A stretch of DNA of 64,000 bases from Archaeoglobus veneficus SNP6 (GTDB lineage: Archaea > Halobacteriota > Archaeoglobi > Archaeoglobales > Archaeoglobaceae), in NCBI RefSeq assembly GCF_000194625.1, contig NC_015320.1, positions 1-64,000 on the forward strand, in the 5' to 3' direction. This document shows, piece by piece, positions 1 through 64,000 of this stretch; positions within the stretch are counted from its first letter, which is position 1, and the number at the start of each line of letters is the position of its first letter. Below the pieces are notes generated by a model. It did not search any database. It had not been told where the DNA came from and saw nothing but the letters and a program-made list of their open reading frames with translations. The position numbers and the translations under genes are program-made.

Positions 1-29
1 GCCAGCGAAGGAAGAAGATAAATGAGAGA

Positions 30-3000
30 TCAATCCCTCCTCACAACCCGGTAGTATCCAATACGCGGGCTGTAGATGTCACCCCTCTCCTTCATCTTGC
101 TCAGGATCTCTTTGGCTTTGTGGGGATTTATGCCCTCCTCTTCGGCCATCCTCAGAATTTCCTCTTCAGGAGCGCCCTTCTCATGCATCGACTCAAGTTC
201 CTCAACGATCTTTCTTATGATCATGATTTTGTCTCTCTGACTCTTCGACGTGCCTGTGAACGCGTAGTCTATGTCTATCTCGCCTGTCTCCGGGTCGATG
301 GCTATCTGCTCGAGACTCTTCCTGACTATCCTGATCACCCTCTCCACATCTTCAGCCGTTACGTAGTCGCTCAGTCTGAGCCTTGCAGAGGCTTCAGCAA
401 GTCTTATCAGCGCCTCGAGCTGTCTTGCCGTTACAGGAACTGCTGAATTATCCTTTGCCTTCGAACGCAGCGATACGTAGAAATCAATTATTCTCTCCTT
501 TGCCTCTTCAGTCAAAACGGGAAACACCGTGCGCTTCGAGTAAGCTATGTACTTTCGCAGCAGCTCGGGATCTATGGCTGGTGTTATTTCTTCTGCCTGC
601 GCCTCAAGTTCCTCCTTCGTGTATTCCGTCGAAACTATGTTCTTCAGCTTCTCAAGCTTCTCACCCAGCTCGTGCGTCTTCAGAATGTGTTCTGCAAGCA
701 TTCTGTCTCGCACCTCGTCCGGATCATCCGTTAGTACAAATATGAGGTCAAAACGGGAAAGCAGCGTTGGCGAGAGATCAATCTGCTCTGCAATGGGGGC
801 ATAACGGTCGAACCTGCCGTACTTCGGATTTGCTGCTCCAAGCAGGGCACATCTCGCTCTCAGAACTGCGTTTATTCCTGCCTTTGCTACGCTAACAGTG
901 TTGTGCAATACCAGCCCGTGGCTTATGAAAGTGTGTGTCGGCTCCACGGTAACATCGTATACCCAATCAGTTCTGTATTCACCCTCGTTGGGAACAATCT
1001 CGACTTCTTTTATTCTCAGCCATCTGAACTTTTCCATCGCTTTGACTTTCTCCAAGCTTTCTCTGACCTCGGAAATTACCTGTTTGATTCCTATTCTCAA
1101 CTTCTGAAGTAAGGTCTTTCTTTTCTCTTCAGAATAACCTCCTCTCTCAGCGTAATCAATTGTGCTTCTCGTGACGCCTATCAGCTCTGCTACCCTCTGC
1201 TGGGAGTAGCCTAGCTTTTCTCGCAACTCTCTAAGAGATTGTGCATCTAAACTGCCCTCAACTTCCTCAATTCGCCTTTCAATTGCCTCTATATATCTCT
1301 CTACGATAATCCTGTTTACACCGTAGTTGCCAATCAAGTGCTCGTGGAAGTATCCATCATACTTCATCCCGAGCTTTTTCAGACAAGCCTTAATCAGTTC
1401 TCCAACGTATGGCGGTAAAACGTCGTGTTTCGTTAACGAAGTTAACGACCGTGAACGAAGTTCACGTTTTCTCAGGTTTCTTTTGCTCCTTTCGATGAGC
1501 CATTTTACTTTCTCGTTCTGTCCTTTAATCTCCTTAAGAACCATCTCAACAAACCTTTCAAGACAATCTCCTGTAATATACACCTTGTAGGAGTTTGTTG
1601 AACTATCAACTACTATCCTCGAATGGATGCCCAGAGTTAGGAGCAAATCCTGGTAGTCTTCTGCCAACCCCCTTGACGAGGTTCTGTAGCACAAAGCTTC
1701 GCTTTCAACGCTACCATCGCCCATAAATGCTGCTCTCAAAAAAGCAACTCTGGTATCCAAATCGGCAGACAAAATACTTGCCGGAATTCTCTTTCTCTTA
1801 CTTTTTCTCATGAGTTCTGGGAAATTGATGTGCATGAACTCGTAAACGGGTTTTGAAACGAGCCTCAACGTCCTGTTCACACCCGTGTAGTCGATTGGTT
1901 CAACTCCAAAGGACTTTTGCATGGCTTCTTTCATTTCCAGTATGACTGCCGAGTTAGTATTGGACAACCCAACCTCCATAGATGATCCTGCGAAGCTGTA
2001 ACCCTCGGATGCAAAGAAGCCTAAGAATGTAGCGAAGCATTCATCGACGCTATCTGGAAGGGTAACTTCTTTTCTACCTCTTGATACGTGTTTCTGTAAC
2101 TCACTACGACCTTCAAACTCACAACTTATCACAGCTGGAGCAAAATCGCCTGCCTTAACCTTTGAAGCTTCAACGGTCGTTATCTTTCCATCTCTGAACA
2201 CAAAGACCGGGTGTTCCGGAGTAACCAGAATTTCCCTCCCGTTGGAGTACTTTATCCTCACAAAGTAGTCCGGTGCTTTATGCCTGCTGACCCTATCTAC
2301 TCTTGTCTTAAATACTCCGCCGAAGTCCGTCGTAAGTATCTCTATCCCCAAATCGTCGGTTCTCAGAATTTCGCAGTCAATGCCTTTTACTTTTCTTTCG
2401 GGGAATTTCTCGAAAAGCCTATCTACAAACTCACCAATCTTGTGTTTGGAGCCATCTGCAAGTGTTATCTCGAACGAGGGGTGGTAGCTCTGCTGCTCCA
2501 TCGCCTCATGCAAAGCGCTTCTGTCTTCACTCCTCATCTTGTCAATCTCGTCAACAAGGGCTACTCCCTTATCAGCCAGCACTAAGGCTCCGGCTTCAAG
2601 CGTCCAGCGGCCATCGTATTCGTCGCGAGTTGCTGTGGCAGTCAAACCTGCAGTGGTTGTACCCTTACCTGTTGTGTATACGCTCCTTGGAGCAATACGG
2701 TGCACGTAGCGGAGTATCTGGCTGTTATGGACGAATATGTCGTTTGCTATGAAGTTGTGATGTTCCAAAACCTGTAGGTCGTAAACGTACGGATGTTCAG
2801 GCCTGTAGGTTGTAATCTCGACGACTTCGTCCCAAAATATGTCCGAGTCTGCAAGCAGTTCGAGAAACTTGACGTTGAACTCGGCCCGGACATCGTGCCC
2901 GTTCTCATCAACCCTCTTTCTGAACGCCTTAACAACTTTTGTAAGAGTGTCTCTCGAAGGCTTCCTATCTCCCCTCTCCAAGTGCTGGTATGTTGTGCGC

Positions 3001-5141
3001 TCCACACCACATTCTGATTGTGTAAGGCCAAGTAACCTCCTCGTCTCTCTAAGGAGCACCGAGAGGTCCGGCACGACATCTAAATTGGGATTTGTCTTTT
3101 TAGTCTGCCACACGCAGAGCGACCTCTTGCAATCCACCGTGAATCCTATTTCTCTGACGAACTTCAGAGCATTCTCTCCCGTAATTGTAAGCCTGAAATA
3201 TGTTCTCATTTCCGGAGTTCGTGAGTTTGTCGCCCTGCTCTGAGTTTCATGTAGCTGAGAGATTATACCGAACCTCAGCAGAAGGTGCTGTATCTGTCTG
3301 AGAAGCTCCTGCGAAGCGGAAGTCACAGTGATTTTCGGCTTTTTTCTGTCCACGCTCGCTTCTGCATCGAAGAAAGCCGATAAAAATGCCCTAATCTCAT
3401 CCCTACTGCACTTAAAGAGTAAATCGGGGACTCTCTTCTCCCTCGACTTGCCAACAATACCGAGGAGTTCAAAGAAGTTATAAAGTTCAACTCCCGGAAC
3501 TATGACCTCTCTTGCACTCTTACCTTTATGTGGGTTTCTCACATTCGGATTCAAGCCGAGCTTCTTAGCATACATTAAAAACTCGCTGAGGAGCTTCTCG
3601 TCGTTGTTTGTGAAGAATACAGTCGCGCAGCCACTTTCCGATTTCTGAGCATATCCCTCGGCAATAAATAGCGCTATGAACCTCCAGAACTCTGGGGATG
3701 TCTTTTCCGGGAGCTTTAGCCTTACGGCGTTGTTTGATTTAGATTTCTCAAAAGAGTTTGGCAGTGGTTGTGGAGAGCCAAACACGGGAATCGTCCTTGG
3801 AGCTGCGATTAAGTCGCCCTTATTCAAGTCTTTAGCTCTGACAGTAACGAACCTACCGTTCTTTATCGTAAAGAAGGGATGAGTGGGCGTAACCCTGATC
3901 ATTCTACCAGTTTTAGTCCTTATTTTATACATTGTCTCAGGAGCTTTCCTCTTCCAGACGATGTCTGCTCTACATATTCTTGATTTCAGAAAGCGAGAAT
4001 CGAGCGAAATTATGTCGAGATTCGTCTCAGCATAAACTCCATCGTCTATCTTCCTGATTTTTCCGTTTCTCAACTCGCTGTTGACGAGATCCCCAATCTT
4101 TACAAGACTTCCATCTGAAAGCAGGACCTCCGTGTTGTAGTCAACACATTTGGCGACTCCAGGGTCTCCAACGAGCAGAACGTGAATATCTCCCCTGATT
4201 TCAGTTCCATCAGGCAATTTTTTCGGCACACCACCAAAGAGCTGCAGAGCTATGGCGAGCTTTATGTCCTCGTGACCGTAGATGGATGGAGCGATGGACG
4301 CCACAATCTTTTCGTATATCCTCGGATCTTCGCTCAGTTCGATTATGCGTTTTCTGTCTTCTTCGGTAATCTCGAACTCCTCGTATTCCTGCTGCAGAAT
4401 CTCTATGGAGTTACCCTCAAGGTGTATGTCCATGTGCGCAAGTTTCCTTTGCCCTATTAGCCTCGGCTTCGCTCTCACGATTCCGTTAATGATGACCCTA
4501 TCTCCTGGATTGACCCTGCCAGTCAAATCGCCCTCAAGCATCACGTCTATCTGCTGGGGTTGTTCTCCTCCCCTCAAATTCTCCGGATACTCCTGGATAC
4601 GTATGCGCTGGCTGTCTATGGAAATGCTCTCCTCAGGCAGGAAAACAAACCTCTTACCTTTACATGCTCTGCATTCAAACGGCGGTTTGAGCTGAGCATC
4701 TTCCTGATCGACGTGAACAACCTTTCCGCAACTGCTGCACGCGAATGCTGCTCTTACTACCTTCGGTCTCACTTCCGTAACTTTTCTCACGATGCCTTCG
4801 ATTGCAACGAACTTCGCAATGTGCTCACTCCTGAGATCTCTGATGAGAATTCTGCGGGAAAGAGGAAGGTTCGTGAAGCGAGCAACGCATCCTTCGAGGC
4901 TTACGTCGTGGATGTTTTCAGCAATTGCTAATCCTTCGTTCGCGTGCCTCATCACCACATCGGGCATGTCAAGTAGCTCTTCCGCGAGTCTGCCTTCTCT
5001 GAATATGGCCAGATCCTTCAGGAAGTTAACGTAAAGAGAGCGCGAGCCGTTAAGCTCAACGCTGTCTGCAAGCTTGTTTAGCTCGTCTCGGTAGTAAATT
5101 TCGAAAAATTCCTTCCAAGTTTCGGGGCTGCTGAGCATCAA
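30..5141 (-). CDS. mcm: Replicative DNA helicase MCM with two in-frame inteins
   Basis: Archaeal replicative helicase (homohexameric MCM, DNA unwinding at the fork). The 1703-residue precursor splits into exteins 1-331, 807-884 and 1415-1703, giving a 698-residue mature protein, normal for the family. Visible extein features are the N-terminal zinc site C135-x2-C138 and C157-x2-C160, the Walker A motif GDPGVAK (325-331) followed by S807 after splicing, Walker B VALVDEID, the arginine-finger motif LLSRFD and a C-terminal winged-helix region. Both inteins sit in the ATPase core, so splicing is needed for activity. The first codon is TTG (5139-5141) immediately followed by ATG (5136-5138); the ATG is the likelier start. 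No clear SD precedes it. Transcribed divergently from the ArsA-like ATPase. Confidence 0.97.
900..2489 (-). other. Intein 2 of MCM (530 aa, LAGLIDADG endonuclease plus HTH)
   Basis: Precursor residues 885-1414, inserted between EAMEQQ and TVSVAKAG just after Walker B. It starts with Ser rather than Cys, ends with HN (GLVLHN) and has Thr as the +1 residue, a combination that can still splice. The block B-like TPEHPVF motif is at intein residues 90-96. The LAGLIDADG motifs are [11 protein letters not shown] and [14 protein letters not shown] Cro/C1-like helix-turn-helix ([18 protein letters not shown]) lies around intein residues 420-460, so both inteins share the same architecture despite different sites and low overall similarity. 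Confidence 0.94.
2724..4148 (-). other. Intein 1 of MCM (475 aa, LAGLIDADG endonuclease plus HTH)
   Basis: Precursor residues 332-806. It begins with Cys (TGT at 4146-4148) directly after Walker A lysine K331, ends with His-Asn (IFVHN), and is followed by Ser as the +1 residue, so all splice-junction residues are intact. The block B-like TPTHPFF motif lies near intein residue 88. Two LAGLIDADG-type motifs ([11 protein letters not shown] and [13 protein letters not shown]) mark a homing endonuclease. After them, around intein residues 362-410, is a Cro/C1-like helix-turn-helix ([19 protein letters not shown]), an extra DNA-binding domain. Insertion is in the P-loop, a known MCM/CDC21 intein site. 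Confidence 0.95.
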
Positions 5142-5271
5142 GTTTGGGATGTGCGTAAGTCAAAAATCCTTTTGGGGTACAGCGAAAGTGCATCCTGTGG
5201 AGCATTTGTGGCCTTTTATTTAAAGGATATTTGGTCGATACTGTTTTTAACCTCACGAACAAGGTTCAACA

Positions 5272-6426
5272 ATGGAACCGAGGATTATCCTTTTCACTGG
5301 CAAGGGCGGGGTTGGAAAGACGACAGTCGCGGCTGCTACAGCCATCAAGGCAGCAAAACTCGGCTACAAAACCCTCGTAATCTCAACTGACCCTGCTCAT
5401 AGCCTTGCAGACTCCTTTGCGTGCACACTCAATCCCTACCCAACCAAAATCAACGAGAACCTGTACGGAATGGAGGTTAACGTAGAATACGAGCTGGAAA
5501 GACACTGGAATACGATAAAGGAGTATCTCACACTCTTCTTCAAGTCACAGGGCATAGAGGACGTCGTTGCAGAGGAACTTGCCATATTCCCCGGCTTCGA
5601 CGAACTTGCGAGCCTGCTACACCTCCTCCGATTTTACGAGAAGAAAGAGTACGACGCAATAATCCTTGACTGTGCGCCAACGGGTGAGACATTGCGCTTG
5701 CTCAGCGTACCAGAGGTAGCAAAGTGGTACATGAACCGTTTCTTCGGCATAGAGAGAAAAGTTCTGAAACTTGTCAAGCCCATTGCCGAGCCGATTATAG
5801 ACGTTCCGCTGCCCAGCGATGAAGTTCTGGACAAAATTCAGGAGCTTTACACTCGTATAAGCAAGCTCAAAGATATACTCGAAAGCGAGGCCACGACTGT
5901 TAGAATCGTCATGAATCCAGAAAGAATGGTCATAAGAGAGTCTGAGAGGGCGTTCACGTATCTGAACCTCTTCGGTTACCGCGTTGACTGCGTCGTGGTG
6001 AACAAGATATTCCCCAGACAGGCGGGTGAGTACTTCGCAAGGTGGCTGGAGATTCAGGAGAGCTACCTGAAAGAGATAGAAGAGAAGTTCCCGCTGCCGA
6101 TACTCCGCATTCCCTTCAAGTCGACTGAGGTTTCGGGAGAACTGCTGAACGAGATCGCAGAGGAGCTCTATGGAGAAAGAGATCCCATCGAAGTATTCCA
6201 CAGAGAGAAGCCCATGAGCGTTGAAAAGGAGGGCGAAGATTTCGTTCTCGCGATAAAGGCACCATTCGTTGAAAAAGAACAGCTCAAACTCTTCAAGAGA
6301 GGAGAAGAGCTCGTCGTCGTTGCGGGACAATGGAAGCGCATAATCTTCCTTCCACAAAGCCTCGCCATAAGGGAGCCGGTGGGAGCAAGCTTTAAGAACG
6401 GAGAACTCAGAATTAAGTTCAGGTGA
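5272..6426 (+). CDS. ArsA/Get3-family anion-transporting ATPase
   Basis: Single-domain deviant Walker A P-loop ATPase, 384 aa. Seen: GKGGVGKTT at residues 10-18, the DPAHSL signature at 40-45, DCAPTGET near 133-140, and a C-terminal segment (about 310-384) resembling the small HSP20-like domain found at the end of many archaeal ArsA proteins. Family members either energise arsenite export or, as Get3, target tail-anchored membrane proteins. With no ArsB or ArsR nearby, a Get3-like targeting role is more likely, but this is inference. A T/A-rich TATA-like stretch (about 5213-5223) lies upstream. The next small gene starts 5 bp after the stop and is probably co-transcribed. Confidence 0.9.
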   Translation: MEPRIILFTGKGGVGKTTVAAATAIKAAKLGYKTLVISTDPAHSLADSFACTLNPYPTKINENLYGMEVNVEYELERHWNTIKEYLTLFFKSQGIEDVVAEELAIFPGFDELASLLHLLRFYEKKEYDAIILDCAPTGETLRLLSVPEVAKWYMNRFFGIERKVLKLVKPIAEPIIDVPLPSDEVLDKIQELYTRISKLKDILESEATTVRIVMNPERMVIRESERAFTYLNLFGYRVDCVVVNKIFPRQAGEYFARWLEIQESYLKEIEEKFPLPILRIPFKSTEVSGELLNEIAEELYGERDPIEVFHREKPMSVEKEGEDFVLAIKAPFVEKEQLKLFKRGEELVVVAGQWKRIIFLPQSLAIREPVGASFKNGELRIKFR

Positions 6427-6431
6427 GCGTT

Positions 6432-6629
6432 ATGCCAAAAGAAGTTAAAATCAAAGTACCCACACCGGACGAGGTTGTACCTGAAGAGTTTAAAAAACAC
6501 ATGCTGAACGCCTACAGGGAGCTTTTGCTCGCTTTCAAGAGTCTCGTTGACGAGCACGTCAAAAAGGTTGAAGAAATGCAGAAACGCAGCGAGGGCAAGA
6601 AGGAGATACAGAAGATAGAGATAGAGTAG
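6432..6629 (+). CDS. Small charged protein downstream of ArsA-like ATPase
   Basis: Not recognised. A 65-residue, Lys/Glu-rich, probably helical protein with no membrane segment. ATG at 6432 is preferred because AGGTGA (6421-6426) is an SD at good spacing; a GTG at 6423 overlapping the upstream stop is possible. Tight linkage to the ATPase suggests a functional partner. Confidence 0.7.
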   Translation: MPKEVKIKVPTPDEVVPEEFKKHMLNAYRELLLAFKSLVDEHVKKVEEMQKRSEGKKEIQKIEIE

Positions 6630-6746
6630 TGTATAATTGCCTCAATACACGTATGTCAGCTTCGTTTTATTTGTAGCTTCGCTTCTCAGTTCGTAGAATG
6701 CCCTTTTTACTTCCACCTTACATGCAGAGTCTGACCTCAATAAGAA

Positions 6747-6835
6747 CCCTCCTAACTGCAGGAGGGCTCAGCAGTCTTGAAAGCAGGGCGCTCAGCAGTA
6801 ACTTAACCGAAGTTTAACCGAAGAGCCTATATATG
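6747..6835 (+). promoter_or_regulatory. Hairpin, tandem repeats and TATA box in the 6630-6934 gap
   Basis: The gap holds a perfect 7-bp inverted repeat CCCTCCT/AGGAGGG (6747-6753, 6760-6766), a repeated GCTCAGCAGT (6766-6775, 6791-6800), two TTAACCGAAG direct repeats 11 bp apart (6804-6813, 6815-6824) and a strong TATA box CTATATAT (6828-6835). The repeats sit where BRE or an activator/repressor would bind. The predicted transcript start is near 6856. Confidence 0.55.
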
Positions 6836-6855
6836 GATAGAGTGTTCTACACAGC

Positions 6856-6918
6856 ATGAAAAAGATGCGGGAGAAGTGCAAGGACTGCATGATCTGCTTC
6901 AGGAAAAAGGAGAAGTAA
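6856..6918 (+). CDS. Possible 20-residue Cys-rich leader peptide
   Basis: ATG at 6856 lies about 25 bp after the TATA centre, so it could be read from a leaderless mRNA. The product (MKKMREKCKDCMICFRKKEK) has a compact CxxCxxC motif flanked by basic residues, suggesting a metal- or nucleic-acid-binding micropeptide or a leader for the downstream nuclease gene. Only the promoter position and composition support it. Confidence 0.35.
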   Translation: MKKMREKCKDCMICFRKKEK

Positions 6919-6934
6919 GAGTAGAGGCGAATGT

Positions 6935-7858
6935 ATGCACTCTCTCGATTTTGCCGAATTCTTCGGCTTTTTTCCGTACAGGCGCTTAAGGGGCAGAGGG
7001 GTGAGTCCACATTTCTCCATGAGAATTGGTGATGTCGATTTTCACATTGATTCCTCAAAAGGAGACGACTTCAACCTGATTACGCACGCCCACTCCGACC
7101 ATCACGGCCAGAAAAATATGGATAACCCCAATGCAGTTGCCAGTCACGAAACGGCAGCCATCCTATCAGCTTCAACGGGCAAAGCGTTCTCTGGCCGGAC
7201 TTTCAGCGTTGGCAAAACCCTCAGGTTTGGTGAAGTAAAGGTCAAAACTTACCACACAGGGCACATGCACGGCTCTACGGCTTTCTATTTTGATAATGGT
7301 GTTCTCGTAACTGGGGACGTAAAGGATTACAGAGGGTTGCCGAAGTGCAGTGTGCTCATCGCAGAGGCAACGTATGGCAGTCCAGAGCACATATTCGAAG
7401 ATGAAGTTGAAAGGCTCGTGGAGGAGGCGCCAAATTCCGTTCTTGGCGCGTATCCCGTAGGGAAGGCTCAGAGAGTTGCAGAAATCCTGACCAATGCAGG
7501 ATACAGTGTTGCAGCGTGCAACAAAATCTCGAGGATATGCATGTGTCTGGGCATTGAAGTGGATGCGGACGACGGTGAAGTATTTCTCGTCCCTCCGAGA
7601 GAACTTCCGTACGTCCGGAGGAGTGGAAGGAGGTACGTGCTCACAGCACAGAACTTCTACAGCTTTCCCCGCATAGTTCTGAGCGATCATCTGGATTACG
7701 AGGGCATTCTCCGCATGGTTGAACACTGCAATCCTGAGCACGTGATATTCTACCACGGAAATCCCTCAGAGTGCCTGATTCAGGAGCTGGAATCTATGGG
7801 ATACGAGGTCACACTTCTCCACGAGCTTGAGAAAGTGAAAGTAAGGCGGAAAAGCTAA
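6935..7858 (+). CDS. Metallo-beta-lactamase-fold nuclease-like protein
   Basis: MBL-fold protein of the exonuclease/mRNA-3'-end-processing-factor-like group. The metal motif HAHSDHH is at residues 51-57 of the longest form. Further conserved histidine and aspartate positions are TGHMHGS, VTGDV and the late SDHLDYEG and FYHGNP. The group typically acts on RNA or single-stranded DNA ends; substrate is unknown here. ATG 6935 is preceded by GAGG. An internal ATG at 7019 (MRIGDVDFHID), after a GGGGTGA sequence, matches where many homologues begin and is a good alternative. Confidence 0.8.
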   Translation: MHSLDFAEFFGFFPYRRLRGRGVSPHFSMRIGDVDFHIDSSKGDDFNLITHAHSDHHGQKNMDNPNAVASHETAAILSASTGKAFSGRTFSVGKTLRFGEVKVKTYHTGHMHGSTAFYFDNGVLVTGDVKDYRGLPKCSVLIAEATYGSPEHIFEDEVERLVEEAPNSVLGAYPVGKAQRVAEILTNAGYSVAACNKISRICMCLGIEVDADDGEVFLVPPRELPYVRRSGRRYVLTAQNFYSFPRIVLSDHLDYEGILRMVEHCNPEHVIFYHGNPSECLIQELESMGYEVTLLHELEKVKVRRKS

Positions 7859-7878
7859 GTCCTATAAGTGTAACATAG

Positions 7879-8031
7879 AAACATGACATCCACGGGAAAC
7901 TCCTCTTTCCTGACTACATTGCCTTCGCACTGCTCGCAGCAGTTTCAGCTTTTCTGCTTGCAATCACGTTATATGGCCTCCTCAGCCTTATCAGAGTTAC
8001 ACAGCATGCACCGAAATGGATATATTTAGAG
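7879..8031 (+). pseudogene. Possible remnant of a membrane-protein N-terminus
   Basis: Between the nuclease gene and tRNA-Gly, the frame from 7879 reads about 50 codons of protein-like sequence with one clear hydrophobic segment (AFALLAAVSAFLLAITLYG) before TAG at 8029-8031. It has no ATG, GTG or TTG start and is preceded by a stop at 7876. It looks like the broken 5' end of a membrane protein gene, perhaps lost when the element inserted, but chance cannot be excluded. Confidence 0.3.
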
Positions 8032-8062
8032 GTCAGCAATACTACATCGAACAGCTCATCAA

Positions 8063-8133
8063 GCGGTCGTAGTCTAGCGGTAGGACACGGGCCTCCCGAG
8101 CCCGTTGCCCGGGTTCGAATCCCGGCGGCCGCA
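8063..8133 (+). tRNA. tRNA-Gly (anticodon CCC), provirus attachment site
   Basis: 71-nt tRNA without CCA. Acceptor GCGGTCG pairs with CGGCCGC (one G-U), the D-arm is GTCT/GGAC, the anticodon stem CGGGC/GCCCG has loop CTCCCGA (anticodon CCC, 8096 region), and the T-arm contains GGTTCGAATCC. Discriminator A8133. Bases 8092-8133 are duplicated at 26042-26083, so the gene is the attachment site and its 3' half is regenerated by the element. Confidence 0.97.
8092..8133 (+). repeat. attL core (42 bp) within tRNA-Gly
   Basis: Identical to 26042-26083 except T8106 versus C26056. Covers the anticodon loop to the discriminator base. The single mismatch marks which side of the crossover each copy came from. 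On the minus strand it is translated as part of the integrase (AAGIRTRATGSGG). Confidence 0.95.
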
Positions 8134-8360
8134 TCAATGTCTATTTCTTTTTCCAGCGTCAAGCCGTATTTCAGCAAAAGCAGTTCTCTGCAGCGCTGAA
8201 TTATCGCTTGTTCTAAGAGTTCGCTCATGTTCAGCTCAAAACGCTCTACGAGTTCTCTTAAGTCTTTGCGTATGGTAAGGTGTACGTCGACTTTTGCCAT
8301 ATCCACGGGCGTTATTGTTCGTAACATGTTCGTTTCGCTTTTCACAGCACCCTCGCTCAT
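8092..8360 (-). CDS. SSV-type integrase, N-terminal fragment (RHH-like domain)
   Basis: N-terminal 90 residues of a tyrosine integrase disrupted by integration. ATG at 8358-8360 overlaps the upstream stop (ATGA), so it is translationally coupled. Residues 20-75 (KVDVHLTIRKDLRELVERFE and following helices) look like a ribbon-helix-helix or similar small DNA-binding fold. The frame then runs into the antisense of tRNA-Gly, where it encodes AAAGIRTRATGSGG and then meaningless host sequence to 7914. The same codon phase exists at 26080-26082, so in the circular form this fragment reads straight into the catalytic part at the right end (about 372 residues in total). Within the provirus it may still make a short DNA-binding protein. 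Confidence 0.85.
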
Positions 8361-8704
8361 GCGCCCGTCACCTCCACGGGTTCGTCGACGACTTCGTCGA
8401 GAATATCTCGTGCGACTGGATCGAGCTCTTCAAGCTTCTTTTTGATCAATTCGTAGAGTATCGGATTCAATATGTCTGCTGAGATCGTTATGAAGTATTT
8501 CCTCGCAAAACTAAGTAGCAGATCTTTTGTTTCACAGTTTGCAGCGCTACACTTGTTTAAAAGATCTATTACGAAATAAAGAACGTAACGTACGTGCTTT
8601 TTCTCACTCTCAATCAGCAGCGGGAGATCTTCGTAGTTGTAAATGTTGTATAGTTCTCTATGCCTTAAATTATTCCATTGGTAGTTTTTATATGAGTAGC
8701 TCAC
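8357..8704 (-). CDS. Provirus protein of unknown function (115 aa)
   Basis: Not recognised. Acidic C-terminus (ILDEVVDEPVEVTG) and a helical middle. The start is GTG at 8702-8704 overlapping the upstream TGA (GTGA), and its own stop overlaps the integrase start (ATGA), so it sits in a coupled leftward operon ending in the integrase. The 3' end carries a variant of the dispersed CCACGACCTCGTCGAG-type element. Confidence 0.7.
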   Translation of the reverse strand: MSYSYKNYQWNNLRHRELYNIYNYEDLPLLIESEKKHVRYVLYFVIDLLNKCSAANCETKDLLLSFARKYFITISADILNPILYELIKKKLEELDPVARDILDEVVDEPVEVTGA

Positions 8705-8979
8705 TCTATCACCTCTGAATTAGAAAATAACTCTCTGAACGCTTTCAGTGCAGAGGCTTCTTCAAGCTCTTTCTTTTGCTCGATATACTCCTGAATTTCC
8801 TTCGCGAGCTTTCTCGCTTGTTTGAGAGTCATCACGACTGGAACTATACCTCCCTGAGGAGTTATTACGTCGAACTGAATGTATTCACCGACTTGCTGCG
8901 AAATCCGTGGTTTTCCGAAGACTTTGTACTTGTGTTTTTGCTCTACGAAAACACACTCTACTCCTTCAACAACCCTCAT
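8701..8979 (-). CDS. Provirus protein of unknown function (92 aa)
   Basis: Not recognised. The N-terminal half looks beta-rich (VEGVECVFVEQ, IQFDVITPQGGIVPVVMT), the C-terminal half is a charged helix (LKQARKLAKEIQEYIEQKKE). ATG at 8977-8979 directly abuts the stop of the upstream gene; the stop overlaps the next start. Part of the early leftward operon. Confidence 0.7.
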   Translation of the reverse strand: MRVVEGVECVFVEQKHKYKVFGKPRISQQVGEYIQFDVITPQGGIVPVVMTLKQARKLAKEIQEYIEQKKELEEASALKAFRELFSNSEVIE

Positions 8980-9408
8980 CTACTGAACCACCCCTTTTAT
9001 CTCCAAGACCTCGTCGACAAATGCGTGTTCATCCAACAACTCTATGAGTTGTTCTCGTGCAATACTTTTCTCCCTCAATGCTCTCATCAATCGTACTCTG
9101 AGCTTTTTGAGAGGGTGCCTTGTCGTCATTTTAAGCACTGCAATGAAATGATATCCATCTGAAGCCGGTGTAAACTCCACGAGCTTCCAATGCCTGTTCT
9201 TGCACCATTCGCGCTGTATTCTCGCAAGATCATTGTAGTGTAGCCCGCCTATCTCTACTGTGTCATTCAGTAGCATTGAAAAATCGCTGTCGGCGGGCTC
9301 GTCGAAAAGCCCGCCTTCGTCTACGAAATCTTCGAGAAAGCTCTGTTTTGCTGTTTTTTCGCTCTTTTCTCCACCCAGCACGATTGTTTTTCCATCTTCT
9401 GCCCTTAT
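8980..9408 (-). CDS. Provirus protein of unknown function, probable AUA start
   Basis: Not recognised; about 142 aa with an acidic N-terminal half and a basic helix (LKKLRVRLMRALREKSIAREQ). The first canonical start is GTG at 9379-9381, but it has no SD, while a perfect AAGGAGGT (9413-9420) lies 4 nt before ATA at 9406-9408, giving the sensible N-terminus (I)RAEDGKTIVLGG. ATA is therefore proposed as the start. The end abuts the next ATG. Confidence 0.65.
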   Translation of the reverse strand: MRAEDGKTIVLGGEKSEKTAKQSFLEDFVDEGGLFDEPADSDFSMLLNDTVEIGGLHYNDLARIQREWCKNRHWKLVEFTPASDGYHFIAVLKMTTRHPLKKLRVRLMRALREKSIAREQLIELLDEHAFVDEVLEIKGVVQ

Positions 9409-9436
9409 AACAACCTCCTTACCCGTTTTCTCACCC

Positions 9437-9673
9437 CTAATTCAGTTTTTTAAGGAGATTGAACAGTTTCTCGTAACCTGCAATCAGAAAGAGCTCGTTG
9501 TTGTTTTTGTAAATCCATACCCTCTGCAGCGAATTTCTGTATACTTGCTTTATCAGCTCAATGAGTGACTTTTCTGCGTCTGCGTTTGTAGAAACACTTA
9601 TGCACGAAACTGCTAAGTTATTCCAACCCCCCTTGCTGTTCTGCAGCTGTTCTATCAGCTTTTCAACCTCTAT
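9437..9673 (-). CDS. Provirus protein (78 aa) with AUA as only possible start
   Basis: Not recognised. The frame from the stop at 9779-9781 to TAG at 9437-9439 contains no ATG, GTG or TTG. Nevertheless the 78 codons from ATA (9671-9673) encode a convincing small alpha/beta protein (WNNLAVSCISVSTN, LIELIKQVYRN, VWIYKNNNELFLIAGYEKL). A consensus GGAGGTG ends 5 nt before the ATA. AUA initiation is the simplest reading; the alternatives are a decayed gene or a sequencing error at the start. A GC-rich hairpin lies in the predicted leader. Confidence 0.6.
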   Translation of the reverse strand: MEVEKLIEQLQNSKGGWNNLAVSCISVSTNADAEKSLIELIKQVYRNSLQRVWIYKNNNELFLIAGYEKLFNLLKKLN

Positions 9674-9689
9674 TTTCTCACCTCCTTTC

Positions 9690-9764
9690 CGGGGCGCCCC
9701 CGCGCCCCCTTGCCCGCTCCAGGGCAGCTTGAACCACCCTGGAGTCGGGGGGGTTGGGGGTGAG
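9690..9764 (-). promoter_or_regulatory. Very GC-rich leader with 8-bp hairpin
   Basis: Perfect inverted repeat CTCCAGGG (9717-9724) and CCCTGGAG (9737-9744) with a 12-nt loop, flanked by G/C runs quite unlike the A/T-rich surroundings. It lies between the 9831-10295 gene and the AUA-start gene, so it could terminate or attenuate transcription or form a structured 5' leader. Confidence 0.5.
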
Positions 9765-9830
9765 TTGTCTCGAAAGAGCTAACAGGAAAGTCTGCTCGTA
9801 TCATCGCAGGAGCGTGAAAATATCATAAAA

Positions 9831-10295
9831 TCAAATAACACTTAAAACCAAGTCTGTATCGAGCTTCATCAAGTCGTCGCGGTGCTTTTTGTAGTAGTCT
9901 TTAAAATACAGATCAAAGTACGCCTTTCTAAGGTCTCCGAGATCTCCTGCAACTATAAGCTCCCCGTAGATCTGTAAATCGATGTATTTGACGTAGAGTG
10001 GTGTTCTTTCGAGCTTGTAGAGCTCGTAGTAGTCGTTTTTTGCATCGCTGAAAAGCACTGTATAGTCACTACCAAATACTCTTGCAATCCTTAGCGCTGG
10101 AACCGCTTCAAAAGCTGGAAGAAGCCTTCTACCATTTTTTCTTAGCTTTTTCTCTTCTGTCATGTTCACGATCCTCTTTTCGATTTCTACCAAGTAGTCA
10201 ATGTCGTAAATTGCTATCTTTGAACCTCTAAATTCTCCCAAAGCCTTTCTAAGAGTATTTTCAATAGAACACCGCTCGCACTTCACTGCAATCAC
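9831..10295 (-). CDS. Provirus protein of unknown function (154 aa)
   Basis: Not recognised. Starts GTG at 10293-10295 overlapping the upstream TGA (GTGA). Seen: an early Cys pair (KCERC), predicted mixed alpha/beta structure (SKIAIYDIDYLVEIEKR, DYTVLFSDAKNDYYELYK) and a tyrosine-rich end. The IAIYDIDY stretch could be a nuclease-like beta strand but no family can be named. Coupled translation with the coiled-coil gene suggests they work together. Confidence 0.7.
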   Translation of the reverse strand: MIAVKCERCSIENTLRKALGEFRGSKIAIYDIDYLVEIEKRIVNMTEEKKLRKNGRRLLPAFEAVPALRIARVFGSDYTVLFSDAKNDYYELYKLERTPLYVKYIDLQIYGELIVAGDLGDLRKAYFDLYFKDYYKKHRDDLMKLDTDLVLSVI

Positions 10296-10792
10296 CTGTG
10301 AATCATCGCAACTACACCCGCATCGAGATACTCACTGAGCTCTGGAAGAACTGCTAGTACTTTCTTCTTTGCTGTGATAATGTCATAACCATAATCTCTT
10401 GCAAACACTGACAACACTTTCAACACTATTTTTCTCTCACGCCTTATTCCACTGAATCTCTCTAAAATTGTCTTCCTTTCTTCTTCTGAGACTGTAAGAA
10501 TTCTTTTGTTCCCTATTTCCTCGAGCTGCCTCTCAAGCTCTGACTTTCTTTCTTCGAGTTTTAGTCTCTCAAGTTCTAATTCTTCGAGTCTCTTTTTAAC
10601 TTCACTGAGCTCCATCCTTACCCTGATCTCTAGTCTCTCTGGATCCATGTTTTTTAGAAGATCTTGTTCAATCAAAGAACGAATGTATTCTGTAGGACTT
10701 CCATGTACATCTTCGATTAATCTCTTCCAAGACACTGGTACTCTGATTCCTATGTTCACTGTTGGCTCTCCGAATTTTAGTTCTCTGGGCAT
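10292..10792 (-). CDS. Coiled-coil DNA-binding-like provirus protein
   Basis: About 166 aa from ATG 10790-10792; GTG at 10798 overlapping the previous stop is an alternative. The N-terminus (PTVNIGIRVPVSWKRLIEDV, then HGSPTEYIRSLIEQDLL) has the beta-helix-helix layout of a ribbon-helix-helix protein. Residues about 50-95 form a strong Glu/Lys/Leu coiled coil, and the C-terminus (IVLKVLSVFARDYGYDI) is helical. Likely a dimeric transcription or segregation protein; the specific role is inferred. Confidence 0.65.
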   Translation of the reverse strand: MPRELKFGEPTVNIGIRVPVSWKRLIEDVHGSPTEYIRSLIEQDLLKNMDPERLEIRVRMELSEVKKRLEELELERLKLEERKSELERQLEEIGNKRILTVSEEERKTILERFSGIRRERKIVLKVLSVFARDYGYDIITAKKKVLAVLPELSEYLDAGVVAMIHR

Positions 10793-10794
10793 AG

Positions 10795-10968
10795 TCACCC
10801 ATTCATCAATGGGCAGTTGCTGCACTTTTTGCTGTGTTTATAGCAGTTGTACGCTGTATCAATTAAATCTCTAAGCAACTCAGACCTATTCTTTCGCAAC
10901 CTCTTCTGCAACACCTCGAGCCTTTCGAGGTGCACAGGGTACAACGATACCTCTACAGGCACCCTTAT
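10795..10968 (-). CDS. Small RHH-like protein with C-terminal Cys cluster, AUA or GUG start
   Basis: About 57 aa. The sequence IRVPVEVSLYPVHLERLEVL then RLRKNRSELLRDLIDTAY is a typical ribbon-helix-helix (CopG/Arc-like) pattern. The tail CYKHSKKCSNCP adds three cysteines that might bind metal. Perfect GGAGGTG (10974-10980) stands 5 nt before ATA (10966-10968) and 11 nt before GTG (10960-10962); spacing favours ATA. It is the first gene of the early leftward operon and faces an operator-like region, so autoregulation is likely. Confidence 0.6.
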   Translation of the reverse strand: MRVPVEVSLYPVHLERLEVLQKRLRKNRSELLRDLIDTAYNCYKHSKKCSNCPLMNG

Positions 10969-10980
10969 ACTACCACCTCC

Positions 10981-11011
10981 TGTACGTACATAACTTAATA
11001 TCAGTTAAGTT
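10981..11011. promoter_or_regulatory. Operator-like palindromes at the divergent control region
   Basis: Perfect palindrome TGTACGTACA (10981-10990) and inverted repeat AACTTAA-6 bp-TTAAGTT (10992-10998, 11005-11011) cover the start of the leftward early operon. Position fits repression by the RHH protein or by the divergent wHTH protein. Confidence 0.6.
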
Positions 11012-11094
11012 ATTTAAACTTTTTCTTGTCTAAGTATGTATAAGTGCACCAAACTTTGCAAAATAATATATATTGCTACTTAGTATGTCATGTT

Positions 11095-11775
11095 ATGTTA
11101 GGTGAACCTGAACTAAACGAACCGAAGCAAAAAATTATTTTCTATATTTGTGTCTTTAGAAAACACACTTATTTCAACGATATGCAAAAACACATAAATA
11201 TATCACAACCTGCACTCGCAAAACACCTAAACAGCCTTAGAGGAAAATATATCGAGATAAGAGGTGAAACTGGAGATTTCAAAAAGAAAGAATACGATCT
11301 CACTCAGCTCGGCGAGTCTGTTTGCGCCGCTTTAAAACATCCAATTATACATTTCTTTAAATTGAATAAAATATTTTTGGATAATTATTTTGATGAAGAA
11401 AGAAAAAAATATCTGATAGGTGAATATCTGTTAGAATATACCAATGAGGATGGCTTTTACGCGCTCGGTGAAGCTATAACGCTCTTTAAATTCTGCGAGA
11501 AGTTATTCCGTGGCGCAGAATTTGTCGTTGGAAAACACCTCAAAGATGTGATTGCTGAATTACTCAAGATAATTAATTCCAACGAGGATGTAATAGTTAA
11601 AATTATAAAGATTGCCATATATGAGAAAGAATATGAAGAGCGTCGCAAAAAATACAGCCACTTCTTTTCAATTTTAGAAGCACTTTCAACACATAGTATA
11701 TACTATCCTGTGATTCTAAAGTTGAGAAATATGAGCAAAGAAGACCTTGAAAATTTATTAGAGTATATTAGTTGA
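11095..11775 (+). CDS. wHTH transcriptional regulator, divergent provirus gene
   Basis: Only rightward gene in the left half of the element, a typical place for a lysogeny regulator. About 226 aa. Residues near 20-75 form an ArsR/MarR-like winged helix (FNDMQKHINISQPALAKHLN recognition region, then the wing and YDLTQLGESVC). The rest is helical, possibly for dimerisation or ligand sensing. A TATA-like AATAATATATATT (about 11061-11073) lies about 25 bp before ATG 11095, so a leaderless mRNA is likely; upstream GTG 11044 would precede the promoter. Lower GC than its neighbours. Confidence 0.75.
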   Translation: MLGEPELNEPKQKIIFYICVFRKHTYFNDMQKHINISQPALAKHLNSLRGKYIEIRGETGDFKKKEYDLTQLGESVCAALKHPIIHFFKLNKIFLDNYFDEERKKYLIGEYLLEYTNEDGFYALGEAITLFKFCEKLFRGAEFVVGKHLKDVIAELLKIINSNEDVIVKIIKIAIYEKEYEERRKKYSHFFSILEALSTHSIYYPVILKLRNMSKEDLENLLEYIS

Positions 11776-11787
11776 AATCTACACTCT

Positions 11788-11946
11788 TTTTTGTTTAACA
11801 AAATCAATTCGTTTAACAGAACCTAATAGAAGATATTATTATAGCGATTTCGTTTGACAAACACTATTACGTTTGACAAACGAAATAACGTACTGATATC
11901 TTTCCAGGAAGATTCTGTTAAACGAAAAATACTCTGTTAAACAAAT
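11788..11946. repeat. Six-copy GTTTRACARA repeat cluster
   Basis: Copies of a TTNGTTTRACARA motif: four on the plus strand (near 11791, 11809, 11849, 11869) and two inverted (near 11933 and 11953 region, TTCTGTTAAACGAA and CTCTGTTAAACAAA). They fill the convergent gap after the wHTH gene and touch the end of the PIN-like gene. Clustered direct and inverted copies suggest protein-binding sites: operator, silencer or origin iterons. Confidence 0.6.
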
Positions 11947-12349
11947 GTAAACCTCGAAGAATTTGTGAGGTGTTAATGAAAGTAATAAAATTTGAAAATT
12001 CGTAATAAAGGCGATTTCTGAAAAATATCTCTATGTTCCTGAAATTTTGAACGCTGGCTTCAATTCTACCATTTTCTACTGCCTCAACTATCGCCTGAAG
12101 GTGCTTTCTGACTTTTTCATCAGCTTCTACTTCTGACAGGTCACCTCCTTTATTGAGAACATCAATAATAGAGGCGTACAGTTTTAGTCTTCGCTTTTCC
12201 ACACACTTGAGCTCTTCCTTAACGTTCTTCGAAGTTATCCTATCAAAATCTCTTTCGAAGAATTCATCACAATCGTCGCCGTATTTCTCAACCCCGCCAA
12301 AGTTAGAGGCATGGCACACTACTACGCACGTATCCACGAAGTACTCCAC
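11918..12349 (-). CDS. PIN-like ribonuclease domain protein (putative toxin)
   Basis: About 143 aa. The first strand VEYFVDTCVVVCHA has the hydrophobic-strand-plus-Asp start of PIN nucleases, with later acidic residues (DDCDEFFERDFDR, SKNVKEELKC) that could complete the metal site. Start TTG 12350-12352 or GTG 12347-12349; GAGGAGGG, formed just at the upstream stop, serves either. It follows the 322-aa gene closely, forming a two-gene unit that looks like a toxin-antitoxin or defence module. Assignment is by pattern only. Confidence 0.5.
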   Translation of the reverse strand: MEYFVDTCVVVCHASNFGGVEKYGDDCDEFFERDFDRITSKNVKEELKCVEKRRLKLYASIIDVLNKGGDLSEVEADEKVRKHLQAIVEAVENGRIEASVQNFRNIEIFFRNRLYYEFSNFITFINTSQILRGLHLFNRVFFV

Positions 12350-12362
12350 CAAGTAGCCCTCC

Positions 12363-13331
12363 TCAAATAGTATGTTTTGTCATGAACCGTGAATATGCCT
12401 TTGCAGCATCATTCACGTCAATTCTTTCAGCCAGATAACTCTCGGAGGGGAAGAGATCCATTTCCAGGGCTTTGGTTTCAAACTCTTCTCTCTTGAATTC
12501 TACCTCCTCAACAAGGTTTGGAAACTTTGCATTCAACTTTTTCAGGATCACTTCTTTGTTCGCTCCCTTTATCGTTTTATCTGTGATTATTTTCGCCGGA
12601 AGCTCCCAAACCTTGTTGTCGTAGTACTCAAACATCTTTTCGATGAAATCAACGTGTTCAGGGCTGAGCTCATTCTTCTTTAGTTTCTCTTCAACTCCAA
12701 TTAGCAGCTCTTCAAAGAGCATGGTATAGTCGATAACTACATCCGCAACGGATTCCACACTGCTCAGAGCGAGGTGCAGCTTGGTTATCGCAGAGGAGAC
12801 GTACTCAGAGGTTACTGGCGGCGCTATTTCACCGAGAAACGTCTCCAGAGAGACGCCGAACTTGCTCCTCGCTTCTTCGATGAACTCTTTGTACCTTTCC
12901 TTAAATGCTAAGTTGGAAGTGTATATTTCCCGAAACTCTTCAGGAGCATCTTTTTCGTAGAGCTCTTCGAGGTACGCGTGTAGTCTCCTAAACAGAATTC
13001 GGTACTTCTGGAGGGAGCTCTTTATGGCTCTGATTATTTCGTCTTTTGGAGGCATAATTGAAATTATATCGGGATTGATCATGTCGAGCGTAAATCTAGC
13101 CTGAAGGAACAGAGCATCCAGCCCCCGGCAGCTCCAGACAAAGCACCCCCTTTTGTACCAGGATCTCGTTATATCCAAATCCAACTCTTCTATTGTGTTG
13201 TAGAGTATCTTGTGCACCTTCACCTTGTTGAGGTACGTCTTGTCAAAATCCATTTCAGATAGCTGCTCATCAAGAAGGGCTAAAATTAGCTTTACAGCTT
13301 CTCTTTCAGTCTCCCAGCTTTTAAGTGTCAT
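12363..13331 (-). CDS. Unknown 322-aa partner of the PIN-like protein
   Basis: Not firmly recognised. Helical throughout. The N-terminal pattern K-x-K-x-HKILY followed about 15 residues later by WYKRGCFVW loosely recalls Panacea/SocA-type antitoxin domains (K-x-HKLLY ... Y-x-GP), which is a speculative match. A good promoter exists: TATA TTTTATATAG lies about 27 bp before ATG 13329-13331. Base composition is higher in GC than the regulator on its left, suggesting a separate cargo module. Confidence 0.55.
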   Translation of the reverse strand: MTLKSWETEREAVKLILALLDEQLSEMDFDKTYLNKVKVHKILYNTIEELDLDITRSWYKRGCFVWSCRGLDALFLQARFTLDMINPDIISIMPPKDEIIRAIKSSLQKYRILFRRLHAYLEELYEKDAPEEFREIYTSNLAFKERYKEFIEEARSKFGVSLETFLGEIAPPVTSEYVSSAITKLHLALSSVESVADVVIDYTMLFEELLIGVEEKLKKNELSPEHVDFIEKMFEYYDNKVWELPAKIITDKTIKGANKEVILKKLNAKFPNLVEEVEFKREEFETKALEMDLFPSESYLAERIDVNDAAKAYSRFMTKHTI

Positions 13332-13726
13332 AGCTTGAATGTTCTACGGTTTCCATCCTATATAAAACATTTGTCATTAATGCATTATATGCTACGACTG
13401 CTTTCTTGAGAAAACTTCGGGATATTTAGTAGTCGAAATCTGCACAGAGGTAGAATTAAGATGTAACAACATTCTCCACGACCTCGTCGAGAGGGGGAGT
13501 TGGAATTAAGATGTAAAAAGAGAGGTGGAATTAAGATCTAAAGTAGTCTCGGTACACATGGAATTAAGATCTAAAACAAAGCAAAAACGCACAACTGCTA
13601 AAATCCTTTGCTGAGGGTTGATAGCCTTCTTTTCAACACAAAAACATGGCAAAAAAGAAGAACGCCAAAACAACTTGCATTGGATTAACACCAATAATTT
13701 TTATACAATTCACCGCCGAAAAAGAG

Positions 13727-14026
13727 TTGGAATTAAGATCTAAAGGAGACATGGAATTAAGATCTAAAGTGCTCCACAACCTCGTCGAGAGAGAGGTAGA
13801 ATTAAGATCCAACAGGATTCTTTTCAAAATCCCGAAAAGAGTCAGAGAGGTTGAATTAAGATATACACTACATCCTCCAGTCTTTCCTCTCGCTCCAGTT
13901 CCCTTCTTTTGTCTCGAAGCTCCCGATTATGTTGAAGATCGGATCTCTCTCGATTTCTCTTTCCGGCTTCTTTCCTGGCATAATCCTACCTCGCTCGCGT
14001 CTGTAAAATACTTTGCTTCAGCTTAG
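13727..14026 (+). CDS. Possible leaderless ORF with four ELRS repeats
   Basis: TTG at 13727 lies 25 bp after a TATA box centre. The 99-codon frame opens LELRSKGDMELRSKVLHNL and repeats VELRS and VELRY, then continues with unrelated, Pro/Phe-rich sequence to a TAG that is itself part of the dispersed TAGTACTCGAAATCTAC element. The frame also extends upstream to ATG 13646, before the promoter. Whether it is translated is unknown. Confidence 0.35.
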   Translation: MELRSKGDMELRSKVLHNLVEREVELRSNRILFKIPKRVREVELRYTLHPPVFPLAPVPFFCLEAPDYVEDRISLDFSFRLLSWHNPTSLASVKYFASA

Positions 14027-14074
14027 TACTCGAAATCTACACACAACATCGTACCGAAATGGTACGAATCAGAC

Positions 14075-14179
14075 ATGGAATTAAGATCTAAAGGAGACGT
14101 GGAATTAAGATGTAAAAATCCCGAAAAACACTCACGTCGCTCTAAATTACAATTACGGGATTATATGAGCTGTTTCTAA
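14075..14179 (+). CDS. Micro-ORF 1 (34 aa), tandem copy
   Basis: ATG 14075 to TAA 14177. Begins MELRSKGDVELRCKNPEKHS and ends DYMSCF. It aligns end to end with the next micro-ORF (same length, same double ELR(S/C) start, RD..SCF end). Basic, with one or two Cys. No TATA at the expected distance, but a GTACC-GAAAT-GGTAC hairpin is at 14051-14065. Confidence 0.3.
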   Translation: MELRSKGDVELRCKNPEKHSRRSKLQLRDYMSCF

Positions 14180-14207
14180 TTTTATACAACCCACTCCAAA
14201 AAAAGAG

Positions 14208-14312
14208 TTGGAATTAAGATCTAACAAAGGGATGGAATTAAGATCTAAAAAACACGAAAACGTTTCTCATCGCCCGAAACAAGAAATACGTGATAATCCG
14301 AGCTGTTTTTAA
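14208..14312 (+). CDS. Micro-ORF 2 (34 aa), leaderless tandem copy
   Basis: TTG 14208 to TAA 14310, preceded at 25 bp by TTTTATAC. Begins LELRSNKGMELRSKKHENVS and ends DNPSCF. Coding conservation with micro-ORF 1 is suggested by equal length and a shared end, but the units are recent 133-bp duplicates, so length identity alone is weak evidence. A shorter third unit starts at ATG 14341 (MELRSKVLHDLFERGR). Confidence 0.3.
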   Translation: MELRSNKGMELRSKKHENVSHRPKQEIRDNPSCF

Positions 14313-14664
14313 TTTTATACAATTCACCTTAAAAAAAGACATGGAATTAAGATCTAAAGTGCTCCACGACCTCTTCGAGAGGGGGAGATAGAATTAAGAT
14401 CTAAAGGAGATTGGAATTAAAATCTAACGCGGTTCTTCCCGAAATCCCGAAAAAGAGTCAGAGAGGTAGAATTAAGATCTAAAATTCCTCACGAACTCTT
14501 CGAGAATCTTCCCGCGTTCGGCGTGAAACTCCTCTACCGTCGTTTCCGCGAATTTTTCGCCCTTGAGCGCTTTTACGAGCTCGTTTGGGCTATTCTTACA
14601 CATATTATCAAATAAAACATAAGAGTATTTAAGTCACACACTCTCCACGAGGTCGTCGAGAGGG

Positions 14665-14904
14665 TTATGGATACAACCTTTTCCATGTCGGCGGCGGGCT
14701 CCAGTCTGAAGGGATTTCTTGCCAATCGACCTCACTCAGTGCTCTTAAAACGTTAGCTAACTCTCCCCAAAGCTTTTTTGGGCAAACGAAAACTATACTA
14801 TCTTCCGTTTCGTACAATTCGCATTTAAAATATTGATTTAGCTTAATCGCGAGCTCCACAGCAGGCGCTAACCAATATCCGTTTTTTACTATTGTCAGAT
14901 ACAT
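14665..14904 (-). CDS. Small provirus protein of unknown function (79 aa)
   Basis: Not recognised. Compact alpha/beta pattern (LAPAVELAIKLNQYFKCELYE, SIVFVCPKKLWGELANVLR) and an aromatic, Trp/Pro-rich end. ATG 14902-14904. Divergent from the AbiEi-like gene, sharing a 104-bp promoter region. A dispersed CCACGAGGTCGTCGAGAG element lies just after the stop. Confidence 0.6.
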   Translation of the reverse strand: MYLTIVKNGYWLAPAVELAIKLNQYFKCELYETEDSIVFVCPKKLWGELANVLRALSEVDWQEIPSDWSPPPTWKRLYP

Positions 14905-14961
14905 TAACTAACTCCACAACTTCATGTAAGAAATAGTATTCGAAATCTACACTCAGGGTTA

Positions 14962-14996
14962 TGTAACAACCATAAATTTTTTTAAGTTTTGTTACA
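14962..14996. promoter_or_regulatory. TGTAACAA/TTGTTACA inverted repeat upstream of AbiEi-like gene
   Basis: Perfect 8-bp arms at 14962-14969 and 14989-14996 separated by 19 bp. They flank the TTTTTTTAAG promoter-like stretch, 12 bp before ATG 15009. AbiEi-type antitoxins are known to repress their own promoters by binding inverted repeats. Confidence 0.6.
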
Positions 14997-15008
14997 CAAA
15001 TAACAACA

Positions 15009-15653
15009 ATGAAAATAACAACAATGAAAAAGCTCACAACATACATCCTATCAGAATACGGTAGAAAAGTCGTGAAAAGAGAAGAACTGGAAAATGTTTT
15101 CAAGAGGTTCAGAAAGGATGCCAGCAGTACGATAAACTACATGACAACCTACGGCTACTTCATCAGGATCCTCCGCGGGCTGTACTACGTTAAATCTATC
15201 GAGGAGTTCAAGAAAGGAAAGAGAATTGACACGCTTAAAATAATCTCACTCGGCATGGAGAAGCTCGGCGTCGGGTGGTACTTCGGTCTACATACGGCGC
15301 TGAGACTGAACGGATTAACGCACGAGTATTCAGCAGTGATTCACGTGCTCAGCGACTCAATTTACCGCCCTAAAGACGTGAGTGTGAACGAAGACAGAGT
15401 AAAGTTCGTAAAGCTCAAGAAAGACCTCTTCGGCTTCGGAGTCGTTGAGAGGAACGGATTGAAGTACTCAGACCTAGAGAAGACGTTGCTCGACACAGTT
15501 TATCTCTACAGGTACCGTTCCGTTCCAGAGAAGAGAATAATCTCGATCCTCAGGGAGTACAGAGGCAAAGTAAGCAAAGACAAACTCGAGGAGTACCTCG
15601 ACCATTATCCGAAGAGCGTTGAGAGCGTGGTGAAGAATGCCGGATTCTTTTAG
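15009..15653 (+). CDS. AbiEi-like antitoxin / transcriptional regulator
   Basis: 214 aa. The N-terminal winged-helix part (YILSEYGRKVVKREELENVF ... GYFIRILRGLYYV) and C-terminal part (VGWYFGLHTALRLNGLTHEY; GLKYSDLEKTLLDTVYLYRY) match the type IV toxin-antitoxin AbiEi family layout. No AbiEii nucleotidyltransferase toxin gene is adjacent; the divergent neighbour is a 79-aa protein of another type. It may be a solitary regulator or an anti-defence antitoxin. TAG overlaps a dispersed TAGTATTCGAAATCT element. Confidence 0.7.
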   Translation: MKITTMKKLTTYILSEYGRKVVKREELENVFKRFRKDASSTINYMTTYGYFIRILRGLYYVKSIEEFKKGKRIDTLKIISLGMEKLGVGWYFGLHTALRLNGLTHEYSAVIHVLSDSIYRPKDVSVNEDRVKFVKLKKDLFGFGVVERNGLKYSDLEKTLLDTVYLYRYRSVPEKRIISILREYRGKVSKDKLEEYLDHYPKSVESVVKNAGFF

Positions 15654-15669
15654 TATTCGAAATCTCCAC
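15651..15669 (+). repeat. Dispersed TAGTATTCGAAATCTACAC element (five copies)
   Basis: Copies at 11769 (shortened), 13427-13445, 14024-14042, 14934-14952 and 15651-15669, all plus strand. Three of them contain or touch the stop codon of a plus-strand frame (11775, 14026, 15653). The 3' half GAAATCTACA resembles the AAGATCTAAA of the repeat array. May be a terminator, RNA-processing or recombination site. Confidence 0.6.
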
Positions 15670-15704
15670 ACTTCAACTTTTTTAATGAAAAAATAAGTTT
15701 TAAC

Positions 15705-15742
15705 TACTACCACCCCAGAAGTTAACTCCCGGGGTGGTAGTA
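15705..15742. terminator. 12-bp hairpin between convergent genes
   Basis: TACTACCACCCC (15705-15716) and GGGGTGGTAGTA (15731-15742), loop 14 nt. It sits between the convergent AbiEi-like and transposase-like genes with T/A-rich sides, as a bidirectional terminator would. Confidence 0.55.
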
Positions 15743-15753
15743 TGTATATATGT

Positions 15754-16134
15754 TTAATACCACAACACAGGCACTTCTCCTCTTTGCTCCTTCAGTTTCG
15801 CGTAGATGCGAAGTATATCAGTCACTTTTAACTTTGAAGCCACGACGTAGAAGCTCGAGTGATCAGGAGCTTTTCTCAATCCCGGATCGAGCTCTTTTAA
15901 CTCATCGAGGTGTTCTTTCGCAAAACGTTCCATGTCGCGGTAGCTCCAGCCGCGTTGAATCCCGTACACGATTATACTCAACAAAAGAAAGCGATTGAAT
16001 GCTTTTCTCCCCCTCGCTTTTACAGGATTCTGGAGCGGCTTTGGTAAACCCACTGCAACTACAGCTTCATACAGCTGTTTTAACTCATTAAGTTCGCAAC
16101 TTCTCTCCAACACGCGCTGTAGCCCCCTTGTCAC
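15754..16134 (-). pseudogene. Truncated IS5/IS4-like transposase N-terminus
   Basis: 126 aa resembling the N-terminal domain of DDE transposases (VGLPKPLQNPVKARGRKAFN, LSIIVYGIQRGWSYRDMERF, then PDHSSFYVVASKLKVTDILR). No DDE catalytic part follows, so it is either a remnant or a domesticated DNA-binding piece. GTG start at 16132-16134. Confidence 0.5.
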
Positions 16135-16182
16135 GTGTTTAGAAATTCAAGTTCATGGGTGGGTGGTATTGTCAATCGTGTG

Positions 16183-16440
16183 TTAAGTCAAGCCCGGGAG
16201 CACACTCGTAAGGCTGTTCTGGATCTGCTGCAATGCTTGCTGCACTATGAGCTGCGTTAAATCCTGTAACCACCACGCCACAACGCTTGAAACATAGGCA
16301 GAGCTCAGATCGAACTGTACGGCGCCCACCACGACGGGAATAAAGAAAAACACTGCAAGCGTTGCTAATTTTAGCAGTTTGCTGTTAAAGAACCACGCTG
16401 CGAGGAATAAACCGACGAGCAGCACGATTTCCCCGCTCAC
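16183..16440 (-). CDS. Small two-TM membrane protein (candidate capsid/envelope)
   Basis: 85 aa. Two adjacent hydrophobic helices (IVLLVGLFLAAWFF; LLKLATLAVFFFIPVVVGAV) followed by an amphipathic Gln-rich tail. GTG start, with the SD AGGAGG provided by the last codons of the gene upstream. Two closely spaced TM helices in under 100 residues is the layout of spindle-virus major capsid proteins, but the hydrophilic tail makes other roles possible. Last gene of the structural operon. Confidence 0.65.
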   Translation of the reverse strand: MSGEIVLLVGLFLAAWFFNSKLLKLATLAVFFFIPVVVGAVQFDLSSAYVSSVVAWWLQDLTQLIVQQALQQIQNSLTSVLPGLT

Positions 16441-16444
16441 CCGC

Positions 16445-16558
16445 TCACCTCCTCGAGCTTAATTTTCTGATTGCAGCGAGCACGACGTCTCTCGCGAGCA
16501 TGCCCAGCATGACGCTGACGGCGAGCAGAAACACGAGCTCCATGTCGCCCCAGCTCAT
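16445..16558 (-). CDS. Single-TM micro membrane protein (37 aa)
   Basis: ATG at 16556-16558 (MSWGDMELVFLLAVSVMLGM then a basic end), preceded by GAGGGGT at good spacing. One TM helix and a positively charged C-terminus. A much longer frame extends upstream but overlaps the neighbouring small genes and is not protein-like there. Confidence 0.6.
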   Translation of the reverse strand: MSWGDMELVFLLAVSVMLGMLARDVVLAAIRKLSSRR

Positions 16559-16562
16559 GCTT

Positions 16563-16724
16563 TTACCCCTCGTAGTATTTTCCTTCAGCGAGCACAGCTT
16601 CTTCGATTGAATCGAAAACGATGTCGAGCTCGTCTTTGTGTTGTTTTGCAGTACTGTACACCTTATACAGCGCTCCGAAGAACATAATTCCCGTTGCAAT
16701 CCCTGCTAAAAGCCGCTCAAACAC
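16563..16724 (-). CDS. Single-TM small protein (53 aa)
   Basis: GTG 16722-16724. Residues 4-22 form a TM helix (RLLAGIATGIMFFGALYKVY), followed by an acidic soluble tail (KDELDIVFDSIEEAVLAEG). Overlaps the end of the preceding small gene by 19 bp and ends 4 bp before the next start. Part of a run of five tiny membrane-protein genes. Confidence 0.6.
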   Translation of the reverse strand: MFERLLAGIATGIMFFGALYKVYSTAKQHKDELDIVFDSIEEAVLAEGKYYEG

Positions 16725-16870
16725 CCCATGCTCCAAACCGCAGCCGTCACCACGCCAAACACAGCTATCTCGACGAGTATTCCCTTCTGCACGTCAATCA
16801 AGAGCTTTCCATCTTTCGATTTTGCGTACAACCATTTTGCAGCCTTCAACCAAAACCCCAAACCTATCAC
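16706..16870 (-). CDS. Small membrane protein (about 54 aa)
   Basis: Frame from GTG 16868-16870 (or TTG 16859-16861, better spaced from GGAAGTG). Begins IGLGFWLKAAKWLYAKSKDG and carries a hydrophobic helix (GILVEIAVFGVVTAAVWSMG). Start uncertain. It lies between the ATPase and the next small membrane gene. Confidence 0.55.
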   Translation of the reverse strand: MIGLGFWLKAAKWLYAKSKDGKLLIDVQKGILVEIAVFGVVTAAVWSMGCLSGF

Positions 16871-16909
16871 TTCCTTTTCTTTTTTTTATTTCAAAAAATT
16901 AAATGACAA

Positions 16910-18010
16910 TTATACACCACTCTCCCCGACGACCTCTTCCATGGAACTCTCCACGACCTCGTCGACAGGTGCGGGTGGAGTAGCTGTGACAGGGTGCTTC
17001 CCGTTGCCGTTTCCATTCCCGCTGTTGAGAAGCAAATCGAGAAGAGCACGCCTGACTGTGCAAACCTGCCCTTGATTTATGCGTACGCCGTGGTTCCTTA
17101 GGATAGTAGCGAGAGCTCGTGTCGTAAGCCTTTTTTCAATTGTCTTTTTCAGAATGCTTGCTTCTGTATCATTTTGTACAATAGCTGCACCAGGTATGTT
17201 ATTAATTGTATTAGGTAAATACTTCGGAGCTCTTCCGTGTGCGTTTATCCACATCAGGAGAACCATTTCACCAAACTTCGTCAAATTCCCGTGTAAATCT
17301 AACAATCCCCTTGCTTTGAGCGTAATTTCGTCTTTCCAGTCGCCATCGAGCATTTTGTCTGCCAGAAAGGCAGCGTATTTTTCTAATCGCAATTCTGCCT
17401 GTCTTCTCTTAACCAGAATGGCGTTGCGCTTCAACATCCTGTATTTTCGATAGATCTCATCGGGAATAGGCTCTGATTTGATTTTCCCGCCGACTCTGAA
17501 GATTTTTCTGAGGAAGGCAAACGGAGAACTCTCATCTCTCTCGAAAATCAGCCCTTTTCCACGTGCGTACATATTAATCAGCACGTGCGGAGCGTTGCGG
17601 AGTTTCGGCGGCACCATATCCCACGTCGCGGCAGTAATCACGAGCACGGCGACGTTTTCCCTTACAACCTCGAATTCTTCAATGAAATTCGCTATGCGCT
17701 CTCCATCTCCTTTCAAGAAGCCGTACGAGCTTGTATGCAGTGCAAAGTCATCCCAAACCGCGATTTTTACCCTCCCATCGGCAGCGCGCTCGACGTCTTT
17801 TCTGTATTCAAGGTTGTAGAAGTCTTCGATTGTAAAGATTGTATGCCTTAGAACGCTGTTCCACTCTTGCAACACTTCGTACGCAATATTGAGCGCTAAA
17901 ACACTCTTTCCACGCCCTTTATCACCAGTAACTCCGAGCAGTAAAAATCCATCGCTTTCAATCGCTTCTTCGATTCTGTCAAATATACTGTTTCTATTCT
18001 TCCCAATCAT
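16910..18010 (-). CDS. Viral P-loop ATPase with C-terminal wHTH-like region
   Basis: 366 aa. Walker A GDKGRGKS at residues 29-36, Walker B IAVWDDF with D87-D88, and a sensor-like VLVITAATWD stretch. Residues about 300-340 (TTRALATILRNHGVRINQGQ) look like a winged-helix, followed by a low-complexity Gly/Asn and acidic tail. This layout suits a DNA-packaging/translocation or replication-initiation ATPase of an archaeal virus; its place in the structural operon favours packaging or virion assembly. ATG 18008-18010 overlaps the previous gene by 17 bp. Confidence 0.7.
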   Translation of the reverse strand: MIGKNRNSIFDRIEEAIESDGFLLLGVTGDKGRGKSVLALNIAYEVLQEWNSVLRHTIFTIEDFYNLEYRKDVERAADGRVKIAVWDDFALHTSSYGFLKGDGERIANFIEEFEVVRENVAVLVITAATWDMVPPKLRNAPHVLINMYARGKGLIFERDESSPFAFLRKIFRVGGKIKSEPIPDEIYRKYRMLKRNAILVKRRQAELRLEKYAAFLADKMLDGDWKDEITLKARGLLDLHGNLTKFGEMVLLMWINAHGRAPKYLPNTINNIPGAAIVQNDTEASILKKTIEKRLTTRALATILRNHGVRINQGQVCTVRRALLDLLLNSGNGNGNGKHPVTATPPAPVDEVVESSMEEVVGESGV

Positions 18011-18368
18011 CCTCCTCCACCTCCAAAACTCTTTTTACTCTTTTTTCCTTCTTAGTTTCTTCACAATCAACCCCATCAGGCGTTAACAAGTCGAGCTTTG
18101 TGTAAAGCCCTGCTTTCTTTAATTCCCGTAAGATTCTAACGTTTTGAGCGGGATAGAGGATACTTTCGAGCTTTTTGCGTGCTTCAATCCCAAAGCGTGC
18201 TTCTGCGGTGTGTAGCACTAAGTAAACGTGCTCTCCAAGCGGATCAAGAAAATGAGGGGAAAGCTGTCTCTGTTTAATGAATCGCTGCGTTTTAAGGCGT
18301 TGTAGCTTTTTCAGAGGTTCCTCAGCTTCTATCTCGACGCCGCCCTTGCTCAGACGCTTTCTACTCAT
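17994..18368 (-). CDS. Basic, acidic-tailed provirus protein (124 aa)
   Basis: ATG 18366-18368 overlaps the upstream gene's end (ATGAGTAG). Highly basic middle (LKKLQRLKTQRFIKQRQ), then a wHTH-like helical part (NVRILRELKKAGLYTKLDLL) and an acidic C-terminus. Not recognised; probably nucleic-acid binding. Tightly coupled on both sides. Confidence 0.6.
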   Translation of the reverse strand: MSRKRLSKGGVEIEAEEPLKKLQRLKTQRFIKQRQLSPHFLDPLGEHVYLVLHTAEARFGIEARKKLESILYPAQNVRILRELKKAGLYTKLDLLTPDGVDCEETKKEKRVKRVLEVEEDDWEE

Positions 18369-20013
18369 CGTCGCCCACCTCGTCGAAGTCTTCGTCGTAC
18401 GCTCTCGACGAGCTCGTCGGAGTCTGTGGTTCGAGCAACTCTGCAAGGTTCAGTAATCTCTTCGTGACCTCTGCAACAGATTCTGTCTGTACCTTAACGA
18501 GCTCGTCGATTAGCTGGTTGTACTTCTTAGCAATGAGCTTCAGTTTCCTGTCAGCTCTTGCAACGAGCTCCTGTGCATACGTCTGATTGTCGAGCATCTC
18601 CGTCGAGATAACCTTAATCACTTTCTTGGGCTGTTTCAGCGTGAATAACACTGATATATTGTACAGGAAAGCTGCAGCAGCTGCTAAAGTCAATGTACTC
18701 ACTAAATCAATCTTGAATACGTCTATATAGTTAGCAACAACGCAAATAGCCGCAACAGCAAGCGCCATTGCTGCGGTGAAGCGTTTGTCGGCTTTGTAGA
18801 TTGTTTTTTCGAGCTCGTACTCATTCCTGTCTATTTCAATCAAAGCGCTGTCTTCAAGCCCATCGACAGCGATATCGAGATATCCCGCGTGATCAAACTC
18901 CAACACGGCTAAATCTCCTGATTCGTCTCTCACGATGCCTTTACGGTTAATCGGCAGTCTCACGACTTCTATACGGGATAAGAGTGGGCGTATCAGTGTA
19001 AAGTACGAAGGCTCTGTTACCTTCAACCCGGCAAAGTACCCGGCGACGAAAAAGCACGCGAAAGCCCAGTTCCACATATCTTTGATATTATAGCGATCCC
19101 ACTCCAGGGCGGGCACTGTTTTTGTTATCGTGGTGTTTCCCTGCACGACCTCATGTACGGTAGTGGTGTGATAGCTGAATCCCAAGACGAATAATATGAG
19201 CATTACCGGGAACAGCGCATACAGGATTTCACGCCTTCTACCTCTTATGAGCAGTTCTGTTCGCAAAAATGCGGCGTATGCTGCTCCCGCGGCGGCAATT
19301 GCAGCTGCAGCGGCAGCTCTTTGCCATCCCCATTTAGCCATCTCGCTCTTCAGGATTGCTACGGGATAATCTTCAAAGCTCAGAGGTTCTCTCTTCGCTT
19401 TGAGCAGCCCGAAGCCCGCGACAGTACTGATACTTATAATTCTAAGCCCCGCATATTCTCCAACATCCGAAAGGTTTAATCTTGTGTCTCCTCTGTGGAT
19501 TACTGTTCGTTTCCACTGCCCTGAAAAGACGTCGACGACGCAGATAAGCTGTGTTCTGTCGCTGTGGATGATTACCCATGCTGGATCTGCAAACAAATCG
19601 TAATCCTTGACGTACGTGAAATTGTCGATCTGCACCTTTGAGTTGAGATTTACGAAGTATTGCTGCGTTTCTTTGCTCCAGTAGTGAATATTCTGCTGCT
19701 TAGCGCCAAACGTGCCGAGGTCGACCGTGTTTTCGTTCTTTGGCGCCGGCGTAGGCGATGGTGTAGGAGTAGGTGAAGGCGTAGGAGTCGGCGTAAGTGT
19801 TGGTGTGGCAATTGGTGTGATCGCCGGGATCGGTGTTTTTTTCAACACTACGGTGTTAGCACTGTTGTTTACGTCTGCAGCGCTTACATTTTCAACTATA
19901 CAGCTAAATGCGACGAGAGTGATAACTGCTAAAGCTGTAAACCACCTCAATTTGCTAAAGACCTTTTCAACATTTTTATTCAATTCGCTTATAGCCTTCC
20001 CGATACGTGCCAC
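18361..20013 (-). CDS. Large membrane protein with signal and Pro/Thr linker
   Basis: About 550 aa. Hydrophobic signal/anchor at 28-46 (FTALAVITLVAFSCIVENV), a Thr-Pro-Ser repeat linker (about 60-90), an exposed domain to about 220, then at least four TM segments (AAAAAIAAAGAAYAAF; ILYALFPVMLILFVLGFSYH; WNWAFACFFVAGYFAG; and two near 400-450), and a coiled soluble tail. Looks like a virion or virus-budding membrane protein. The GTG at 20011-20013 overlaps the SD AGGAGGTG, so the true start may be downstream (AUC at 20002-20004 or TTG at 19983); see findings. Confidence 0.65.
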   Translation of the reverse strand: MARIGKAISELNKNVEKVFSKLRWFTALAVITLVAFSCIVENVSAADVNNSANTVVLKKTPIPAITPIATPTLTPTPTPSPTPTPSPTPAPKNENTVDLGTFGAKQQNIHYWSKETQQYFVNLNSKVQIDNFTYVKDYDLFADPAWVIIHSDRTQLICVVDVFSGQWKRTVIHRGDTRLNLSDVGEYAGLRIISISTVAGFGLLKAKREPLSFEDYPVAILKSEMAKWGWQRAAAAAAIAAAGAAYAAFLRTELLIRGRRREILYALFPVMLILFVLGFSYHTTTVHEVVQGNTTITKTVPALEWDRYNIKDMWNWAFACFFVAGYFAGLKVTEPSYFTLIRPLLSRIEVVRLPINRKGIVRDESGDLAVLEFDHAGYLDIAVDGLEDSALIEIDRNEYELEKTIYKADKRFTAAMALAVAAICVVANYIDVFKIDLVSTLTLAAAAAFLYNISVLFTLKQPKKVIKVISTEMLDNQTYAQELVARADRKLKLIAKKYNQLIDELVKVQTESVAEVTKRLLNLAELLEPQTPTSSSRAYDEDFDEVGDDE

Positions 20014-20054
20014 CTCCTGATTTTTTAAACACAGGAATTATAAAAAAATGAAAA

Positions 20055-20435
20055 CTAACTTTTACTCTTTTTGTTCTTTTCAACAAATCTTCTGTAGATA
20101 CTATGAACCTCTTTCAGCTCTTTTCGCTCTTTTCTCGACAGGTTCTTGCGTTTTAGCATCGCTTTAGCCCTGTTCGCGGCGCAGTTTGCGTACTGCACGG
20201 CTTTGGTAATGCTCAGACGGTGGTTCCTGATCTGTTTTCTTAACCATGCCACGCTCTTTCTCGCTTTTGAAGGAGATTCTATGCTGATATTCTTTGACGC
20301 AGTCTTGTTTTTCGCTGGAGCGAACAATCCTCTCTTTTTCTGCTGCTTGTTCTTCCCATGCGGCTGTTTGTTCTTTTTCTGTCGATTTCTTACAACATTT
20401 TTTGCAGATCTCTTAGCAGACTTCCCCTTTGCCAC
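20055..20435 (-). CDS. Very basic DNA-binding-like virion protein
   Basis: 126 aa, extremely Lys/Arg/Asn-rich, N-terminal half disordered (RNRQKKNKQPHGKNKQQKKR), C-terminal half helical. GTG start with GAGGTGGTGG upstream. Such proteins commonly condense genomic DNA in virions. Located between two envelope-type genes. Confidence 0.6.
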   Translation of the reverse strand: MAKGKSAKRSAKNVVRNRQKKNKQPHGKNKQQKKRGLFAPAKNKTASKNISIESPSKARKSVAWLRKQIRNHRLSITKAVQYANCAANRAKAMLKRKNLSRKERKELKEVHSIYRRFVEKNKKSKS

Positions 20436-20475
20436 GACTAAACCACCACCTCTTTGCTAAGAAAAATAAAAGCAA

Positions 20476-21936
20476 TCATTTTCTCGACGACAGTACTGCA
20501 AGCGCTAGCACGAATATTGCAATTCCAGCTACCCAAAGCTGCCAATTTGCACCAAAGAGCTTGTACAACCACGCAACGATAGTTCCCTGAGTAGCTCCCG
20601 CGCCGATTGCGGGCACCTGGATCTCTTCCCACTGCTTCTGCAGCGTTCTGATTTCTTCGAGCTGCTGGGCGACCTCGTCGACGTTTACCTGTCTCACGTA
20701 CTTGTTCACGGTTGTACTCTGCAGTTCGTTACCTCTGAAATCTTTGATCTTTGTGATCGTGAACGTACTGCCTGGATCGAGCTTGTAAAGCAACCCACTT
20801 TCGTCTAAGAAGTAAACGAGCTCTCCTGAAGGCACCGTGTACGTCTCGCCGACTTCGTACGTGATATCCCACGTCGTAAAGAGCATTCCTGCCATCTGTG
20901 TGCCGTCGTCGAGCTGAATCTCCATCGTTGTGTTGATTCCGCCTGCCAAAGGCAGCCCAAGCGATACAAGGGCTGCGGCGGCATATGCATAGTACCCTGT
21001 GCTCTGTGCATCGGTTGCAGCGGTGCTAGCGAGCGTCAGCGGCGTAATCAGATCTTCAACGTCAAGGGTTCCTGCCTGTGCGGCGATCTGCTGCATCACT
21101 GTCTCGAAGTTGTCAAAGATGCGATGGTATTGGAAGTCGAGCGCGTTGAGCGTCTCAATCAGCAGTGATTCGTTAATACTCACATCTACGTCGCCATACT
21201 CGACGTCGGTAGTTATACGATATTCTGTGCCCGCAACAGAGACGTAAACAGCGTACAACTGGAAAGTAAAGCCGCACGCGCTCACGGTTTTGTAGGGCTT
21301 GACGTAGAACTCTACGTTGCTGTCGTCAGTGAGAGAACACGTTAAACCGTAGCAGTGTTTCCATTCTGCCGTATCGGGCACGTACTCGAAGGATTCATAG
21401 AAGAAGCCATCGACTTCTTCTGCTTCAAACTTAATCACGCTGACTCCTGCCTTTTCAGCATGCTCGTTGAGGTATGAAGCAATCATTTCTTGATGTACAT
21501 TATATTTCATTACGCTGACATTAGTAACATTGTAGTAGTAGTTCACAAGCACGTCGACTGCTGCCGAGATCGGATCTTCTCCCGCCTTTGCGGCTTTTAC
21601 TCCCGCTATAACTGCTGAATTCCATGCCGAGTCGGCAGTAAAGTTTGCATAATCTCTCGCGAGCGCGTAGTACTGTTCTGTGCTGTATTTGTTGCTTAAC
21701 AACGATTTTTTGATCTCTAAATCGTTCGCTGATTTTAACGTGCTTAGAACAACCTCGTACTGTTCTTTTGCTTCCTCGTAGCCCAGATGGTGCCCTGCAA
21801 GGTAGCCCAATACTGCTCCGCCGCCTGCTCCGACGATGAGCGCGATCAGAACCGGTGATATCGCTTGTGCTGCAAATATATTCGCTACAAGCAACAGTAC
21901 GAGCACAGTTCTTGCTATATCTTTTTTATCAGTCAT
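20476..21936 (-). CDS. Putative envelope/spike glycoprotein with two anchors
   Basis: 486 aa from ATG 21934-21936 (SD GAGGTGAT; an upstream GTG is less likely). N-terminal signal (TVLVLLLVANIFAAQA), then a Gly-rich hydrophobic stretch (PVLIALIVGAGGGAVLGYLAG), a long extracellular region with several Asn-X-Ser/Thr sites and three Cys, a coiled-coil near 430 (EVAQQLEEIRTLQKQWEEI), and a C-terminal TM (LWVAGIAIFVLALAVL) with a short basic end. Typical type I surface-protein layout. Confidence 0.7.
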   Translation of the reverse strand: MTDKKDIARTVLVLLLVANIFAAQAISPVLIALIVGAGGGAVLGYLAGHHLGYEEAKEQYEVVLSTLKSANDLEIKKSLLSNKYSTEQYYALARDYANFTADSAWNSAVIAGVKAAKAGEDPISAAVDVLVNYYYNVTNVSVMKYNVHQEMIASYLNEHAEKAGVSVIKFEAEEVDGFFYESFEYVPDTAEWKHCYGLTCSLTDDSNVEFYVKPYKTVSACGFTFQLYAVYVSVAGTEYRITTDVEYGDVDVSINESLLIETLNALDFQYHRIFDNFETVMQQIAAQAGTLDVEDLITPLTLASTAATDAQSTGYYAYAAAALVSLGLPLAGGINTTMEIQLDDGTQMAGMLFTTWDITYEVGETYTVPSGELVYFLDESGLLYKLDPGSTFTITKIKDFRGNELQSTTVNKYVRQVNVDEVAQQLEEIRTLQKQWEEIQVPAIGAGATQGTIVAWLYKLFGANWQLWVAGIAIFVLALAVLSSRK

Positions 21937-21973
21937 TGTTATCACCTCGAAAAAATAAAAATTAGTAAAATCT

Positions 21974-23821
21974 TCAGTGCTTCTTGTGCTTCTTGTTGTC
22001 GAGCAGGTATGCTACTGCGAACAGCCCGATCAGCGCGAGTACGATTGCTATTGTGTATCCGCCGCCGAGGAAGACATACCATAAATCGAAGTTGACTGGA
22101 GAGCCCTGGATGTCGGAAGGCGTTTCGACAGGCTCAGCAGCAACGGGAGCAGGAATAATGTACTGCACGTCGACGAAGAGGTTGTGTACGTCTTCAAGGA
22201 GCTTGGTGACGTTAGTAGCGTCGAGGGCTTCAGCGAGGGTGAGACTATCTGATGGGTTACCGTTGCTGTCGCTGCATGCGATTATTGTTATCGTGTGTGT
22301 GCCTTCTTCTACTCTTACGAAGTTGCTACCGTCGAAGCCGTAAATGAAGCTGTCAGCCGGCAGAGAGTATGTAGATCCAACTAAGAACGTCTGTGGCGGC
22401 GTAGTCGGTGTATTAAAGACTATTACGGCGTCGTCAAGTCTTTTCTCAGCGTCGAGGTTCAGCGTGATGTGTTCGCCCAGCGGCGTGTACATCGCGCCGA
22501 GCAGCGCGGCGAAGGCGTTTGCTTTGTCCTGATCGCTCAGCTGTTTGATTACGTTGATGAGCTCGTCGGGATCAATGTAATACGTCATGTACACGTTATA
22601 ATCTGTACCAACCTCTGCAGCTATTGTGTTGCAATCAACAGTTGCTTTTCCGGCGAGCGCTGCAGCGTTGTTCTCCACGCTAGCAATGTTGTATGTGAAG
22701 ACTGGAGTGTTAGCAGAGTCATCGATTTCTATCGCGCTCACAGCAGAGTATGAGCTCGGGTAAGCATAACCTGTCACGGTGAATGATGTTACAACTGTGT
22801 AATCGACGCTGTAGCTTGCGTCAACTACATACTCAGTGTAGTTCTCTCCGTTCAGGCTCAGCGTGGCGGTAATAACTGATGTGTTGTCAAGAACGATGTG
22901 CAGCGTTGCAGAGGGTGTCTTGCTCACGTACGGTGAGTTTACGGGCACTGTAACAGTACCATAGTAGTCAACTCCAAGGTAGTTGATTGTATAGCTGATT
23001 GTGTACGACGTTGCATCTGGAGAACTCATAACGATGTACAGATCGGCGTACGATGTGTTCAACGGATCGACGAAGTACGTCGGATCAGTGATGTTGAATT
23101 CCGCTTCAAAGTCGTTGTTGTACGTGTCGAGCGGCAGAGCTATACCGTATAGCCCTGTAAGCCATGTAGTGTTGACATAGCTCAAATCGATTGTATCAGA
23201 CATCTCAAGCACAGGGTGCACGAAGTAGCTCGTATCTGTTATTGTGATTGTGTTCTCGAAAAGCCCTGAGCTTGCGTTATAGTTGACAGTAACGGGATAT
23301 ACACCCTGCATGAGCGAATCGACAGTGCTCAGATCGATCGAATCAGTTATCGTTGCTGGAGTGCCAAGGAAGTAGTTGCCCGGGATGATACTAGTTATCT
23401 GGTTGAGCATTTCACCGTACGCGCCCAAGTAAGACTGCACGAGCGTGGTTCTGTATGCAGCAACAGCACTCTGAGCTGCGGTTGCAGCAGTTGCAGTACC
23501 ATAACCGTCGTTCAGAGCCTTTGCAGCGTTCTCAGCAGCAATTATGGTAGCCCACGTGCTTACCCAAGTGTTTCCATCTTGAGCTGCAAGCTCCGCGCCC
23601 TGCACGTTATTCCCGCGATACAGCTTCACTTGCTCAGAAAGGGCGTTTACGTCGCTGTTGCTCCAAGTCTCAGATATACTCTCTGCCGCGGGGTTTATAA
23701 TCTGCTCTGGAATCGTCTTAATCGTAGTAGCGCTAGCTGTGGCTGTAGATAGGAGCAGCACTATCAGCAGTACGGCAGCAAACCCCTTCATTTTTATTTT
23801 CTCAAAATTAAAATTAAACAT
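21974..23821 (-). CDS. Putative surface protein, second spike-like (615 aa)
   Basis: ATG 23819-23821 is chosen because a longer frame would overlap the previous gene. Signal peptide near residues 11-33 (GFAAVLLIVLLLSTATASA). The ectodomain is rich in Thr, Ser, Val and Tyr, with repeated motifs such as TITDTSYFVHPV and NITDPTYFVDPL that suggest duplicated beta-rich modules. A C-terminal TM (YTIAIVLALIGLFAVAYLL) is followed by a Lys/His tail. Shares its overall plan with the 20476-21936 product. Confidence 0.7.
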   Translation of the reverse strand: MFNFNFEKIKMKGFAAVLLIVLLLSTATASATTIKTIPEQIINPAAESISETWSNSDVNALSEQVKLYRGNNVQGAELAAQDGNTWVSTWATIIAAENAAKALNDGYGTATAATAAQSAVAAYRTTLVQSYLGAYGEMLNQITSIIPGNYFLGTPATITDSIDLSTVDSLMQGVYPVTVNYNASSGLFENTITITDTSYFVHPVLEMSDTIDLSYVNTTWLTGLYGIALPLDTYNNDFEAEFNITDPTYFVDPLNTSYADLYIVMSSPDATSYTISYTINYLGVDYYGTVTVPVNSPYVSKTPSATLHIVLDNTSVITATLSLNGENYTEYVVDASYSVDYTVVTSFTVTGYAYPSSYSAVSAIEIDDSANTPVFTYNIASVENNAAALAGKATVDCNTIAAEVGTDYNVYMTYYIDPDELINVIKQLSDQDKANAFAALLGAMYTPLGEHITLNLDAEKRLDDAVIVFNTPTTPPQTFLVGSTYSLPADSFIYGFDGSNFVRVEEGTHTITIIACSDSNGNPSDSLTLAEALDATNVTKLLEDVHNLFVDVQYIIPAPVAAEPVETPSDIQGSPVNFDLWYVFLGGGYTIAIVLALIGLFAVAYLLDNKKHKKH

Positions 23822-23846
23822 ATTCAACCACCACCCCCTCACGCGT

Positions 23847-24254
23847 TTAGTCTTGATAAGCCACGGTGATTGCTGCAAGCACTGAAATCACAAAGCAGAT
23901 GAAGCCGTTCTGCAGAACGAGCATTGTGGCAGCTTCGATTGGGATTATTCCAAGCCCCATCAGCGGTATGCATATAGCGACAAGCGCTGCTGCGATTTCG
24001 ACTCCTGTTACCTCTACCTTAGACTTCTGGAACAGCAGAATTGCCATGGTGCTCAGTACGACGAGCCAGCTCACAGGCGCGAACCAGCTCAGTGCATCGC
24101 CGCCCAAGCCGCAGGCTGTGGCAGCTGCGAGCACGTACAATGTGTACGCGCACGCTTCGAGGAAGCCAAAGCGCCCGTGCCTCCATTTTCCGCCATAGTA
24201 GCCGCCGTATCGCTCTTTCACAAATCTACCTGTTCTTCTCACATGCGCCTTCAC
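23847..24254 (-). CDS. Four-TM protein with basic N-terminus (capsid candidate)
   Basis: 135 aa. Arg/Gly/Tyr-rich N-terminus (about 1-29), then four hydrophobic segments (YTLYVLAAATACGL; WLVVLSTMAILLF; IAAALVAICIPLMGLGI; NGFICFVISVLAAITVA). GTG start with AGGAGGTGA at 7 nt. Being at the head of the structural operon and short, it is a candidate for an abundant virion membrane protein. Confidence 0.65.
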   Translation of the reverse strand: MKAHVRRTGRFVKERYGGYYGGKWRHGRFGFLEACAYTLYVLAAATACGLGGDALSWFAPVSWLVVLSTMAILLFQKSKVEVTGVEIAAALVAICIPLMGLGIIPIEAATMLVLQNGFICFVISVLAAITVAYQD

Positions 24255-24260
24255 TTTATT

Positions 24261-24587
24261 TCACCTCCTACTCCTTTTACCAACCTCCTTCTTTCCAGAC
24301 ACCTTCTTTCCCGACTTCTTCTCCACAATACTCTTCTTTCCAACTTTCCTCGACGATTTCGCAACACCTCCTACGCGCTTTTTGCCAGCGCTGGTGAGGG
24401 CTTCGTACTTCTCCACCCTCACCCACACGAGCAGCAGCACCGCGATAAGCCCGATGAAAGCGGGAATAGTACCAACGTAGCTCGCTACGAGGCTCTTCAG
24501 CCAATCGCCCGCTACTGCGTCGAGCAATAGCTCAGCAACGACGAACGCTGCGAAAAGTAGTACTGTGTCACGGTGCTGCCGCTTCAC
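24261..24587 (-). CDS. Two-TM protein with Lys/Ser-rich basic tail (capsid candidate)
   Basis: 108 aa. TM1 VLLFAAFVVAELLLDAV and TM2 FIGLIAVLLLVWVRV, then a 45-residue basic tail of KxGKKS-like repeats able to bind DNA. First gene of the structural operon; GTG 24585-24587 lies about 27 bp after a TATA-like ATTTATAA, so its mRNA is probably leaderless. Two helices plus a DNA-binding tail would suit a capsid protein embedded in the virion lipid shell. Confidence 0.65.
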   Translation of the reverse strand: MKRQHRDTVLLFAAFVVAELLLDAVAGDWLKSLVASYVGTIPAFIGLIAVLLLVWVRVEKYEALTSAGKKRVGGVAKSSRKVGKKSIVEKKSGKKVSGKKEVGKRSRR

Positions 24588-24608
24588 ATATTCAAATTTC
24601 GCTTCAAT

Positions 24609-24694
24609 TATAAATATCTTGCTATGATAAAATGTTATTTAGTGTCATTTCATCATACTTAGTATGATTCAGCTAAAAATTATCATGATAATTT
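24609..24694. promoter_or_regulatory. Structural-operon promoter with two operator palindromes
   Basis: Minus-strand TATA near 24609-24618, and upstream of it ATCATAC-TTA-GTATGAT (24652-24668) and the perfect 18-bp palindrome AAATTATCATGATAATTT (24677-24694). The placement suggests late-gene control by one of the element's regulators. Confidence 0.6.
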
Positions 24695-24909
24695 GCTGAG
24701 AGAAAAGCTCGAAATTGCGAGAAGGTACATCATGACGCTGCTTTCTAAAAAAGCTCTCAGGATTTTTATCGATTCTTTTGTAAAATTCGTGTGACAAGCC
24801 CGAGATGGAGAAGGTATATTACAGCACGTCTGTATAAACTCGACGTGCTCAGACGAAAAAATAAAAAGCCTTATAAAATTCGCTTCCCGGGAAAAAAGGA
24901 AAATCAGCG
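24695..24909. other. Gap between regulator gene and structural promoter
   Basis: No clear gene. A short plus frame ending at TGA near 24794 (MTLLSKKALRIFIDSFVKFV, possibly from an upstream TTG) is amphipathic but unsupported. AGCACGT (24823-24829) and ACGTGCT (24843-24849) form a 7-bp hairpin followed by A-rich sequence, possibly a terminator for the RHH gene. Confidence 0.4.
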
Positions 24910-25167
24910 TTAATTTCTGATTAGCTCGAGTGCAGCGCGATATGGGTACTTCAGCAGCTCTTTGATCATGTTTCTGTCTTCTTCATTCTCGATGACGCTC
25001 TCAATTTCTTCGAGCTTCTCACTCAACACGTCATTGATGAATTGTGATATGTTTGAAACACCGAGCCTGTGTATACGTGTGAGAAGATCGCTGTCAAGGG
25101 TGATTGAAATGCGCTCTTTTCTCCCATTGCGCCTGGATTCGCAAACTTCACGATACTTGTATCTCAA
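24910..25167 (-). CDS. RHH (CopG-like) transcriptional regulator
   Basis: 85 aa. KERISITLDSDLLTRIHRLG then VSNISQFINDVLSEKLEEIE is a textbook ribbon-helix-helix, with an acidic helical tail. TTG start at 25165-25167 preceded by AAGGAGGGTGAT. Downstream of the integrase gene and probably co-transcribed with it; it could control excision or the nearby structural promoter. Confidence 0.75.
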   Translation of the reverse strand: MRYKYREVCESRRNGRKERISITLDSDLLTRIHRLGVSNISQFINDVLSEKLEEIESVIENEEDRNMIKELLKYPYRAALELIRN

Positions 25168-25191
25168 ACCATATCACCCTCCTTAACAACA

Positions 25192-26082
25192 TCATCCTTC
25201 TCCACGACCTCGTGGAGAGGGCACGGCAATCGGGAAGTTCTCAAGCAATCGGGTGTACTCTTCGTCAGCATGCAATGTCAATTCTATATAGTCGTCTGCT
25301 TCAACATCTTTCTGTAATTCACCGACGCGCCCTAAAATAAAGTTCCTGATGTCTTTTTCGATCTTCAAGCGAACCATGAGGTTGTTTAGCCACTTCCGGA
25401 TGTACTTTGCCGAAACGGTTCTTCCGCTTGCTGTTTTGTAGTTTATGTGCTCCTTGACAGAATTCTCGTTGAGTTCAACCCTATAGAGCTTTTCTGCAAG
25501 CCAGCGCGGCATGTAAATGAATAATCCCTCTTTGTTGCCTTCACTAATGTCGTCGATTCTGTACCTTGCGATGAGCTCGTTGACAACGTAGAGCTTTGAC
25601 TTGTCGAATGTTGTTAAAGCCCTAAGGATCTGCCGCAATCTCATCCCGCTAAAGAGTAGCAATAGAGCAACGAGGTACTCGTCGTAGGTGAGTGTCTTTG
25701 AGAAGTGCTCGAAGGCTTCCTTCACCTCTTTATTGTCTAAATGCTGCTTATCGCTCTTGCTCTTTTTGAGCGGAAGTACTCTCTTGAACTTTATAGCAAC
25801 ACCCTCGTCGATGAGATCTCTTTCTACGAGGAAATTGAGGAAATTCCTTACTGCTTTCGAGAAATTGTTTTTGCTCTTCTCTACGCTGTCGTAAATCGCC
25901 GCTAATTCCTGTACGTTTTTGATTTTCTTACCATTCAAATAGTTATCGAGCAGTGAAATATATTTGTTCGCTGTTTCCTCAGAAATTTTATTGTAAAGCC
26001 ATGATGAAAATTCAGTCCTGAATTTACTGTAATCTGGCAATCCTCCCGAGCCCGTCGCCCGGGTTCGAATCCCGGCGGCCGC
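25192..26082 (-). CDS. SSV-type integrase, C-terminal catalytic fragment
   Basis: Catalytic portion of an archaeal tyrosine recombinase. Core-binding helices come first, then Arg I in LLLFSGMRLRQILRAL, a Lys in the EGNKEGLFIYMP region, the box II-like YIRKWLNN and ILGRVGE, and Tyr in HADEEYTRLL. The apparent start at 26038-26040 is TTG, but the frame continues rightward through attR (GGSGTARTRIGAAA read backwards, 26041-26082) with no start, and in the circular form joins the N-terminal fragment in the same phase. The C-terminus (IAVPSPRGRGEG) is encoded by a dispersed hairpin element. After integration it has no proper start, so active integrase should be made only from the circle. Confidence 0.88.
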   Translation of the reverse strand, partial: AAAGIRTRATGSGGLPDYSKFRTEFSSWLYNKISEETANKYISLLDNYLNGKKIKNVQELAAIYDSVEKSKNNFSKAVRNFLNFLVERDLIDEGVAIKFKRVLPLKKSKSDKQHLDNKEVKEAFEHFSKTLTYDEYLVALLLLFSGMRLRQILRALTTFDKSKLYVVNELIARYRIDDISEGNKEGLFIYMPRWLAEKLYRVELNENSVKEHINYKTASGRTVSAKYIRKWLNNLMVRLKIEKDIRNFILGRVGELQKDVEADDYIELTLHADEEYTRLLENFPIAVPSPRGRGEG

Positions 26083-26083
26083 A
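26042..26083 (+). repeat. attR core (42 bp), partial tRNA-Gly copy
   Basis: Second copy of the tRNA-Gly 3' half, one mismatch from attL (C26056). Lacks the 5' half of the tRNA, so it is not a second gene. Confidence 0.95.
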
Positions 26084-26303
26084 CTTTGTATTTTTTAGAA
26101 TGGCAGTTCTGTCAAACAATTATAGGGACTTGGATTTGAGATGAAGTCCTGCTCGAACGTCTCTTCAGAATCCCAACCGCCTCTATTTTGACCTCACCCT
26201 TACTTTAACGATTTTTCTCTCCTGCAAGCTTGTATAATCCCTCTTTTCCTTTCTTCTAACCTACAAGATCTATAATCCTATTATTGAAAAAACTTAACAG
26301 CTA

Positions 26304-26441
26304 TTGTCAGTTGAAACTCTCAGAAAGCAAATAGGAGTGAATTACACGACAGTAGAACGAGCGCTTTTCGAGATAGTTATTGGAGGGTTAGTATATCAGG
26401 ACCCATTCCGCTCTGAACTGAAAAGGACTGTTTCACAGTAG
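26304..26441 (+). pseudogene. Possible C-terminal remnant of an HTH protein in the 26084-26547 gap
   Basis: The 464-bp gap to the VWA gene has one protein-like frame of 45 codons (VETLRKQIGVNYTTVERALF, then VIGGLVYQDPF) ending TAG 26439. It looks like a helix-turn-helix plus wing with no upstream half. Nothing else is recognisable in the gap except one TTCTGTCAAACAA at about 26107, similar to the provirus GTTTRACA motif. Confidence 0.35.
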
Positions 26442-26547
26442 ATATTTTACCAAATTAAGTATTCTATTGTATTTTAATAACACAAGTTTCTTATATTACT
26501 TATTTGCTATATTACATTGTAAGAAATAAAAAGGAGGTGAAAATAAA

Positions 26548-28131
26548 ATGAATGGACGAAAAGAGTTTGCAGCGATTTTGTTTGCGGCGATAACGATATT
26601 GGCCTTGGCGATAGTGCCGACAGGAGCTACCGCACAGATTGCTCCACCTACTGTCTCTAAGACTGTAAATCCAACGGATATAGTACTATTAACTGAAGAA
26701 ACAACCATAACCTTAACTATTCAGGGAACTGGAAGCGAATGGACAACCTCTGTACCAATAGATGTAGTATTTGCACTGGACAGTTCTGGAAGTATGGGCT
26801 GGAATGATCCAAGTGGTTTGCGTAAAACTGCAGCAAAAAGCTTTGTTGATAAATTGAATTCTACAACTGATCAGGCTGGTGTTGTTAGCTGGGATAATAA
26901 CATAGATTTTACCCAGACTCTAACAAATAACTTCTCCTTAGTGAAATCAAAGATCGATGCTGTAGATAGCTCGGGAGGCACAGATCTTAATGTTGGTTTG
27001 AACGCCGCTATAAGTCTTCTTGACACTGGAAAGCAAGCGAATTCATCTTGGGTGATTATCTTCCTCAGCAATGGACAAGGGACTTATTCTCACTCAACTG
27101 CAGTCGTAGCAGCCAATAAGGGTTATACAGTTTACACGATCGGATTAGCCATATCTCCAGGCAGTACGGCTGAGAGTAACTTAAAGGACATAGCCAACAC
27201 AACTGGAGGTAAATACTATTCATCCCCCAATGCAACAAATCTCGACGCAGTCTTCAACGACATATATAAAGAAGTGGTGACTAGCACAATACCTCATTAC
27301 GTAGATGTTTTAGAAGTTACACAAAGTTACATCATAGATGAAAGTTCCTTCAATGTAGCACCAGATAACGTTAGCACAGACCAGGTAACCGGAGAGACTA
27401 CCATCGTTTGGAACAATATTGGACTACTCAGTGGCGATGGTGACCCAGATTTATCCGCTGATGAAATAGTTACCTTAAGTTTTAAAGCAAAGTCAAGCAA
27501 AAGTGGAATGAATTTGGATGTCGATGTTTACGGAAAAGCAAAGGTTAATTACAAAGATTCAAATGATGCAGATGGTGGATCAGTACTTATCCCTCAAGCA
27601 AAGATCGATGTTAAGAGCGCAAGATGGTTAAAGCAAGATGCAATCGCTGAACTTGAAGCCATAAACACTACAAGCAAACAGGCTCAGCACGACATAAACA
27701 AGGCTATCAAATTGATAAAAGAATCTCTCAACCCAGCACTATGGGTAGATGATTCACGCCTGGATCCAAAGCATGGGCACAAGGTATTCGATAGGGAGAA
27801 GCATGCCGTCAAGGAGCTGCTCAAGATAGTAGAGGAAAGAGGGAAGCATGCAGATGCGGCAATAGTAGATGAGGTAAAAACTGTTATAGACAAGATAACA
27901 AAGGCAGATGAATTGCTTGCATTGATTGCAATTACTGATGCAAAGAATGCAGAGATCGTCGATCCTAAGTTTGAAAAGAAGGTTGAACAAGAAATAGCTA
28001 AGGCTGAAGAAGAATTGGCCAAGGCTTATCAAGCGCTCGGAGCAGATAATCCTGACAAAGCCATAGACCACTTCAAGCTCGCATGGAAACACGCTCAGCT
28101 TGCAATAAAGTTTGCACAGGGACTTTGTTGA
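26548..28131 (+). CDS. Secreted or surface von Willebrand factor A protein
   Basis: 527 aa. Signal peptide (about 1-29), VWA domain with a perfect MIDAS start D78-x-S80-x-S82 (DSSGS) and later T in SSGGTDLN, then a beta-sandwich-like region and a long helical C-terminal domain from about 350 (repeated KAEEELAKAYQAL style helices). No TM or sorting signal at the end. Strong SD AAGGAGGTGA ahead of ATG. Likely a cell-surface adhesion or complex-assembly protein. More A/T-rich codons than nearby housekeeping genes, suggesting recent acquisition. Confidence 0.8.
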   Translation: MNGRKEFAAILFAAITILALAIVPTGATAQIAPPTVSKTVNPTDIVLLTEETTITLTIQGTGSEWTTSVPIDVVFALDSSGSMGWNDPSGLRKTAAKSFVDKLNSTTDQAGVVSWDNNIDFTQTLTNNFSLVKSKIDAVDSSGGTDLNVGLNAAISLLDTGKQANSSWVIIFLSNGQGTYSHSTAVVAANKGYTVYTIGLAISPGSTAESNLKDIANTTGGKYYSSPNATNLDAVFNDIYKEVVTSTIPHYVDVLEVTQSYIIDESSFNVAPDNVSTDQVTGETTIVWNNIGLLSGDGDPDLSADEIVTLSFKAKSSKSGMNLDVDVYGKAKVNYKDSNDADGGSVLIPQAKIDVKSARWLKQDAIAELEAINTTSKQAQHDINKAIKLIKESLNPALWVDDSRLDPKHGHKVFDREKHAVKELLKIVEERGKHADAAIVDEVKTVIDKITKADELLALIAITDAKNAEIVDPKFEKKVEQEIAKAEEELAKAYQALGADNPDKAIDHFKLAWKHAQLAIKFAQGLC

Positions 28132-28331
28132 GGGAATACTAATATAAACTATTTTTAATTTTTTAATGCTTTACTGAACCTCAGACTACGATTATAACTC
28201 GTCTAATTTTTGGAGCAATAGTCGATAGAAATGCATTCCAAATAAAGATAGCAAATTAAAAAGAATTAAGTTTATGTAGAAAGCATAAGTCATGAGTTAA
28301 ATCTATCTACGTTGACGTCATCAAGTAAAAT

Positions 28332-28688
28332 ATGGAAACATACGACTACATAATCGCTCCATTCGAGTGCCCTTACTGCGGGTACGAGGAGGAAGAGTAT
28401 GAGTGGCAGACTGACGCTTTGCACAACCTGCTCTACAGTACCAAAGTCGGAGAACAGATAATCTCAGATGGATTAGTCATCTACGATGGAGAAATAGAAA
28501 TACAGACAATATGCGAAGGATGCGGTGAGTTCGTGAGATGCTGGATAAAGATTAGAGATGGAAAGCTAACTGATGAAATTTCCTGTGAGCCAAATGACGT
28601 TGATCATGAGTATGAAGGCTTCGAGGTCTCAGGCAGGTTCGCAGATGAATTAAAACGCATGATGGAAAAAAGAGAGCCAAGAGAATAG
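28332..28688 (+). CDS. Small zinc-ribbon protein, unknown function
   Basis: 118 aa with two Cys pairs, CPYCG (about 13-16) and CEGCG (about 61-64), forming a likely zinc ribbon. Very acidic. No family recognised. Confidence 0.65.
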   Translation: METYDYIIAPFECPYCGYEEEEYEWQTDALHNLLYSTKVGEQIISDGLVIYDGEIEIQTICEGCGEFVRCWIKIRDGKLTDEISCEPNDVDHEYEGFEVSGRFADELKRMMEKREPRE

Positions 28689-28882
28689 TGAAAAATACAT
28701 AAGAACGAGAGTATTTTGCAGTCACACGTACTCTAACTCAGATGACAAAAAATATTTTGGCTTTAATAATAGTAATTCATTCCGTTCTCATAGGAGATAT
28801 GCATCCTCTGTTTCTAATGCAACCCCTACTTCACTTTCGCACCACTCGCAAGCTTTATTTTTTAGTAAGGAGATTGATTGAC

Positions 28883-30274
28883 GTGGACTTGGCAAAATAT
28901 AAGGAGATGCTGAGAAAAGCCTACGAAGTTGCCTTAATGCTAAAGAAACAGGAGGAAGTCCTTGTCGTCACCCACGTTGACGCTGATGGAATCACATCCG
29001 GCTCCATAGCCCTGCAGGCCCTCGAAAGGGCAGGAATTGAAGGCAACATCCTCTTTGTCAAACAGCTCGACCCCTCGACGATTGAGCAGGTTGCCGACAG
29101 GAACGTTTTCACATGGTTTACGGATTTGGGCAGCGGGCAACTCGATCTGATTGCGGAAAAGAAAATAGAATGTGTCATCACAGACCACCATGTCCCCCAA
29201 GGGCACTACAGGCTCCAGCTCAACCCCAACGACTTTGGCGTTGATGGTGCACACGAGCTTGGAGGGGCCCCAACAACATACCTCGTGGCAAAGAGCATGG
29301 GGCTGAACTACGACCTCGTAAGTCTGGCAATTGTTGGGGCTGTTGGCGACCTTCAGGACTCAAGACACGGAAAACTTATCGGTCTTAACAGACTCGTTCT
29401 CCAGGAGGGAGTAGAGGGGAATTTTATCTCCGCCTTCCGCGATCTGAGGCTCTTCGGAAAGCAGACGAGACCCGTATACAAGATGCTCGAGTACACATTC
29501 GACCCCTACCTGCCGGGGATCAGCGGAAACGAGAAGGCCGCCTTAGAACTTCTTGAAAGCCTCGGCATATCACCCAAAGACGGCGAATTCTGGAGGCGCT
29601 GGATCGATTTAAGCTACGAGGAAAAGGTCGCTCTAACTTCAGAACTTGTCAAGCTTTGCATGGAGGCTGGCTACCCTGTTAGCACAATAAAGAGGCTCGT
29701 CGGCGAAACGTACATTATGCTGCATGAGGAAGAAGGAACGGAGCTAAGGGACGCGATGGAATATTCAACTCTCCTCAACGCTACCGCGAGGTACGGTCAC
29801 GAAGACGTTGGCCTGAAAGTTTGTCTTGGTGATAGAGGTGAAGCGTTGAGAAGGGCCAGAACACTCCTCCAGAACCACCGCAGGAACCTTTCCGAAGGAC
29901 TGAAACTCGTCGACGAAATAGGAATCGTCGAACTTGATAACATTCAGTACTTCCATGCGGAGGATAAAATACTGGACACCATCGTCGGCATAGTTGCTGG
30001 AATGTGCTTCAGCAAGGCGAACCTGAGAAAGCCAATTATAGCCTTCGCCAACAATAGCGAGGGCGTTAAGGTTTCTGCAAGAGCGACACAAAGACTCGTA
30101 GAAATGGGCGTCCATCTGGCAAACGCGCTTCGCATCGCTGCAGAAAAGGTAGGTGGAAAGGGAGGCGGGCACAGCATTGCAGCCGGAGCTCTGATACCAG
30201 CTGGCTGCGAGAAAGAGTTCTTGAGGGAACTTGATAGAATAATAGGCGGGCAGCTTGCAAAGTGCAGAAGCTGA
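28883..30274 (+). CDS. DHH-family RecJ-like single-strand nuclease (GAN/Cdc45-type)
   Basis: About 463 aa from GTG 28883, which has AAGGAGA at good spacing and a TATA-like TTTATTTTTT about 27 bp upstream; the longer frame from 28742 would cross that promoter. Motifs: THVDADGITSG (DHH motif I, 30-40), TDHHVPQGH (100-108), a third Asp in GAVGDLQDS and the DHHA1 signature GGKGGGHSIAAGA near the end. Archaeal members act as 5'-3' exonucleases and bind GINS at the replication fork. Confidence 0.88.
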   Translation: MDLAKYKEMLRKAYEVALMLKKQEEVLVVTHVDADGITSGSIALQALERAGIEGNILFVKQLDPSTIEQVADRNVFTWFTDLGSGQLDLIAEKKIECVITDHHVPQGHYRLQLNPNDFGVDGAHELGGAPTTYLVAKSMGLNYDLVSLAIVGAVGDLQDSRHGKLIGLNRLVLQEGVEGNFISAFRDLRLFGKQTRPVYKMLEYTFDPYLPGISGNEKAALELLESLGISPKDGEFWRRWIDLSYEEKVALTSELVKLCMEAGYPVSTIKRLVGETYIMLHEEEGTELRDAMEYSTLLNATARYGHEDVGLKVCLGDRGEALRRARTLLQNHRRNLSEGLKLVDEIGIVELDNIQYFHAEDKILDTIVGIVAGMCFSKANLRKPIIAFANNSEGVKVSARATQRLVEMGVHLANALRIAAEKVGGKGGGHSIAAGALIPAGCEKEFLRELDRIIGGQLAKCRS

Positions 30275-30311
30275 CAAAAGAGTTAATTAGTTTTCGCGCA
30301 GAGTAAAAAGT

Positions 30312-30566
30312 ATGGGTGAGAAAATAAGAGATAGAGAACACCACGAAAGGCTCTTCAAAGCATCCATGAATCCCATCCGAAGAAAAATAGTCGCGTGTAT
30401 TGGCATCCAGGGCAAAACGAGAGAGGAAGTTAAAAAAGAGCTCGAACTAAGCGACTTCCAGCTCAAATTCAACCTTGACTGGCTTATAAGCCAGGGATTT
30501 GTTATTGAGGAGGACGGCATATTGAAGCTGACGGACGATGGAATAGAACTACTTGAAGCGGGTTAA
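30312..30566 (+). CDS. Small winged-helix DNA-binding protein
   Basis: 84 aa consisting of a single wHTH (NPIRRKIVACIGIQGKTREE, then SDFQLKFNLDWLISQGFVI and wing DGILKLTDDG). ArsR-like fold without obvious metal ligands. Its end overlaps the TrmB gene by 4 bp (convergent). Confidence 0.75.
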   Translation: MGEKIRDREHHERLFKASMNPIRRKIVACIGIQGKTREEVKKELELSDFQLKFNLDWLISQGFVIEEDGILKLTDDGIELLEAG

Positions 30567-31231
30567 CCTTTTTTCACCTTCTGCTTTATGAAGGTTTCAA
30601 GAAACTCCTGGTAAAAGCGGGCGAAACTGCCCGAGCCAATCATAAGCCAGAAATTGTTACCCTGTTGCAGGTATATCGCTGCTCTGTCGTCTATGAGCAG
30701 CATTCCATGACAAACACCTTCGATACTCTCGACGTCAAGTCTGAGGCTACCACTGACGTTTGGAGCCATAACCGTAACTTTGCACTTCGCGTTCTTCAGC
30801 AGTTCCTTCATCATGTCGTCAAAGTGTGTGGTTGCGACGATTATTTCCCGTCTTGCACCTTCAATGCTCTCTTTAAGGGCATTGATAGCAACTTCTCCAG
30901 TGTATATCCTCACAACCTCTTCCCTTTTTGAACTCTCAACACTCGGCAGCTCCCTCTTCAGAAACTCTATATTCTCCTTCAGCCTTCTCGAAAATAAGTT
31001 CATCAGCTCGTCTGATGGTAGAGCTCTGAATTTCATCGGCTTTCCGCCTGCCTGGACGAGTCCTTTCGCCATCAACCCTTTTACAACCTCGTAAACAGAA
31101 GTACGTGGAACTCCGCTTAGCTCGGCAATCTGCTTGGCTGTAAGCTCTCCCTCAGCAATGAGAGAAAGCAATACTTTAGCCTCGTACTCACTCAGTCCAA
31201 ATGAGCGGAGCGCATCGACGAGTTTCTCCAC
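30563..31231 (-). CDS. TrmB-family transcriptional regulator
   Basis: About 222 aa. N-terminal TrmB winged helix (FGLSEYEAKVLLSLIAEGEL, then GVPRTSVYEVVKGLMAKGLV) and a C-terminal PLD-like ligand/sensor part (IIVATTHFDDMMKELL, VCHGMLLIDDRAAIYL). The annotated-style TTG at 31249 is only 4 bp from the TATA box, so GTG 31229-31231, about 26 bp after the TATA centre, is the likelier leaderless start. It faces the exported protein-RND operon and a palindromic operator, so it probably represses that operon and itself. Confidence 0.8.
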   Translation of the reverse strand: MEKLVDALRSFGLSEYEAKVLLSLIAEGELTAKQIAELSGVPRTSVYEVVKGLMAKGLVQAGGKPMKFRALPSDELMNLFSRRLKENIEFLKRELPSVESSKREEVVRIYTGEVAINALKESIEGARREIIVATTHFDDMMKELLKNAKCKVTVMAPNVSGSLRLDVESIEGVCHGMLLIDDRAAIYLQQGNNFWLMIGSGSFARFYQEFLETFIKQKVKKG

Positions 31232-31252
31232 AAACTTAAGGGAGGGCAAACA

Positions 31253-31290
31253 TTATATAACTCTTGCCTGTTGTAGTCCCAACTACGACA
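31253..31290. promoter_or_regulatory. Shared TATA box and TrmB-type operator
   Basis: Palindromic TATA TTATATAA (31253-31260) can serve both directions. An inverted repeat TGT-T-GTAGT-CCCA-ACTAC-G-ACA (31269-31290) covers the predicted plus-strand start site near 31283. Confidence 0.7.
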
Positions 31291-31300
31291 GGTGATATGC

Positions 31301-33145
31301 ATGAAGCGTGTGAGGTATACAGTCATCGCCGTCGTCGCGTTGATTCTGCTCGCTGGAAAGAGCTTTGCTCTCGATTACAAAGATGAACCGTACTTTACAG
31401 CATACATAGCAGGCAGTGATCACGTTGGGAAAGGTGAATCGCAGCTTACAGTCGTTGTTACGAATAACGCCATTCTTCGAGAAGTAACGTACAATGATTA
31501 CACAGAGTATGCGTTTATAAGTTCAAATACAAACATGCTAACGACTGCCTACAACGTGAGCCTTAGTTTTGAGGGCTGTGATGGAATAGAGGTTCGCACA
31601 CCCGGTCAGTACTTCGCAGCCTTTCCAGCAATGAAGCCTGTTCAGCTCCCCATCAGCATCAAGGTTAAGGAAGGAATCAAAGCCGGAGAATACACACTAA
31701 AGCTCAAGATAAGCTACGAGGTCATTGACTACGTGTTCCTCGACTCCAACTACTACCAGCCAACCCCAAGTTCCGTTACGAGCCAGATCCAGAAGGAGTA
31801 CAATGATACCGGCACCCTGACGAAAACCACCGTGATAAACGAGACTGTTCTGCCAAAGCAGTGGTTTGACTGGATAAAGTACAAGTTCAAGAAGAAGGAA
31901 CAGACCATAGAGTTACGTGTGGTCGTCGAGGAGGAGGACGTAAAGCTTGAAGTGGTTGGTGTTAAGGCCGAGAACTTCGTTGCTGGGGGCAAGGGGAAGT
32001 TAACCGTCACAATTAGAAATGCCGGGGAGAAGACGGCAAAAGATCTGTTCGTTATGCTCACCACACCTTCCGGCTTTACGTCCTTCTCCACCCTCACAAA
32101 GCCGCCCACAGAGGTTCCTGCCCAGACCCTTCAGGGCTTGCTCAGCATGCTCTCACCAATGGCCATGGGGCAGATACAGATTCCACAGTTCAAAATCCCC
32201 GAAGAGATAACAGCAGTACTTGCTAAGGGCACGTACTTCGTTGGGGATTTGCCACCCAACAGCACGGCAAACGTTACCTTCGTCGTTGACATCTCAACTG
32301 ACGAGGCAGGCTACTATCCGTTCCAGCTCAAGGGTGTTTACGTTGACGAGTATGGAGAAGTAAAGCAGACACCCAACACCGCATTTGGTGTCTGGCTCGA
32401 AGAGGGACCAGAGGTCGAAGTTCTGAGCACGAACTCCTCGATATACGCAGGAAGCAAGGGTGAGCTGGAAGTTACACTTAAGATAAGCATGCCCGTTGAG
32501 GATGCGAAGCTCAGCATCTCTGCCAATCCTCCGCTTTCGGCGATAGTCAGCGAGTACTACCTCGGAGATGTTAGTGGAGAATGCAAGGCCCTTTTCAAGT
32601 TGAAGGCTTCACGGGACGCAGAAGCAGCAGTCTATCCAGCGAAGCTAAAGCTAACGTACAAGATAGGCGACAAAGAGGCAAGCAAGGAAGTTGATATCGG
32701 CGTTGCCGTTCACGAGCGCATGAAGTTTGGCGTAGAAGGTATGGGTGTTGTTCCCGCAGGAGAAGAGGCAATTGTGACTGTCAAGGTAAAGAACCTCGGT
32801 AGTTTTGAAGTTAAAGATGCCACTGCCCGCATTACTGTCGTTGATCCATTCTCCACAACAGACGATACGGCGTACATCGGCAGCCTGAAGCCGGGAGAGG
32901 AAACGAATGTTAGCTTCAAACTTAAGGCAGACAAGGATGCAACGCCGAAGCTCTACGCTCTGAACCTCGAAGTTAAGTACAAGGACCCTTCCGACGAATG
33001 GGTCATCAGTGAGCCTGTTAAGATGCCAGTAAAAGTCGTTGAGTCCAAGGGCATCCCCAAGGCTGCAATAGGTGTGATCGTGGTGGCAGCAATCGCCGTA
33101 GCGAGCTACGTTTACAGAAAGAGAAAAAGCGTAGAAAAAGCATGA
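31301..33145 (+). CDS. Exported CARDB/S-layer-like protein of RND operon
   Basis: 614 aa from ATG 31301 (SD AGGTGA, 31290-31295). Signal peptide (VIAVVALILLAGKSFA), several repeated beta-sandwich domains of CARDB/COG1361 type (VTIRNAGEKTAKDLFVMLTT; VKVKNLGSFEVKDATARITV) and a C-terminal TM (AIGVIVVAAIAVASYV) with a basic anchor end. Overlaps the RND gene (ATGA), so they are translated together. Presumably an outer-face accessory of the transporter. Confidence 0.82.
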   Translation: MKRVRYTVIAVVALILLAGKSFALDYKDEPYFTAYIAGSDHVGKGESQLTVVVTNNAILREVTYNDYTEYAFISSNTNMLTTAYNVSLSFEGCDGIEVRTPGQYFAAFPAMKPVQLPISIKVKEGIKAGEYTLKLKISYEVIDYVFLDSNYYQPTPSSVTSQIQKEYNDTGTLTKTTVINETVLPKQWFDWIKYKFKKKEQTIELRVVVEEEDVKLEVVGVKAENFVAGGKGKLTVTIRNAGEKTAKDLFVMLTTPSGFTSFSTLTKPPTEVPAQTLQGLLSMLSPMAMGQIQIPQFKIPEEITAVLAKGTYFVGDLPPNSTANVTFVVDISTDEAGYYPFQLKGVYVDEYGEVKQTPNTAFGVWLEEGPEVEVLSTNSSIYAGSKGELEVTLKISMPVEDAKLSISANPPLSAIVSEYYLGDVSGECKALFKLKASRDAEAAVYPAKLKLTYKIGDKEASKEVDIGVAVHERMKFGVEGMGVVPAGEEAIVTVKVKNLGSFEVKDATARITVVDPFSTTDDTAYIGSLKPGEETNVSFKLKADKDATPKLYALNLEVKYKDPSDEWVISEPVKMPVKVVESKGIPKAAIGVIVVAAIAVASYVYRKRKSVEKA

Positions 33146-35319
33146 AGCTATTCTCAATTTTTTCACAGGCCGTAAGGAGGCAGCCAGTCGCGATAATCGC
33201 CTTAGTGCTCCTTCTATTCTTCCTGGCCATGGAACTGAGCCAGCAGGTCGAGTACGCTCAGGGCTTTGATACGTACTTCAGCAAGGAGCACAAGGAGTAC
33301 AAGCAGTACAAGCTCTTCACCAAAGACTTCGGGACTTCGATAGCCTCAGCCTACGTTTTTGTCAAAGGAGACGACGTCGTAAACTACGAAACTTTCGAGT
33401 ACATGCTGAAACTCGGAGATGTTCTATCGACCATAGACGGAGTTGGGGAAATCAAGTCACCAGCCCACTCCATTGTCAACAGGCTCGGCTACCTGCCCCA
33501 GGACGAAAAAACTCTCGAAAGCTACGCTTACAAGCTCGCACAATTCTACATTCCAAAGAGGAGCTTCGCACTGATGGAAATAGAAATTACAGCATCGCAG
33601 GATAAGTACAACGTCATTGCCAAGGAGATCGAGAGAAAGCTACAGCTCGTTCCAAAGCCCACAGGAGTCGTTGTTGAAGCCACCGGCAATCCACTGGTGA
33701 GATACCAGGTTAACCAGGCCATATCGGGGAGCATGAAATCGATGGGAATGGCCGCAGTTCTTCTAATGGTCGTCATACTCGGCCTCGTTTTCAGGGGAGT
33801 TGTGAGTCAAAAGAGGTTCCTCATGCTCCCCCTCGTTATCTCGGTGTTTACCGCCGTAATGGCCTATGGCCTTATGCCAGTACTCGGCATACCCCTAACC
33901 GAAGTTACCAACGCCTTCTTCCCAGTTCTAATAGGACTCAGCATAGAGTATGCTGCCCAGTTCCAGTCGAGATTCGAGGAGGAGATGAGAAAAGGACGTA
34001 GCGCGTTCGATGCTGCTGAGAAGGCTATATTCAGTGTTGGAACGGCTTTAAGTCTTGCGATGATTACGACTGTTATCGGCTTCCTTTCAATGGTCTTCTC
34101 CGGCGTTCCCTCATTAAGCTGGTTCGGTTTTCTTTCGGCGATTGGCCTGATAATAGCCTACCTCCTGAGTCTCACGTTTTTGCCAGCTGTCCTCGTTCTT
34201 CTATCCGGCAGAGTTGGAGAAGTTAAAGAGAAAAAGGCGAAAAATCTCGAAACCTTTGCGAGAGGCGTTGCAAGGAGAAGCAATCTGGTTCTAATTCTAA
34301 CGGTAGTCCTTGTCACTGCCGGATTCTACGGCTACAGCAACGTAGGAATTCAGACAGACTTCTACAAGTACATTCCGCAGGATTTGCCAGCAATCAGAAA
34401 AATGAACGAGCTGAAGAGCCTCGTGGGCAGCCAGGACAGAGTTATCCTCGTAATGGAGACAGATGGAGTAGACATGGACACAATCGAGAAGTTCGATGCC
34501 ATGTGCAGATACGTTGCTTCTTCAGAGCCCCAGGTAACGGACTACAGCAACATAGCAACGCTGCTGTCGATGTACGGCATGCCAAAAAACGATTACCAGC
34601 TCGAAAACGTCCTCGATAGGCTTCCCGACGTGCAGAAAAAGAAGTACGTAAGTGGAGGCGAGCTTGCAGCCTACTTCACCGTTGCGCCTATGGACTGGCT
34701 GGAGTTCAAAGACCTCTATGAGAGAGTTAAAGAGGAAATAAACTTCTACGGGCTCGGACAGGGTTACTACCTGACAGGAGACGTCGTTCTCAAGATGTTC
34801 GTCGCAGACCTCATAATCAACGGCCAGAACAAGATGACTCTCGCGAGCTACGCTCTCGTATTTCTCCTGCTCCTCTTCGTCTACAGAAGTTTCAGCAAGG
34901 CCGTTGTACCGTTGTTACCCATAACAACAGTCATAGCGGTTGTGGGAGGTGTAATGTACCTCCTCGGAATAAACAGGACGCTCGTTTCCGCGAGCCTCAA
35001 CTCGCTGACGATAGGTCTTGGTATCGACTTCTCCATTCACATCATGGAGAGGTACTTAGAGGAGCGGAGAATGGGAATGAGTCCAGAGGATGCCGTGGCG
35101 ATTACGGTCAGCAATACCGGCAGAGCGATAATAACATCCGGCCTGACGATGGCCGGTGGCTTTGCAGCCATGATGGTTTCTCCATTCCCGATAATGAGGG
35201 ATTTTGGCTTCGTAAGCGTTATTTCAATAATCTTCAGTCTCATCGCAGCTCTAACCGTCGTTCCAGCCTTCCTCGTTTTTATCGAGTCACTCAGAGCAAA
35301 AAGAATGCAGCAACAATAA
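33142..35319 (+). CDS. RND/MMPL-family transporter (HAE3-type)
   Basis: 725 aa. Two repeats of one TM plus an exported loop plus five TMs, the RND plan: TM near 15-30, exterior domain, TM cluster 190-340, second exterior domain 395-570, TM cluster 575-715. GLSIEYAAQFQSRFEEEM and GLGIDFSIHIMERYLEERR are the paired signature segments with conserved Asp/Glu. Half the size of bacterial AcrB, typical of archaeal HAE3 proteins, which move hydrophobic molecules using ion gradients. Its end overlaps the convergent DUF401 gene by 29 bp. Confidence 0.9.
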   Translation: MKLFSIFSQAVRRQPVAIIALVLLLFFLAMELSQQVEYAQGFDTYFSKEHKEYKQYKLFTKDFGTSIASAYVFVKGDDVVNYETFEYMLKLGDVLSTIDGVGEIKSPAHSIVNRLGYLPQDEKTLESYAYKLAQFYIPKRSFALMEIEITASQDKYNVIAKEIERKLQLVPKPTGVVVEATGNPLVRYQVNQAISGSMKSMGMAAVLLMVVILGLVFRGVVSQKRFLMLPLVISVFTAVMAYGLMPVLGIPLTEVTNAFFPVLIGLSIEYAAQFQSRFEEEMRKGRSAFDAAEKAIFSVGTALSLAMITTVIGFLSMVFSGVPSLSWFGFLSAIGLIIAYLLSLTFLPAVLVLLSGRVGEVKEKKAKNLETFARGVARRSNLVLILTVVLVTAGFYGYSNVGIQTDFYKYIPQDLPAIRKMNELKSLVGSQDRVILVMETDGVDMDTIEKFDAMCRYVASSEPQVTDYSNIATLLSMYGMPKNDYQLENVLDRLPDVQKKKYVSGGELAAYFTVAPMDWLEFKDLYERVKEEINFYGLGQGYYLTGDVVLKMFVADLIINGQNKMTLASYALVFLLLLFVYRSFSKAVVPLLPITTVIAVVGGVMYLLGINRTLVSASLNSLTIGLGIDFSIHIMERYLEERRMGMSPEDAVAITVSNTGRAIITSGLTMAGGFAAMMVSPFPIMRDFGFVSVISIIFSLIAALTVVPAFLVFIESLRAKRMQQQ

Positions 35320-36469
35320 CAGCAACACCTATGACGGAGGGTATCAGGAGCCTGTAAACTCCTTCAACGTCCGCCCTGAAGTACTCGCATGTGAGAGCAA
35401 AACATAGATGCATTGGTGATACCATAACGCCGAGAAATCCGCCGGCTATGGCGAGCATGAGGTTCTTCGCAATCAGGCCATCGCCCACACCAGTAAAGGC
35501 GACGAGGAGAGGAAGAGCTACCGAGGAATAGCTAAGTTCAATACCCGTTGCGAAGCCGACGAGGAATGAGACTGCAAAAACAGCAATGGATGGCGGGAAG
35601 TTCAGCTCCCTCAGATGGCTGAAGAAGACCTCAGCGGAGTTTGTGTAAACTATAAGATCCTTATAGGCCATAACTGCAAATATCAGCAGGATTATTTTCA
35701 CGTCAACAGTTCTCCTCAGAATTGAAACTATATCCCTCGGCTTTACCCTCTTGTGAATGTAGAGGATGGCGAGCGACAGAAGAAGAGTTACCAGCATATC
35801 AATTCTCAGAGCAATTGCAAGCAGGGCGACGAGCAGTATGGGGTAGGCAGACGCGATGAGTGCGAAAAAGTCCTTAAGGCTAAAGTTCCACTTGAAACCA
35901 AGATTCCGTGCAGATAGCAGGGCGAAAAAGAAGGCTGCTAGCCCTATAGGGTACGTCGCGAGGACTAGTTTCAGAACGCTTGTTTCTACAACAGCGGAAG
36001 CAATTATCAGATTCGGGTAGAGGGGCCAGACGGTAACCCAGACGTGTCTGAACCAGTAGTTTATGTACGTCGCTTCCTCGACAGTGATGCCATACTTCTT
36101 CACGAGGTCCCTTATCATTACAGCTGAAATCAAAGCTCCGCCGGGCATCGGGAGCAGACCAACGATTAAGGGAAGAACGGCAACGCTGAACTTTCCAGTC
36201 ATTCTCTCAACGACATGCTGGAGGTTTTCAAGGAGTTTTAGGTACTCCATGGAGTAGCCGAGAGTAAATGCAGCAGTCACAAGGATAAGCAGGCGGAGAG
36301 TTGAAGGAGACGTCGAGGATCTTATGACTACTTCAAAGGTCTCGAGACCGACAGAAAGAAGGCCGAGGGTGATTGCCCCGGCGAAGATGGACAGACTGAT
36401 GTTGATTTTTGCCCTTATAAGCAGAAGGATCAGCAGGATTGAGATGAAGAGGGCAATAGATGTATCCAT
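35291..36469 (-). CDS. DUF401-family permease-like membrane protein
   Basis: 392 aa with about 10-12 TM segments. The family signatures LPMPGGALISAVMIRDL and YINYWFRHVWVTVWPLYPN are clear. Related to anion/carboxylate permeases; substrate unknown. ATG 36467-36469. Confidence 0.85.
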   Translation of the reverse strand: MDTSIALFISILLILLLIRAKINISLSIFAGAITLGLLSVGLETFEVVIRSSTSPSTLRLLILVTAAFTLGYSMEYLKLLENLQHVVERMTGKFSVAVLPLIVGLLPMPGGALISAVMIRDLVKKYGITVEEATYINYWFRHVWVTVWPLYPNLIIASAVVETSVLKLVLATYPIGLAAFFFALLSARNLGFKWNFSLKDFFALIASAYPILLVALLAIALRIDMLVTLLLSLAILYIHKRVKPRDIVSILRRTVDVKIILLIFAVMAYKDLIVYTNSAEVFFSHLRELNFPPSIAVFAVSFLVGFATGIELSYSSVALPLLVAFTGVGDGLIAKNLMLAIAGGFLGVMVSPMHLCFALTCEYFRADVEGVYRLLIPSVIGVAVIVAAFFLL

Positions 36470-36550
36470 AGCGTGAAGTTCGAGGAGGGATAAAAAAGCT
36501 TGCCGAGCGCAAAGTTTAAATGATGCATTGCTAAGGCTGGACTACCCAAA

Positions 36551-36655
36551 GCCCGGGTGGTGTAGCCCGGCCTATCATGCGGGCCTGTCGCGGGTGTTGT
36601 GTTCGGCAGCATCCGCAGAAAGCCCGCGACTCGGGTTCAAATCCCGACCCGGGCG
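36551..36655 (+). tRNA. tRNA-Asp (GTC) with 30-nt intron
   Basis: Acceptor GCCCGGG/CCCGGGC, anticodon stem CGGGC/GCCCG, T-arm GGTTCAAATCC. Anticodon GTC at 36587-36589; the intron is at the canonical 37/38 site, 36591-36620. Mature length 75 nt. The 236 bp between it and the next gene show nothing else. Confidence 0.93.
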
Positions 36656-36891
36656 CTCCTTTTTCATTCCAAAAACGAAATCGTAGTCACCTGTATTTGC
36701 CGAAATAAGGCCATTCAACGAAAATAGTGGCATTAATAGACGACTTATAGTTGTTCGAATTGTTAAGCCTATGGCGATATTTTGCGTCTATCTCTCCTTC
36801 GTTGTCAGGACTGCTGCATATACCGAATCCCAAGTTACTATCTTTGCAATTGAGTATCAACTACAGTCAAAACATCAAAGCACAGTAGAGG

Positions 36892-38187
36892 ATGGAAAGA
36901 GTCCAGAACCCGCAGTATAGACTGTTTATTCTTTCAAAAACCAGGGATTATCCCAGTCAGGCTTTAGATTTATTTCCAGGAGTAGCTTTAAAAATAGCGC
37001 GATGCCTTACCACGGGGGAGGCGAAATCGGTGAAAATCCAGATAGAGGTAACAAATAGATGCAATTTCAGATGTAAATACTGCATAAGGAACTACTGGAA
37101 AGCTGATCTGCTTGATATGGACTTAACCATGTTCAGGAAAATTCTCGATAGTTTTGATGAAGTTGAGAGACTCATCCTTTATGGTTTTGGAGAGCCCCTA
37201 ATTCACAAAAATATCGTTGAAATGCTGGATCTGGCAAAATCAAAGTCAGAAGTGCTGCTTACTACAAATGGTAGCATAAAACTGGATAAAGTCGTGGATA
37301 AGGTCGATCATCTGGGCATCTCAATTGATACTTTAATTCCGGGTGTTCTGGAGAGCATAAGGAAGGGTTCAAGTTGGAAAATAATTCGAGATAATATTGA
37401 GTATGCCATAAAGAGAACCGAGGTAGAATTAGAGGTCGTTTTAACAAAAGATAACATTGGTGAATTTGTTGAATTTGTTAAGTGGGCTGGAGAAATAAGC
37501 GCTGATGTTGCTGCAACGAATCTCGTTCCATACTGCAAAGAAATGTACGACAAGGTGCTGTTTGTTGAGCTGAGCAAAACCCCAGTAGAGATCTGCGAGA
37601 AAGTACTGGGTACAGACTACAACCGAATGAATGAACTTTTGAAGAGTGTTACGAGCTATTCTCACGATGGCATCAATGCCTACAACGAACTCTGGCAGAA
37701 GGTCAGATCAGAAAACTACCATTTGAACCTGCCTGCGATTATTGAGAATCAGCACAGGATAAAGCTGGCAAGAGAAGTGGAGAAAATATTCGAAGAAGCA
37801 AGAAAAATTGCAAAGAGCTACCAGATAAAACTTGATTTGCCAAACGTTTTTGCAGATGAGAGCAAAAGAGCTTGTCCGTATGAGGATACCATCTTCATAA
37901 GGTCTGATGGGAAAATTACACCTTGCATGGAGTTCGCGTATACTCATCCGCTGTACATCAACGGGCACAAGAAGATCGTAAATGAATACATCATCGGCAA
38001 CATCTCGAGCTTTGATATGGAGTTTATGGAAATGAAGAAAAGATTGGTTGAGGAGTTCCCATGGTGTGGGGATTGTCAGTTTGCTGTCGGGTGCTGGTTC
38101 GTTGAGGAAGCTCTGGACTGTTACGGCAACTCTCCGTCGTGCAGCGAGTGTCTTTACAGCGCTGGAATCGCCAGATGTTTGATTTAA
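36892..38187 (+). CDS. Radical SAM/SPASM-type protein
   Basis: 431 aa. Radical SAM cluster C57-x3-C61-x2-C64 (CNFRCKYC), the GGE-like LYGFGEPLIH and a C-terminal Cys-rich region: CPYEDTIFIRSDGKITPCME, then CGDC, CW, C and CSECLY, enough for one or two extra Fe-S clusters as in SPASM proteins. Such enzymes often modify peptides or mature enzymes. No precursor peptide was found beside it. No SD is evident before ATG 36892. Confidence 0.82.
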   Translation: MERVQNPQYRLFILSKTRDYPSQALDLFPGVALKIARCLTTGEAKSVKIQIEVTNRCNFRCKYCIRNYWKADLLDMDLTMFRKILDSFDEVERLILYGFGEPLIHKNIVEMLDLAKSKSEVLLTTNGSIKLDKVVDKVDHLGISIDTLIPGVLESIRKGSSWKIIRDNIEYAIKRTEVELEVVLTKDNIGEFVEFVKWAGEISADVAATNLVPYCKEMYDKVLFVELSKTPVEICEKVLGTDYNRMNELLKSVTSYSHDGINAYNELWQKVRSENYHLNLPAIIENQHRIKLAREVEKIFEEARKIAKSYQIKLDLPNVFADESKRACPYEDTIFIRSDGKITPCMEFAYTHPLYINGHKKIVNEYIIGNISSFDMEFMEMKKRLVEEFPWCGDCQFAVGCWFVEEALDCYGNSPSCSECLYSAGIARCLI

Positions 38188-38296
38188 TGGGCCTATTGCT
38201 TTTGTAAAATGGGTTAAAGACAGTGACAAAAAAGTTGAAAGGCACTATACTTTCACATCGAAAACTCTTAATTCGTCAGGGCACCTAATTCAATAG

Positions 38297-38869
38297 ATGC
38301 TCATTGCTATCGAGGGCATAGATGGCGTTGGAAAAACGACGATAGCTAAATTCCTCAAGGAAGAGCTGGAAAAAAGGGGCTACGAGGTAGTTCTCCTGAA
38401 AGAGCCCACCAACAGCGAGTGGGGAAGGAAAATAAAAGCATCCCTCAACAAACGCCTGTCTGCTGAAGAGGAACTGGAACTCTTCATCCTTGACAGAAAA
38501 TATAATGTGGAACATAATATACTCCCGGCACTCAAACAGGGCAAAATAGTCATAATGGATCGCTACTACTACTCGAACATAGCCTATCAGGCTGCAAGGG
38601 GGCTTGATGCGGAGAGGATAAAAAGGATAAACGAAGAAATTGCCCCCAGGCCGGACATCGTTATTCTGCTCGACGCCCCTCCTGAAATATGTCTCGAGAG
38701 AATAATGGAGAGAGGAGAGATTCCAAATAGCTTTGAAGACCCAGAATACCTGAAAAAGGTGAGAGAGATCTTCAAAAGTCTAAAGGATAACGTCGTTATT
38801 GTTGATGCAAGCAAGAGCATCGATGAAGTTAAGAAAGACGTTCTCAGGATCGTTCTCGAACGTATATGA
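38297..38869 (+). CDS. tmk: Thymidylate kinase
   Basis: 190 aa dTMP kinase, phosphorylating dTMP to dTDP. P-loop GIDGVGKTT at residues 7-15, DR(Y) motif in IVIMDRYYYSNIAYQ, and the LID region near ERIMERGE. Normal length. Its end overlaps the convergent cyclo-ligase-like gene by 26 bp. Confidence 0.93.
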   Translation: MLIAIEGIDGVGKTTIAKFLKEELEKRGYEVVLLKEPTNSEWGRKIKASLNKRLSAEEELELFILDRKYNVEHNILPALKQGKIVIMDRYYYSNIAYQAARGLDAERIKRINEEIAPRPDIVILLDAPPEICLERIMERGEIPNSFEDPEYLKKVREIFKSLKDNVVIVDASKSIDEVKKDVLRIVLERI

Positions 38870-39467
38870 TTTCTTCCGGGGTGAGAATGACGTCAGCTCT
38901 GACATCGTGCTTCTCTACGAGATAACTCAAATCGTCGAAAATCTGGATGGGATGAGCTACAACAACGTAAATACAGTCTTCCGAAAGCTGTCCGTTCTCC
39001 TCGAGGATTCTGTATTCTCTGTCGCCGTATCCACTCCCCTTCCCGATCCTATTTCCAATTCTGTCGATGGCGACACAGCCCTGAATAAACACGCCTATGC
39101 GAACGTTCAGGTCTTCAGGCCTTACCTCATCTCCATACCTCATCATTCCCTTTATCGTAGCCATTTTTGGTGCAAGTTCTCTGCTTCTACTCCTCAGCAT
39201 TAAAAAGCCAGTCAGGTGTGGCTTTGCCGCAACGAGGACTTTCCCATCCTCCAGCGCGATTTCCCTTGCCCTCCTTAACGGAGAATCTGGAGCGCAGAAT
39301 ACGGCGTTTGATTTTCTGTATTCGTCAAGCAGCCTGAGTCTCTCACACGCGTTGCTAGCTCCGGCAAAATTCGGTATTCTACCGTGAGGAGGTGGAAACG
39401 TCGAGTACGGCTTTATTCTCTCCCAGACGTACTCTCTAACTTCCTGCTTCGACCTGAACGCTACCAT
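38844..39467 (-). CDS. 5-formyltetrahydrofolate cyclo-ligase-like protein
   Basis: 207 aa, YgfA/MTHFS family: the ATP-binding signature GKGSGYGDREY is clear, with an early basic helix. Archaea of this kind use methanopterin, so the true substrate may be a pterin relative. Last gene of the leftward operon, 8 bp after the CBS gene. Confidence 0.82.
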   Translation of the reverse strand: MVAFRSKQEVREYVWERIKPYSTFPPPHGRIPNFAGASNACERLRLLDEYRKSNAVFCAPDSPLRRAREIALEDGKVLVAAKPHLTGFLMLRSRSRELAPKMATIKGMMRYGDEVRPEDLNVRIGVFIQGCVAIDRIGNRIGKGSGYGDREYRILEENGQLSEDCIYVVVAHPIQIFDDLSYLVEKHDVRADVILTPEEIIYVRERS

Positions 39468-39475
39468 TCTGCGTG

Positions 39476-40315
39476 CTATTTCTTCAGCAGCACCTTTATG
39501 ATATCCTTGTCGTGTACGAGGCCCATCAACCTGTTCTCAGCATCGAGCACTGGCATGTGATCTATATCGTTCCTGACCATCTCTCTCGCACACTTGGAAA
39601 CGGGAGTTTGTGGATAAACGAAAACCGCCTTCTTCATGAAGTTCTTCACGGGCTCCTTTGGAAGCTTCACGACGCTGACCTCGAAATACTTTATCGTAAT
39701 ATCCCTTATAGCATCCCATGTCCACGCATCGTCTGTATCGCTGGATGAGGAATACTGAGTCTGCTCTATAAAGTCCTCAATGAGCGTCTCTGTAAGCATG
39801 ATCTTCTCATCCACAACTCCCACAACACTCGCACTACTGTCGAGAACCGGACAGAGTTCGGAATTGCTGAGTCTCATTACTTCTCCGACGATGCTAAGGG
39901 GTGTTTCGTCCCAAACACATACAACACGGGGCGTTACGAAATCTTTAACTGGCATTTCTATGTTCATCTCGGCTATTTTGGCGATTATATCTCTAACAGT
40001 TATAATTCCGACGAGCTTCTTTCCGTCGAGGACGGGCAGCCTGCGAAATGGTGTTGTTGATAGTATCTCGACGACCTTATTTATTGAGTCCGAAGCCTGC
40101 ACGGTGACTGGGTCAGGTGTCATTAAGAGGGCAAGCTGATCCTCCTCAATCTTTCTCAGAATGTCTTTTCTCGTGACAATCCCAACGAGTTCGTCGTTCT
40201 TCATTACGGGAACCGCAGATATTTCGTATTTTTTGAAAAGTTCCAGTACATTCTCTCTCGTGCCTGGAAGGGTGGCGTAGATCACATTTTTATTCATCAC
40301 GTCCTTTGCCTTCAC
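39476..40315 (-). CDS. Four-CBS-domain protein
   Basis: 279 aa forming two Bateman modules: CBS1 3-60, CBS2 66-115, CBS3 128-180, CBS4 225-278. Each contains the expected hydrophobic PV/MPVLD motifs and DI..I ends. No catalytic domain. Probably an adenine-nucleotide sensor acting on a partner protein. Confidence 0.9.
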   Translation of the reverse strand: MKAKDVMNKNVIYATLPGTRENVLELFKKYEISAVPVMKNDELVGIVTRKDILRKIEEDQLALLMTPDPVTVQASDSINKVVEILSTTPFRRLPVLDGKKLVGIITVRDIIAKIAEMNIEMPVKDFVTPRVVCVWDETPLSIVGEVMRLSNSELCPVLDSSASVVGVVDEKIMLTETLIEDFIEQTQYSSSSDTDDAWTWDAIRDITIKYFEVSVVKLPKEPVKNFMKKAVFVYPQTPVSKCAREMVRNDIDHMPVLDAENRLMGLVHDKDIIKVLLKK

Positions 40316-40376
40316 GTTGCATGGCAGAGATTTGATCTGATAAATATTTTTCCATACGGGGTTCGAAGTTTCAACC

Positions 40377-41360
40377 TCACTCGAAGTTCAAACTGCCAGC
40401 AAGGACTGCTTCGATGTCAGCCATACATGCTCTCCTGACTATGGACGCAAGAGGGTTCCTTACTCTTGCGAGGTTCAGCTTCTTATGGAACACAACCACG
40501 CCTGTTCTGCTGAAAGGCTTCCTCGTTGCAGCCCGGAAAAGTGCTTCGTCGTTTTTCAGAACGTAGGATGCAAAGCTTAACTCGTCGAGAATGGATGGCG
40601 TTGCAAGCATCACGTTGTCCGTACCTACCAGCCATCTATCGTAGCTGGCGAGGATTTCGTAATTCTTGGGATTAAGTACGTTGAAGAACGCGTTTGACCT
40701 CACGCACGAGACAATAGGTATTCCCTCATCCATTGCCCTCCTGAGCTGTTCAGCGGTTGCCATGTTCATGTGGACGAGGATATCCGGCTCTAACGCGAGA
40801 GCATCATCAACATCCTGAGAATCTACTTCTCCTGCATGTATTGCAAAAATTTTACCCTTCTTTGCAGCTATTTCCCGCAACTCCTCTGCAAATGCTTTTC
40901 CTACATCTCTCACACTGCTAATTCCAAATCCATCCGATATGTCTACGAGTTTCTCCGCTTCTTCCAGCGAGGAGGGTCTTGAAAGACCGACACAAATACC
41001 TCTTTTGTCCGCTTTTTTGAGCATCTCAATACCTTCAACGCCGCCTTCTCTAAAATCCATGACTCCTGTGCAGCCCGATTTGAATGCGAGGTCTATAGAC
41101 TCGGCCATCGCTTCGGTGCATTCGTCTTTGAATCTCTCAAGCATCCTGAACTTGTAGCCGTTAGGGGCGACGATATCAATACCTCCAAATGGCGGGTCTT
41201 TTGCAACGGAGTCTCCGAGGTGTGTGTGAGCATTGAAGAAAGAGGGGCAGACTATGTACTCAGGCTGAACGTCTCTCTCCTCGAAAATAAGCTCCTCTCC
41301 TGCTATCAAAACCCCTCTAACCGTTCTTTCAGGAGTTACGAACTCGCACGCGTAGTTCAT
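40377..41360 (-). CDS. Amidohydrolase-superfamily enzyme
   Basis: 327 aa. Metal ligands NAHTHLGD, AIHAGE, LVHMN and Asp in LVGTDNVM identify a cytosine-deaminase/chlorohydrolase-like amidohydrolase. Substrate unknown. ATGA overlap with the upstream isochorismatase-like gene implies co-translation and a shared catabolic or nucleobase-deamination role. Confidence 0.85.
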   Translation of the reverse strand: MNYACEFVTPERTVRGVLIAGEELIFEERDVQPEYIVCPSFFNAHTHLGDSVAKDPPFGGIDIVAPNGYKFRMLERFKDECTEAMAESIDLAFKSGCTGVMDFREGGVEGIEMLKKADKRGICVGLSRPSSLEEAEKLVDISDGFGISSVRDVGKAFAEELREIAAKKGKIFAIHAGEVDSQDVDDALALEPDILVHMNMATAEQLRRAMDEGIPIVSCVRSNAFFNVLNPKNYEILASYDRWLVGTDNVMLATPSILDELSFASYVLKNDEALFRAATRKPFSRTGVVVFHKKLNLARVRNPLASIVRRACMADIEAVLAGSLNFE

Positions 41361-41878
41361 GGTTTCGACATCTTGACTACTTCGAGTATATCTTTAAACC
41401 TCTCGTGCTTCGCATCCTTCAAGCACTCGTAGATTGCTGCTTCGGTTGTTGTTATTTTTACTCCTTCCTGCATCATTCTCATCACTGCAGCCTGCTTGTC
41501 CACATCTTTCCTCGAACCCGTCGCATCTACGGCAACATGGACTTCAAAGCCATACTTTAACATGTCGAGGGCCGTTTGAAGGACGCAGATATGCGTCTCA
41601 ATTCCGGCAAGCAGAAACTTCCTGCTGCCCATAATCTCATTCAAAAAAGACTGTTCACCCATGCAGCTAAAGCTCGTCTTCTTCACAACCTCAAAGCTGC
41701 CAGCAGCGTTCTTTACGTCTTCAACTGTCTCACCAAGCTTTTGTTGCTCCGTAACTGTGATTTTCAGGCCAAGGATTCGAAATGCTTTCACTAGCTTCAC
41801 GACGTTCAGGGTTACGTCTTCAATTTCACTTACGTGAGGAGCAAGCCTCTCCTGCATGTCGATTACTACGAGGTGCAT
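41357..41878 (-). CDS. Isochorismatase-like cysteine hydrolase
   Basis: 173 aa. Catalytic triad candidates D7 (LVVIDMQERL), Lys in VVKKTSFSC and Cys in LLAGIETHICVLQTA. The family cleaves amides or vinyl ethers (nicotinamidase relatives). First gene of the leftward four-gene run. Confidence 0.87.
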   Translation of the reverse strand: MHLVVIDMQERLAPHVSEIEDVTLNVVKLVKAFRILGLKITVTEQQKLGETVEDVKNAAGSFEVVKKTSFSCMGEQSFLNEIMGSRKFLLAGIETHICVLQTALDMLKYGFEVHVAVDATGSRKDVDKQAAVMRMMQEGVKITTTEAAIYECLKDAKHERFKDILEVVKMSKP

Positions 41879-42041
41879 GCCTCAAATTCTGCAGACATGT
41901 GAAAAACTTTTTCGTCAAATATAAATATAATTAGACTTTAATCAATGTGAGTAGATGGGTCTATTCTCTTAAAATGCGATCATGCACTCAAAATAGGAAA
42001 AGTTTAAATACATACGAGTTAGCTCGCAGCACAGGGCAGGG

Positions 42042-43295
42042 ATGGCTATGATGGAATTTGCAGAGAAAGGAGTAAAAATGTCGAGAAAAGAGATTGAAGA
42101 AATTAAAGAGAAAAGGTTCAGAGCCATCGTGAAGTACTCCTTCTGGCGCAGTCCTTTCTACCGCAGGAGGTTCAAGGAGGCAGGCGTAGACATCGACTCA
42201 ATAAAGAGTGTTGAGGATATAACGAAATTGCCTCTGACTCTCAAACAGGATTTGAGAGATGCGTACCCACTTGGAATGTGCTGCGTACCAAAAGAAGAGA
42301 TTGTCAGGATTCAGATGAGCGGTGGAACGACAGGCCAGCCTGTAATAATTCCCTACACCCGTAAAGATGTCGAGCAGTGGAAAGAGATGATGATGCGAGC
42401 GTTTTACATTGCGAACATAACGAGCAAAGACATCATACAGATAACTCCTGCCTTCGGGCTCTGGAACGGCGGTTTTGGTTTCCACTTTGCTGCAGATGCC
42501 ATAAACGCCTTTGTTATTCCGATAGGAGCAGGAAATACGAGAAACCAGATAAGGTTCATGAAGGACTTCGGAACGACCGTTCTATGCGCTACGGCAAGCT
42601 ACCCGCTGCGCATCGCCGAAGTAGCGGAAGAGATGAGTATCGACGTCAGGGAGCTGCCTTTGAGCAAGATGTTGCTTGGTGCTGAGCCATGGAGTGATGA
42701 GATGAGGAAGCAAATTGAGGAAACTTTCGACGCCATAGCCTATGACATTCCCGGTCTTACGGAGATGGGCGGCGTCGGGACTGTTGGTTTCGAATGCCCG
42801 ATGCGTCATGGTTTGCACATGTGGGAAGACAACTACATAGTCGAAGTGGTTGATCCCGAGACCGGCGAGCCCGTTGCAGATGGAGAAGAGGGCGAACTCG
42901 TCTATACGTCACTTAACAGAGAAGCGATGCCTCTAATCAGATACAGGAGTGGAGAGGTCAGCGCTGTTATTAGCAGGGAGAAATGTGAGTGCGGAATAGA
43001 GCACATGACGATCAAGAGAATAAGGGGCAGAACCGACGACATGGTGATCTACAAGGGTGTTAAGTTCTATCCCTCGGACATTGAATCGATTCTCGCCACT
43101 TACGGTGTAAAGCACTACAAGATAGAGGTTGGGAACGGCATCGTCGTCAAGTTTGAGGGTAGCGAGGACGTTGCGAGGCTCGTTGAGAGAGATATAAAGG
43201 AGTTTCTCGGATTCAGGCCGAAACTCGAGGCTCTTCCAGCAGGAAGCCTTGAGAGGTTTGAAGGTAAGGCGAAAAGACTTGTGAGGGTGGATTGA
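42042..43295 (+). CDS. Phenylacetate-CoA ligase-like AMP-forming enzyme
   Basis: 417 aa, PaaK family. Early SPFYRRRFKEAGVD, the ATP/AMP site MSGGTTGQPVIIPYT, YDIPGLTEMGG and the hinge/C-terminal GRTDDMVIYKGVKFYPSDIE. Activates an aryl or branched carboxylate to its CoA ester. The substrate-binding protein gene begins 1 bp downstream, suggesting uptake and activation of the same class of compound. Confidence 0.9.
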   Translation: MAMMEFAEKGVKMSRKEIEEIKEKRFRAIVKYSFWRSPFYRRRFKEAGVDIDSIKSVEDITKLPLTLKQDLRDAYPLGMCCVPKEEIVRIQMSGGTTGQPVIIPYTRKDVEQWKEMMMRAFYIANITSKDIIQITPAFGLWNGGFGFHFAADAINAFVIPIGAGNTRNQIRFMKDFGTTVLCATASYPLRIAEVAEEMSIDVRELPLSKMLLGAEPWSDEMRKQIEETFDAIAYDIPGLTEMGGVGTVGFECPMRHGLHMWEDNYIVEVVDPETGEPVADGEEGELVYTSLNREAMPLIRYRSGEVSAVISREKCECGIEHMTIKRIRGRTDDMVIYKGVKFYPSDIESILATYGVKHYKIEVGNGIVVKFEGSEDVARLVERDIKEFLGFRPKLEALPAGSLERFEGKAKRLVRVD

Positions 43296-43296
43296 T

Positions 43297-44580
43297 ATGA
43301 CAGGCGGAATTAAAAAGCTGGCAATTCTCATTCTTATCGTCTGCCTCTTTGCTGGATGTGCCCAGCAGGAGGTAAAGCAAACTCCTCAGGAGGAAACGAA
43401 GCAGGAAGCTAAGCAGGAGGTCATAAAAGTTGGAGTTATAGGCCCCATGGATCTTCCGTTTGGCATAGCAGAGAAAAAAGCTGTTGAACTCGCTGCCGAA
43501 CAGATAAATGCTGAGGGCGGCATTCTCGGCAAAAAGGTGGAGGTAATCGTTGCGGACACAAAGCTCAACCCGAACACGGCAACCTCTGAATTCAGGAGGC
43601 TCGTTGATGAGGAGTGCAGTGTAATCATTGGCGGTTTTGCAAGTGGTGTTTCGCTCTCGATGCAGGAGGTTATGGCAGAAACCAAAACTGTATGGCTTGC
43701 TGACGGCTCATCTCCAAAGCTCACCGAGAAGGTTAAGGAGGACTACGAGCACTACAAGTACTTCTTCAGGGCTGGAACGCTGAACGGAACAACTTTTGCG
43801 TATGACATATTTGATGCCCTGCACAACTACTACAATGGCAAGCTCGGTAAGAACTGGAAGAAGGTTGCAGTAATCAGAGACGATGCGGTCTGGACAGAAG
43901 GTGTGATGGCCGCTCTTCGCCCGATGCTGGAGTCCAATGGATACGAAATAGTAATGGATGCAAAGGTGCCAAAAGGCACCGAAGACTTCTCCTCGATCCT
44001 CTACGAGGCAAAGGACAAGGCTGACGTAATCGTTACCCTTCTCGCCCACGTAAACGGTATACCGCTCGTAAAACAGTGGAGTGAGATGCGCATACCGCTC
44101 CAGATAATAGGTCACGACCTCTCAGCAATATACCCGACTGCATGGGAGTCGAGCAACGGAAAAATAGAGGGAGAGGTGTTTATAGCCACGGGAGGAGCGA
44201 TACACATTCCCGTTAACGAGAGGGCAGAGAAGTTTATAGAGGCGTGGAAGGAGAAGTACGGCAGCCTGCCGGATGCGAATACGGCATACGACATGTACGA
44301 CGCGCTGTTCATTTACAAGGCTGCAGTGGAGCAGGCGGCGAAGGATGGAAAAGATCCGAACGACCCGGATGTTGTCGTGGAGTACATAGAGAAGTTTAAT
44401 GCGGACAATCCGTTTGAGTGTGTCAGGGGTAAGCTTGCGTTCACAAAGTACCATGACCCAATGTGGGGCGATGAATACATCAGAAACTGGATTTGCCAGT
44501 GGCAGGACGGCAAGGTCGTCATAATCTGGCCTGAAAACGTAGCAACCGGAGAATACGTACAGCCAGAGTGGATCGAATAA
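43297..44580 (+). CDS. ABC transporter substrate-binding lipoprotein (LivK-like)
   Basis: 427 aa. Signal with lipobox-like LFAGC, Gln/Glu-rich linker, then a periplasmic-binding type I domain (VGVIGPMDLPFGIAEKKAVE, AAEQINAEGGILGKKVEVIV). Same family as branched-chain amino-acid, urea/amide and aromatic-acid receptors. No permease or ATPase genes follow here, so partners must be elsewhere. Probably carries an acid substrate of the adjacent CoA ligase. Confidence 0.9.
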   Translation: MTGGIKKLAILILIVCLFAGCAQQEVKQTPQEETKQEAKQEVIKVGVIGPMDLPFGIAEKKAVELAAEQINAEGGILGKKVEVIVADTKLNPNTATSEFRRLVDEECSVIIGGFASGVSLSMQEVMAETKTVWLADGSSPKLTEKVKEDYEHYKYFFRAGTLNGTTFAYDIFDALHNYYNGKLGKNWKKVAVIRDDAVWTEGVMAALRPMLESNGYEIVMDAKVPKGTEDFSSILYEAKDKADVIVTLLAHVNGIPLVKQWSEMRIPLQIIGHDLSAIYPTAWESSNGKIEGEVFIATGGAIHIPVNERAEKFIEAWKEKYGSLPDANTAYDMYDALFIYKAAVEQAAKDGKDPNDPDVVVEYIEKFNADNPFECVRGKLAFTKYHDPMWGDEYIRNWICQWQDGKVVIIWPENVATGEYVQPEWIE

Positions 44581-44667
44581 ACTGATAATTTTTCATCAAC
44601 TCTTTTATTTTGATTCTGCATAGTTTATGGGAAAAGTAGAAATATTGCAAATTCTTCACATTCTCAC

Positions 44668-45153
44668 ATGCCCGACAAAATCGATGCTCTCGACATCAGA
44701 GTTCTCGTCGAGCTGCAGGAGGACGCGAGAAAAAGTCTGAGAGAGATCGCCGAAAAGCTTGGCGTTGCAGAAGGGACAGTTTACAACCGTATAAACAAGA
44801 TGAAAAGAATGGGCGTCATTCAGAAGTTCATTCCGATAATAGATTACTCCAAGCTCGGATTTGATCTCATAGCAGTAATAGGCGTTACGGCTGAAGGTGG
44901 GCATCTAATCGAAGTTGAAGAGATGCTCGCAAATGAGCCAAACGTTACCGCAGTATACGATGTGACTGGCGAGTTCGACGTCATAACCGTTGCAAAATTC
45001 AAGGATAGAGAATCCCTAAACGCCTTCGTCAAGCGGATTGCTGGCTTGGAGCACGTTAAAAAGACATACACAATGCTCGTCCTCAATGTTGTGAAGGAAA
45101 CTCACAGCATAAACCTTGCCAAATTGATGGAGGGGGAGTTGAAGGTGGATTAG
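44668..45153 (+). CDS. Lrp/AsnC-family regulator
   Basis: 161 aa. N-terminal HTH (SLREIAEKLGVAEGTVYNRI) and C-terminal RAM sensor domain (VTAVYDVTGEFDVITVAKFK). Located just after the CoA ligase-receptor pair, which it may control. Ends overlap with the NagD-like gene. Confidence 0.92.
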   Translation: MPDKIDALDIRVLVELQEDARKSLREIAEKLGVAEGTVYNRINKMKRMGVIQKFIPIIDYSKLGFDLIAVIGVTAEGGHLIEVEEMLANEPNVTAVYDVTGEFDVITVAKFKDRESLNAFVKRIAGLEHVKKTYTMLVLNVVKETHSINLAKLMEGELKVD

Positions 45154-45941
45154 TCAAAAAGCTTTCCAAGGTGGTCAAGCACGTAATCAGGCTTTTCTCC
45201 ATGCCTTTCAATCATTTGTTCCAGATTTTCCTTCGTTGTAACTCCCGACAGGACGAGGAGCGTCGTCGCCCCGATTGCCTTCCCCGCTTTCACATCGATG
45301 TCGATCTGATCGCCAACCACCACGACTTCATCAGCTTTAAGGCCGAGGATGTCGAGCGCCTCTTCCATTATCACCTTCGACGGCTTTCCTATAACAACGT
45401 CAGGCATCCTGCCAGTCATCCAGTAAAGCGATCCTATAATCATTCCAGTTCCGGGAATCGGGCCATCTTCAGCGGGAAAAATCCTGTCGGGGTTTGTCGC
45501 AATGTACCTCGTGCCTGCAAGGCAGCATCGCAGAGCTTTAGTCATTATCTCAAAGTTTATTCCCCTGTTCGAGCCAACAACAAGATATTCGGCATCTCTG
45601 TAATCAACGATTTCGTGGCCAGCAAGCTCGAGTTCTTCTATCAGCCCCTTCTCGCCGGTTGTGAAGATTTTCGCTTTCCCGGCTTCTCTCTTCAAATAGC
45701 GGGCGGTGGCGAAGGTTGCGAGGAGCATTTCATCCTCGTGAACATCCAATCCGAAACGCTGAAAACGGTCGATCATTATCGTCCTGCTTCTCGTGGAATT
45801 GTTCGACACAAAAACGAGCTTTTTTCCAAATTCCCGTAGTTTCTTAACAGCCTCAACGCCTTCAGGAATTGGCGTCTCACCCCTGCCTATCACGCCATCG
45901 ATGTCGAGAATGAAGCCTTTCTTTTCGAGTAGCGGATGCAT
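45150..45941 (-). CDS. HAD-superfamily NagD-like phosphatase
   Basis: 263 aa. DxD motif I in FILDIDGVIGRGETPIPEG, motif II VSNNSTRS, Lys in VIGKPSKVIM and acidic motif IV VVVGDQIDIDVKAG. Substrate not deducible (phosphoglycolate, AMP or sugar phosphates are typical). Confidence 0.9.
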   Translation of the reverse strand: MHPLLEKKGFILDIDGVIGRGETPIPEGVEAVKKLREFGKKLVFVSNNSTRSRTIMIDRFQRFGLDVHEDEMLLATFATARYLKREAGKAKIFTTGEKGLIEELELAGHEIVDYRDAEYLVVGSNRGINFEIMTKALRCCLAGTRYIATNPDRIFPAEDGPIPGTGMIIGSLYWMTGRMPDVVIGKPSKVIMEEALDILGLKADEVVVVGDQIDIDVKAGKAIGATTLLVLSGVTTKENLEQMIERHGEKPDYVLDHLGKLFD

Positions 45942-45992
45942 GCTGCCGTTACGAGATCATTCTTTAAATTTTGTTCGCTCTAAAGCTCTATG

Positions 45993-47258
45993 CTAAAGCT
46001 CAATGCGATACTTCGTCTTCATTACTCCCTCCCTTATACCGTACCTCGCTTTTCCTTCAGCAATCACTCTGAACGCGTGGTCTATCACCTTCCTGTAGAA
46101 ATCGCAGTAGGGGCTCTTTTCAAACATACTGCCGTTCTCAGCATACACCTCTGCTGGACAGGGTGCTCCACATATGTGCCTGTAAGGACAAATCCGGCAC
46201 TCCTCGATTTTCTCCACCACTCTGCCTCTAACCTCTTTGAACGGGCAGACGTTTGTATTGATTCTTCCATCGTCCAGCACATCTTTAAGCTCCGCCGAAA
46301 ATTCATGGAAGCCTATGAACTCCCCGCAAGGATATACCTTCATATCCGGTGTGATGGCGAAAAATCTGCGTCCCGCTCCACACGGCGAGATGTCGCACTG
46401 CAGCACCCTTGATGTAGGGGCGACGATTCCCAACAGAATGTTGGCAAAATCTCCAATGACGATTCTCTCCCCACTCTCTGTTAACTCTATTGCCCTGTCC
46501 ACCGCCTTTATGAAGTACTCCGCAGCAGCATCGACTGGCGGTCTAAGTTTTCTGCCACCTGCACTCGTGCCTCTCACGGGGTTCATTAGGCATACTTCAA
46601 CCTTCCCGGCGAGGAAATCCACCATTTCGGGAAGCTGGGTATAGTTGTAGCGGTTAATCGTTGTGATAACGTTAAGGTGTTTGTACCCTCGCATTACCCC
46701 TAAAATCCTGCTAACAGCGTTGAAGTGCCCCTCACCCCTCAGAAAATCGTTTGTTTTTATGTCCGGCGAGTCAAACGAGATGCCAAGGTTGACTTCTCTC
46801 TCCATTATAAACTCCATATCTTCGTCGTTCAGAAGAAATCCATTCGTCTGAATCCCATAGTTGAACTGTCTATTTTCCTCGATAACCCTGAAAATTACGT
46901 CTTTGGCAAGCAGAGGTTCCGCTCCGTGGAAGATGATCCACTCAACTCCCGCTTTTTTCAGCACGTCGAGGATCTCGCCCATCTCCTCGTAGTCCATCGT
47001 TTGTCCTCTTCGTTTGACTTCTGGAGGGATGTAGCAGTAGGGGCATGAGGCGTTACAGGAATCGGTTACGTTGATGTAAACGGTTCTGATTGAAACTTCC
47101 GATCTGTAGCGAGCCATCTCCTGCTGTAATATCTCTCTGTTCTCGAGCCACAACCTTTCCACATTTTCAGGAAGTTCCTGCTCCGTTGAGGTTGCCCAGA
47201 AGACGGATTCTGGATCGATGAACACTGAAAAATCGTTAAAGTTAATCATATTGAGCAT
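45993..47258 (-). CDS. Peptide-modifying radical SAM/SPASM enzyme
   Basis: 421 aa from ATG 47256-47258 (SD GGAGGTGG; the longer TTG frame overlaps that SD). Radical SAM site C68-x3-C72-x2-C75 (CNASCPYC), FHGAEPLL, and a SPASM region with CDISPCG, YPCGE, CPF, CRICPYRHICGAPCPAE and CDFYR. This is the plan of PqqE/MftC-type peptide maturases. A 31-codon peptide gene lies just upstream, and a tungsten oxidoreductase operon is divergent, so it probably matures a peptide-derived redox partner or the oxidoreductase itself. Confidence 0.85.
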   Translation of the reverse strand: MLNMINFNDFSVFIDPESVFWATSTEQELPENVERLWLENREILQQEMARYRSEVSIRTVYINVTDSCNASCPYCYIPPEVKRRGQTMDYEEMGEILDVLKKAGVEWIIFHGAEPLLAKDVIFRVIEENRQFNYGIQTNGFLLNDEDMEFIMEREVNLGISFDSPDIKTNDFLRGEGHFNAVSRILGVMRGYKHLNVITTINRYNYTQLPEMVDFLAGKVEVCLMNPVRGTSAGGRKLRPPVDAAAEYFIKAVDRAIELTESGERIVIGDFANILLGIVAPTSRVLQCDISPCGAGRRFFAITPDMKVYPCGEFIGFHEFSAELKDVLDDGRINTNVCPFKEVRGRVVEKIEECRICPYRHICGAPCPAEVYAENGSMFEKSPYCDFYRKVIDHAFRVIAEGKARYGIREGVMKTKYRIEL

Positions 47259-47276
47259 TTTGGCCACCTCCAAAAA

Positions 47277-47372
47277 TTAGAAGGGGGATTTCTCCCCCTG
47301 CATAACATAGTGCGTCAGCCCCCCATCCTCACTATCGCACTCCAGTCTGTACGCCCGGACTTTCTTCTTCAT
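47277..47372 (-). CDS. Small precursor-like peptide (31 aa) upstream of SPASM enzyme
   Basis: ATG 47370-47372 to TAA 47277-47279. Begins MKKKVRAYRLECDSEDGGLT and ends MQGEKSPF: a basic leader followed by a core with Tyr, Glu, a single Cys, Gly-Gly and His-Tyr, residues commonly modified by radical SAM enzymes. Only 18 bp precede the enzyme's ATG. The final codons form a GGGGGA-GAAA-TCCCCC hairpin that may reduce read-through to the enzyme so that the peptide is made in excess. Not a known family to me. Confidence 0.65.
   Translation of the reverse strand: MKKKVRAYRLECDSEDGGLTHYVMQGEKSPF
47283..47298 (-). terminator. GAAA-tetraloop hairpin / attenuator
   Basis: GGGGGA-GAAA-TCCCCC on the minus strand, overlapping the last peptide codons and preceding the enzyme start. 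Perfect 6-bp stem with a GNRA loop. Confidence 0.55.
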
Positions 47373-47519
47373 GCTATACATAGAATTGCCGAAACTTAAC
47401 TGTCTTTCAGTAGAAGCAAAGGTTTTTCTGCTTAATTACAGATATCATACACCGCAATCTATTTAAAAGTGCAGTGTAGTCTTCCTATAATAATTATAAT
47501 GAACTCGGGGGCATTCACG

Positions 47520-48494
47520 ATGACCAGTAACCTGAAAGAAAGACTGAAAGAATCAGGTAAAACATTCCTCGTCGGCATCGCCGGCGATAGCGGTTCGGGA
47601 AAGACGACTTTTGCAAACGCCATAAGGAATTTGCTTGGCAACGACATCGTTTCGAGTATAACTCTCGACGACTACCACGTTTACGACAGGCAGACGAGAT
47701 GGAAGCTCAACATAACACCTCTGCATCCCGAAGCCAACAACCTCAAGCTCGTTGAAACCCACCTCATGCTGTTAAAGAAGGGGGAAACGATAAGAAAGCC
47801 AACCTACGACCACAGCACTGGCACTTTTGGTGAGTGGGAGGATTTCACGCCAACTCCAGTCGTTATCGTCGAGGGTTTGCATACTCTATACGATGGTCTT
47901 CGCAATTACCTCGACTTCAGGATTTTCGTTGATCCTGCCCGCTACATAAAACGCAGGTGGAAGATAAAGAGAGATGTCGAGGAGAGAGGCTACAACAGGC
48001 AGAAAGTCGTTGAAGAGATAATCAGGAGAGAATCTGACTACAAGCGGTACATAGACTTCCAGAAGATATACGCCGATGTTGTAATCAAGATATTTCCTAC
48101 AGCTTTGCAGAGCGTTGAGCGCATAACATACCTCACCGAAGCGCCGCCCGAACTGTACAAGGTTAGGCTGATTCTCAAGAGTGGAGATTTTGTGCCGACC
48201 GAGCCAATAAAGCTTGATATAGACCTATCAGCATTTGTAAGGGCGAGCGAGAAGGATTTCGCTCTTGGCTTCTTCTCCGACTACTACTACGAGAAGCCCG
48301 CAAGCTTCATAGACATCGACGGCCTGATGAACGTTGAACTTTTCTCGACGTTGCTGGACATTCTGAAGAAGGAAGTTGGAGCGGACGTGGAGTGGAAGAT
48401 GAATACATACGTGAACGCAATAGAGGTTGCCAAGCTCCTTGTCTGCTGGAGATTTCTCGAACTCATAAAATTCAGACTGGAGGCGGAATTATGA
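47520..48494 (+). CDS. Phosphoribulokinase-like kinase (archaeal type)
   Basis: About 324 aa. P-loop GDSGSGKT at residues 22-29, then LDDYHVYDR, PLHPEANN, KPTYDHSTG and VIVEGLHTLY, all PRK/uridine-kinase-family motifs in PRK order. Archaeal PRK makes ribulose-1,5-bisphosphate in the reductive hexulose-phosphate route or for related sugar metabolism. ATG 47520 is used; ATG 47499 is an alternative, both after a TATTTAAAAG promoter (about 47459). Overlaps the ferredoxin gene (ATGA). Confidence 0.83.
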   Translation: MTSNLKERLKESGKTFLVGIAGDSGSGKTTFANAIRNLLGNDIVSSITLDDYHVYDRQTRWKLNITPLHPEANNLKLVETHLMLLKKGETIRKPTYDHSTGTFGEWEDFTPTPVVIVEGLHTLYDGLRNYLDFRIFVDPARYIKRRWKIKRDVEERGYNRQKVVEEIIRRESDYKRYIDFQKIYADVVIKIFPTALQSVERITYLTEAPPELYKVRLILKSGDFVPTEPIKLDIDLSAFVRASEKDFALGFFSDYYYEKPASFIDIDGLMNVELFSTLLDILKKEVGADVEWKMNTYVNAIEVAKLLVCWRFLELIKFRLEAEL

Positions 48495-48925
48495 AGAGGC
48501 TAATTATAAAAGACATAGAGAAGTGTGTTGGTTGTGGAATGTGTATGTACGCCTGCTCGAGGCGAAAAGGTGAGGCAGGTATAGACTCATCTGGCATTCT
48601 CGCTGTAAGCCTTAGCGGTTTTGAGAGGGGTGCAACTGTCATCTTTTGCAGAGCATGCATCGAGCCCCCATGCGTACAGGTATGCCCTACGAATGCTTTA
48701 AGACCAAGAAAGGGTGGAGGGGTCGTTTACAACGAGAAGGACTGCATAGCATGTGGTAACTGCATAAATGCCTGCACGATCGGAGCGATATTCAGAAGAA
48801 GTGACGGAAAACCGGCAGTCTGCATACACTGCGGCTACTGCGCGAACTACTGCCCACACGGCGTTCTCGGCTTTGAGGAAATAACTGCAGGAAAAGTGGT
48901 AACGGAGGAGGTGGAAGCATGCTGA
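48491..48925 (+). CDS. Four-cluster ferredoxin-like iron-sulfur protein
   Basis: 144 aa with CVGCGMCMYAC, CRACIEPPCVQVC, CIACGNCINAC and CIHCGYCANYC motifs, enough for up to four [4Fe-4S] clusters, as in the small subunits of tungsten or DMSO-reductase-like enzymes. ATG overlaps the PRK stop, SD GGAGGCGG. Its end overlaps the AOR start by 7 bp, so it is almost certainly the AOR electron partner. Confidence 0.9.
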   Translation: MKRLIIKDIEKCVGCGMCMYACSRRKGEAGIDSSGILAVSLSGFERGATVIFCRACIEPPCVQVCPTNALRPRKGGGVVYNEKDCIACGNCINACTIGAIFRRSDGKPAVCIHCGYCANYCPHGVLGFEEITAGKVVTEEVEAC

Positions 48926-50652
48926 CTAGGGTGCTAACAATAGACCTCTCCAGCTATACATACAGCATTGACGACAGAAGAGACCTCTTTGAGGAATGGT
49001 TGGGCGGCGTGGGTGTTGCAGTTCAGCTTTTAAAGGAGAACATGGATGTTAACGCCGATCCGTTAAGCGAGGAGAACGTCATAGTTTTCGCTGTAGGGCC
49101 ATTAACGTCAGCCTATCCTCTTGCATCAAAAACCGTTGCTCTATTCAAGAGTCCGCTAACGGGAAACCTTGGTGAAAGCCATGCAGGTGGGAGAACTGCG
49201 ACAAGCATGGCAAACGCCGGATACGGAGCTATAGTGATAAAGGGAAGAAGCAAGAAGCCCGTTTACGTTGTAATAGATAACGGCAAGGTGCACTTCAGGG
49301 ACGCCAGAGTTATCTGGGGAATTGAGGATTCACTCATAGTCGGAAGGATCATTGCAGAAAAAGAGCCCGGAAGAGGTACGAGGACTGTAATGAGGATAGG
49401 AGGGGGCGGAGAGAAGCTTGTAAGATACGCGTGCGTTACGACGGAGACCTACAGACATTTCGGTAGGCTTGGACTGGGAGCCGTCTTCGGTTCCAAGAAT
49501 CTCAAGGCCATCGTCATCAACGGGAGAGGTAGCAGAAAGGTCGTGAATAGAAGGGCGTACAGAGAAATTTACGACGAGATATTCAGGCTGGCAATTGAAT
49601 CCAACGCCATGAAGAAATACCATTTAATCGGCACCGCCGTCAACGTAAACCCCCTCAACGAGATTGGAGGTTTGCCAACTAAAAACCTGAAACAGACGAG
49701 GTTTGAGAATGCAGAGGAGATAAGTGGTGAGAGTCTTGCAGAAAGGATAGGCAGAAGGGTTGCGTGCAGCCATTGCCCGGTTGCGTGCGTTCACATAGCT
49801 GTTTTAAGGCTGCCGTACGAGAACGAGCCGTATTTCTACAAGACCATCATGATCTCCTACGACTACGAACTGATATACTCCCTCGGCTCAATGCTTGGAA
49901 TCGGTTCGAAGGAGGGACTGCTCAGGCTAATCCACAGAGTTGAAACGTACACACTTGATGCCATGAGTACGGGAGTGTGCCTTGCTTGGGCAACGGAGGC
50001 GCTTGAAAGAGGAATTATAAGCAAAGAAGATACCATCGTCGATTTGAAGTTTGGAGACTGTGATGCCTACATCAAGGCGATAGACTACATAGTCAGACAA
50101 CCAAACGACTTCTACAAGAATTTGGCGTACGGTGTTGAGCACGCAGCGAAGGTTTACGGTGGAAAAGAGTTCGCCCTAACTTTCGGTAAAAACGAAATGC
50201 CCGGATACCATACGGGATATGCAGCACACATAGGCTACCTCATTGGACTGAGACATAGCCATCTCGATAATGCGGGCTACTCGCTGGATCAGAAGCTCAA
50301 GGAGTATCCCGAGCCAGAAGAGCTCGTCGGAAAGCTCATCAAAGAGGAGCAGTGGAGACAGGTGCTTTCGAGTCTCGTGGTGTGCTTCTTTGCAAGAGGT
50401 GTTTATACGGCAGATATTGTATGCAAAGCCTTCAAGCCTCTCGGAATTGAAATAGGTGAGGACGAACTGAACAGGATAGGGGAAAAAATCTACTTCGAAA
50501 AGCTGAGACTGAAGAAGCAGATGGGCTTTGACGTGAGCAAACTCAGGATACCGAAGAGGATATTCGAAGTTGAAACACCCCATGGAAAGCTGAGCGAAGA
50601 CTACATCAGAAGAGCACTCGACTACTACGCAAAGATCGTCAGCGAAGTATAA
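48919..50652 (+). CDS. Tungsten aldehyde:ferredoxin oxidoreductase family enzyme
   Basis: 577 aa AOR-family protein. N-terminal pterin-binding domain (LFEEWLGGVGVAVQLL, SPLTGNLGESHAGGR), then the [4Fe-4S] site C283-x2-C286-x3-C290 (CSHCPVAC) and C354 after D347 (DAMSTGVC). Oxidises aldehydes or similar substrates, passing electrons to ferredoxin. Substrate unknown. The nearby SPASM enzyme and peptide suggest an unusual additional cofactor. Confidence 0.93.
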   Translation: MLTRVLTIDLSSYTYSIDDRRDLFEEWLGGVGVAVQLLKENMDVNADPLSEENVIVFAVGPLTSAYPLASKTVALFKSPLTGNLGESHAGGRTATSMANAGYGAIVIKGRSKKPVYVVIDNGKVHFRDARVIWGIEDSLIVGRIIAEKEPGRGTRTVMRIGGGGEKLVRYACVTTETYRHFGRLGLGAVFGSKNLKAIVINGRGSRKVVNRRAYREIYDEIFRLAIESNAMKKYHLIGTAVNVNPLNEIGGLPTKNLKQTRFENAEEISGESLAERIGRRVACSHCPVACVHIAVLRLPYENEPYFYKTIMISYDYELIYSLGSMLGIGSKEGLLRLIHRVETYTLDAMSTGVCLAWATEALERGIISKEDTIVDLKFGDCDAYIKAIDYIVRQPNDFYKNLAYGVEHAAKVYGGKEFALTFGKNEMPGYHTGYAAHIGYLIGLRHSHLDNAGYSLDQKLKEYPEPEELVGKLIKEEQWRQVLSSLVVCFFARGVYTADIVCKAFKPLGIEIGEDELNRIGEKIYFEKLRLKKQMGFDVSKLRIPKRIFEVETPHGKLSEDYIRRALDYYAKIVSEV

Positions 50653-51289
50653 CAGCTGTGACTATGCCAAAAGCGCAGGCGGCGATCTCCGGCATCTCAG
50701 AGATGTTGCTTAAAAGTCTGGATAGATCGAGGTAAGCGATAAAAGTGTCTCCGCTTTCCTTGGCAACTCTCCAGTACCTCTTTTTATCCTTTTTGATTCT
50801 CTCAGCCCTCTCCTTAATGTGCTCCTCGAGCTTTCCGTGTTTTACGCTCTCGTAGAGTGCTGTTGTTGCCCAGACGTAGAAGTCCGTGACGGAGTAGTCG
50901 GCAATTCTCAGATGGAGCTTCAGGTCTTTATCGCCGATGTCGCCTATTTCTCCAACGTAGACCTCATTTATGGCGAATGGTTTCAGTTCTCTGTAATCTC
51001 TGGCGGAAGTTAAAACGGGACAGAGATAGCATGATGCGAGGGCTATAGTTTCGACTTCTGGGGAAGGATTGAGGGATTCCACGAACTGCCTGACGTCTTC
51101 AAAGGGATAGTCAATCTTTACAAAGGGCTTTTTCTCGATTTTCTCCCCGATTTCCTCAGCAAGCCATCGAGGGACTCCAACGTTTCTATACCTGAATTTC
51201 TTGGCAACGAAATCAACGATAGTTTGGTCTTCTTTGAAGTATAGAACTCCTCTCAAGTTTTTGATTAGCCATGCAATTTGGGTGAACAT
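50639..51289 (-). CDS. Unknown protein (216 aa)
   Basis: Not recognised. Alpha/beta protein with a CYLCP pair-like motif (ASCYLCPVLTSARDYRELKPF), basic helical section (IKERAERIKKDKKRYWRVAK) and hydrophobic end. The central YRELKPFAINEVYVGEIGDI stretch could bind nucleic acid, but no family is named. Overlaps the AOR end by 14 bp. Confidence 0.65.
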   Translation of the reverse strand: MFTQIAWLIKNLRGVLYFKEDQTIVDFVAKKFRYRNVGVPRWLAEEIGEKIEKKPFVKIDYPFEDVRQFVESLNPSPEVETIALASCYLCPVLTSARDYRELKPFAINEVYVGEIGDIGDKDLKLHLRIADYSVTDFYVWATTALYESVKHGKLEEHIKERAERIKKDKKRYWRVAKESGDTFIAYLDLSRLLSNISEMPEIAACAFGIVTAVILR

Positions 51290-51359
51290 CGGGATTCGTA
51301 TTGTTAGAAAAAATTAAAGATTCTTTCTAAACCCGATCTACAGATATTGGGGTATAAAA

Positions 51360-51761
51360 ATGAATCCCGTCGCCCATTACATGCTCGCATGGCTCGTTGG
51401 TAAGCATGAAATTAGAGAAGGAAAGCTACCGTACCCACTCATAGCCTCTCTGCTACCCGATATCGAGTTCTACTTTAGTTTTTGCTTAAACTTTTTCTTA
51501 GAATACCATTCCACCATTAGCCACTCCTAAAGTAAGATACTTGCGTACAATGCTGACATTCCTCTTCCAGCCCTCAGAGCTGCATATATCTTGTTGGAGA
51601 TTTCGTTTGTATTCTGCTGCATCATACTTTATCTACAAAAGAGAATATCCGTGGCAAATTCGGGTAGAAACGATCAAAGTCCAAAATTCGCTACAAACCC
51701 AGCTTCGGCACCGTTAGTTCAGAGTTTATACGTTATTCTTAGGATGAAGCCCAAGTTTTAA
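51360..51761 (+). pseudogene. DUF457/YbcI-like membrane hydrolase broken by in-frame TAA
   Basis: The first 56 codons (NPVAHYMLAWLVGKHEIREG, LLPDIEFYF, EYHSTISHS) match the start of membrane-bound metal-dependent hydrolases with the H-x4-THS-like motif. TAA at 51528-51530 interrupts, after which the same frame continues for 77 codons with a plausible TM (ILLEISFVFCCIILYLQKR) and ends TAA 51759. Recent nonsense mutation plus probable internal loss. A TATA-like GGGTATAAAA immediately precedes ATG, too close for a leadered mRNA. Confidence 0.65.
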
Positions 51762-52147
51762 CACTGGCGCACCTCAAACCTCTTCAGACAGTAGTCAAGG
51801 ATGACCTTCAGGCCTTTTGCAAAATCTATGCCCAGAACGATCTCATCAACATTTTTGGTCGTTTCAATAAACCCATCACACGAAATGCCCGGTTCAAGAA
51901 TTTTAACCTTACCGAACGTGCCAGACGATCGAGCTATAGATCCATCGGGTAGTATGAGTTCCCTTACGTGCAGTTCCATCTCGTGCAGGCGAAGTTCCCT
52001 GAAAACGTTCTCGGGAACTAAAGCAAACCCTTCGTAGCCCGTATCAAAAACTGCAAGAACTGCTCCTTCTACAGGAAATCTTTTTGGTACAAATGGATTT
52101 TCCAGCACAATTTCCAGTACGGGCACGCCATCAAGAAGGTAATTCAT
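51758..52147 (-). CDS. Clan AA (retropepsin-like) aspartic protease, AF_0612-like
   Basis: 129 aa. Single DTG motif in AVFDTGYEGFALVP, flexible SGTF region and VLGIDFAKGLKVILDY end match the clan AA DTGF family known from Archaeoglobus. Single-domain, so active as a dimer. ATGA overlap with the RHH gene makes a two-gene, toxin-antitoxin-like unit. Confidence 0.82.
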   Translation of the reverse strand: MNYLLDGVPVLEIVLENPFVPKRFPVEGAVLAVFDTGYEGFALVPENVFRELRLHEMELHVRELILPDGSIARSSGTFGKVKILEPGISCDGFIETTKNVDEIVLGIDFAKGLKVILDYCLKRFEVRQC

Positions 52148-52464
52148 GTTCTTACCCTGTAGCCACTCCTTACAGTAGTCTTGATTTTCTCAGATGAAAC
52201 GATTTTCAAGCCGCGCACATCAATCTTTTTCTCTTTTAATAAGGCTGCGAGCTCATCGAGGGATTCTGCTTCTCCAACCAACACATCTCCTTTATACGCC
52301 CTGAACGTTCTCCTCTGACCACTCTCCAGTGAAAACAAGTAGTTTCTCAAGGCATCTTCCACTACCTTAGAAAGTGCGCCCTTACTCGAACCGTAAAGCT
52401 TGCTGACAACATTTCTCAGTATCTCTTCGATTTCATCGCTCAGAACTATTGTTAGCGTTCCCAT
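52144..52464 (-). CDS. RHH protein paired with aspartic protease
   Basis: 106 aa. N-terminal RHH (MGTLTIVLSDEIEEILRNVV, SKGALSKVVEDALRNYLFSL) and a short alpha/beta tail (GDVLVGEAESLDELAALLKE). Likely dimeric DNA-binding antitoxin or regulator of its partner. A TATA-like tract (ATACTAAATACA) lies just upstream. Confidence 0.75.
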   Translation of the reverse strand: MGTLTIVLSDEIEEILRNVVSKLYGSSKGALSKVVEDALRNYLFSLESGQRRTFRAYKGDVLVGEAESLDELAALLKEKKIDVRGLKIVSSEKIKTTVRSGYRVRT

Positions 52465-52519
52465 ATATGTATTTAGTATGTATTTTGTATTTAAATTTAG
52501 CGAACGATAAGCTAATACT

Positions 52520-53821
52520 CTAATTCATCACAATCCTGTACTCGTCCAGCCTCCCCTCGGCTTCATGTATCTTCTCCCGAAACTCCTTCAAGAACATGCT
52601 AACGAGTTCGGCAGCCCTCTTCTTGCAGTGTCCGCAGAGTAACTTCCCACCTTTGCATTCACTCCTCAACTCTTCAAGCTCCCTATCATCTAAAAGCAGG
52701 TGAATCATGTACAGTTCGAAGACTGAACACTTCTCGGGTTCGCCACCAAGCCTGCGCTGCTCTTCGGCACTACCTCTTCCACCTGTTATGGCCTTCATCA
52801 CCTTCTTTCCAGCCTCCTCTGGCTCGTCAAAGAGAGAGATGTAGCTTTCCGGCCTGCTGCTTGACATCTTTCCTCCCGTCAAGCCAGTGATGAAACGGTG
52901 GTATGTTGAAGATGGTGGGATGAAAGCAAAACCACCGAGTTCAAGCTCTATTTTCCTTACTACCTCCTCGATTTTCTTTCTATCACCAAAAGCATCGATG
53001 TGTTCCTCGTAAACTTTCTTCTCGAACTCGAGCTTTGGAGATAATTTCCTGAGATATTCGCTGCCTTTCCTGCTCCTAATTCTCATTCCACCCTCTATGG
53101 GCTCCAGTGCGAATGTGCTCACCCTCGCAGCTAAATCTCTCGTCAGTCTGATGTGCGGATCTTGATCGGCTCCAACAGGGATTACAACAGGCTTGGGCCC
53201 ACCAAACTCCTTGAGCTGGGGATGGAGGATGTCTGCAGCCTGAACAGAGGTGACGAACATCTTCGCAAGAGGTACATCAGAGGTAAATCCATATATGGCT
53301 TTGAGTTCGCTCCAGTTGACTTCCGTCGCTAACTCGAACGCCAAATCCTTCACTGCGTTGCTTGCAGACTGGAAATAGATTATTGCGTTATCTGGCTTCA
53401 GTCCGAGGGCTATGATGCTCTTTATGTACATCATGCCAATTTCTCTGGTTTTCTCCCATGGCAGCTTTCTGACTACATGAGCCTCCATGTCGGCAATGGC
53501 AACATGGGCAAAGCCGCCTGCATTCTGATGCCAGATTATCTCGTCCATGGTCATCTTGTGGCCAAAGTGTGGAAGGCCTGAAGGCATAAAGCCGGACATA
53601 ACGGCCCAGGGCTTTCTATTCACAATTGCATCGATTATCCTATCATAATCGCGATGACCGAAGATGATTCCTCTTCTCATAAGATGATTTGGTTCAGGAA
53701 CTTTATCAAGCAACTCCGCAAAGGGTTGCATCCCGAACTCTTTAATGAGTCTGCCGTAATCTATGACACCTTCGACCTCCCACGGAGTGACTTTCATGTT
53801 CTTGCTTTGCATGTTATCCAT
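52520..53821 (-). CDS. trpS: Tryptophanyl-tRNA synthetase
   Basis: 433 aa class I synthetase of the archaeal/eukaryotic type. HIGH-like PSGLPHFGHKM, KMSSS in GLTGGKMSSSRPES, and a C-terminal CxxC-type pair (CGHCKKR). Starts at ATG 53819-53821 or the internal ATGs nearby (MQSK, MKVT). Confidence 0.95.
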   Translation of the reverse strand: MDNMQSKNMKVTPWEVEGVIDYGRLIKEFGMQPFAELLDKVPEPNHLMRRGIIFGHRDYDRIIDAIVNRKPWAVMSGFMPSGLPHFGHKMTMDEIIWHQNAGGFAHVAIADMEAHVVRKLPWEKTREIGMMYIKSIIALGLKPDNAIIYFQSASNAVKDLAFELATEVNWSELKAIYGFTSDVPLAKMFVTSVQAADILHPQLKEFGGPKPVVIPVGADQDPHIRLTRDLAARVSTFALEPIEGGMRIRSRKGSEYLRKLSPKLEFEKKVYEEHIDAFGDRKKIEEVVRKIELELGGFAFIPPSSTYHRFITGLTGGKMSSSRPESYISLFDEPEEAGKKVMKAITGGRGSAEEQRRLGGEPEKCSVFELYMIHLLLDDRELEELRSECKGGKLLCGHCKKRAAELVSMFLKEFREKIHEAEGRLDEYRIVMN

Positions 53822-53962
53822 GCTCCCCGCTTTTGCTTGCGATTTAATATCTTTCTGTTATCCCGTGTACTTCACATTACAAAGCTCAAGGCTAATTCTA
53901 TTTAGGCTGCCCAAATAATAACCAACGAAAATTATTTAAAATTTGATATTTAATATACTGCC

Positions 53963-54451
53963 ATGAAACTTTCCCTAAGAAAGGGGTTCAGTTTTGGGCT
54001 CGCATCTGGCGTAATCACGACTCTCGGCATGATGGTGGGTGTGCACGCCAGTACTCACTCAAAGGTTGCTGTCATCGGAGGTATAATTGCAATAGCCATA
54101 GCAGATGCATTCTCCGACGCCGTGGGCATTCACATATCCGAAGAATCTGAAAACAAGCATTCTGCAAGAGAAATCTGGGAATCCACCTTTTCGACGTTCA
54201 TCTCAAAATTCTTCTTTGCCCTGACTTTTGTCATCCCCGTTCTGCTTTTCGATTTATTTACCGCCATTGTGGTCAGCGTGGTATGGGGGCTTTCTCTGAT
54301 AACGGTGTTCAGCTATTATCTGGCCAAACAGCAAAGCGTTGAAGCCTACAAGGTTATTCTGGAACATCTGGGTATAGTCGTTCTGGTTATCGCAGTAACA
54401 CACTATGTCGGTAGCTGGATTTCAACCGTGTTCGGTAATATTGGACTTTAA
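53963..54451 (+). CDS. VIT1/CCC1-like membrane protein
   Basis: 162 aa, about five TM helices. FGLASGVITTLGMMVGV and IADAFSDAVGIHISEESENK resemble the first transmembrane helices and the E-rich loop of VIT1/CCC1 iron/manganese transporters, but the full metal-binding domain is missing. May be a short family form. TATA-like ATTTAATATA upstream of ATG 53963. Confidence 0.7.
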   Translation: MKLSLRKGFSFGLASGVITTLGMMVGVHASTHSKVAVIGGIIAIAIADAFSDAVGIHISEESENKHSAREIWESTFSTFISKFFFALTFVIPVLLFDLFTAIVVSVVWGLSLITVFSYYLAKQQSVEAYKVILEHLGIVVLVIAVTHYVGSWISTVFGNIGL

Positions 54452-54484
54452 TTCAATTGTAGTAGTTCCCATACCTCCGCACCC

Positions 54485-55087
54485 TCATCCTCTCAAGCTC
54501 AGGGCAAGCAGACCAAATCCCGTAATGACCATACCAGATATTCTGTTTATCGCAGCCCAGTGATGATCGAACTTTTTGCGAGACATGCCGACAGCGCTGC
54601 TCAGGATAAGCCACCATAAGGCTGAGCCCGTGAACACGCCCAAAACAAGCATTCCTGCAGAGATGTAGCTTTCTGAGTTTGCCAGCCCCAGCCCAGCAAA
54701 TATCGCTGCAAAAGAGAGAATCGTCATTGGATTTGTAATAGTTAGAAAAAACGTTGAGGTGTAAGCACCAATGAGACTGTTTCCTTTCGCTGAAATACCC
54801 CGTTCAGCAGGTCTGGACATGAATATCCTGAAACCCAAATAGCAGAGAAACACCCCACCAACAAAGCGAAGCCAAATCTGCTGACTGACAAAGATGCTTG
54901 AAATGACTGTCAGCCCAAATGCTGCAATGCAGCCATATACTGCATCAGCCGTGGCAGCCCCTAAACCTGAAGCGAGGCCGGACATACGTCCTTCAGCCAG
55001 TGTACGGCGTATGCATAATACACCTGATTGGCCCAATAGGTGCGGCAATTGAGAAACCAACGACGAGTCCTTTGAGCAGAAAATCAA
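54485..55087 (-). pseudogene. LysE-family exporter with 5' frameshift
   Basis: From GVLCIRRTLAEGR onward it is a normal LysE/RhtB translocator (GLGAATADAVYG, TNPMTILSFAAIF, five or six TMs). The expected N-terminus (FLLKGLVVGFSIAAPIGPI) exists in another frame just upstream; the frames join near 55021-55030, where one extra base shifts the reading. No start codon precedes the correct N-terminal frame. Either a pseudogene or a sequencing error. Confidence 0.75.
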
Positions 55088-55164
55088 TTGCTATCTAAAC
55101 ATCTCAGCAGTGCAATTTCATAGCGGTTTCGGTTTCAGGAATATTCAGCAGTAAAACTCCGCCT

Positions 55165-55332
55165 TCAAGTCGGTAATTTCTCCAATCCACCTAAAATGCT
55201 TCCTGTTTCTCGTAATGATTGCTCGCAGCCCTTATTGATGGCTATTGCGGTGACAGTTACGTCTAGACCAACATTACTTTCTTTTTTTTGGCAAGTTTTC
55301 CACATATCCGCAGCCAGTACCGCATCTCTACA
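55165..55332 (-). pseudogene. VapC-like PIN domain remnant
   Basis: The minus frame ending TGA at 55165 reads RDAVLAADMWKTCQKK, then NVGLDVTVTAIAINKGC and a short end, resembling the last third of a VapC PIN toxin (G-x-N/D-D-x-x-IAA pattern, with catalytic changes). No start and no antitoxin. Decayed. Confidence 0.45.
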
Positions 55333-55367
55333 TTTAAAATTTCCACCTTTCAGACTCAGAAGTCCCG

Positions 55368-55973
55368 TTATATCAGTCCTTCAAACTCAAGAATTCTCCT
55401 TGCCCACCGGAGTTTTTTTCTCTTAAGCCCTTCTGCATCATCAAAATCAAAACCATAGAGAGTTATTCTGCTGGCACCCATCTCCTTCGCGAGAATTGCC
55501 GCTCTGTCACCGTCTGTGAAGCCACCGAAGTTGTAGATTCGGTTGAACGGCTTGCTTTGCGTTGTTCCAATGAATCTCCCAACCTTCGGCACCACATCCC
55601 TTATCCTGTCCATGTTGTCCCCGTGGGCATGAAGGATGAGTATGCAGCCCTGTTTTTCAAGCTCTACAAGGGTGTCAACGCTTTCCTCCATATCTGTAAC
55701 GTGGATGTCTGGAGTAAGCTTGCAGCGAAACACAGCCTTTCCCGCCGTTACTATGACCTCCTCCCCAATGTTCTCAATTTCTTCCTCATTTATGGCATAT
55801 CCTATGACTGCAACGCTTTTCCCCTCTATTTTTTCCCTTAAAACAGAGGAATCAAGGAGCTTTTCCCTACCAAGGCTGTGCATCAGCCTTGCTGCTTCCT
55901 CGTCCTTCTCGGCTGAGAATCCAAAATCTGAAAGTATTTGGGAGTAAAAATTGAACCAGTCCTCAAGCTTCAT
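55368..55973 (-). CDS. mptE: MptE-like 6-hydroxymethylpterin diphosphokinase
   Basis: 201 aa, DUF115/MptE family. Motifs DIHVTDMEE, LHAHGDNMDR and NFGGFTDGDRA are characteristic. Transfers diphosphate from ATP to 6-hydroxymethyl-7,8-dihydropterin in methanopterin synthesis. ATGA overlap with the ileS gene. Confidence 0.85.
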   Translation of the reverse strand: MKLEDWFNFYSQILSDFGFSAEKDEEAARLMHSLGREKLLDSSVLREKIEGKSVAVIGYAINEEEIENIGEEVIVTAGKAVFRCKLTPDIHVTDMEESVDTLVELEKQGCILILHAHGDNMDRIRDVVPKVGRFIGTTQSKPFNRIYNFGGFTDGDRAAILAKEMGASRITLYGFDFDDAEGLKRKKLRWARRILEFEGLI

Positions 55974-58900
55974 TGCACGCCTTCAGTATCCAGCCTCTTT
56001 ATACCGATTGCCACCTTCTTGCCTTCGATGTCCCACTCTTTGACGTATCCCTCAGCTTTTCTAAATTCAAGGTTTCTTGCTCTCGTTTCCCTCTTTATGT
56101 AGTCTTCCCATCCCCTCACGAGTTCTGCTGGCATGTCCACCGTTACGTCGATGAACTCCTCAACATTCAGATCGAGCTCCTTGCGCATCTCCTGGATTCT
56201 CCTGACTACCTCTCTTGCGTAGCACTCCCTTTCGAGTTCTTCGTCGATGACAGTATAGAGGTAAACGTTGCCTTTTGAAAGTTCGGCAGCAACATAGCCT
56301 TCCGGCAGGGTGTACTCGACATTCAGCACTTCATCAGCCTTGAGTTCCATGCCTTCAAACTCAATTGTTCCACTTCTCATTATCTCATCTATTTCCCTGC
56401 TACCAAGCTTTGAAACGTAAGCAGCGAAGTCCTTCGCCTTATCCTTGAGCAGCGGCCCTATTGCTTTGTAGTTTGGCTTCGCTACAACACCCTTCTCGAA
56501 TTCTCTTACGTATTTGACCTCTTTAACGTTGCACTGGGACTTGATTATGCTCTCAAGATCTTTCACAGCTCTCTCAACATCTTCGTCGCCCTCAACGACA
56601 AGTAGCCTCAATGGCCACCTGAGCTTTCTCTTTGCCTTCTGTCTTGCGTTGCTCGCAGCCTCGAATATCTCCTTTGCAATCTCCATCGACCTCTCAAGCT
56701 CCAGGTCTATCAGGTTCTCCTCCGGCTCAGGGTACGTCTCGAAGAATATTGATTCCCCAGCCTTCGATCCAACAATTACCTCCCTTGCCTGTTCAAACTC
56801 CTTAATGAAGTGCTGGTAAATCCACTCCGCAAGGAATGGAGCATATGGAGCAATAATCTTTGTAACTTTGTCAACAACCCGGAGAATTGTAGCATACGCA
56901 GCAATCTTCGACGGCGAATCCTTCTCCTCCCAGACCCTCGGCCTTATTAACTGAACGTACCAGCGGCTGAAGTCTTCAACGATAAAATCGAAGAAAGCTC
57001 TTACGACCCTGTGAAGCTGATAGTTCTCAAGCGCCTCTACAGCCAGCTTGTTCAGACTTTCAAGCTTCGAGATTATCCACCTGTCCTCCACCGTCTGATG
57101 TTTCTCGTATTCAAAATCTGCTAAAATGCTGGAAATGAAGTCCTTCCTGTCAAGGCTCATATACATATAAGCGAATCTGACAGCGTTCCAGAATATGTTC
57201 AGCATTCTGTTGTAGTTCTTCGCCTCCTCCCAGCTGAAGCGTAAATCCTCCCACAGCGCGGAAGAGAGAACGTAAAGGCGGAACGCATCGACCCCAATCT
57301 TCTCGACCACTTCTTCAGGTTCTACGACGTTGCCGAGGCTCTTGCTCATCTTCCTGCCCTGCTCATCTAGCGTGAAGCCGTGCATCAGCACGGTTTTGTA
57401 AGGAGCTCTGTTGAACGCCACAACACTCGCTCCAAGCTGCGAGTAGAACCATCCTCTGGTCTGATCGTGTCCTTCGGTGATGAAGTCCGCAGGCCATAGC
57501 CTCTCGAAGTCCTCCTTCTTCCTCGGGAAGTGCAGAGTAGCCCATGAAGCGACTCCGCTGTCGAACCAGACATCAAAAACATCGGCAACGCGCCGCATTG
57601 TTCCTCCGCACTCGCACTCGAAGGTTACTTCATCGATCTTCGGGCGATGAAGATCTAAATCGCTCTCCCACGGAACGTCATCAATGCTCCCAACAACCTT
57701 CATCGCTCCACACTTTTCACATATCCAGACGGGAATTGGGATTCCCCAGTAGCGCTGCCTGCTTATACACCAATCCTTCGCGTTGCTGACCCAGTCCTTA
57801 AAGCGGGCCATGCCCGCCCATTCAGGAATCCATCTGACTGCATCGATTTCCTTCAGCATGACCTCCTTGAGTTCGCTCACTTTGAGGAACCACTGTTCGG
57901 TGGCGCGATATATTATGGGGCTCTTGCATCTCCAGCAGTGGCCGTATCGGTGTACTATGGTTTCTTCTGCAAGGAGAAGATCTCTTGCTTTCAAATCGTC
58001 GATAATGACTCTATTCGCCTCTCTAACGTTCAAGCCAGCGTACTTACCCGCCTTGTCGGTGTAAACACCCCTGTCATCAACAGGGTTGAAGACTGGCAGG
58101 CCGTGCTGCATCCCGAGCTCGTAGTCCTCAAGACCATGGCCAGGGGCTATGTGGACACAGCCTGTGTTCTCTGCAGAAACGAAGTCGGCCATATAAACCG
58201 CATGCTTCCACTGCTTCTGTATCGGCACCTCTTCGACAAGAGGGTGCTCGTACTCAAGGCCAACGAGGTCTTCGCCAAGGTGAGTCTCAATTACTTCCCA
58301 GAGCTCGTATCCACCCTTCTTGAGAACGTTCTCGGCAAGCTCTTTCGCCATGATGAGGTATTCTATCTTGCCATCGCGCATGGCCTTTATCGTGGCGTAC
58401 TCCAAACCGGGATGGACAGCAACAGCAATGTTCGCTGGCAGAGTCCACGGTGTGGTCGTCCAGATAACTATGTAAGTATCATTCTTGCCCTTTATCGGGA
58501 ACTTTACGTAAATTGACGGGTCTTCCTCGTCCCAGTATTCAACCTCAGCATCGGCCAGAGCTGTCTCACAACGGGGACACCAGTTGACGACCATCTGTTT
58601 TCTCTCAAGCAATCCTCTATCGTAGGCCTGCTTTATCGTCCACCACGCCGCGTTGATGTAATCAGCTTTGATTGTCATGTACGGGTTATCCCAGTTCATC
58701 CATACGCCGAGCCTCTTGAACTGCTGTGTCATGGCGCTCTTGTTTTGCAAAGCATACTCCATGCAGCGGGCAACGAACTTCTCTATGCCGTAGCTCTCGA
58801 TGTCCCTCTTCGTTTTGAAGCCAAGTTCCTGCTCCACCTTAACCTCGATAGGTAAGCCATGCATGTCCCAGCCGGGGATGTCGATAACCTTGAATCCACG

Positions 58901-59110
58901 CATTCGCTTGAATCTCAGCACTGTATCCTTTATCACCTTGTTCCATGCAGTGCCGAGATGAATTCGACCAGTCGTGTAGGGAGGGCCATCAACGAAGAAG
59001 AACTCGTTATCTCCTCGTTGCCTGACTTTTTCGTAAATTTCTTTATCCTTCCAGAATTTTGAGATTTCCTCCTCAACATCCTTTGGAGAGTAAATGCTCG
59101 GGAAGGTCAT
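55970..59110 (-). CDS. ileS: Isoleucyl-tRNA synthetase
   Basis: 1046 aa, normal for the archaeal/eukaryotic type. HIGH-like PYTTGRIHLGTA (44-55), editing domain in the middle, WFDSGVASWA, KMSKS near residue 588, and anticodon-binding and C-terminal Cys-containing parts (zinc-type CEKCGA, CECGG in the catalytic insertion). Start ATG 59108-59110. Confidence 0.97.
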   Translation of the reverse strand: MTFPSIYSPKDVEEEISKFWKDKEIYEKVRQRGDNEFFFVDGPPYTTGRIHLGTAWNKVIKDTVLRFKRMRGFKVIDIPGWDMHGLPIEVKVEQELGFKTKRDIESYGIEKFVARCMEYALQNKSAMTQQFKRLGVWMNWDNPYMTIKADYINAAWWTIKQAYDRGLLERKQMVVNWCPRCETALADAEVEYWDEEDPSIYVKFPIKGKNDTYIVIWTTTPWTLPANIAVAVHPGLEYATIKAMRDGKIEYLIMAKELAENVLKKGGYELWEVIETHLGEDLVGLEYEHPLVEEVPIQKQWKHAVYMADFVSAENTGCVHIAPGHGLEDYELGMQHGLPVFNPVDDRGVYTDKAGKYAGLNVREANRVIIDDLKARDLLLAEETIVHRYGHCWRCKSPIIYRATEQWFLKVSELKEVMLKEIDAVRWIPEWAGMARFKDWVSNAKDWCISRQRYWGIPIPVWICEKCGAMKVVGSIDDVPWESDLDLHRPKIDEVTFECECGGTMRRVADVFDVWFDSGVASWATLHFPRKKEDFERLWPADFITEGHDQTRGWFYSQLGASVVAFNRAPYKTVLMHGFTLDEQGRKMSKSLGNVVEPEEVVEKIGVDAFRLYVLSSALWEDLRFSWEEAKNYNRMLNIFWNAVRFAYMYMSLDRKDFISSILADFEYEKHQTVEDRWIISKLESLNKLAVEALENYQLHRVVRAFFDFIVEDFSRWYVQLIRPRVWEEKDSPSKIAAYATILRVVDKVTKIIAPYAPFLAEWIYQHFIKEFEQAREVIVGSKAGESIFFETYPEPEENLIDLELERSMEIAKEIFEAASNARQKAKRKLRWPLRLLVVEGDEDVERAVKDLESIIKSQCNVKEVKYVREFEKGVVAKPNYKAIGPLLKDKAKDFAAYVSKLGSREIDEIMRSGTIEFEGMELKADEVLNVEYTLPEGYVAAELSKGNVYLYTVIDEELERECYAREVVRRIQEMRKELDLNVEEFIDVTVDMPAELVRGWEDYIKRETRARNLEFRKAEGYVKEWDIEGKKVAIGIKRLDTEGVQ

Positions 59111-59219
59111 GTTCGCCAGTCAATTTGAATGGTTAAAATATTTTTGCGCCTCTTTCACTATCAATTCATCATTACAATTCCGGAACTATTATTATATAAG
59201 AATGTATAACAAACCGTAT

Positions 59220-59909
59220 ATGCTTCCAAATGAGATACTGATGTACATGGGTCTGCTGTTGTTTATTGCGTCTCTCGCATCACTGAATATCCTTCTCTTC
59301 AACAAGGATGAGATTGGAGAAGTCATGAGCAACAAAGTCCGCGAATTTGCGAAAATCATCTACGCTGTTGGTTATTCCACCGTTTTTGCATGGCTCGCCG
59401 GAACGATGTATGTAACGTCGAGGGGAGATCGGGAGGTTTTAGCAGTTATGATGGAACTATCGAGCACAATCCTCTGGATTGTTCTGCTCGCGCTCAACAT
59501 CTTCTTTACTATCATCGCTCTGAAAGCGGGATTCAAGTTTGGACTCTGTCGTGACTTTATCGATGCGCTCACGTATTCTGCGGTCGTAGTCCTGTTTTTT
59601 GACAGTTTCCCCGTGGACGTAAATCTTGGAGTTATGATCTCGACTGTCTGTGTGGTAACGATCCTGTATTTCATGAGTTTGATATATACATACAAGAGCA
59701 TATTTGAGGAACTCATAATTCCCGTAAACCTCTACGAATCCTTTCTCGGACTCGCAGCGTTCTCCCTTCTGGTATCACTCACCTACTTAGCCCACTTCTT
59801 CAATCTACAGGCCGTGTGGGGTCTTATAAGTGTTGGATATCTCGTACTTACAATAGCAATGCTGTACACTGTGCTCAGACTCCGCGATGTCGTGAGACTC
59901 GCAGCCTGA
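59220..59909 (+). CDS. Seven-TM membrane protein, unknown function
   Basis: About 229 aa from ATG 59220 (MLPNEILMYMGLLLF), which lies about 26 bp after TTATATAA (59190-59197); earlier ATGs would precede the transcript start. Seven hydrophobic helices evenly spaced. Topology is of a small sensor or transport-accessory protein, but no family is recognised. Confidence 0.7.
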   Translation: MLPNEILMYMGLLLFIASLASLNILLFNKDEIGEVMSNKVREFAKIIYAVGYSTVFAWLAGTMYVTSRGDREVLAVMMELSSTILWIVLLALNIFFTIIALKAGFKFGLCRDFIDALTYSAVVVLFFDSFPVDVNLGVMISTVCVVTILYFMSLIYTYKSIFEELIIPVNLYESFLGLAAFSLLVSLTYLAHFFNLQAVWGLISVGYLVLTIAMLYTVLRLRDVVRLAA

Positions 59910-59974
59910 AACAGGACAAGGGATATATACCCCTTACAGGTCATTAAATAAAAAGAAATTAAAGGGAGATTGGG

Positions 59975-60091
59975 TTGAAGGGGGCCAAAAAGTTCGACGA
60001 CTGGATGGACTTGAAGCCCGTTACGGATGAGGAGTTTGAAGAACTGTTGAACGACCCTCCAAGAAGAAATAAAAGAAAAAGAAGGCGTTAA
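59975..60091 (+). CDS. Small charged protein (38 aa)
   Basis: TTG 59975-59977 preceded by AAAGGGAG. Product KGAKKFDDWMDLKPVTDEEF, an acidic middle and a basic R/K end (RRNKRKRRR). No TM. Codon use and SD support a real micro-gene; function unknown. Confidence 0.5.
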   Translation: MKGAKKFDDWMDLKPVTDEEFEELLNDPPRRNKRKRRR

Positions 60092-60112
60092 ACAAATTTT
60101 TTATTTTATTTG

Positions 60113-60568
60113 CTATTTCCTTATAAAATCTTTAAACTTCTCCTTAGCTTTGTCCATGAGTCTATTATCCTCAAGAATCTTCGCCGCCACGTCTTTTGGA
60201 ACATCAAGAATTCCAGAAATCGTTTCAACAATCTCTTTCGTCTTTTTCTGCCCTATTTCCGCAAGTGCCTTTGCAGCCTCAACCCTAACGTCGAGACTTT
60301 CGTCTTTAAGAGCCTTAGCCAGAGCGTCTACCGCCCTCTCGTCGGCTATTCTGGCAAGAGCCTTAACTGCAGCCTTTCTTACGTCAGTGCTATCGTCCCT
60401 CAGAGCCTCAGTTAAAGCCTCCACGGCCGACGGATCCCCTACATCCGCCAGTGCTCTTGCCGCCTCAACTCTTATTGTGACATCTTTATGGCTAAGTGCT
60501 TTGATTAGACCTTTTACGTCTCTTCTCTCCTTGAGTTTTTCTACATTGGGTTTCAGAAAGTTAAACAT
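60113..60568 (-). CDS. HEAT/PBS-lyase-like repeat protein
   Basis: 151 aa. Three to four HEAT-type repeats with the phrase RVEAARALADVGDPSAVEAL, RKAAVKALARIADERAVDAL and RVEAAKALAEIGQKK. Scaffold protein; partner unknown. Confidence 0.88.
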   Translation of the reverse strand: MFNFLKPNVEKLKERRDVKGLIKALSHKDVTIRVEAARALADVGDPSAVEALTEALRDDSTDVRKAAVKALARIADERAVDALAKALKDESLDVRVEAAKALAEIGQKKTKEIVETISGILDVPKDVAAKILEDNRLMDKAKEKFKDFIRK

Positions 60569-60605
60569 TAAAAATAGTTAAGAATCAAGTAGAGATAAAG
60601 TTTGC

Positions 60606-62036
60606 TCAAACCGGCTTCACCTCAACGCGGTACTTGGAACCGTCAACCTCAACTTCGAACTTACCTTCCACTTGCGCGACGCTGCTGGGGAACGGTTCTT
60701 CCTGAATTTCGCCTTGCAGGAACTTCAGTCCCGTCTGCGGGAAGAGAGCATATATCAGCACATTCTCGTCAGTTGCCTCAATTCCAAGTTCTTCAAGCTC
60801 CTTCTTTCTCTTTTCGAACTCTGGTTCGAGCAGGTCAGCAGGCCTGCAGTCTATCGGTTCCTCATCGCCAAGAATGAGTTTGATTATTTCCTCCCTTATT
60901 GGTGCCGGTGTTCTGCCGTACATGCCCTTAACAAGGTCTTTCGTCTCCCTCGGCACAACCTTGTATCGTTCGCCGGTGAGTACGTTCAGCACCGCCTGTA
61001 CGCCGACAATCTGGCTCGTGGGTGTTACGAGGGGTACGTAACCCAAGTCTTCCCTGACCCTTGGCACTTCCTTCAGCACTTCCGGTAGCTTGTCCAGGGC
61101 GTTCTGTTCCTTGAGCTGTGCAATCAGGTTGGAGAACATCCCGCCAGGAATCTGGTAAACCAGAACGTTCGTATCAGGGATTGTTGAGAGCGGATCGAGG
61201 TATCCAGAGTACTTCTCCCTGAGCTTCATGAAGTAGTCTCTCACCTCCATGAGAACATCAAGGTCAACACCAGTGTCGTATCCCAGCTCGTTCAACGCGT
61301 AAACCATGCTCTCAGTTGGTGGATGCGATGTTCCCATGCTCAGCGGAGACATGCACGTATCCACCATCTCTGCTCCAGCTTCTACAGACTTAAGCAAGGC
61401 CATTGAAGCCATTCCGCTCGTATAGTGAGAGTGAACGTTTATCGGGAGGCCTATTTCCTTCTTCAAAGCCTTAACGAGTTCGTACGCTACCTTTGGAGAA
61501 AGTAGACCTGCCATGTCCTTCACGCATATCGAATCCACATCGAGTTCCGCAAGCTCTCTCGCTATTTCAACATACTTCTCTATCGTGTGAACGGGCGAAA
61601 TTGTATAGCAAATCGTGCCCTGGACATGTGCTCCACACTTCTTTGCTGTCTTTATCGAGGAAATCAGATTTCTCACGTCGTTCAAAGCATCAAAGATGCG
61701 GAAGATATCCATTCCAAGTTCAGCCGTCTTCGTGACGAATTTCTCAACAATGTCATCGGGATAGTGCTTGTAACCCACAAGGTTCTGGCCACGAAGCAGC
61801 ATCGAAATCTGGGCATTCTTTATCCTCTTCCTTATCTCCCTCAGCCTGTCCCAGGGGTTCTCGTTGAGGAAGCGATGACAGGCATCGAAAGTTGCTCCTC
61901 CCCAAACCTCAAAGCAGTAAATTCCGGCGTTATCAAAAGTCTCAAGTATAGGAAGCATGTCTCTCGTTCTCATTCTCGTTGCGAGAAGAGACTGGTGCCC
62001 ATCCCTCAGCGTCAGGTCAACTATTTTGACCTTCAT
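60606..62036 (-). CDS. pycB: Pyruvate/oxaloacetate carboxylase subunit B
   Basis: 476 aa carboxyltransferase subunit. IVDLTLRDGHQSLLATRMRT, the CVKDMAGLLSP motif and HSHYTSGMA mark the HMGL-like TIM barrel; the conserved PycB domain follows. The C-terminus (SSVAQVEGKFEVEVDGSKYR) has no AMKM biotin site, so the biotin carrier must be a separate protein. Anaplerotic oxaloacetate synthesis or sodium-linked decarboxylation. Confidence 0.9.
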   Translation of the reverse strand: MKVKIVDLTLRDGHQSLLATRMRTRDMLPILETFDNAGIYCFEVWGGATFDACHRFLNENPWDRLREIRKRIKNAQISMLLRGQNLVGYKHYPDDIVEKFVTKTAELGMDIFRIFDALNDVRNLISSIKTAKKCGAHVQGTICYTISPVHTIEKYVEIARELAELDVDSICVKDMAGLLSPKVAYELVKALKKEIGLPINVHSHYTSGMASMALLKSVEAGAEMVDTCMSPLSMGTSHPPTESMVYALNELGYDTGVDLDVLMEVRDYFMKLREKYSGYLDPLSTIPDTNVLVYQIPGGMFSNLIAQLKEQNALDKLPEVLKEVPRVREDLGYVPLVTPTSQIVGVQAVLNVLTGERYKVVPRETKDLVKGMYGRTPAPIREEIIKLILGDEEPIDCRPADLLEPEFEKRKKELEELGIEATDENVLIYALFPQTGLKFLQGEIQEEPFPSSVAQVEGKFEVEVDGSKYRVEVKPV

Positions 62037-62116
62037 ATTACCACCACGGCTAACGGCGTCGGGGGGTTTATTTTATTTTCCTTTATCTCCCACCATTGTG
62101 ATATCCCGAAATAATT

Positions 62117-62953
62117 TCACTCCTCAAACAACCACCTCCCGTACTCGAAAACCCTTTCAGCAGGCAACTTCCTGAGAAAAGCCTGATAAGGTGTCTCCAG
62201 TTCATCAAAATTCAGGCTCATGTGTGGCTTGACAAAGTTGTACCAATAAACAAACTCGTCAACAGAATCAAAAAGACTAAGCTTCTGCTCCATCAAGCCA
62301 AAGAACCTCTCGATCTTTCCGTTTGTTTGAGGATGACTCACTCTCGCCAGAATATGCTTAACTCCATTCTCAGCCAGAAAATCCTTAAACCTGTGCTTAG
62401 CCTTCTCTCTGCTCTTAGCTGCAACGAACTGAGTTCCGTGGTCGGTCAGTATTTCATCAGGAATGCCAAACTCAGCGAATCCTTTCTTGAGAACTTTTAT
62501 TGTGTTCTCTGCAGTAGCAGAATCAAAGATGCCGTAGCAGGTGATAAAACGGGAAGCGTCGTCCATGAAGGCTATTATCCACTTATTTCCAAGCTTTTTC
62601 CAGTCCCCTTGCCACAAACTCATGGAATGTTTTCTCTCAAATCTTACCCACCTTCTTTGCTTCTTCTTGTTCATGTTCTCCTCCACAAGGTTGTTTTTCA
62701 GCATGATCTTGTAGATGGTGTTGTGGGGAATGTGGATGCCATAATCTCTTTCTATCAGTTTTTCAAGGGTTACAGGGCTCAGTTTGTATTTGTGGTAAGC
62801 TTGCAAAACGATTTGCTCTATATCTGGATCTATTAACTTTGGTTTCCTTCCTGCTTGTTTTAGTTCTGGTATCTTTCCTGTTTCTTCGTATTGTTTTTTA
62901 AGCTGATAGATCCTTCTTGGCGTTACTCTCATCACAGCGGCTATTTCTCTCAC
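62117..62953 (-). mobile_element. IS481/IS3-like transposase, truncated at its 5' end
   Basis: 278 aa. N-terminal HTH (VREIAAVMRVTPRRIYQLKK) then an integrase core with Asp in LWQGDWKKLG, Asp in ILTDHGTQFV and Glu in GKIERFFGLM (DDE). GTG start; the same frame extends backward (YLNKGTP) with no start and meets the neighbouring IS, so the true N-terminus is lost. May no longer transpose. Confidence 0.85.
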
Positions 62954-63030
62954 TGGAGTTCCTTTGTTTAGATAACATGTTGGGCTTCCGCCCTTAAATA
63001 CTCCAACCGAAATAAGATTGGAGGGATAGG

Positions 63031-64000
63031 ATGGGCGGAAGCCGTGTATACGTAGGTGTAGACGTACATAAGAATTTCTCCTTCGTATGCGCTATGAAAG
63101 AGAACGGAGAAATAATCCTGGAAAAGAAAGTAAGAACTGAAGAGCTTGAAAAATTCCTGGAGAATATTCCTGGAAACAGAACAATCATATTGGAGCCAAC
63201 AACAACAGCGATAAACCTTGCAAGAAAACTCAGAAAGAAAAACGAAGTCCTCCTCTCCCATCCGTACAAAACCAAACTGATAGCGGAATCAAAGAAGAAG
63301 ACAGACAGAGTAGATGCAAAAGTATTAGCCGATTTAGCAAGAACAAACTTCCTCCCAACTGCCTATCTACCACCAGATGAAATAATGGAGCTGAGGGAGA
63401 TAATAAGGGAAAGGATAAGACTGAAAAAGCTTTCAACCTCAACAAAGAACAGAATTCATTCAATCCTCGCAAAGAACGGAATAAAGTACGATGGGAATCT
63501 CTTCAATTCAGAAGGAAGGGAATTTCTAAACTCTTTAAACAACGAGTGGATAGATCGCTATCTGAGGATCCTTTCATCAATCGAGAATGAAATTAAGGAA
63601 ATAGATAAAGAAATAAGGCAGAAGTGCTTGGAGAATGAAGAAACCGTGCTTCTAACAACCATTCCAGGAATAGGCTACTTCTCAGCCCTGCTAATCTACG
63701 CTGAGATTGGCGACATAAAGCGTTTCCCGAACTCAAAGAAGCTCTGCAGCTATGCTGGCTTAGTACCCTCCACAAGACAGTCCGGAAACAAAACAATCAC
63801 TGGAAGGATAACGAAGGAGGGGAACAAACTTCTCAGGTGGGTTCTCGTTCAGTGTGCCTTCGTTGCAATAAGGAAAGATGAAAGATTCAGGCAATTCTAC
63901 GAGAGAATAAAACAGAGAAAGGGATCCCAGAAGGCCATAGTTGCAACAGCAAGGAAACTTCTAACAGTCGTATATGCGGTGCTGAGAGATAAAAAGCCTT
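63031..64000 (+). mobile_element. IS110-family transposase, cut by the window end
   Basis: ATG 63031, SD GGAGGGA (63020-63026). At least 323 aa and open to the end. DEDD-type start VYVGVDVHKNFSFVCA with D, then ILEPTTTA, KTDRVDAKVLADLAR, and the C-terminal transposase_20 part LLTTIPGIGYFSALLIYAEI plus YAGLVPSTRQSG. Inserted directly beside the truncated transposase; inverted copies of GGGCGGAAGCC lie at the junction (62983-62993) and at the gene start (63033-63043). Confidence 0.92.

Follow-up and report, generated by a model that had tools for sequence, protein, structure and literature searches.

The analysed window, a stretch of 64,000 nt from Archaeoglobus veneficus SNP6, forms the start of a complete genome of 1,901,943 bases. 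A short peptide gene (cbpA) was located directly ahead of a gene for a radical SAM/SPASM enzyme (cbpB), and genes for a kinase, a polyferredoxin and an AOR-family oxidoreductase run divergently from this pair (Table 1). As reported in a preliminary description of this DNA, the peptide gene has 31 codons and precedes the SPASM enzyme by 18 bp: the ATG of cbpB at position 47258 lies 18 nt past the cbpA stop, although the ORF lister had instead started the frame at a TTG (position 47273). An alternative start of cbpA at position 47381 would give a 34-codon reading.

Table 1 Features of the cbpAB locus and of the genes next to it, with positions in the window
Feature	Position	Strand	Basis
cbpB, radical SAM/SPASM peptide maturase, 421 aa from the ATG at 47258	45993..47258	-	TIGR04163, 486 bits; AlphaFold2 model
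cbpA, 31-aa precursor peptide MKKKVRAYRLECDSEDGGLTHYVMQGEKSPF	47277..47372	-	TIGR04164, 33 bits vs cut-off of 35; kept in relatives
Ribosome-binding site GGAGGTG of cbpB	47265..47271	-	Sequence; similar in relatives
T5 run right after the cbpA stop, candidate for a weak archaeal terminator between the two genes	47272..47276	-	Enriched
GAAA-loop hairpin in the last cbpA codons (GEKSPF), outside the spacer	47282..47299	-	MFE vs synonymous recodings, z -3.9, p 0.003
cbpAB segment, swapped for a peroxiredoxin gene in G224 (sister species)	45978..47414		Nucleotide match to L110 lost at 45977 and at 47415
Phosphoribulokinase-family kinase, neighbour, judged outside the system	47499..48494	+	NF005655, 290 bits, cut-off 236; retained in G224 without cbpAB
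Polyferredoxin, AOR partner, judged outside the system	48491..48925	+	Fer4 domains; adjoins AOR in 12/12 AOR loci examined
AOR-family oxidoreductase, 577 aa, judged outside the system	48919..50652	+	AFOR_N and AFOR_C; close orthologue (at least 60% identity) in 38/55 family genomes

Enzyme, precursor peptide and the region between them

Sequence comparison placed CbpA and CbpB in a family already named in NCBIfam (TIGR04164/TIGR04163, 'cobopep'), with the same gene order as in annotated bacterial members. The enzyme scored far above the cut-off of the TIGR04163 profile, 'peptide-modifying radical SAM enzyme CbpB' (486.4 bits, cut-off 375), and was aligned to model positions 6–425 of 428. No papers naming TIGR04163, TIGR04164 or cobopep were found in the literature searched. 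The radical SAM signature CxxxCxxC was present as CxxxCxYC, and across 26 homologues C68, C72 and C75 were invariant, together with the SPASM cysteines C288, C293, C311, C354, C357, C363, C367 and C385. Ranthipeptide and sactipeptide maturases were among the nearest NCBIfam relatives.

Comparison of an AlphaFold2 model of CbpB (pLDDT 89, pTM 0.89) with solved structures gave the SCIFF maturase CteB as the best fold match (5why, E 6e-22, TM 0.71), followed by sulfatase-maturating enzyme. A profile search agreed with this result, its best sequence match among solved structures (5wgg) also being CteB. Both CteB and the PapB-type ranthipeptide maturases are SPASM enzymes for Cys-containing peptides, as CbpB would be. 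However, CteB and CbpB share about 19% identity, the CteB peptide contains six cysteines compared with one conserved Cys in CbpA, and CteB has a full N-terminal RRE. A strict RRE consists of three strands followed by three helices (PMC12710340), whereas residues 1–53 of CbpB, which precede the radical-SAM barrel, were modelled as three strands and one helix, a region too short for such a domain. As regards peptide binding, this short N-terminus counts against the explanation favoured below.

A short ribosomal peptide beside a SPASM radical-SAM enzyme is likewise found in the PQQ (PqqA/PqqE) and mycofactocin (MftA/MftC) systems. CbpB scored 60.7 bits with the PqqE profile (TIGR02109, cut-off 381) and 66.9 bits with that of MftC (cut-off 265), and cbpAB differs from both systems in that no conserved finishing genes adjoin it.

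The window peptide scored 32.8–33.2 bits with the CbpA profile TIGR04164 (20 of 25 model positions aligned), below the curated cut-off of 35. Ten of the 12 archaeal CbpA peptides tested, relatives with the same motif among them, fell below it; the cut-off therefore looks too strict for archaeal CbpA, and automatic annotation probably misses most of these peptides. The window peptide is filed here as a CbpA-like partner on its motif, its position and its strict pairing with the enzyme, being a short peptide with a C...G[GAT]L[ST]H[YF] core directly upstream of CbpB. In the core pattern C-x(3-5)-G-[GAT]-L-[ST]-H-[YF], G, L and H were invariant in 38 peptides and Cys was near-invariant, while most archaeal TIGR04164 peptides end in SPF and bacterial ones in KR. 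Comparison of pairs of equal length indicated purifying selection on CbpA (pN/pS about 0.22).

The basic leader ascribed to the peptide in the preliminary description did not prove general: KKK at the N-terminus was peculiar to this species, and most relatives begin near the YR..C motif with almost no leader. The Tyr of the core was replaced by Phe in family f9 and in genome G020, and the frame was shortened in G136. Spacing between Cys and GGL also differed among peptides, which is unusual for a ring of fixed size, and in G020 an in-frame TAA truncated the peptide after GGLTHFV; both observations count against the explanation favoured below.

It had also been suggested that the GAAA-loop hairpin separates the two genes and sets their stoichiometry. 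The hairpin is real in the window but lies inside the last codons of the peptide gene. Together with its flanks (a 71-nt stretch) it reached a z of -1.65 against dinucleotide shuffles, and hairpins stronger than synonymous recodings at p < 0.05 were seen at 6/39 loci (the window and a few relatives) and were absent in many. As a conserved stoichiometry device the hairpin was rejected, and the T run alone was conserved: at least five T directly past the stop occurred at 28/39 cbpA loci vs 56/537 other genes, a signal of which shared descent will account for part. Oligo-T runs end transcription in archaea, which makes partial termination ahead of cbpB plausible.

Co-occurrence and distribution of the pair

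In a phylum set of 393 genomes, 39 encoded CbpB above the cut-off, and 38 CbpB loci were compared besides the window. The search of relatives for a conserved small frame upstream of the SPASM gene, as had been advised earlier, returned a CbpA-like frame at every one of these loci (38/38). A degenerate pattern, GGLTHY[VIM], had one site per genome, adjoining CbpB, in 27/27 CbpB-positive Archaeoglobaceae genomes and was absent from all 28 CbpB-less ones (55 searched in total). The match in presence (27 both, 28 neither) gave p = 2.6e-16 in Fisher's test, which takes genomes as unrelated. A reversed motif used as control pattern produced 0 hits in the Archaeoglobaceae genomes, where neither extra cbpA copies nor orphan peptides lacking CbpB were seen. 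Pairing of peptide motif and enzyme is far beyond chance, because the motif was confined to exactly the 27/55 enzyme-bearing genomes and the reversed control gave nothing. The earlier proposal of a ribosomal peptide with a SPASM radical-SAM partner is thereby borne out, as a conserved one-to-one pair in which both members carry NCBIfam names.

The genes around cbpAB differed between clades, and the downstream neighbours of cbpB shared no common theme. Across the loci compared, no exporter or transporter, peptidase or immunity gene was conserved beside the pair, nor was any enzyme to release or finish a product. The CbpB tree crossed genus and family lines: the nearest relative of the window enzyme, from G141 (66% identity), grouped with G136 of another genus, G020 (another family) with G184, and three f9 proteins with G150. 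The varied neighbourhoods and the tree pattern imply horizontal transfer, by which cbpAB would move as a two-gene cassette. A search of its flanks for transposon ends found none and showed just a tandem duplication, 13 nt long, at the stop of cbpB.

Beyond the phylum set, an annotated bacterial cbpA-cbpB pair was identified on a Methylovirgula plasmid, about 2 kb from pqqADE, with a peptide that keeps C...GTGLSHYV; this was the one true CbpB in the plasmid search. The phage search yielded only distant radical-SAM proteins of about 25% identity among the matches listed. A contig scan for further loci recovered just two fragments, both from one MAG of doubtful assembly.

The divergent AOR operon

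In the preliminary description, ferredoxin and AOR genes were placed across the divergent promoter, and the peptide was read as a possible cofactor for a tungsten enzyme. Both genes are present there, but the first one across the promoter encodes a phosphoribulokinase-family kinase. Peptide-derived redox cofactors such as PQQ and mycofactocin exist, and the divergent adjacency, seen in one genome only, would suit a scheme in which CbpB makes the peptide into a cofactor, redox-active or metal-binding, for the AOR-family enzyme. However, this kinase, ferredoxin or AOR was found near CbpB at 0/38 other loci, so that among the loci compared proximity of the SPASM enzyme to AOR-type genes is a feature of the window alone. 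Weak ferredoxin-like matches near CbpB in L062 and L079 were rejected as they were not orthologues.

Nor did CbpB and close orthologues of this AOR co-occur, either across the 55 genomes (odds ratio 0.57, p = 0.39) or in those at least 90% complete (odds ratio 0.22, p = 0.085). In the sister species G224 the flanking genes kept the same order on both sides (kinase 95% and AOR 92% identical), with a peroxiredoxin gene instead of cbpAB, and the AOR operon is thus maintained without the pair. The conserved partner of AOR is ferredoxin, not cbpAB, and CbpB scored 64.6 bits with the tungsten-oxidoreductase maturase profile TIGR04317 (cut-off 380). The AOR link was rejected on neighbourhood, co-occurrence and sister-species synteny: cbpAB is not a dedicated cofactor source for the neighbouring AOR, the two lie side by side through chance gain or loss of genes at this locus, and a tungsten-enzyme cofactor made by CbpB is extremely improbable.

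Probable chemistry and possible products

CbpB very probably modifies CbpA, and we consider it likely that the two genes form a CbpA/CbpB pair of RiPP type in which the enzyme cross-links the peptide core by radical chemistry. Judged from family and fold, the CxxxCxYC cluster of CbpB would act with SAM to give a 5'-deoxyadenosyl radical, the CbpA peptide would be held near the SPASM clusters, and the cross-link would be put into the core pattern given above. By analogy, a thioether made by the conserved Cys within C...GGL[ST]H[YF] appears the most probable bond, since PapB, CteB and QhpD, all among the enzymes closest in sequence and fold, form links of this kind; other radical reactions are possible. 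In ranthipeptides and sactipeptides such a thioether joins Cys to a carbon of another residue. Thioether chemistry has been described for CteB and its relatives (PMC8326336). The T run past the cbpA stop may reduce cbpB transcription, leaving the peptide in excess of the enzyme.

A different fate of CbpA would be its conversion into a small free cofactor, similar to PQQ or mycofactocin, for some unlinked enzyme, with atoms of the core Tyr/Phe and His being kept. A conserved His-[YF]-[VIM] core preceded by little leader, the patchy, accessory distribution of cbpAB, its closeness to pqqADE in Methylovirgula and the want of conserved exporter, peptidase and immunity genes beside it all point this way, yet Phe takes the place of Tyr in f9 and G020, in contrast to PqqA and MftA with their Tyr, and no releasing or finishing enzyme is conserved beside the pair; we regard such a cofactor as possible but unlikely. 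The product could also be a secreted antimicrobial or signalling RiPP of ranthipeptide-like character, as the ranthipeptide and sactipeptide maturases among the nearest NCBIfam relatives and the horizontal mobility of the pair would suggest. This seems improbable with no transporter, protease or immunity gene conserved beside cbpAB and a core near-invariant across phyla, unlike that of most antagonistic peptides.

As a further possibility, modified CbpA might act on the metabolism of cobamides (B12-like) or take part in it, for instance as a lower-ligand source handled by CobT. CobT is a phosphoribosyltransferase of cobamide synthesis, and its gene (TIGR03160) lies 5–64 nt past cbpB in 5/7 CbpB-positive genomes of family f7 and 3/3 of the distant family f9, in most of which a ribbon-helix-helix/AIRS-like gene is divergent from cbpAB; the f7 and f9 enzymes, moreover, occupy different parts of the CbpB tree. 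However, CobT of the TIGR03160 type was above cut-off in 0 Archaeoglobaceae genomes, yet 27 of these have cbpAB; in f7, CobT was present in 42/51 genomes but cbpAB in 7/51; and in the Archaeoglobaceae the AIRS-like gene occurs both with and without cbpAB. On these genome distributions CobT and AIRS-like genes were rejected as obligatory partners, and a cobamide role is very unlikely. The cobT-cbpAB association, which is not general, is a lead on function. That CbpA is the peptide source of a new small molecule or cofactor in archaeal anaerobic metabolism, possibly tied to cobamides where cobT shares the operon, is a speculative suggestion that we think unlikely to hold.

The value of the probable CbpA/CbpB RiPP-type pair lies in a well-defined set of substrate-enzyme pairs and not in a new type of system. 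The analysis removes a tempting but wrong link of cbpAB to tungsten enzymes, and the curated CbpA cut-off was shown to miss most archaeal members tested. With 27 matched substrate-enzyme pairs in one archaeal family and a sharp core motif, the chemistry is directly testable, and sister genomes with and without cbpAB provide a natural experiment.

Flanks of the cbpAB segment

In the sister genome G224, the position held in the window by the precursor peptide and maturase genes (cbpAB) is occupied by a peroxiredoxin gene, which carries a frameshift in the draft. Near the edge of the segment absent from G224, the stop codon of cbpB is spanned by an imperfect 13-nt tandem repeat, CTAAAGCTC[TA]ATG. 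The ferredoxin-AOR operon begins with an archaeal phosphoribulokinase-family gene, which is retained in G224 and also found at the AOR locus of G141 and G069.

Coordinates of the features described
Feature	Location
Tandem repeat	window 45980-46005
Phosphoribulokinase-family gene	window 47499-48494
Peroxiredoxin gene, G224	L110:4909-5837
Broken cbpB and neighbour	G161:C187:13249-14336
cbp and pqq genes, Methylovirgula sp. HY1 plasmid	L153:14762-19711

Broken and fragmentary copies

Two loci of the Thermoproteota MAG JAOZGP01 (L038 and L039) contain fragments ~90% identical to cbpB of the window; in L038, window position 46871 is joined directly to the 51189 region, pointing to chimerism or misbinning of the contig. 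In G161, broken cbpB adjoins a ribbon-helix-helix/AIRS-like gene that is likewise broken, as if the two had decayed jointly. The cbpA frame of G020 (L076), which precedes the matched portion of cbpB by ~180 nt, is interrupted after GGLTHFV by an in-frame TAA. Beyond this codon it runs on as KEENFPF until the following stop, where the spacing is as usual; the TAA may be a mutation or an error in the sequence, or it may mark a shortened peptide.

The bacterial plasmid pair

On the Methylovirgula plasmid, pqqA-pqqD-pqqE lies ~2 kb after cbpA-cbpB, with a Crp/Fnr regulator between the two sets.
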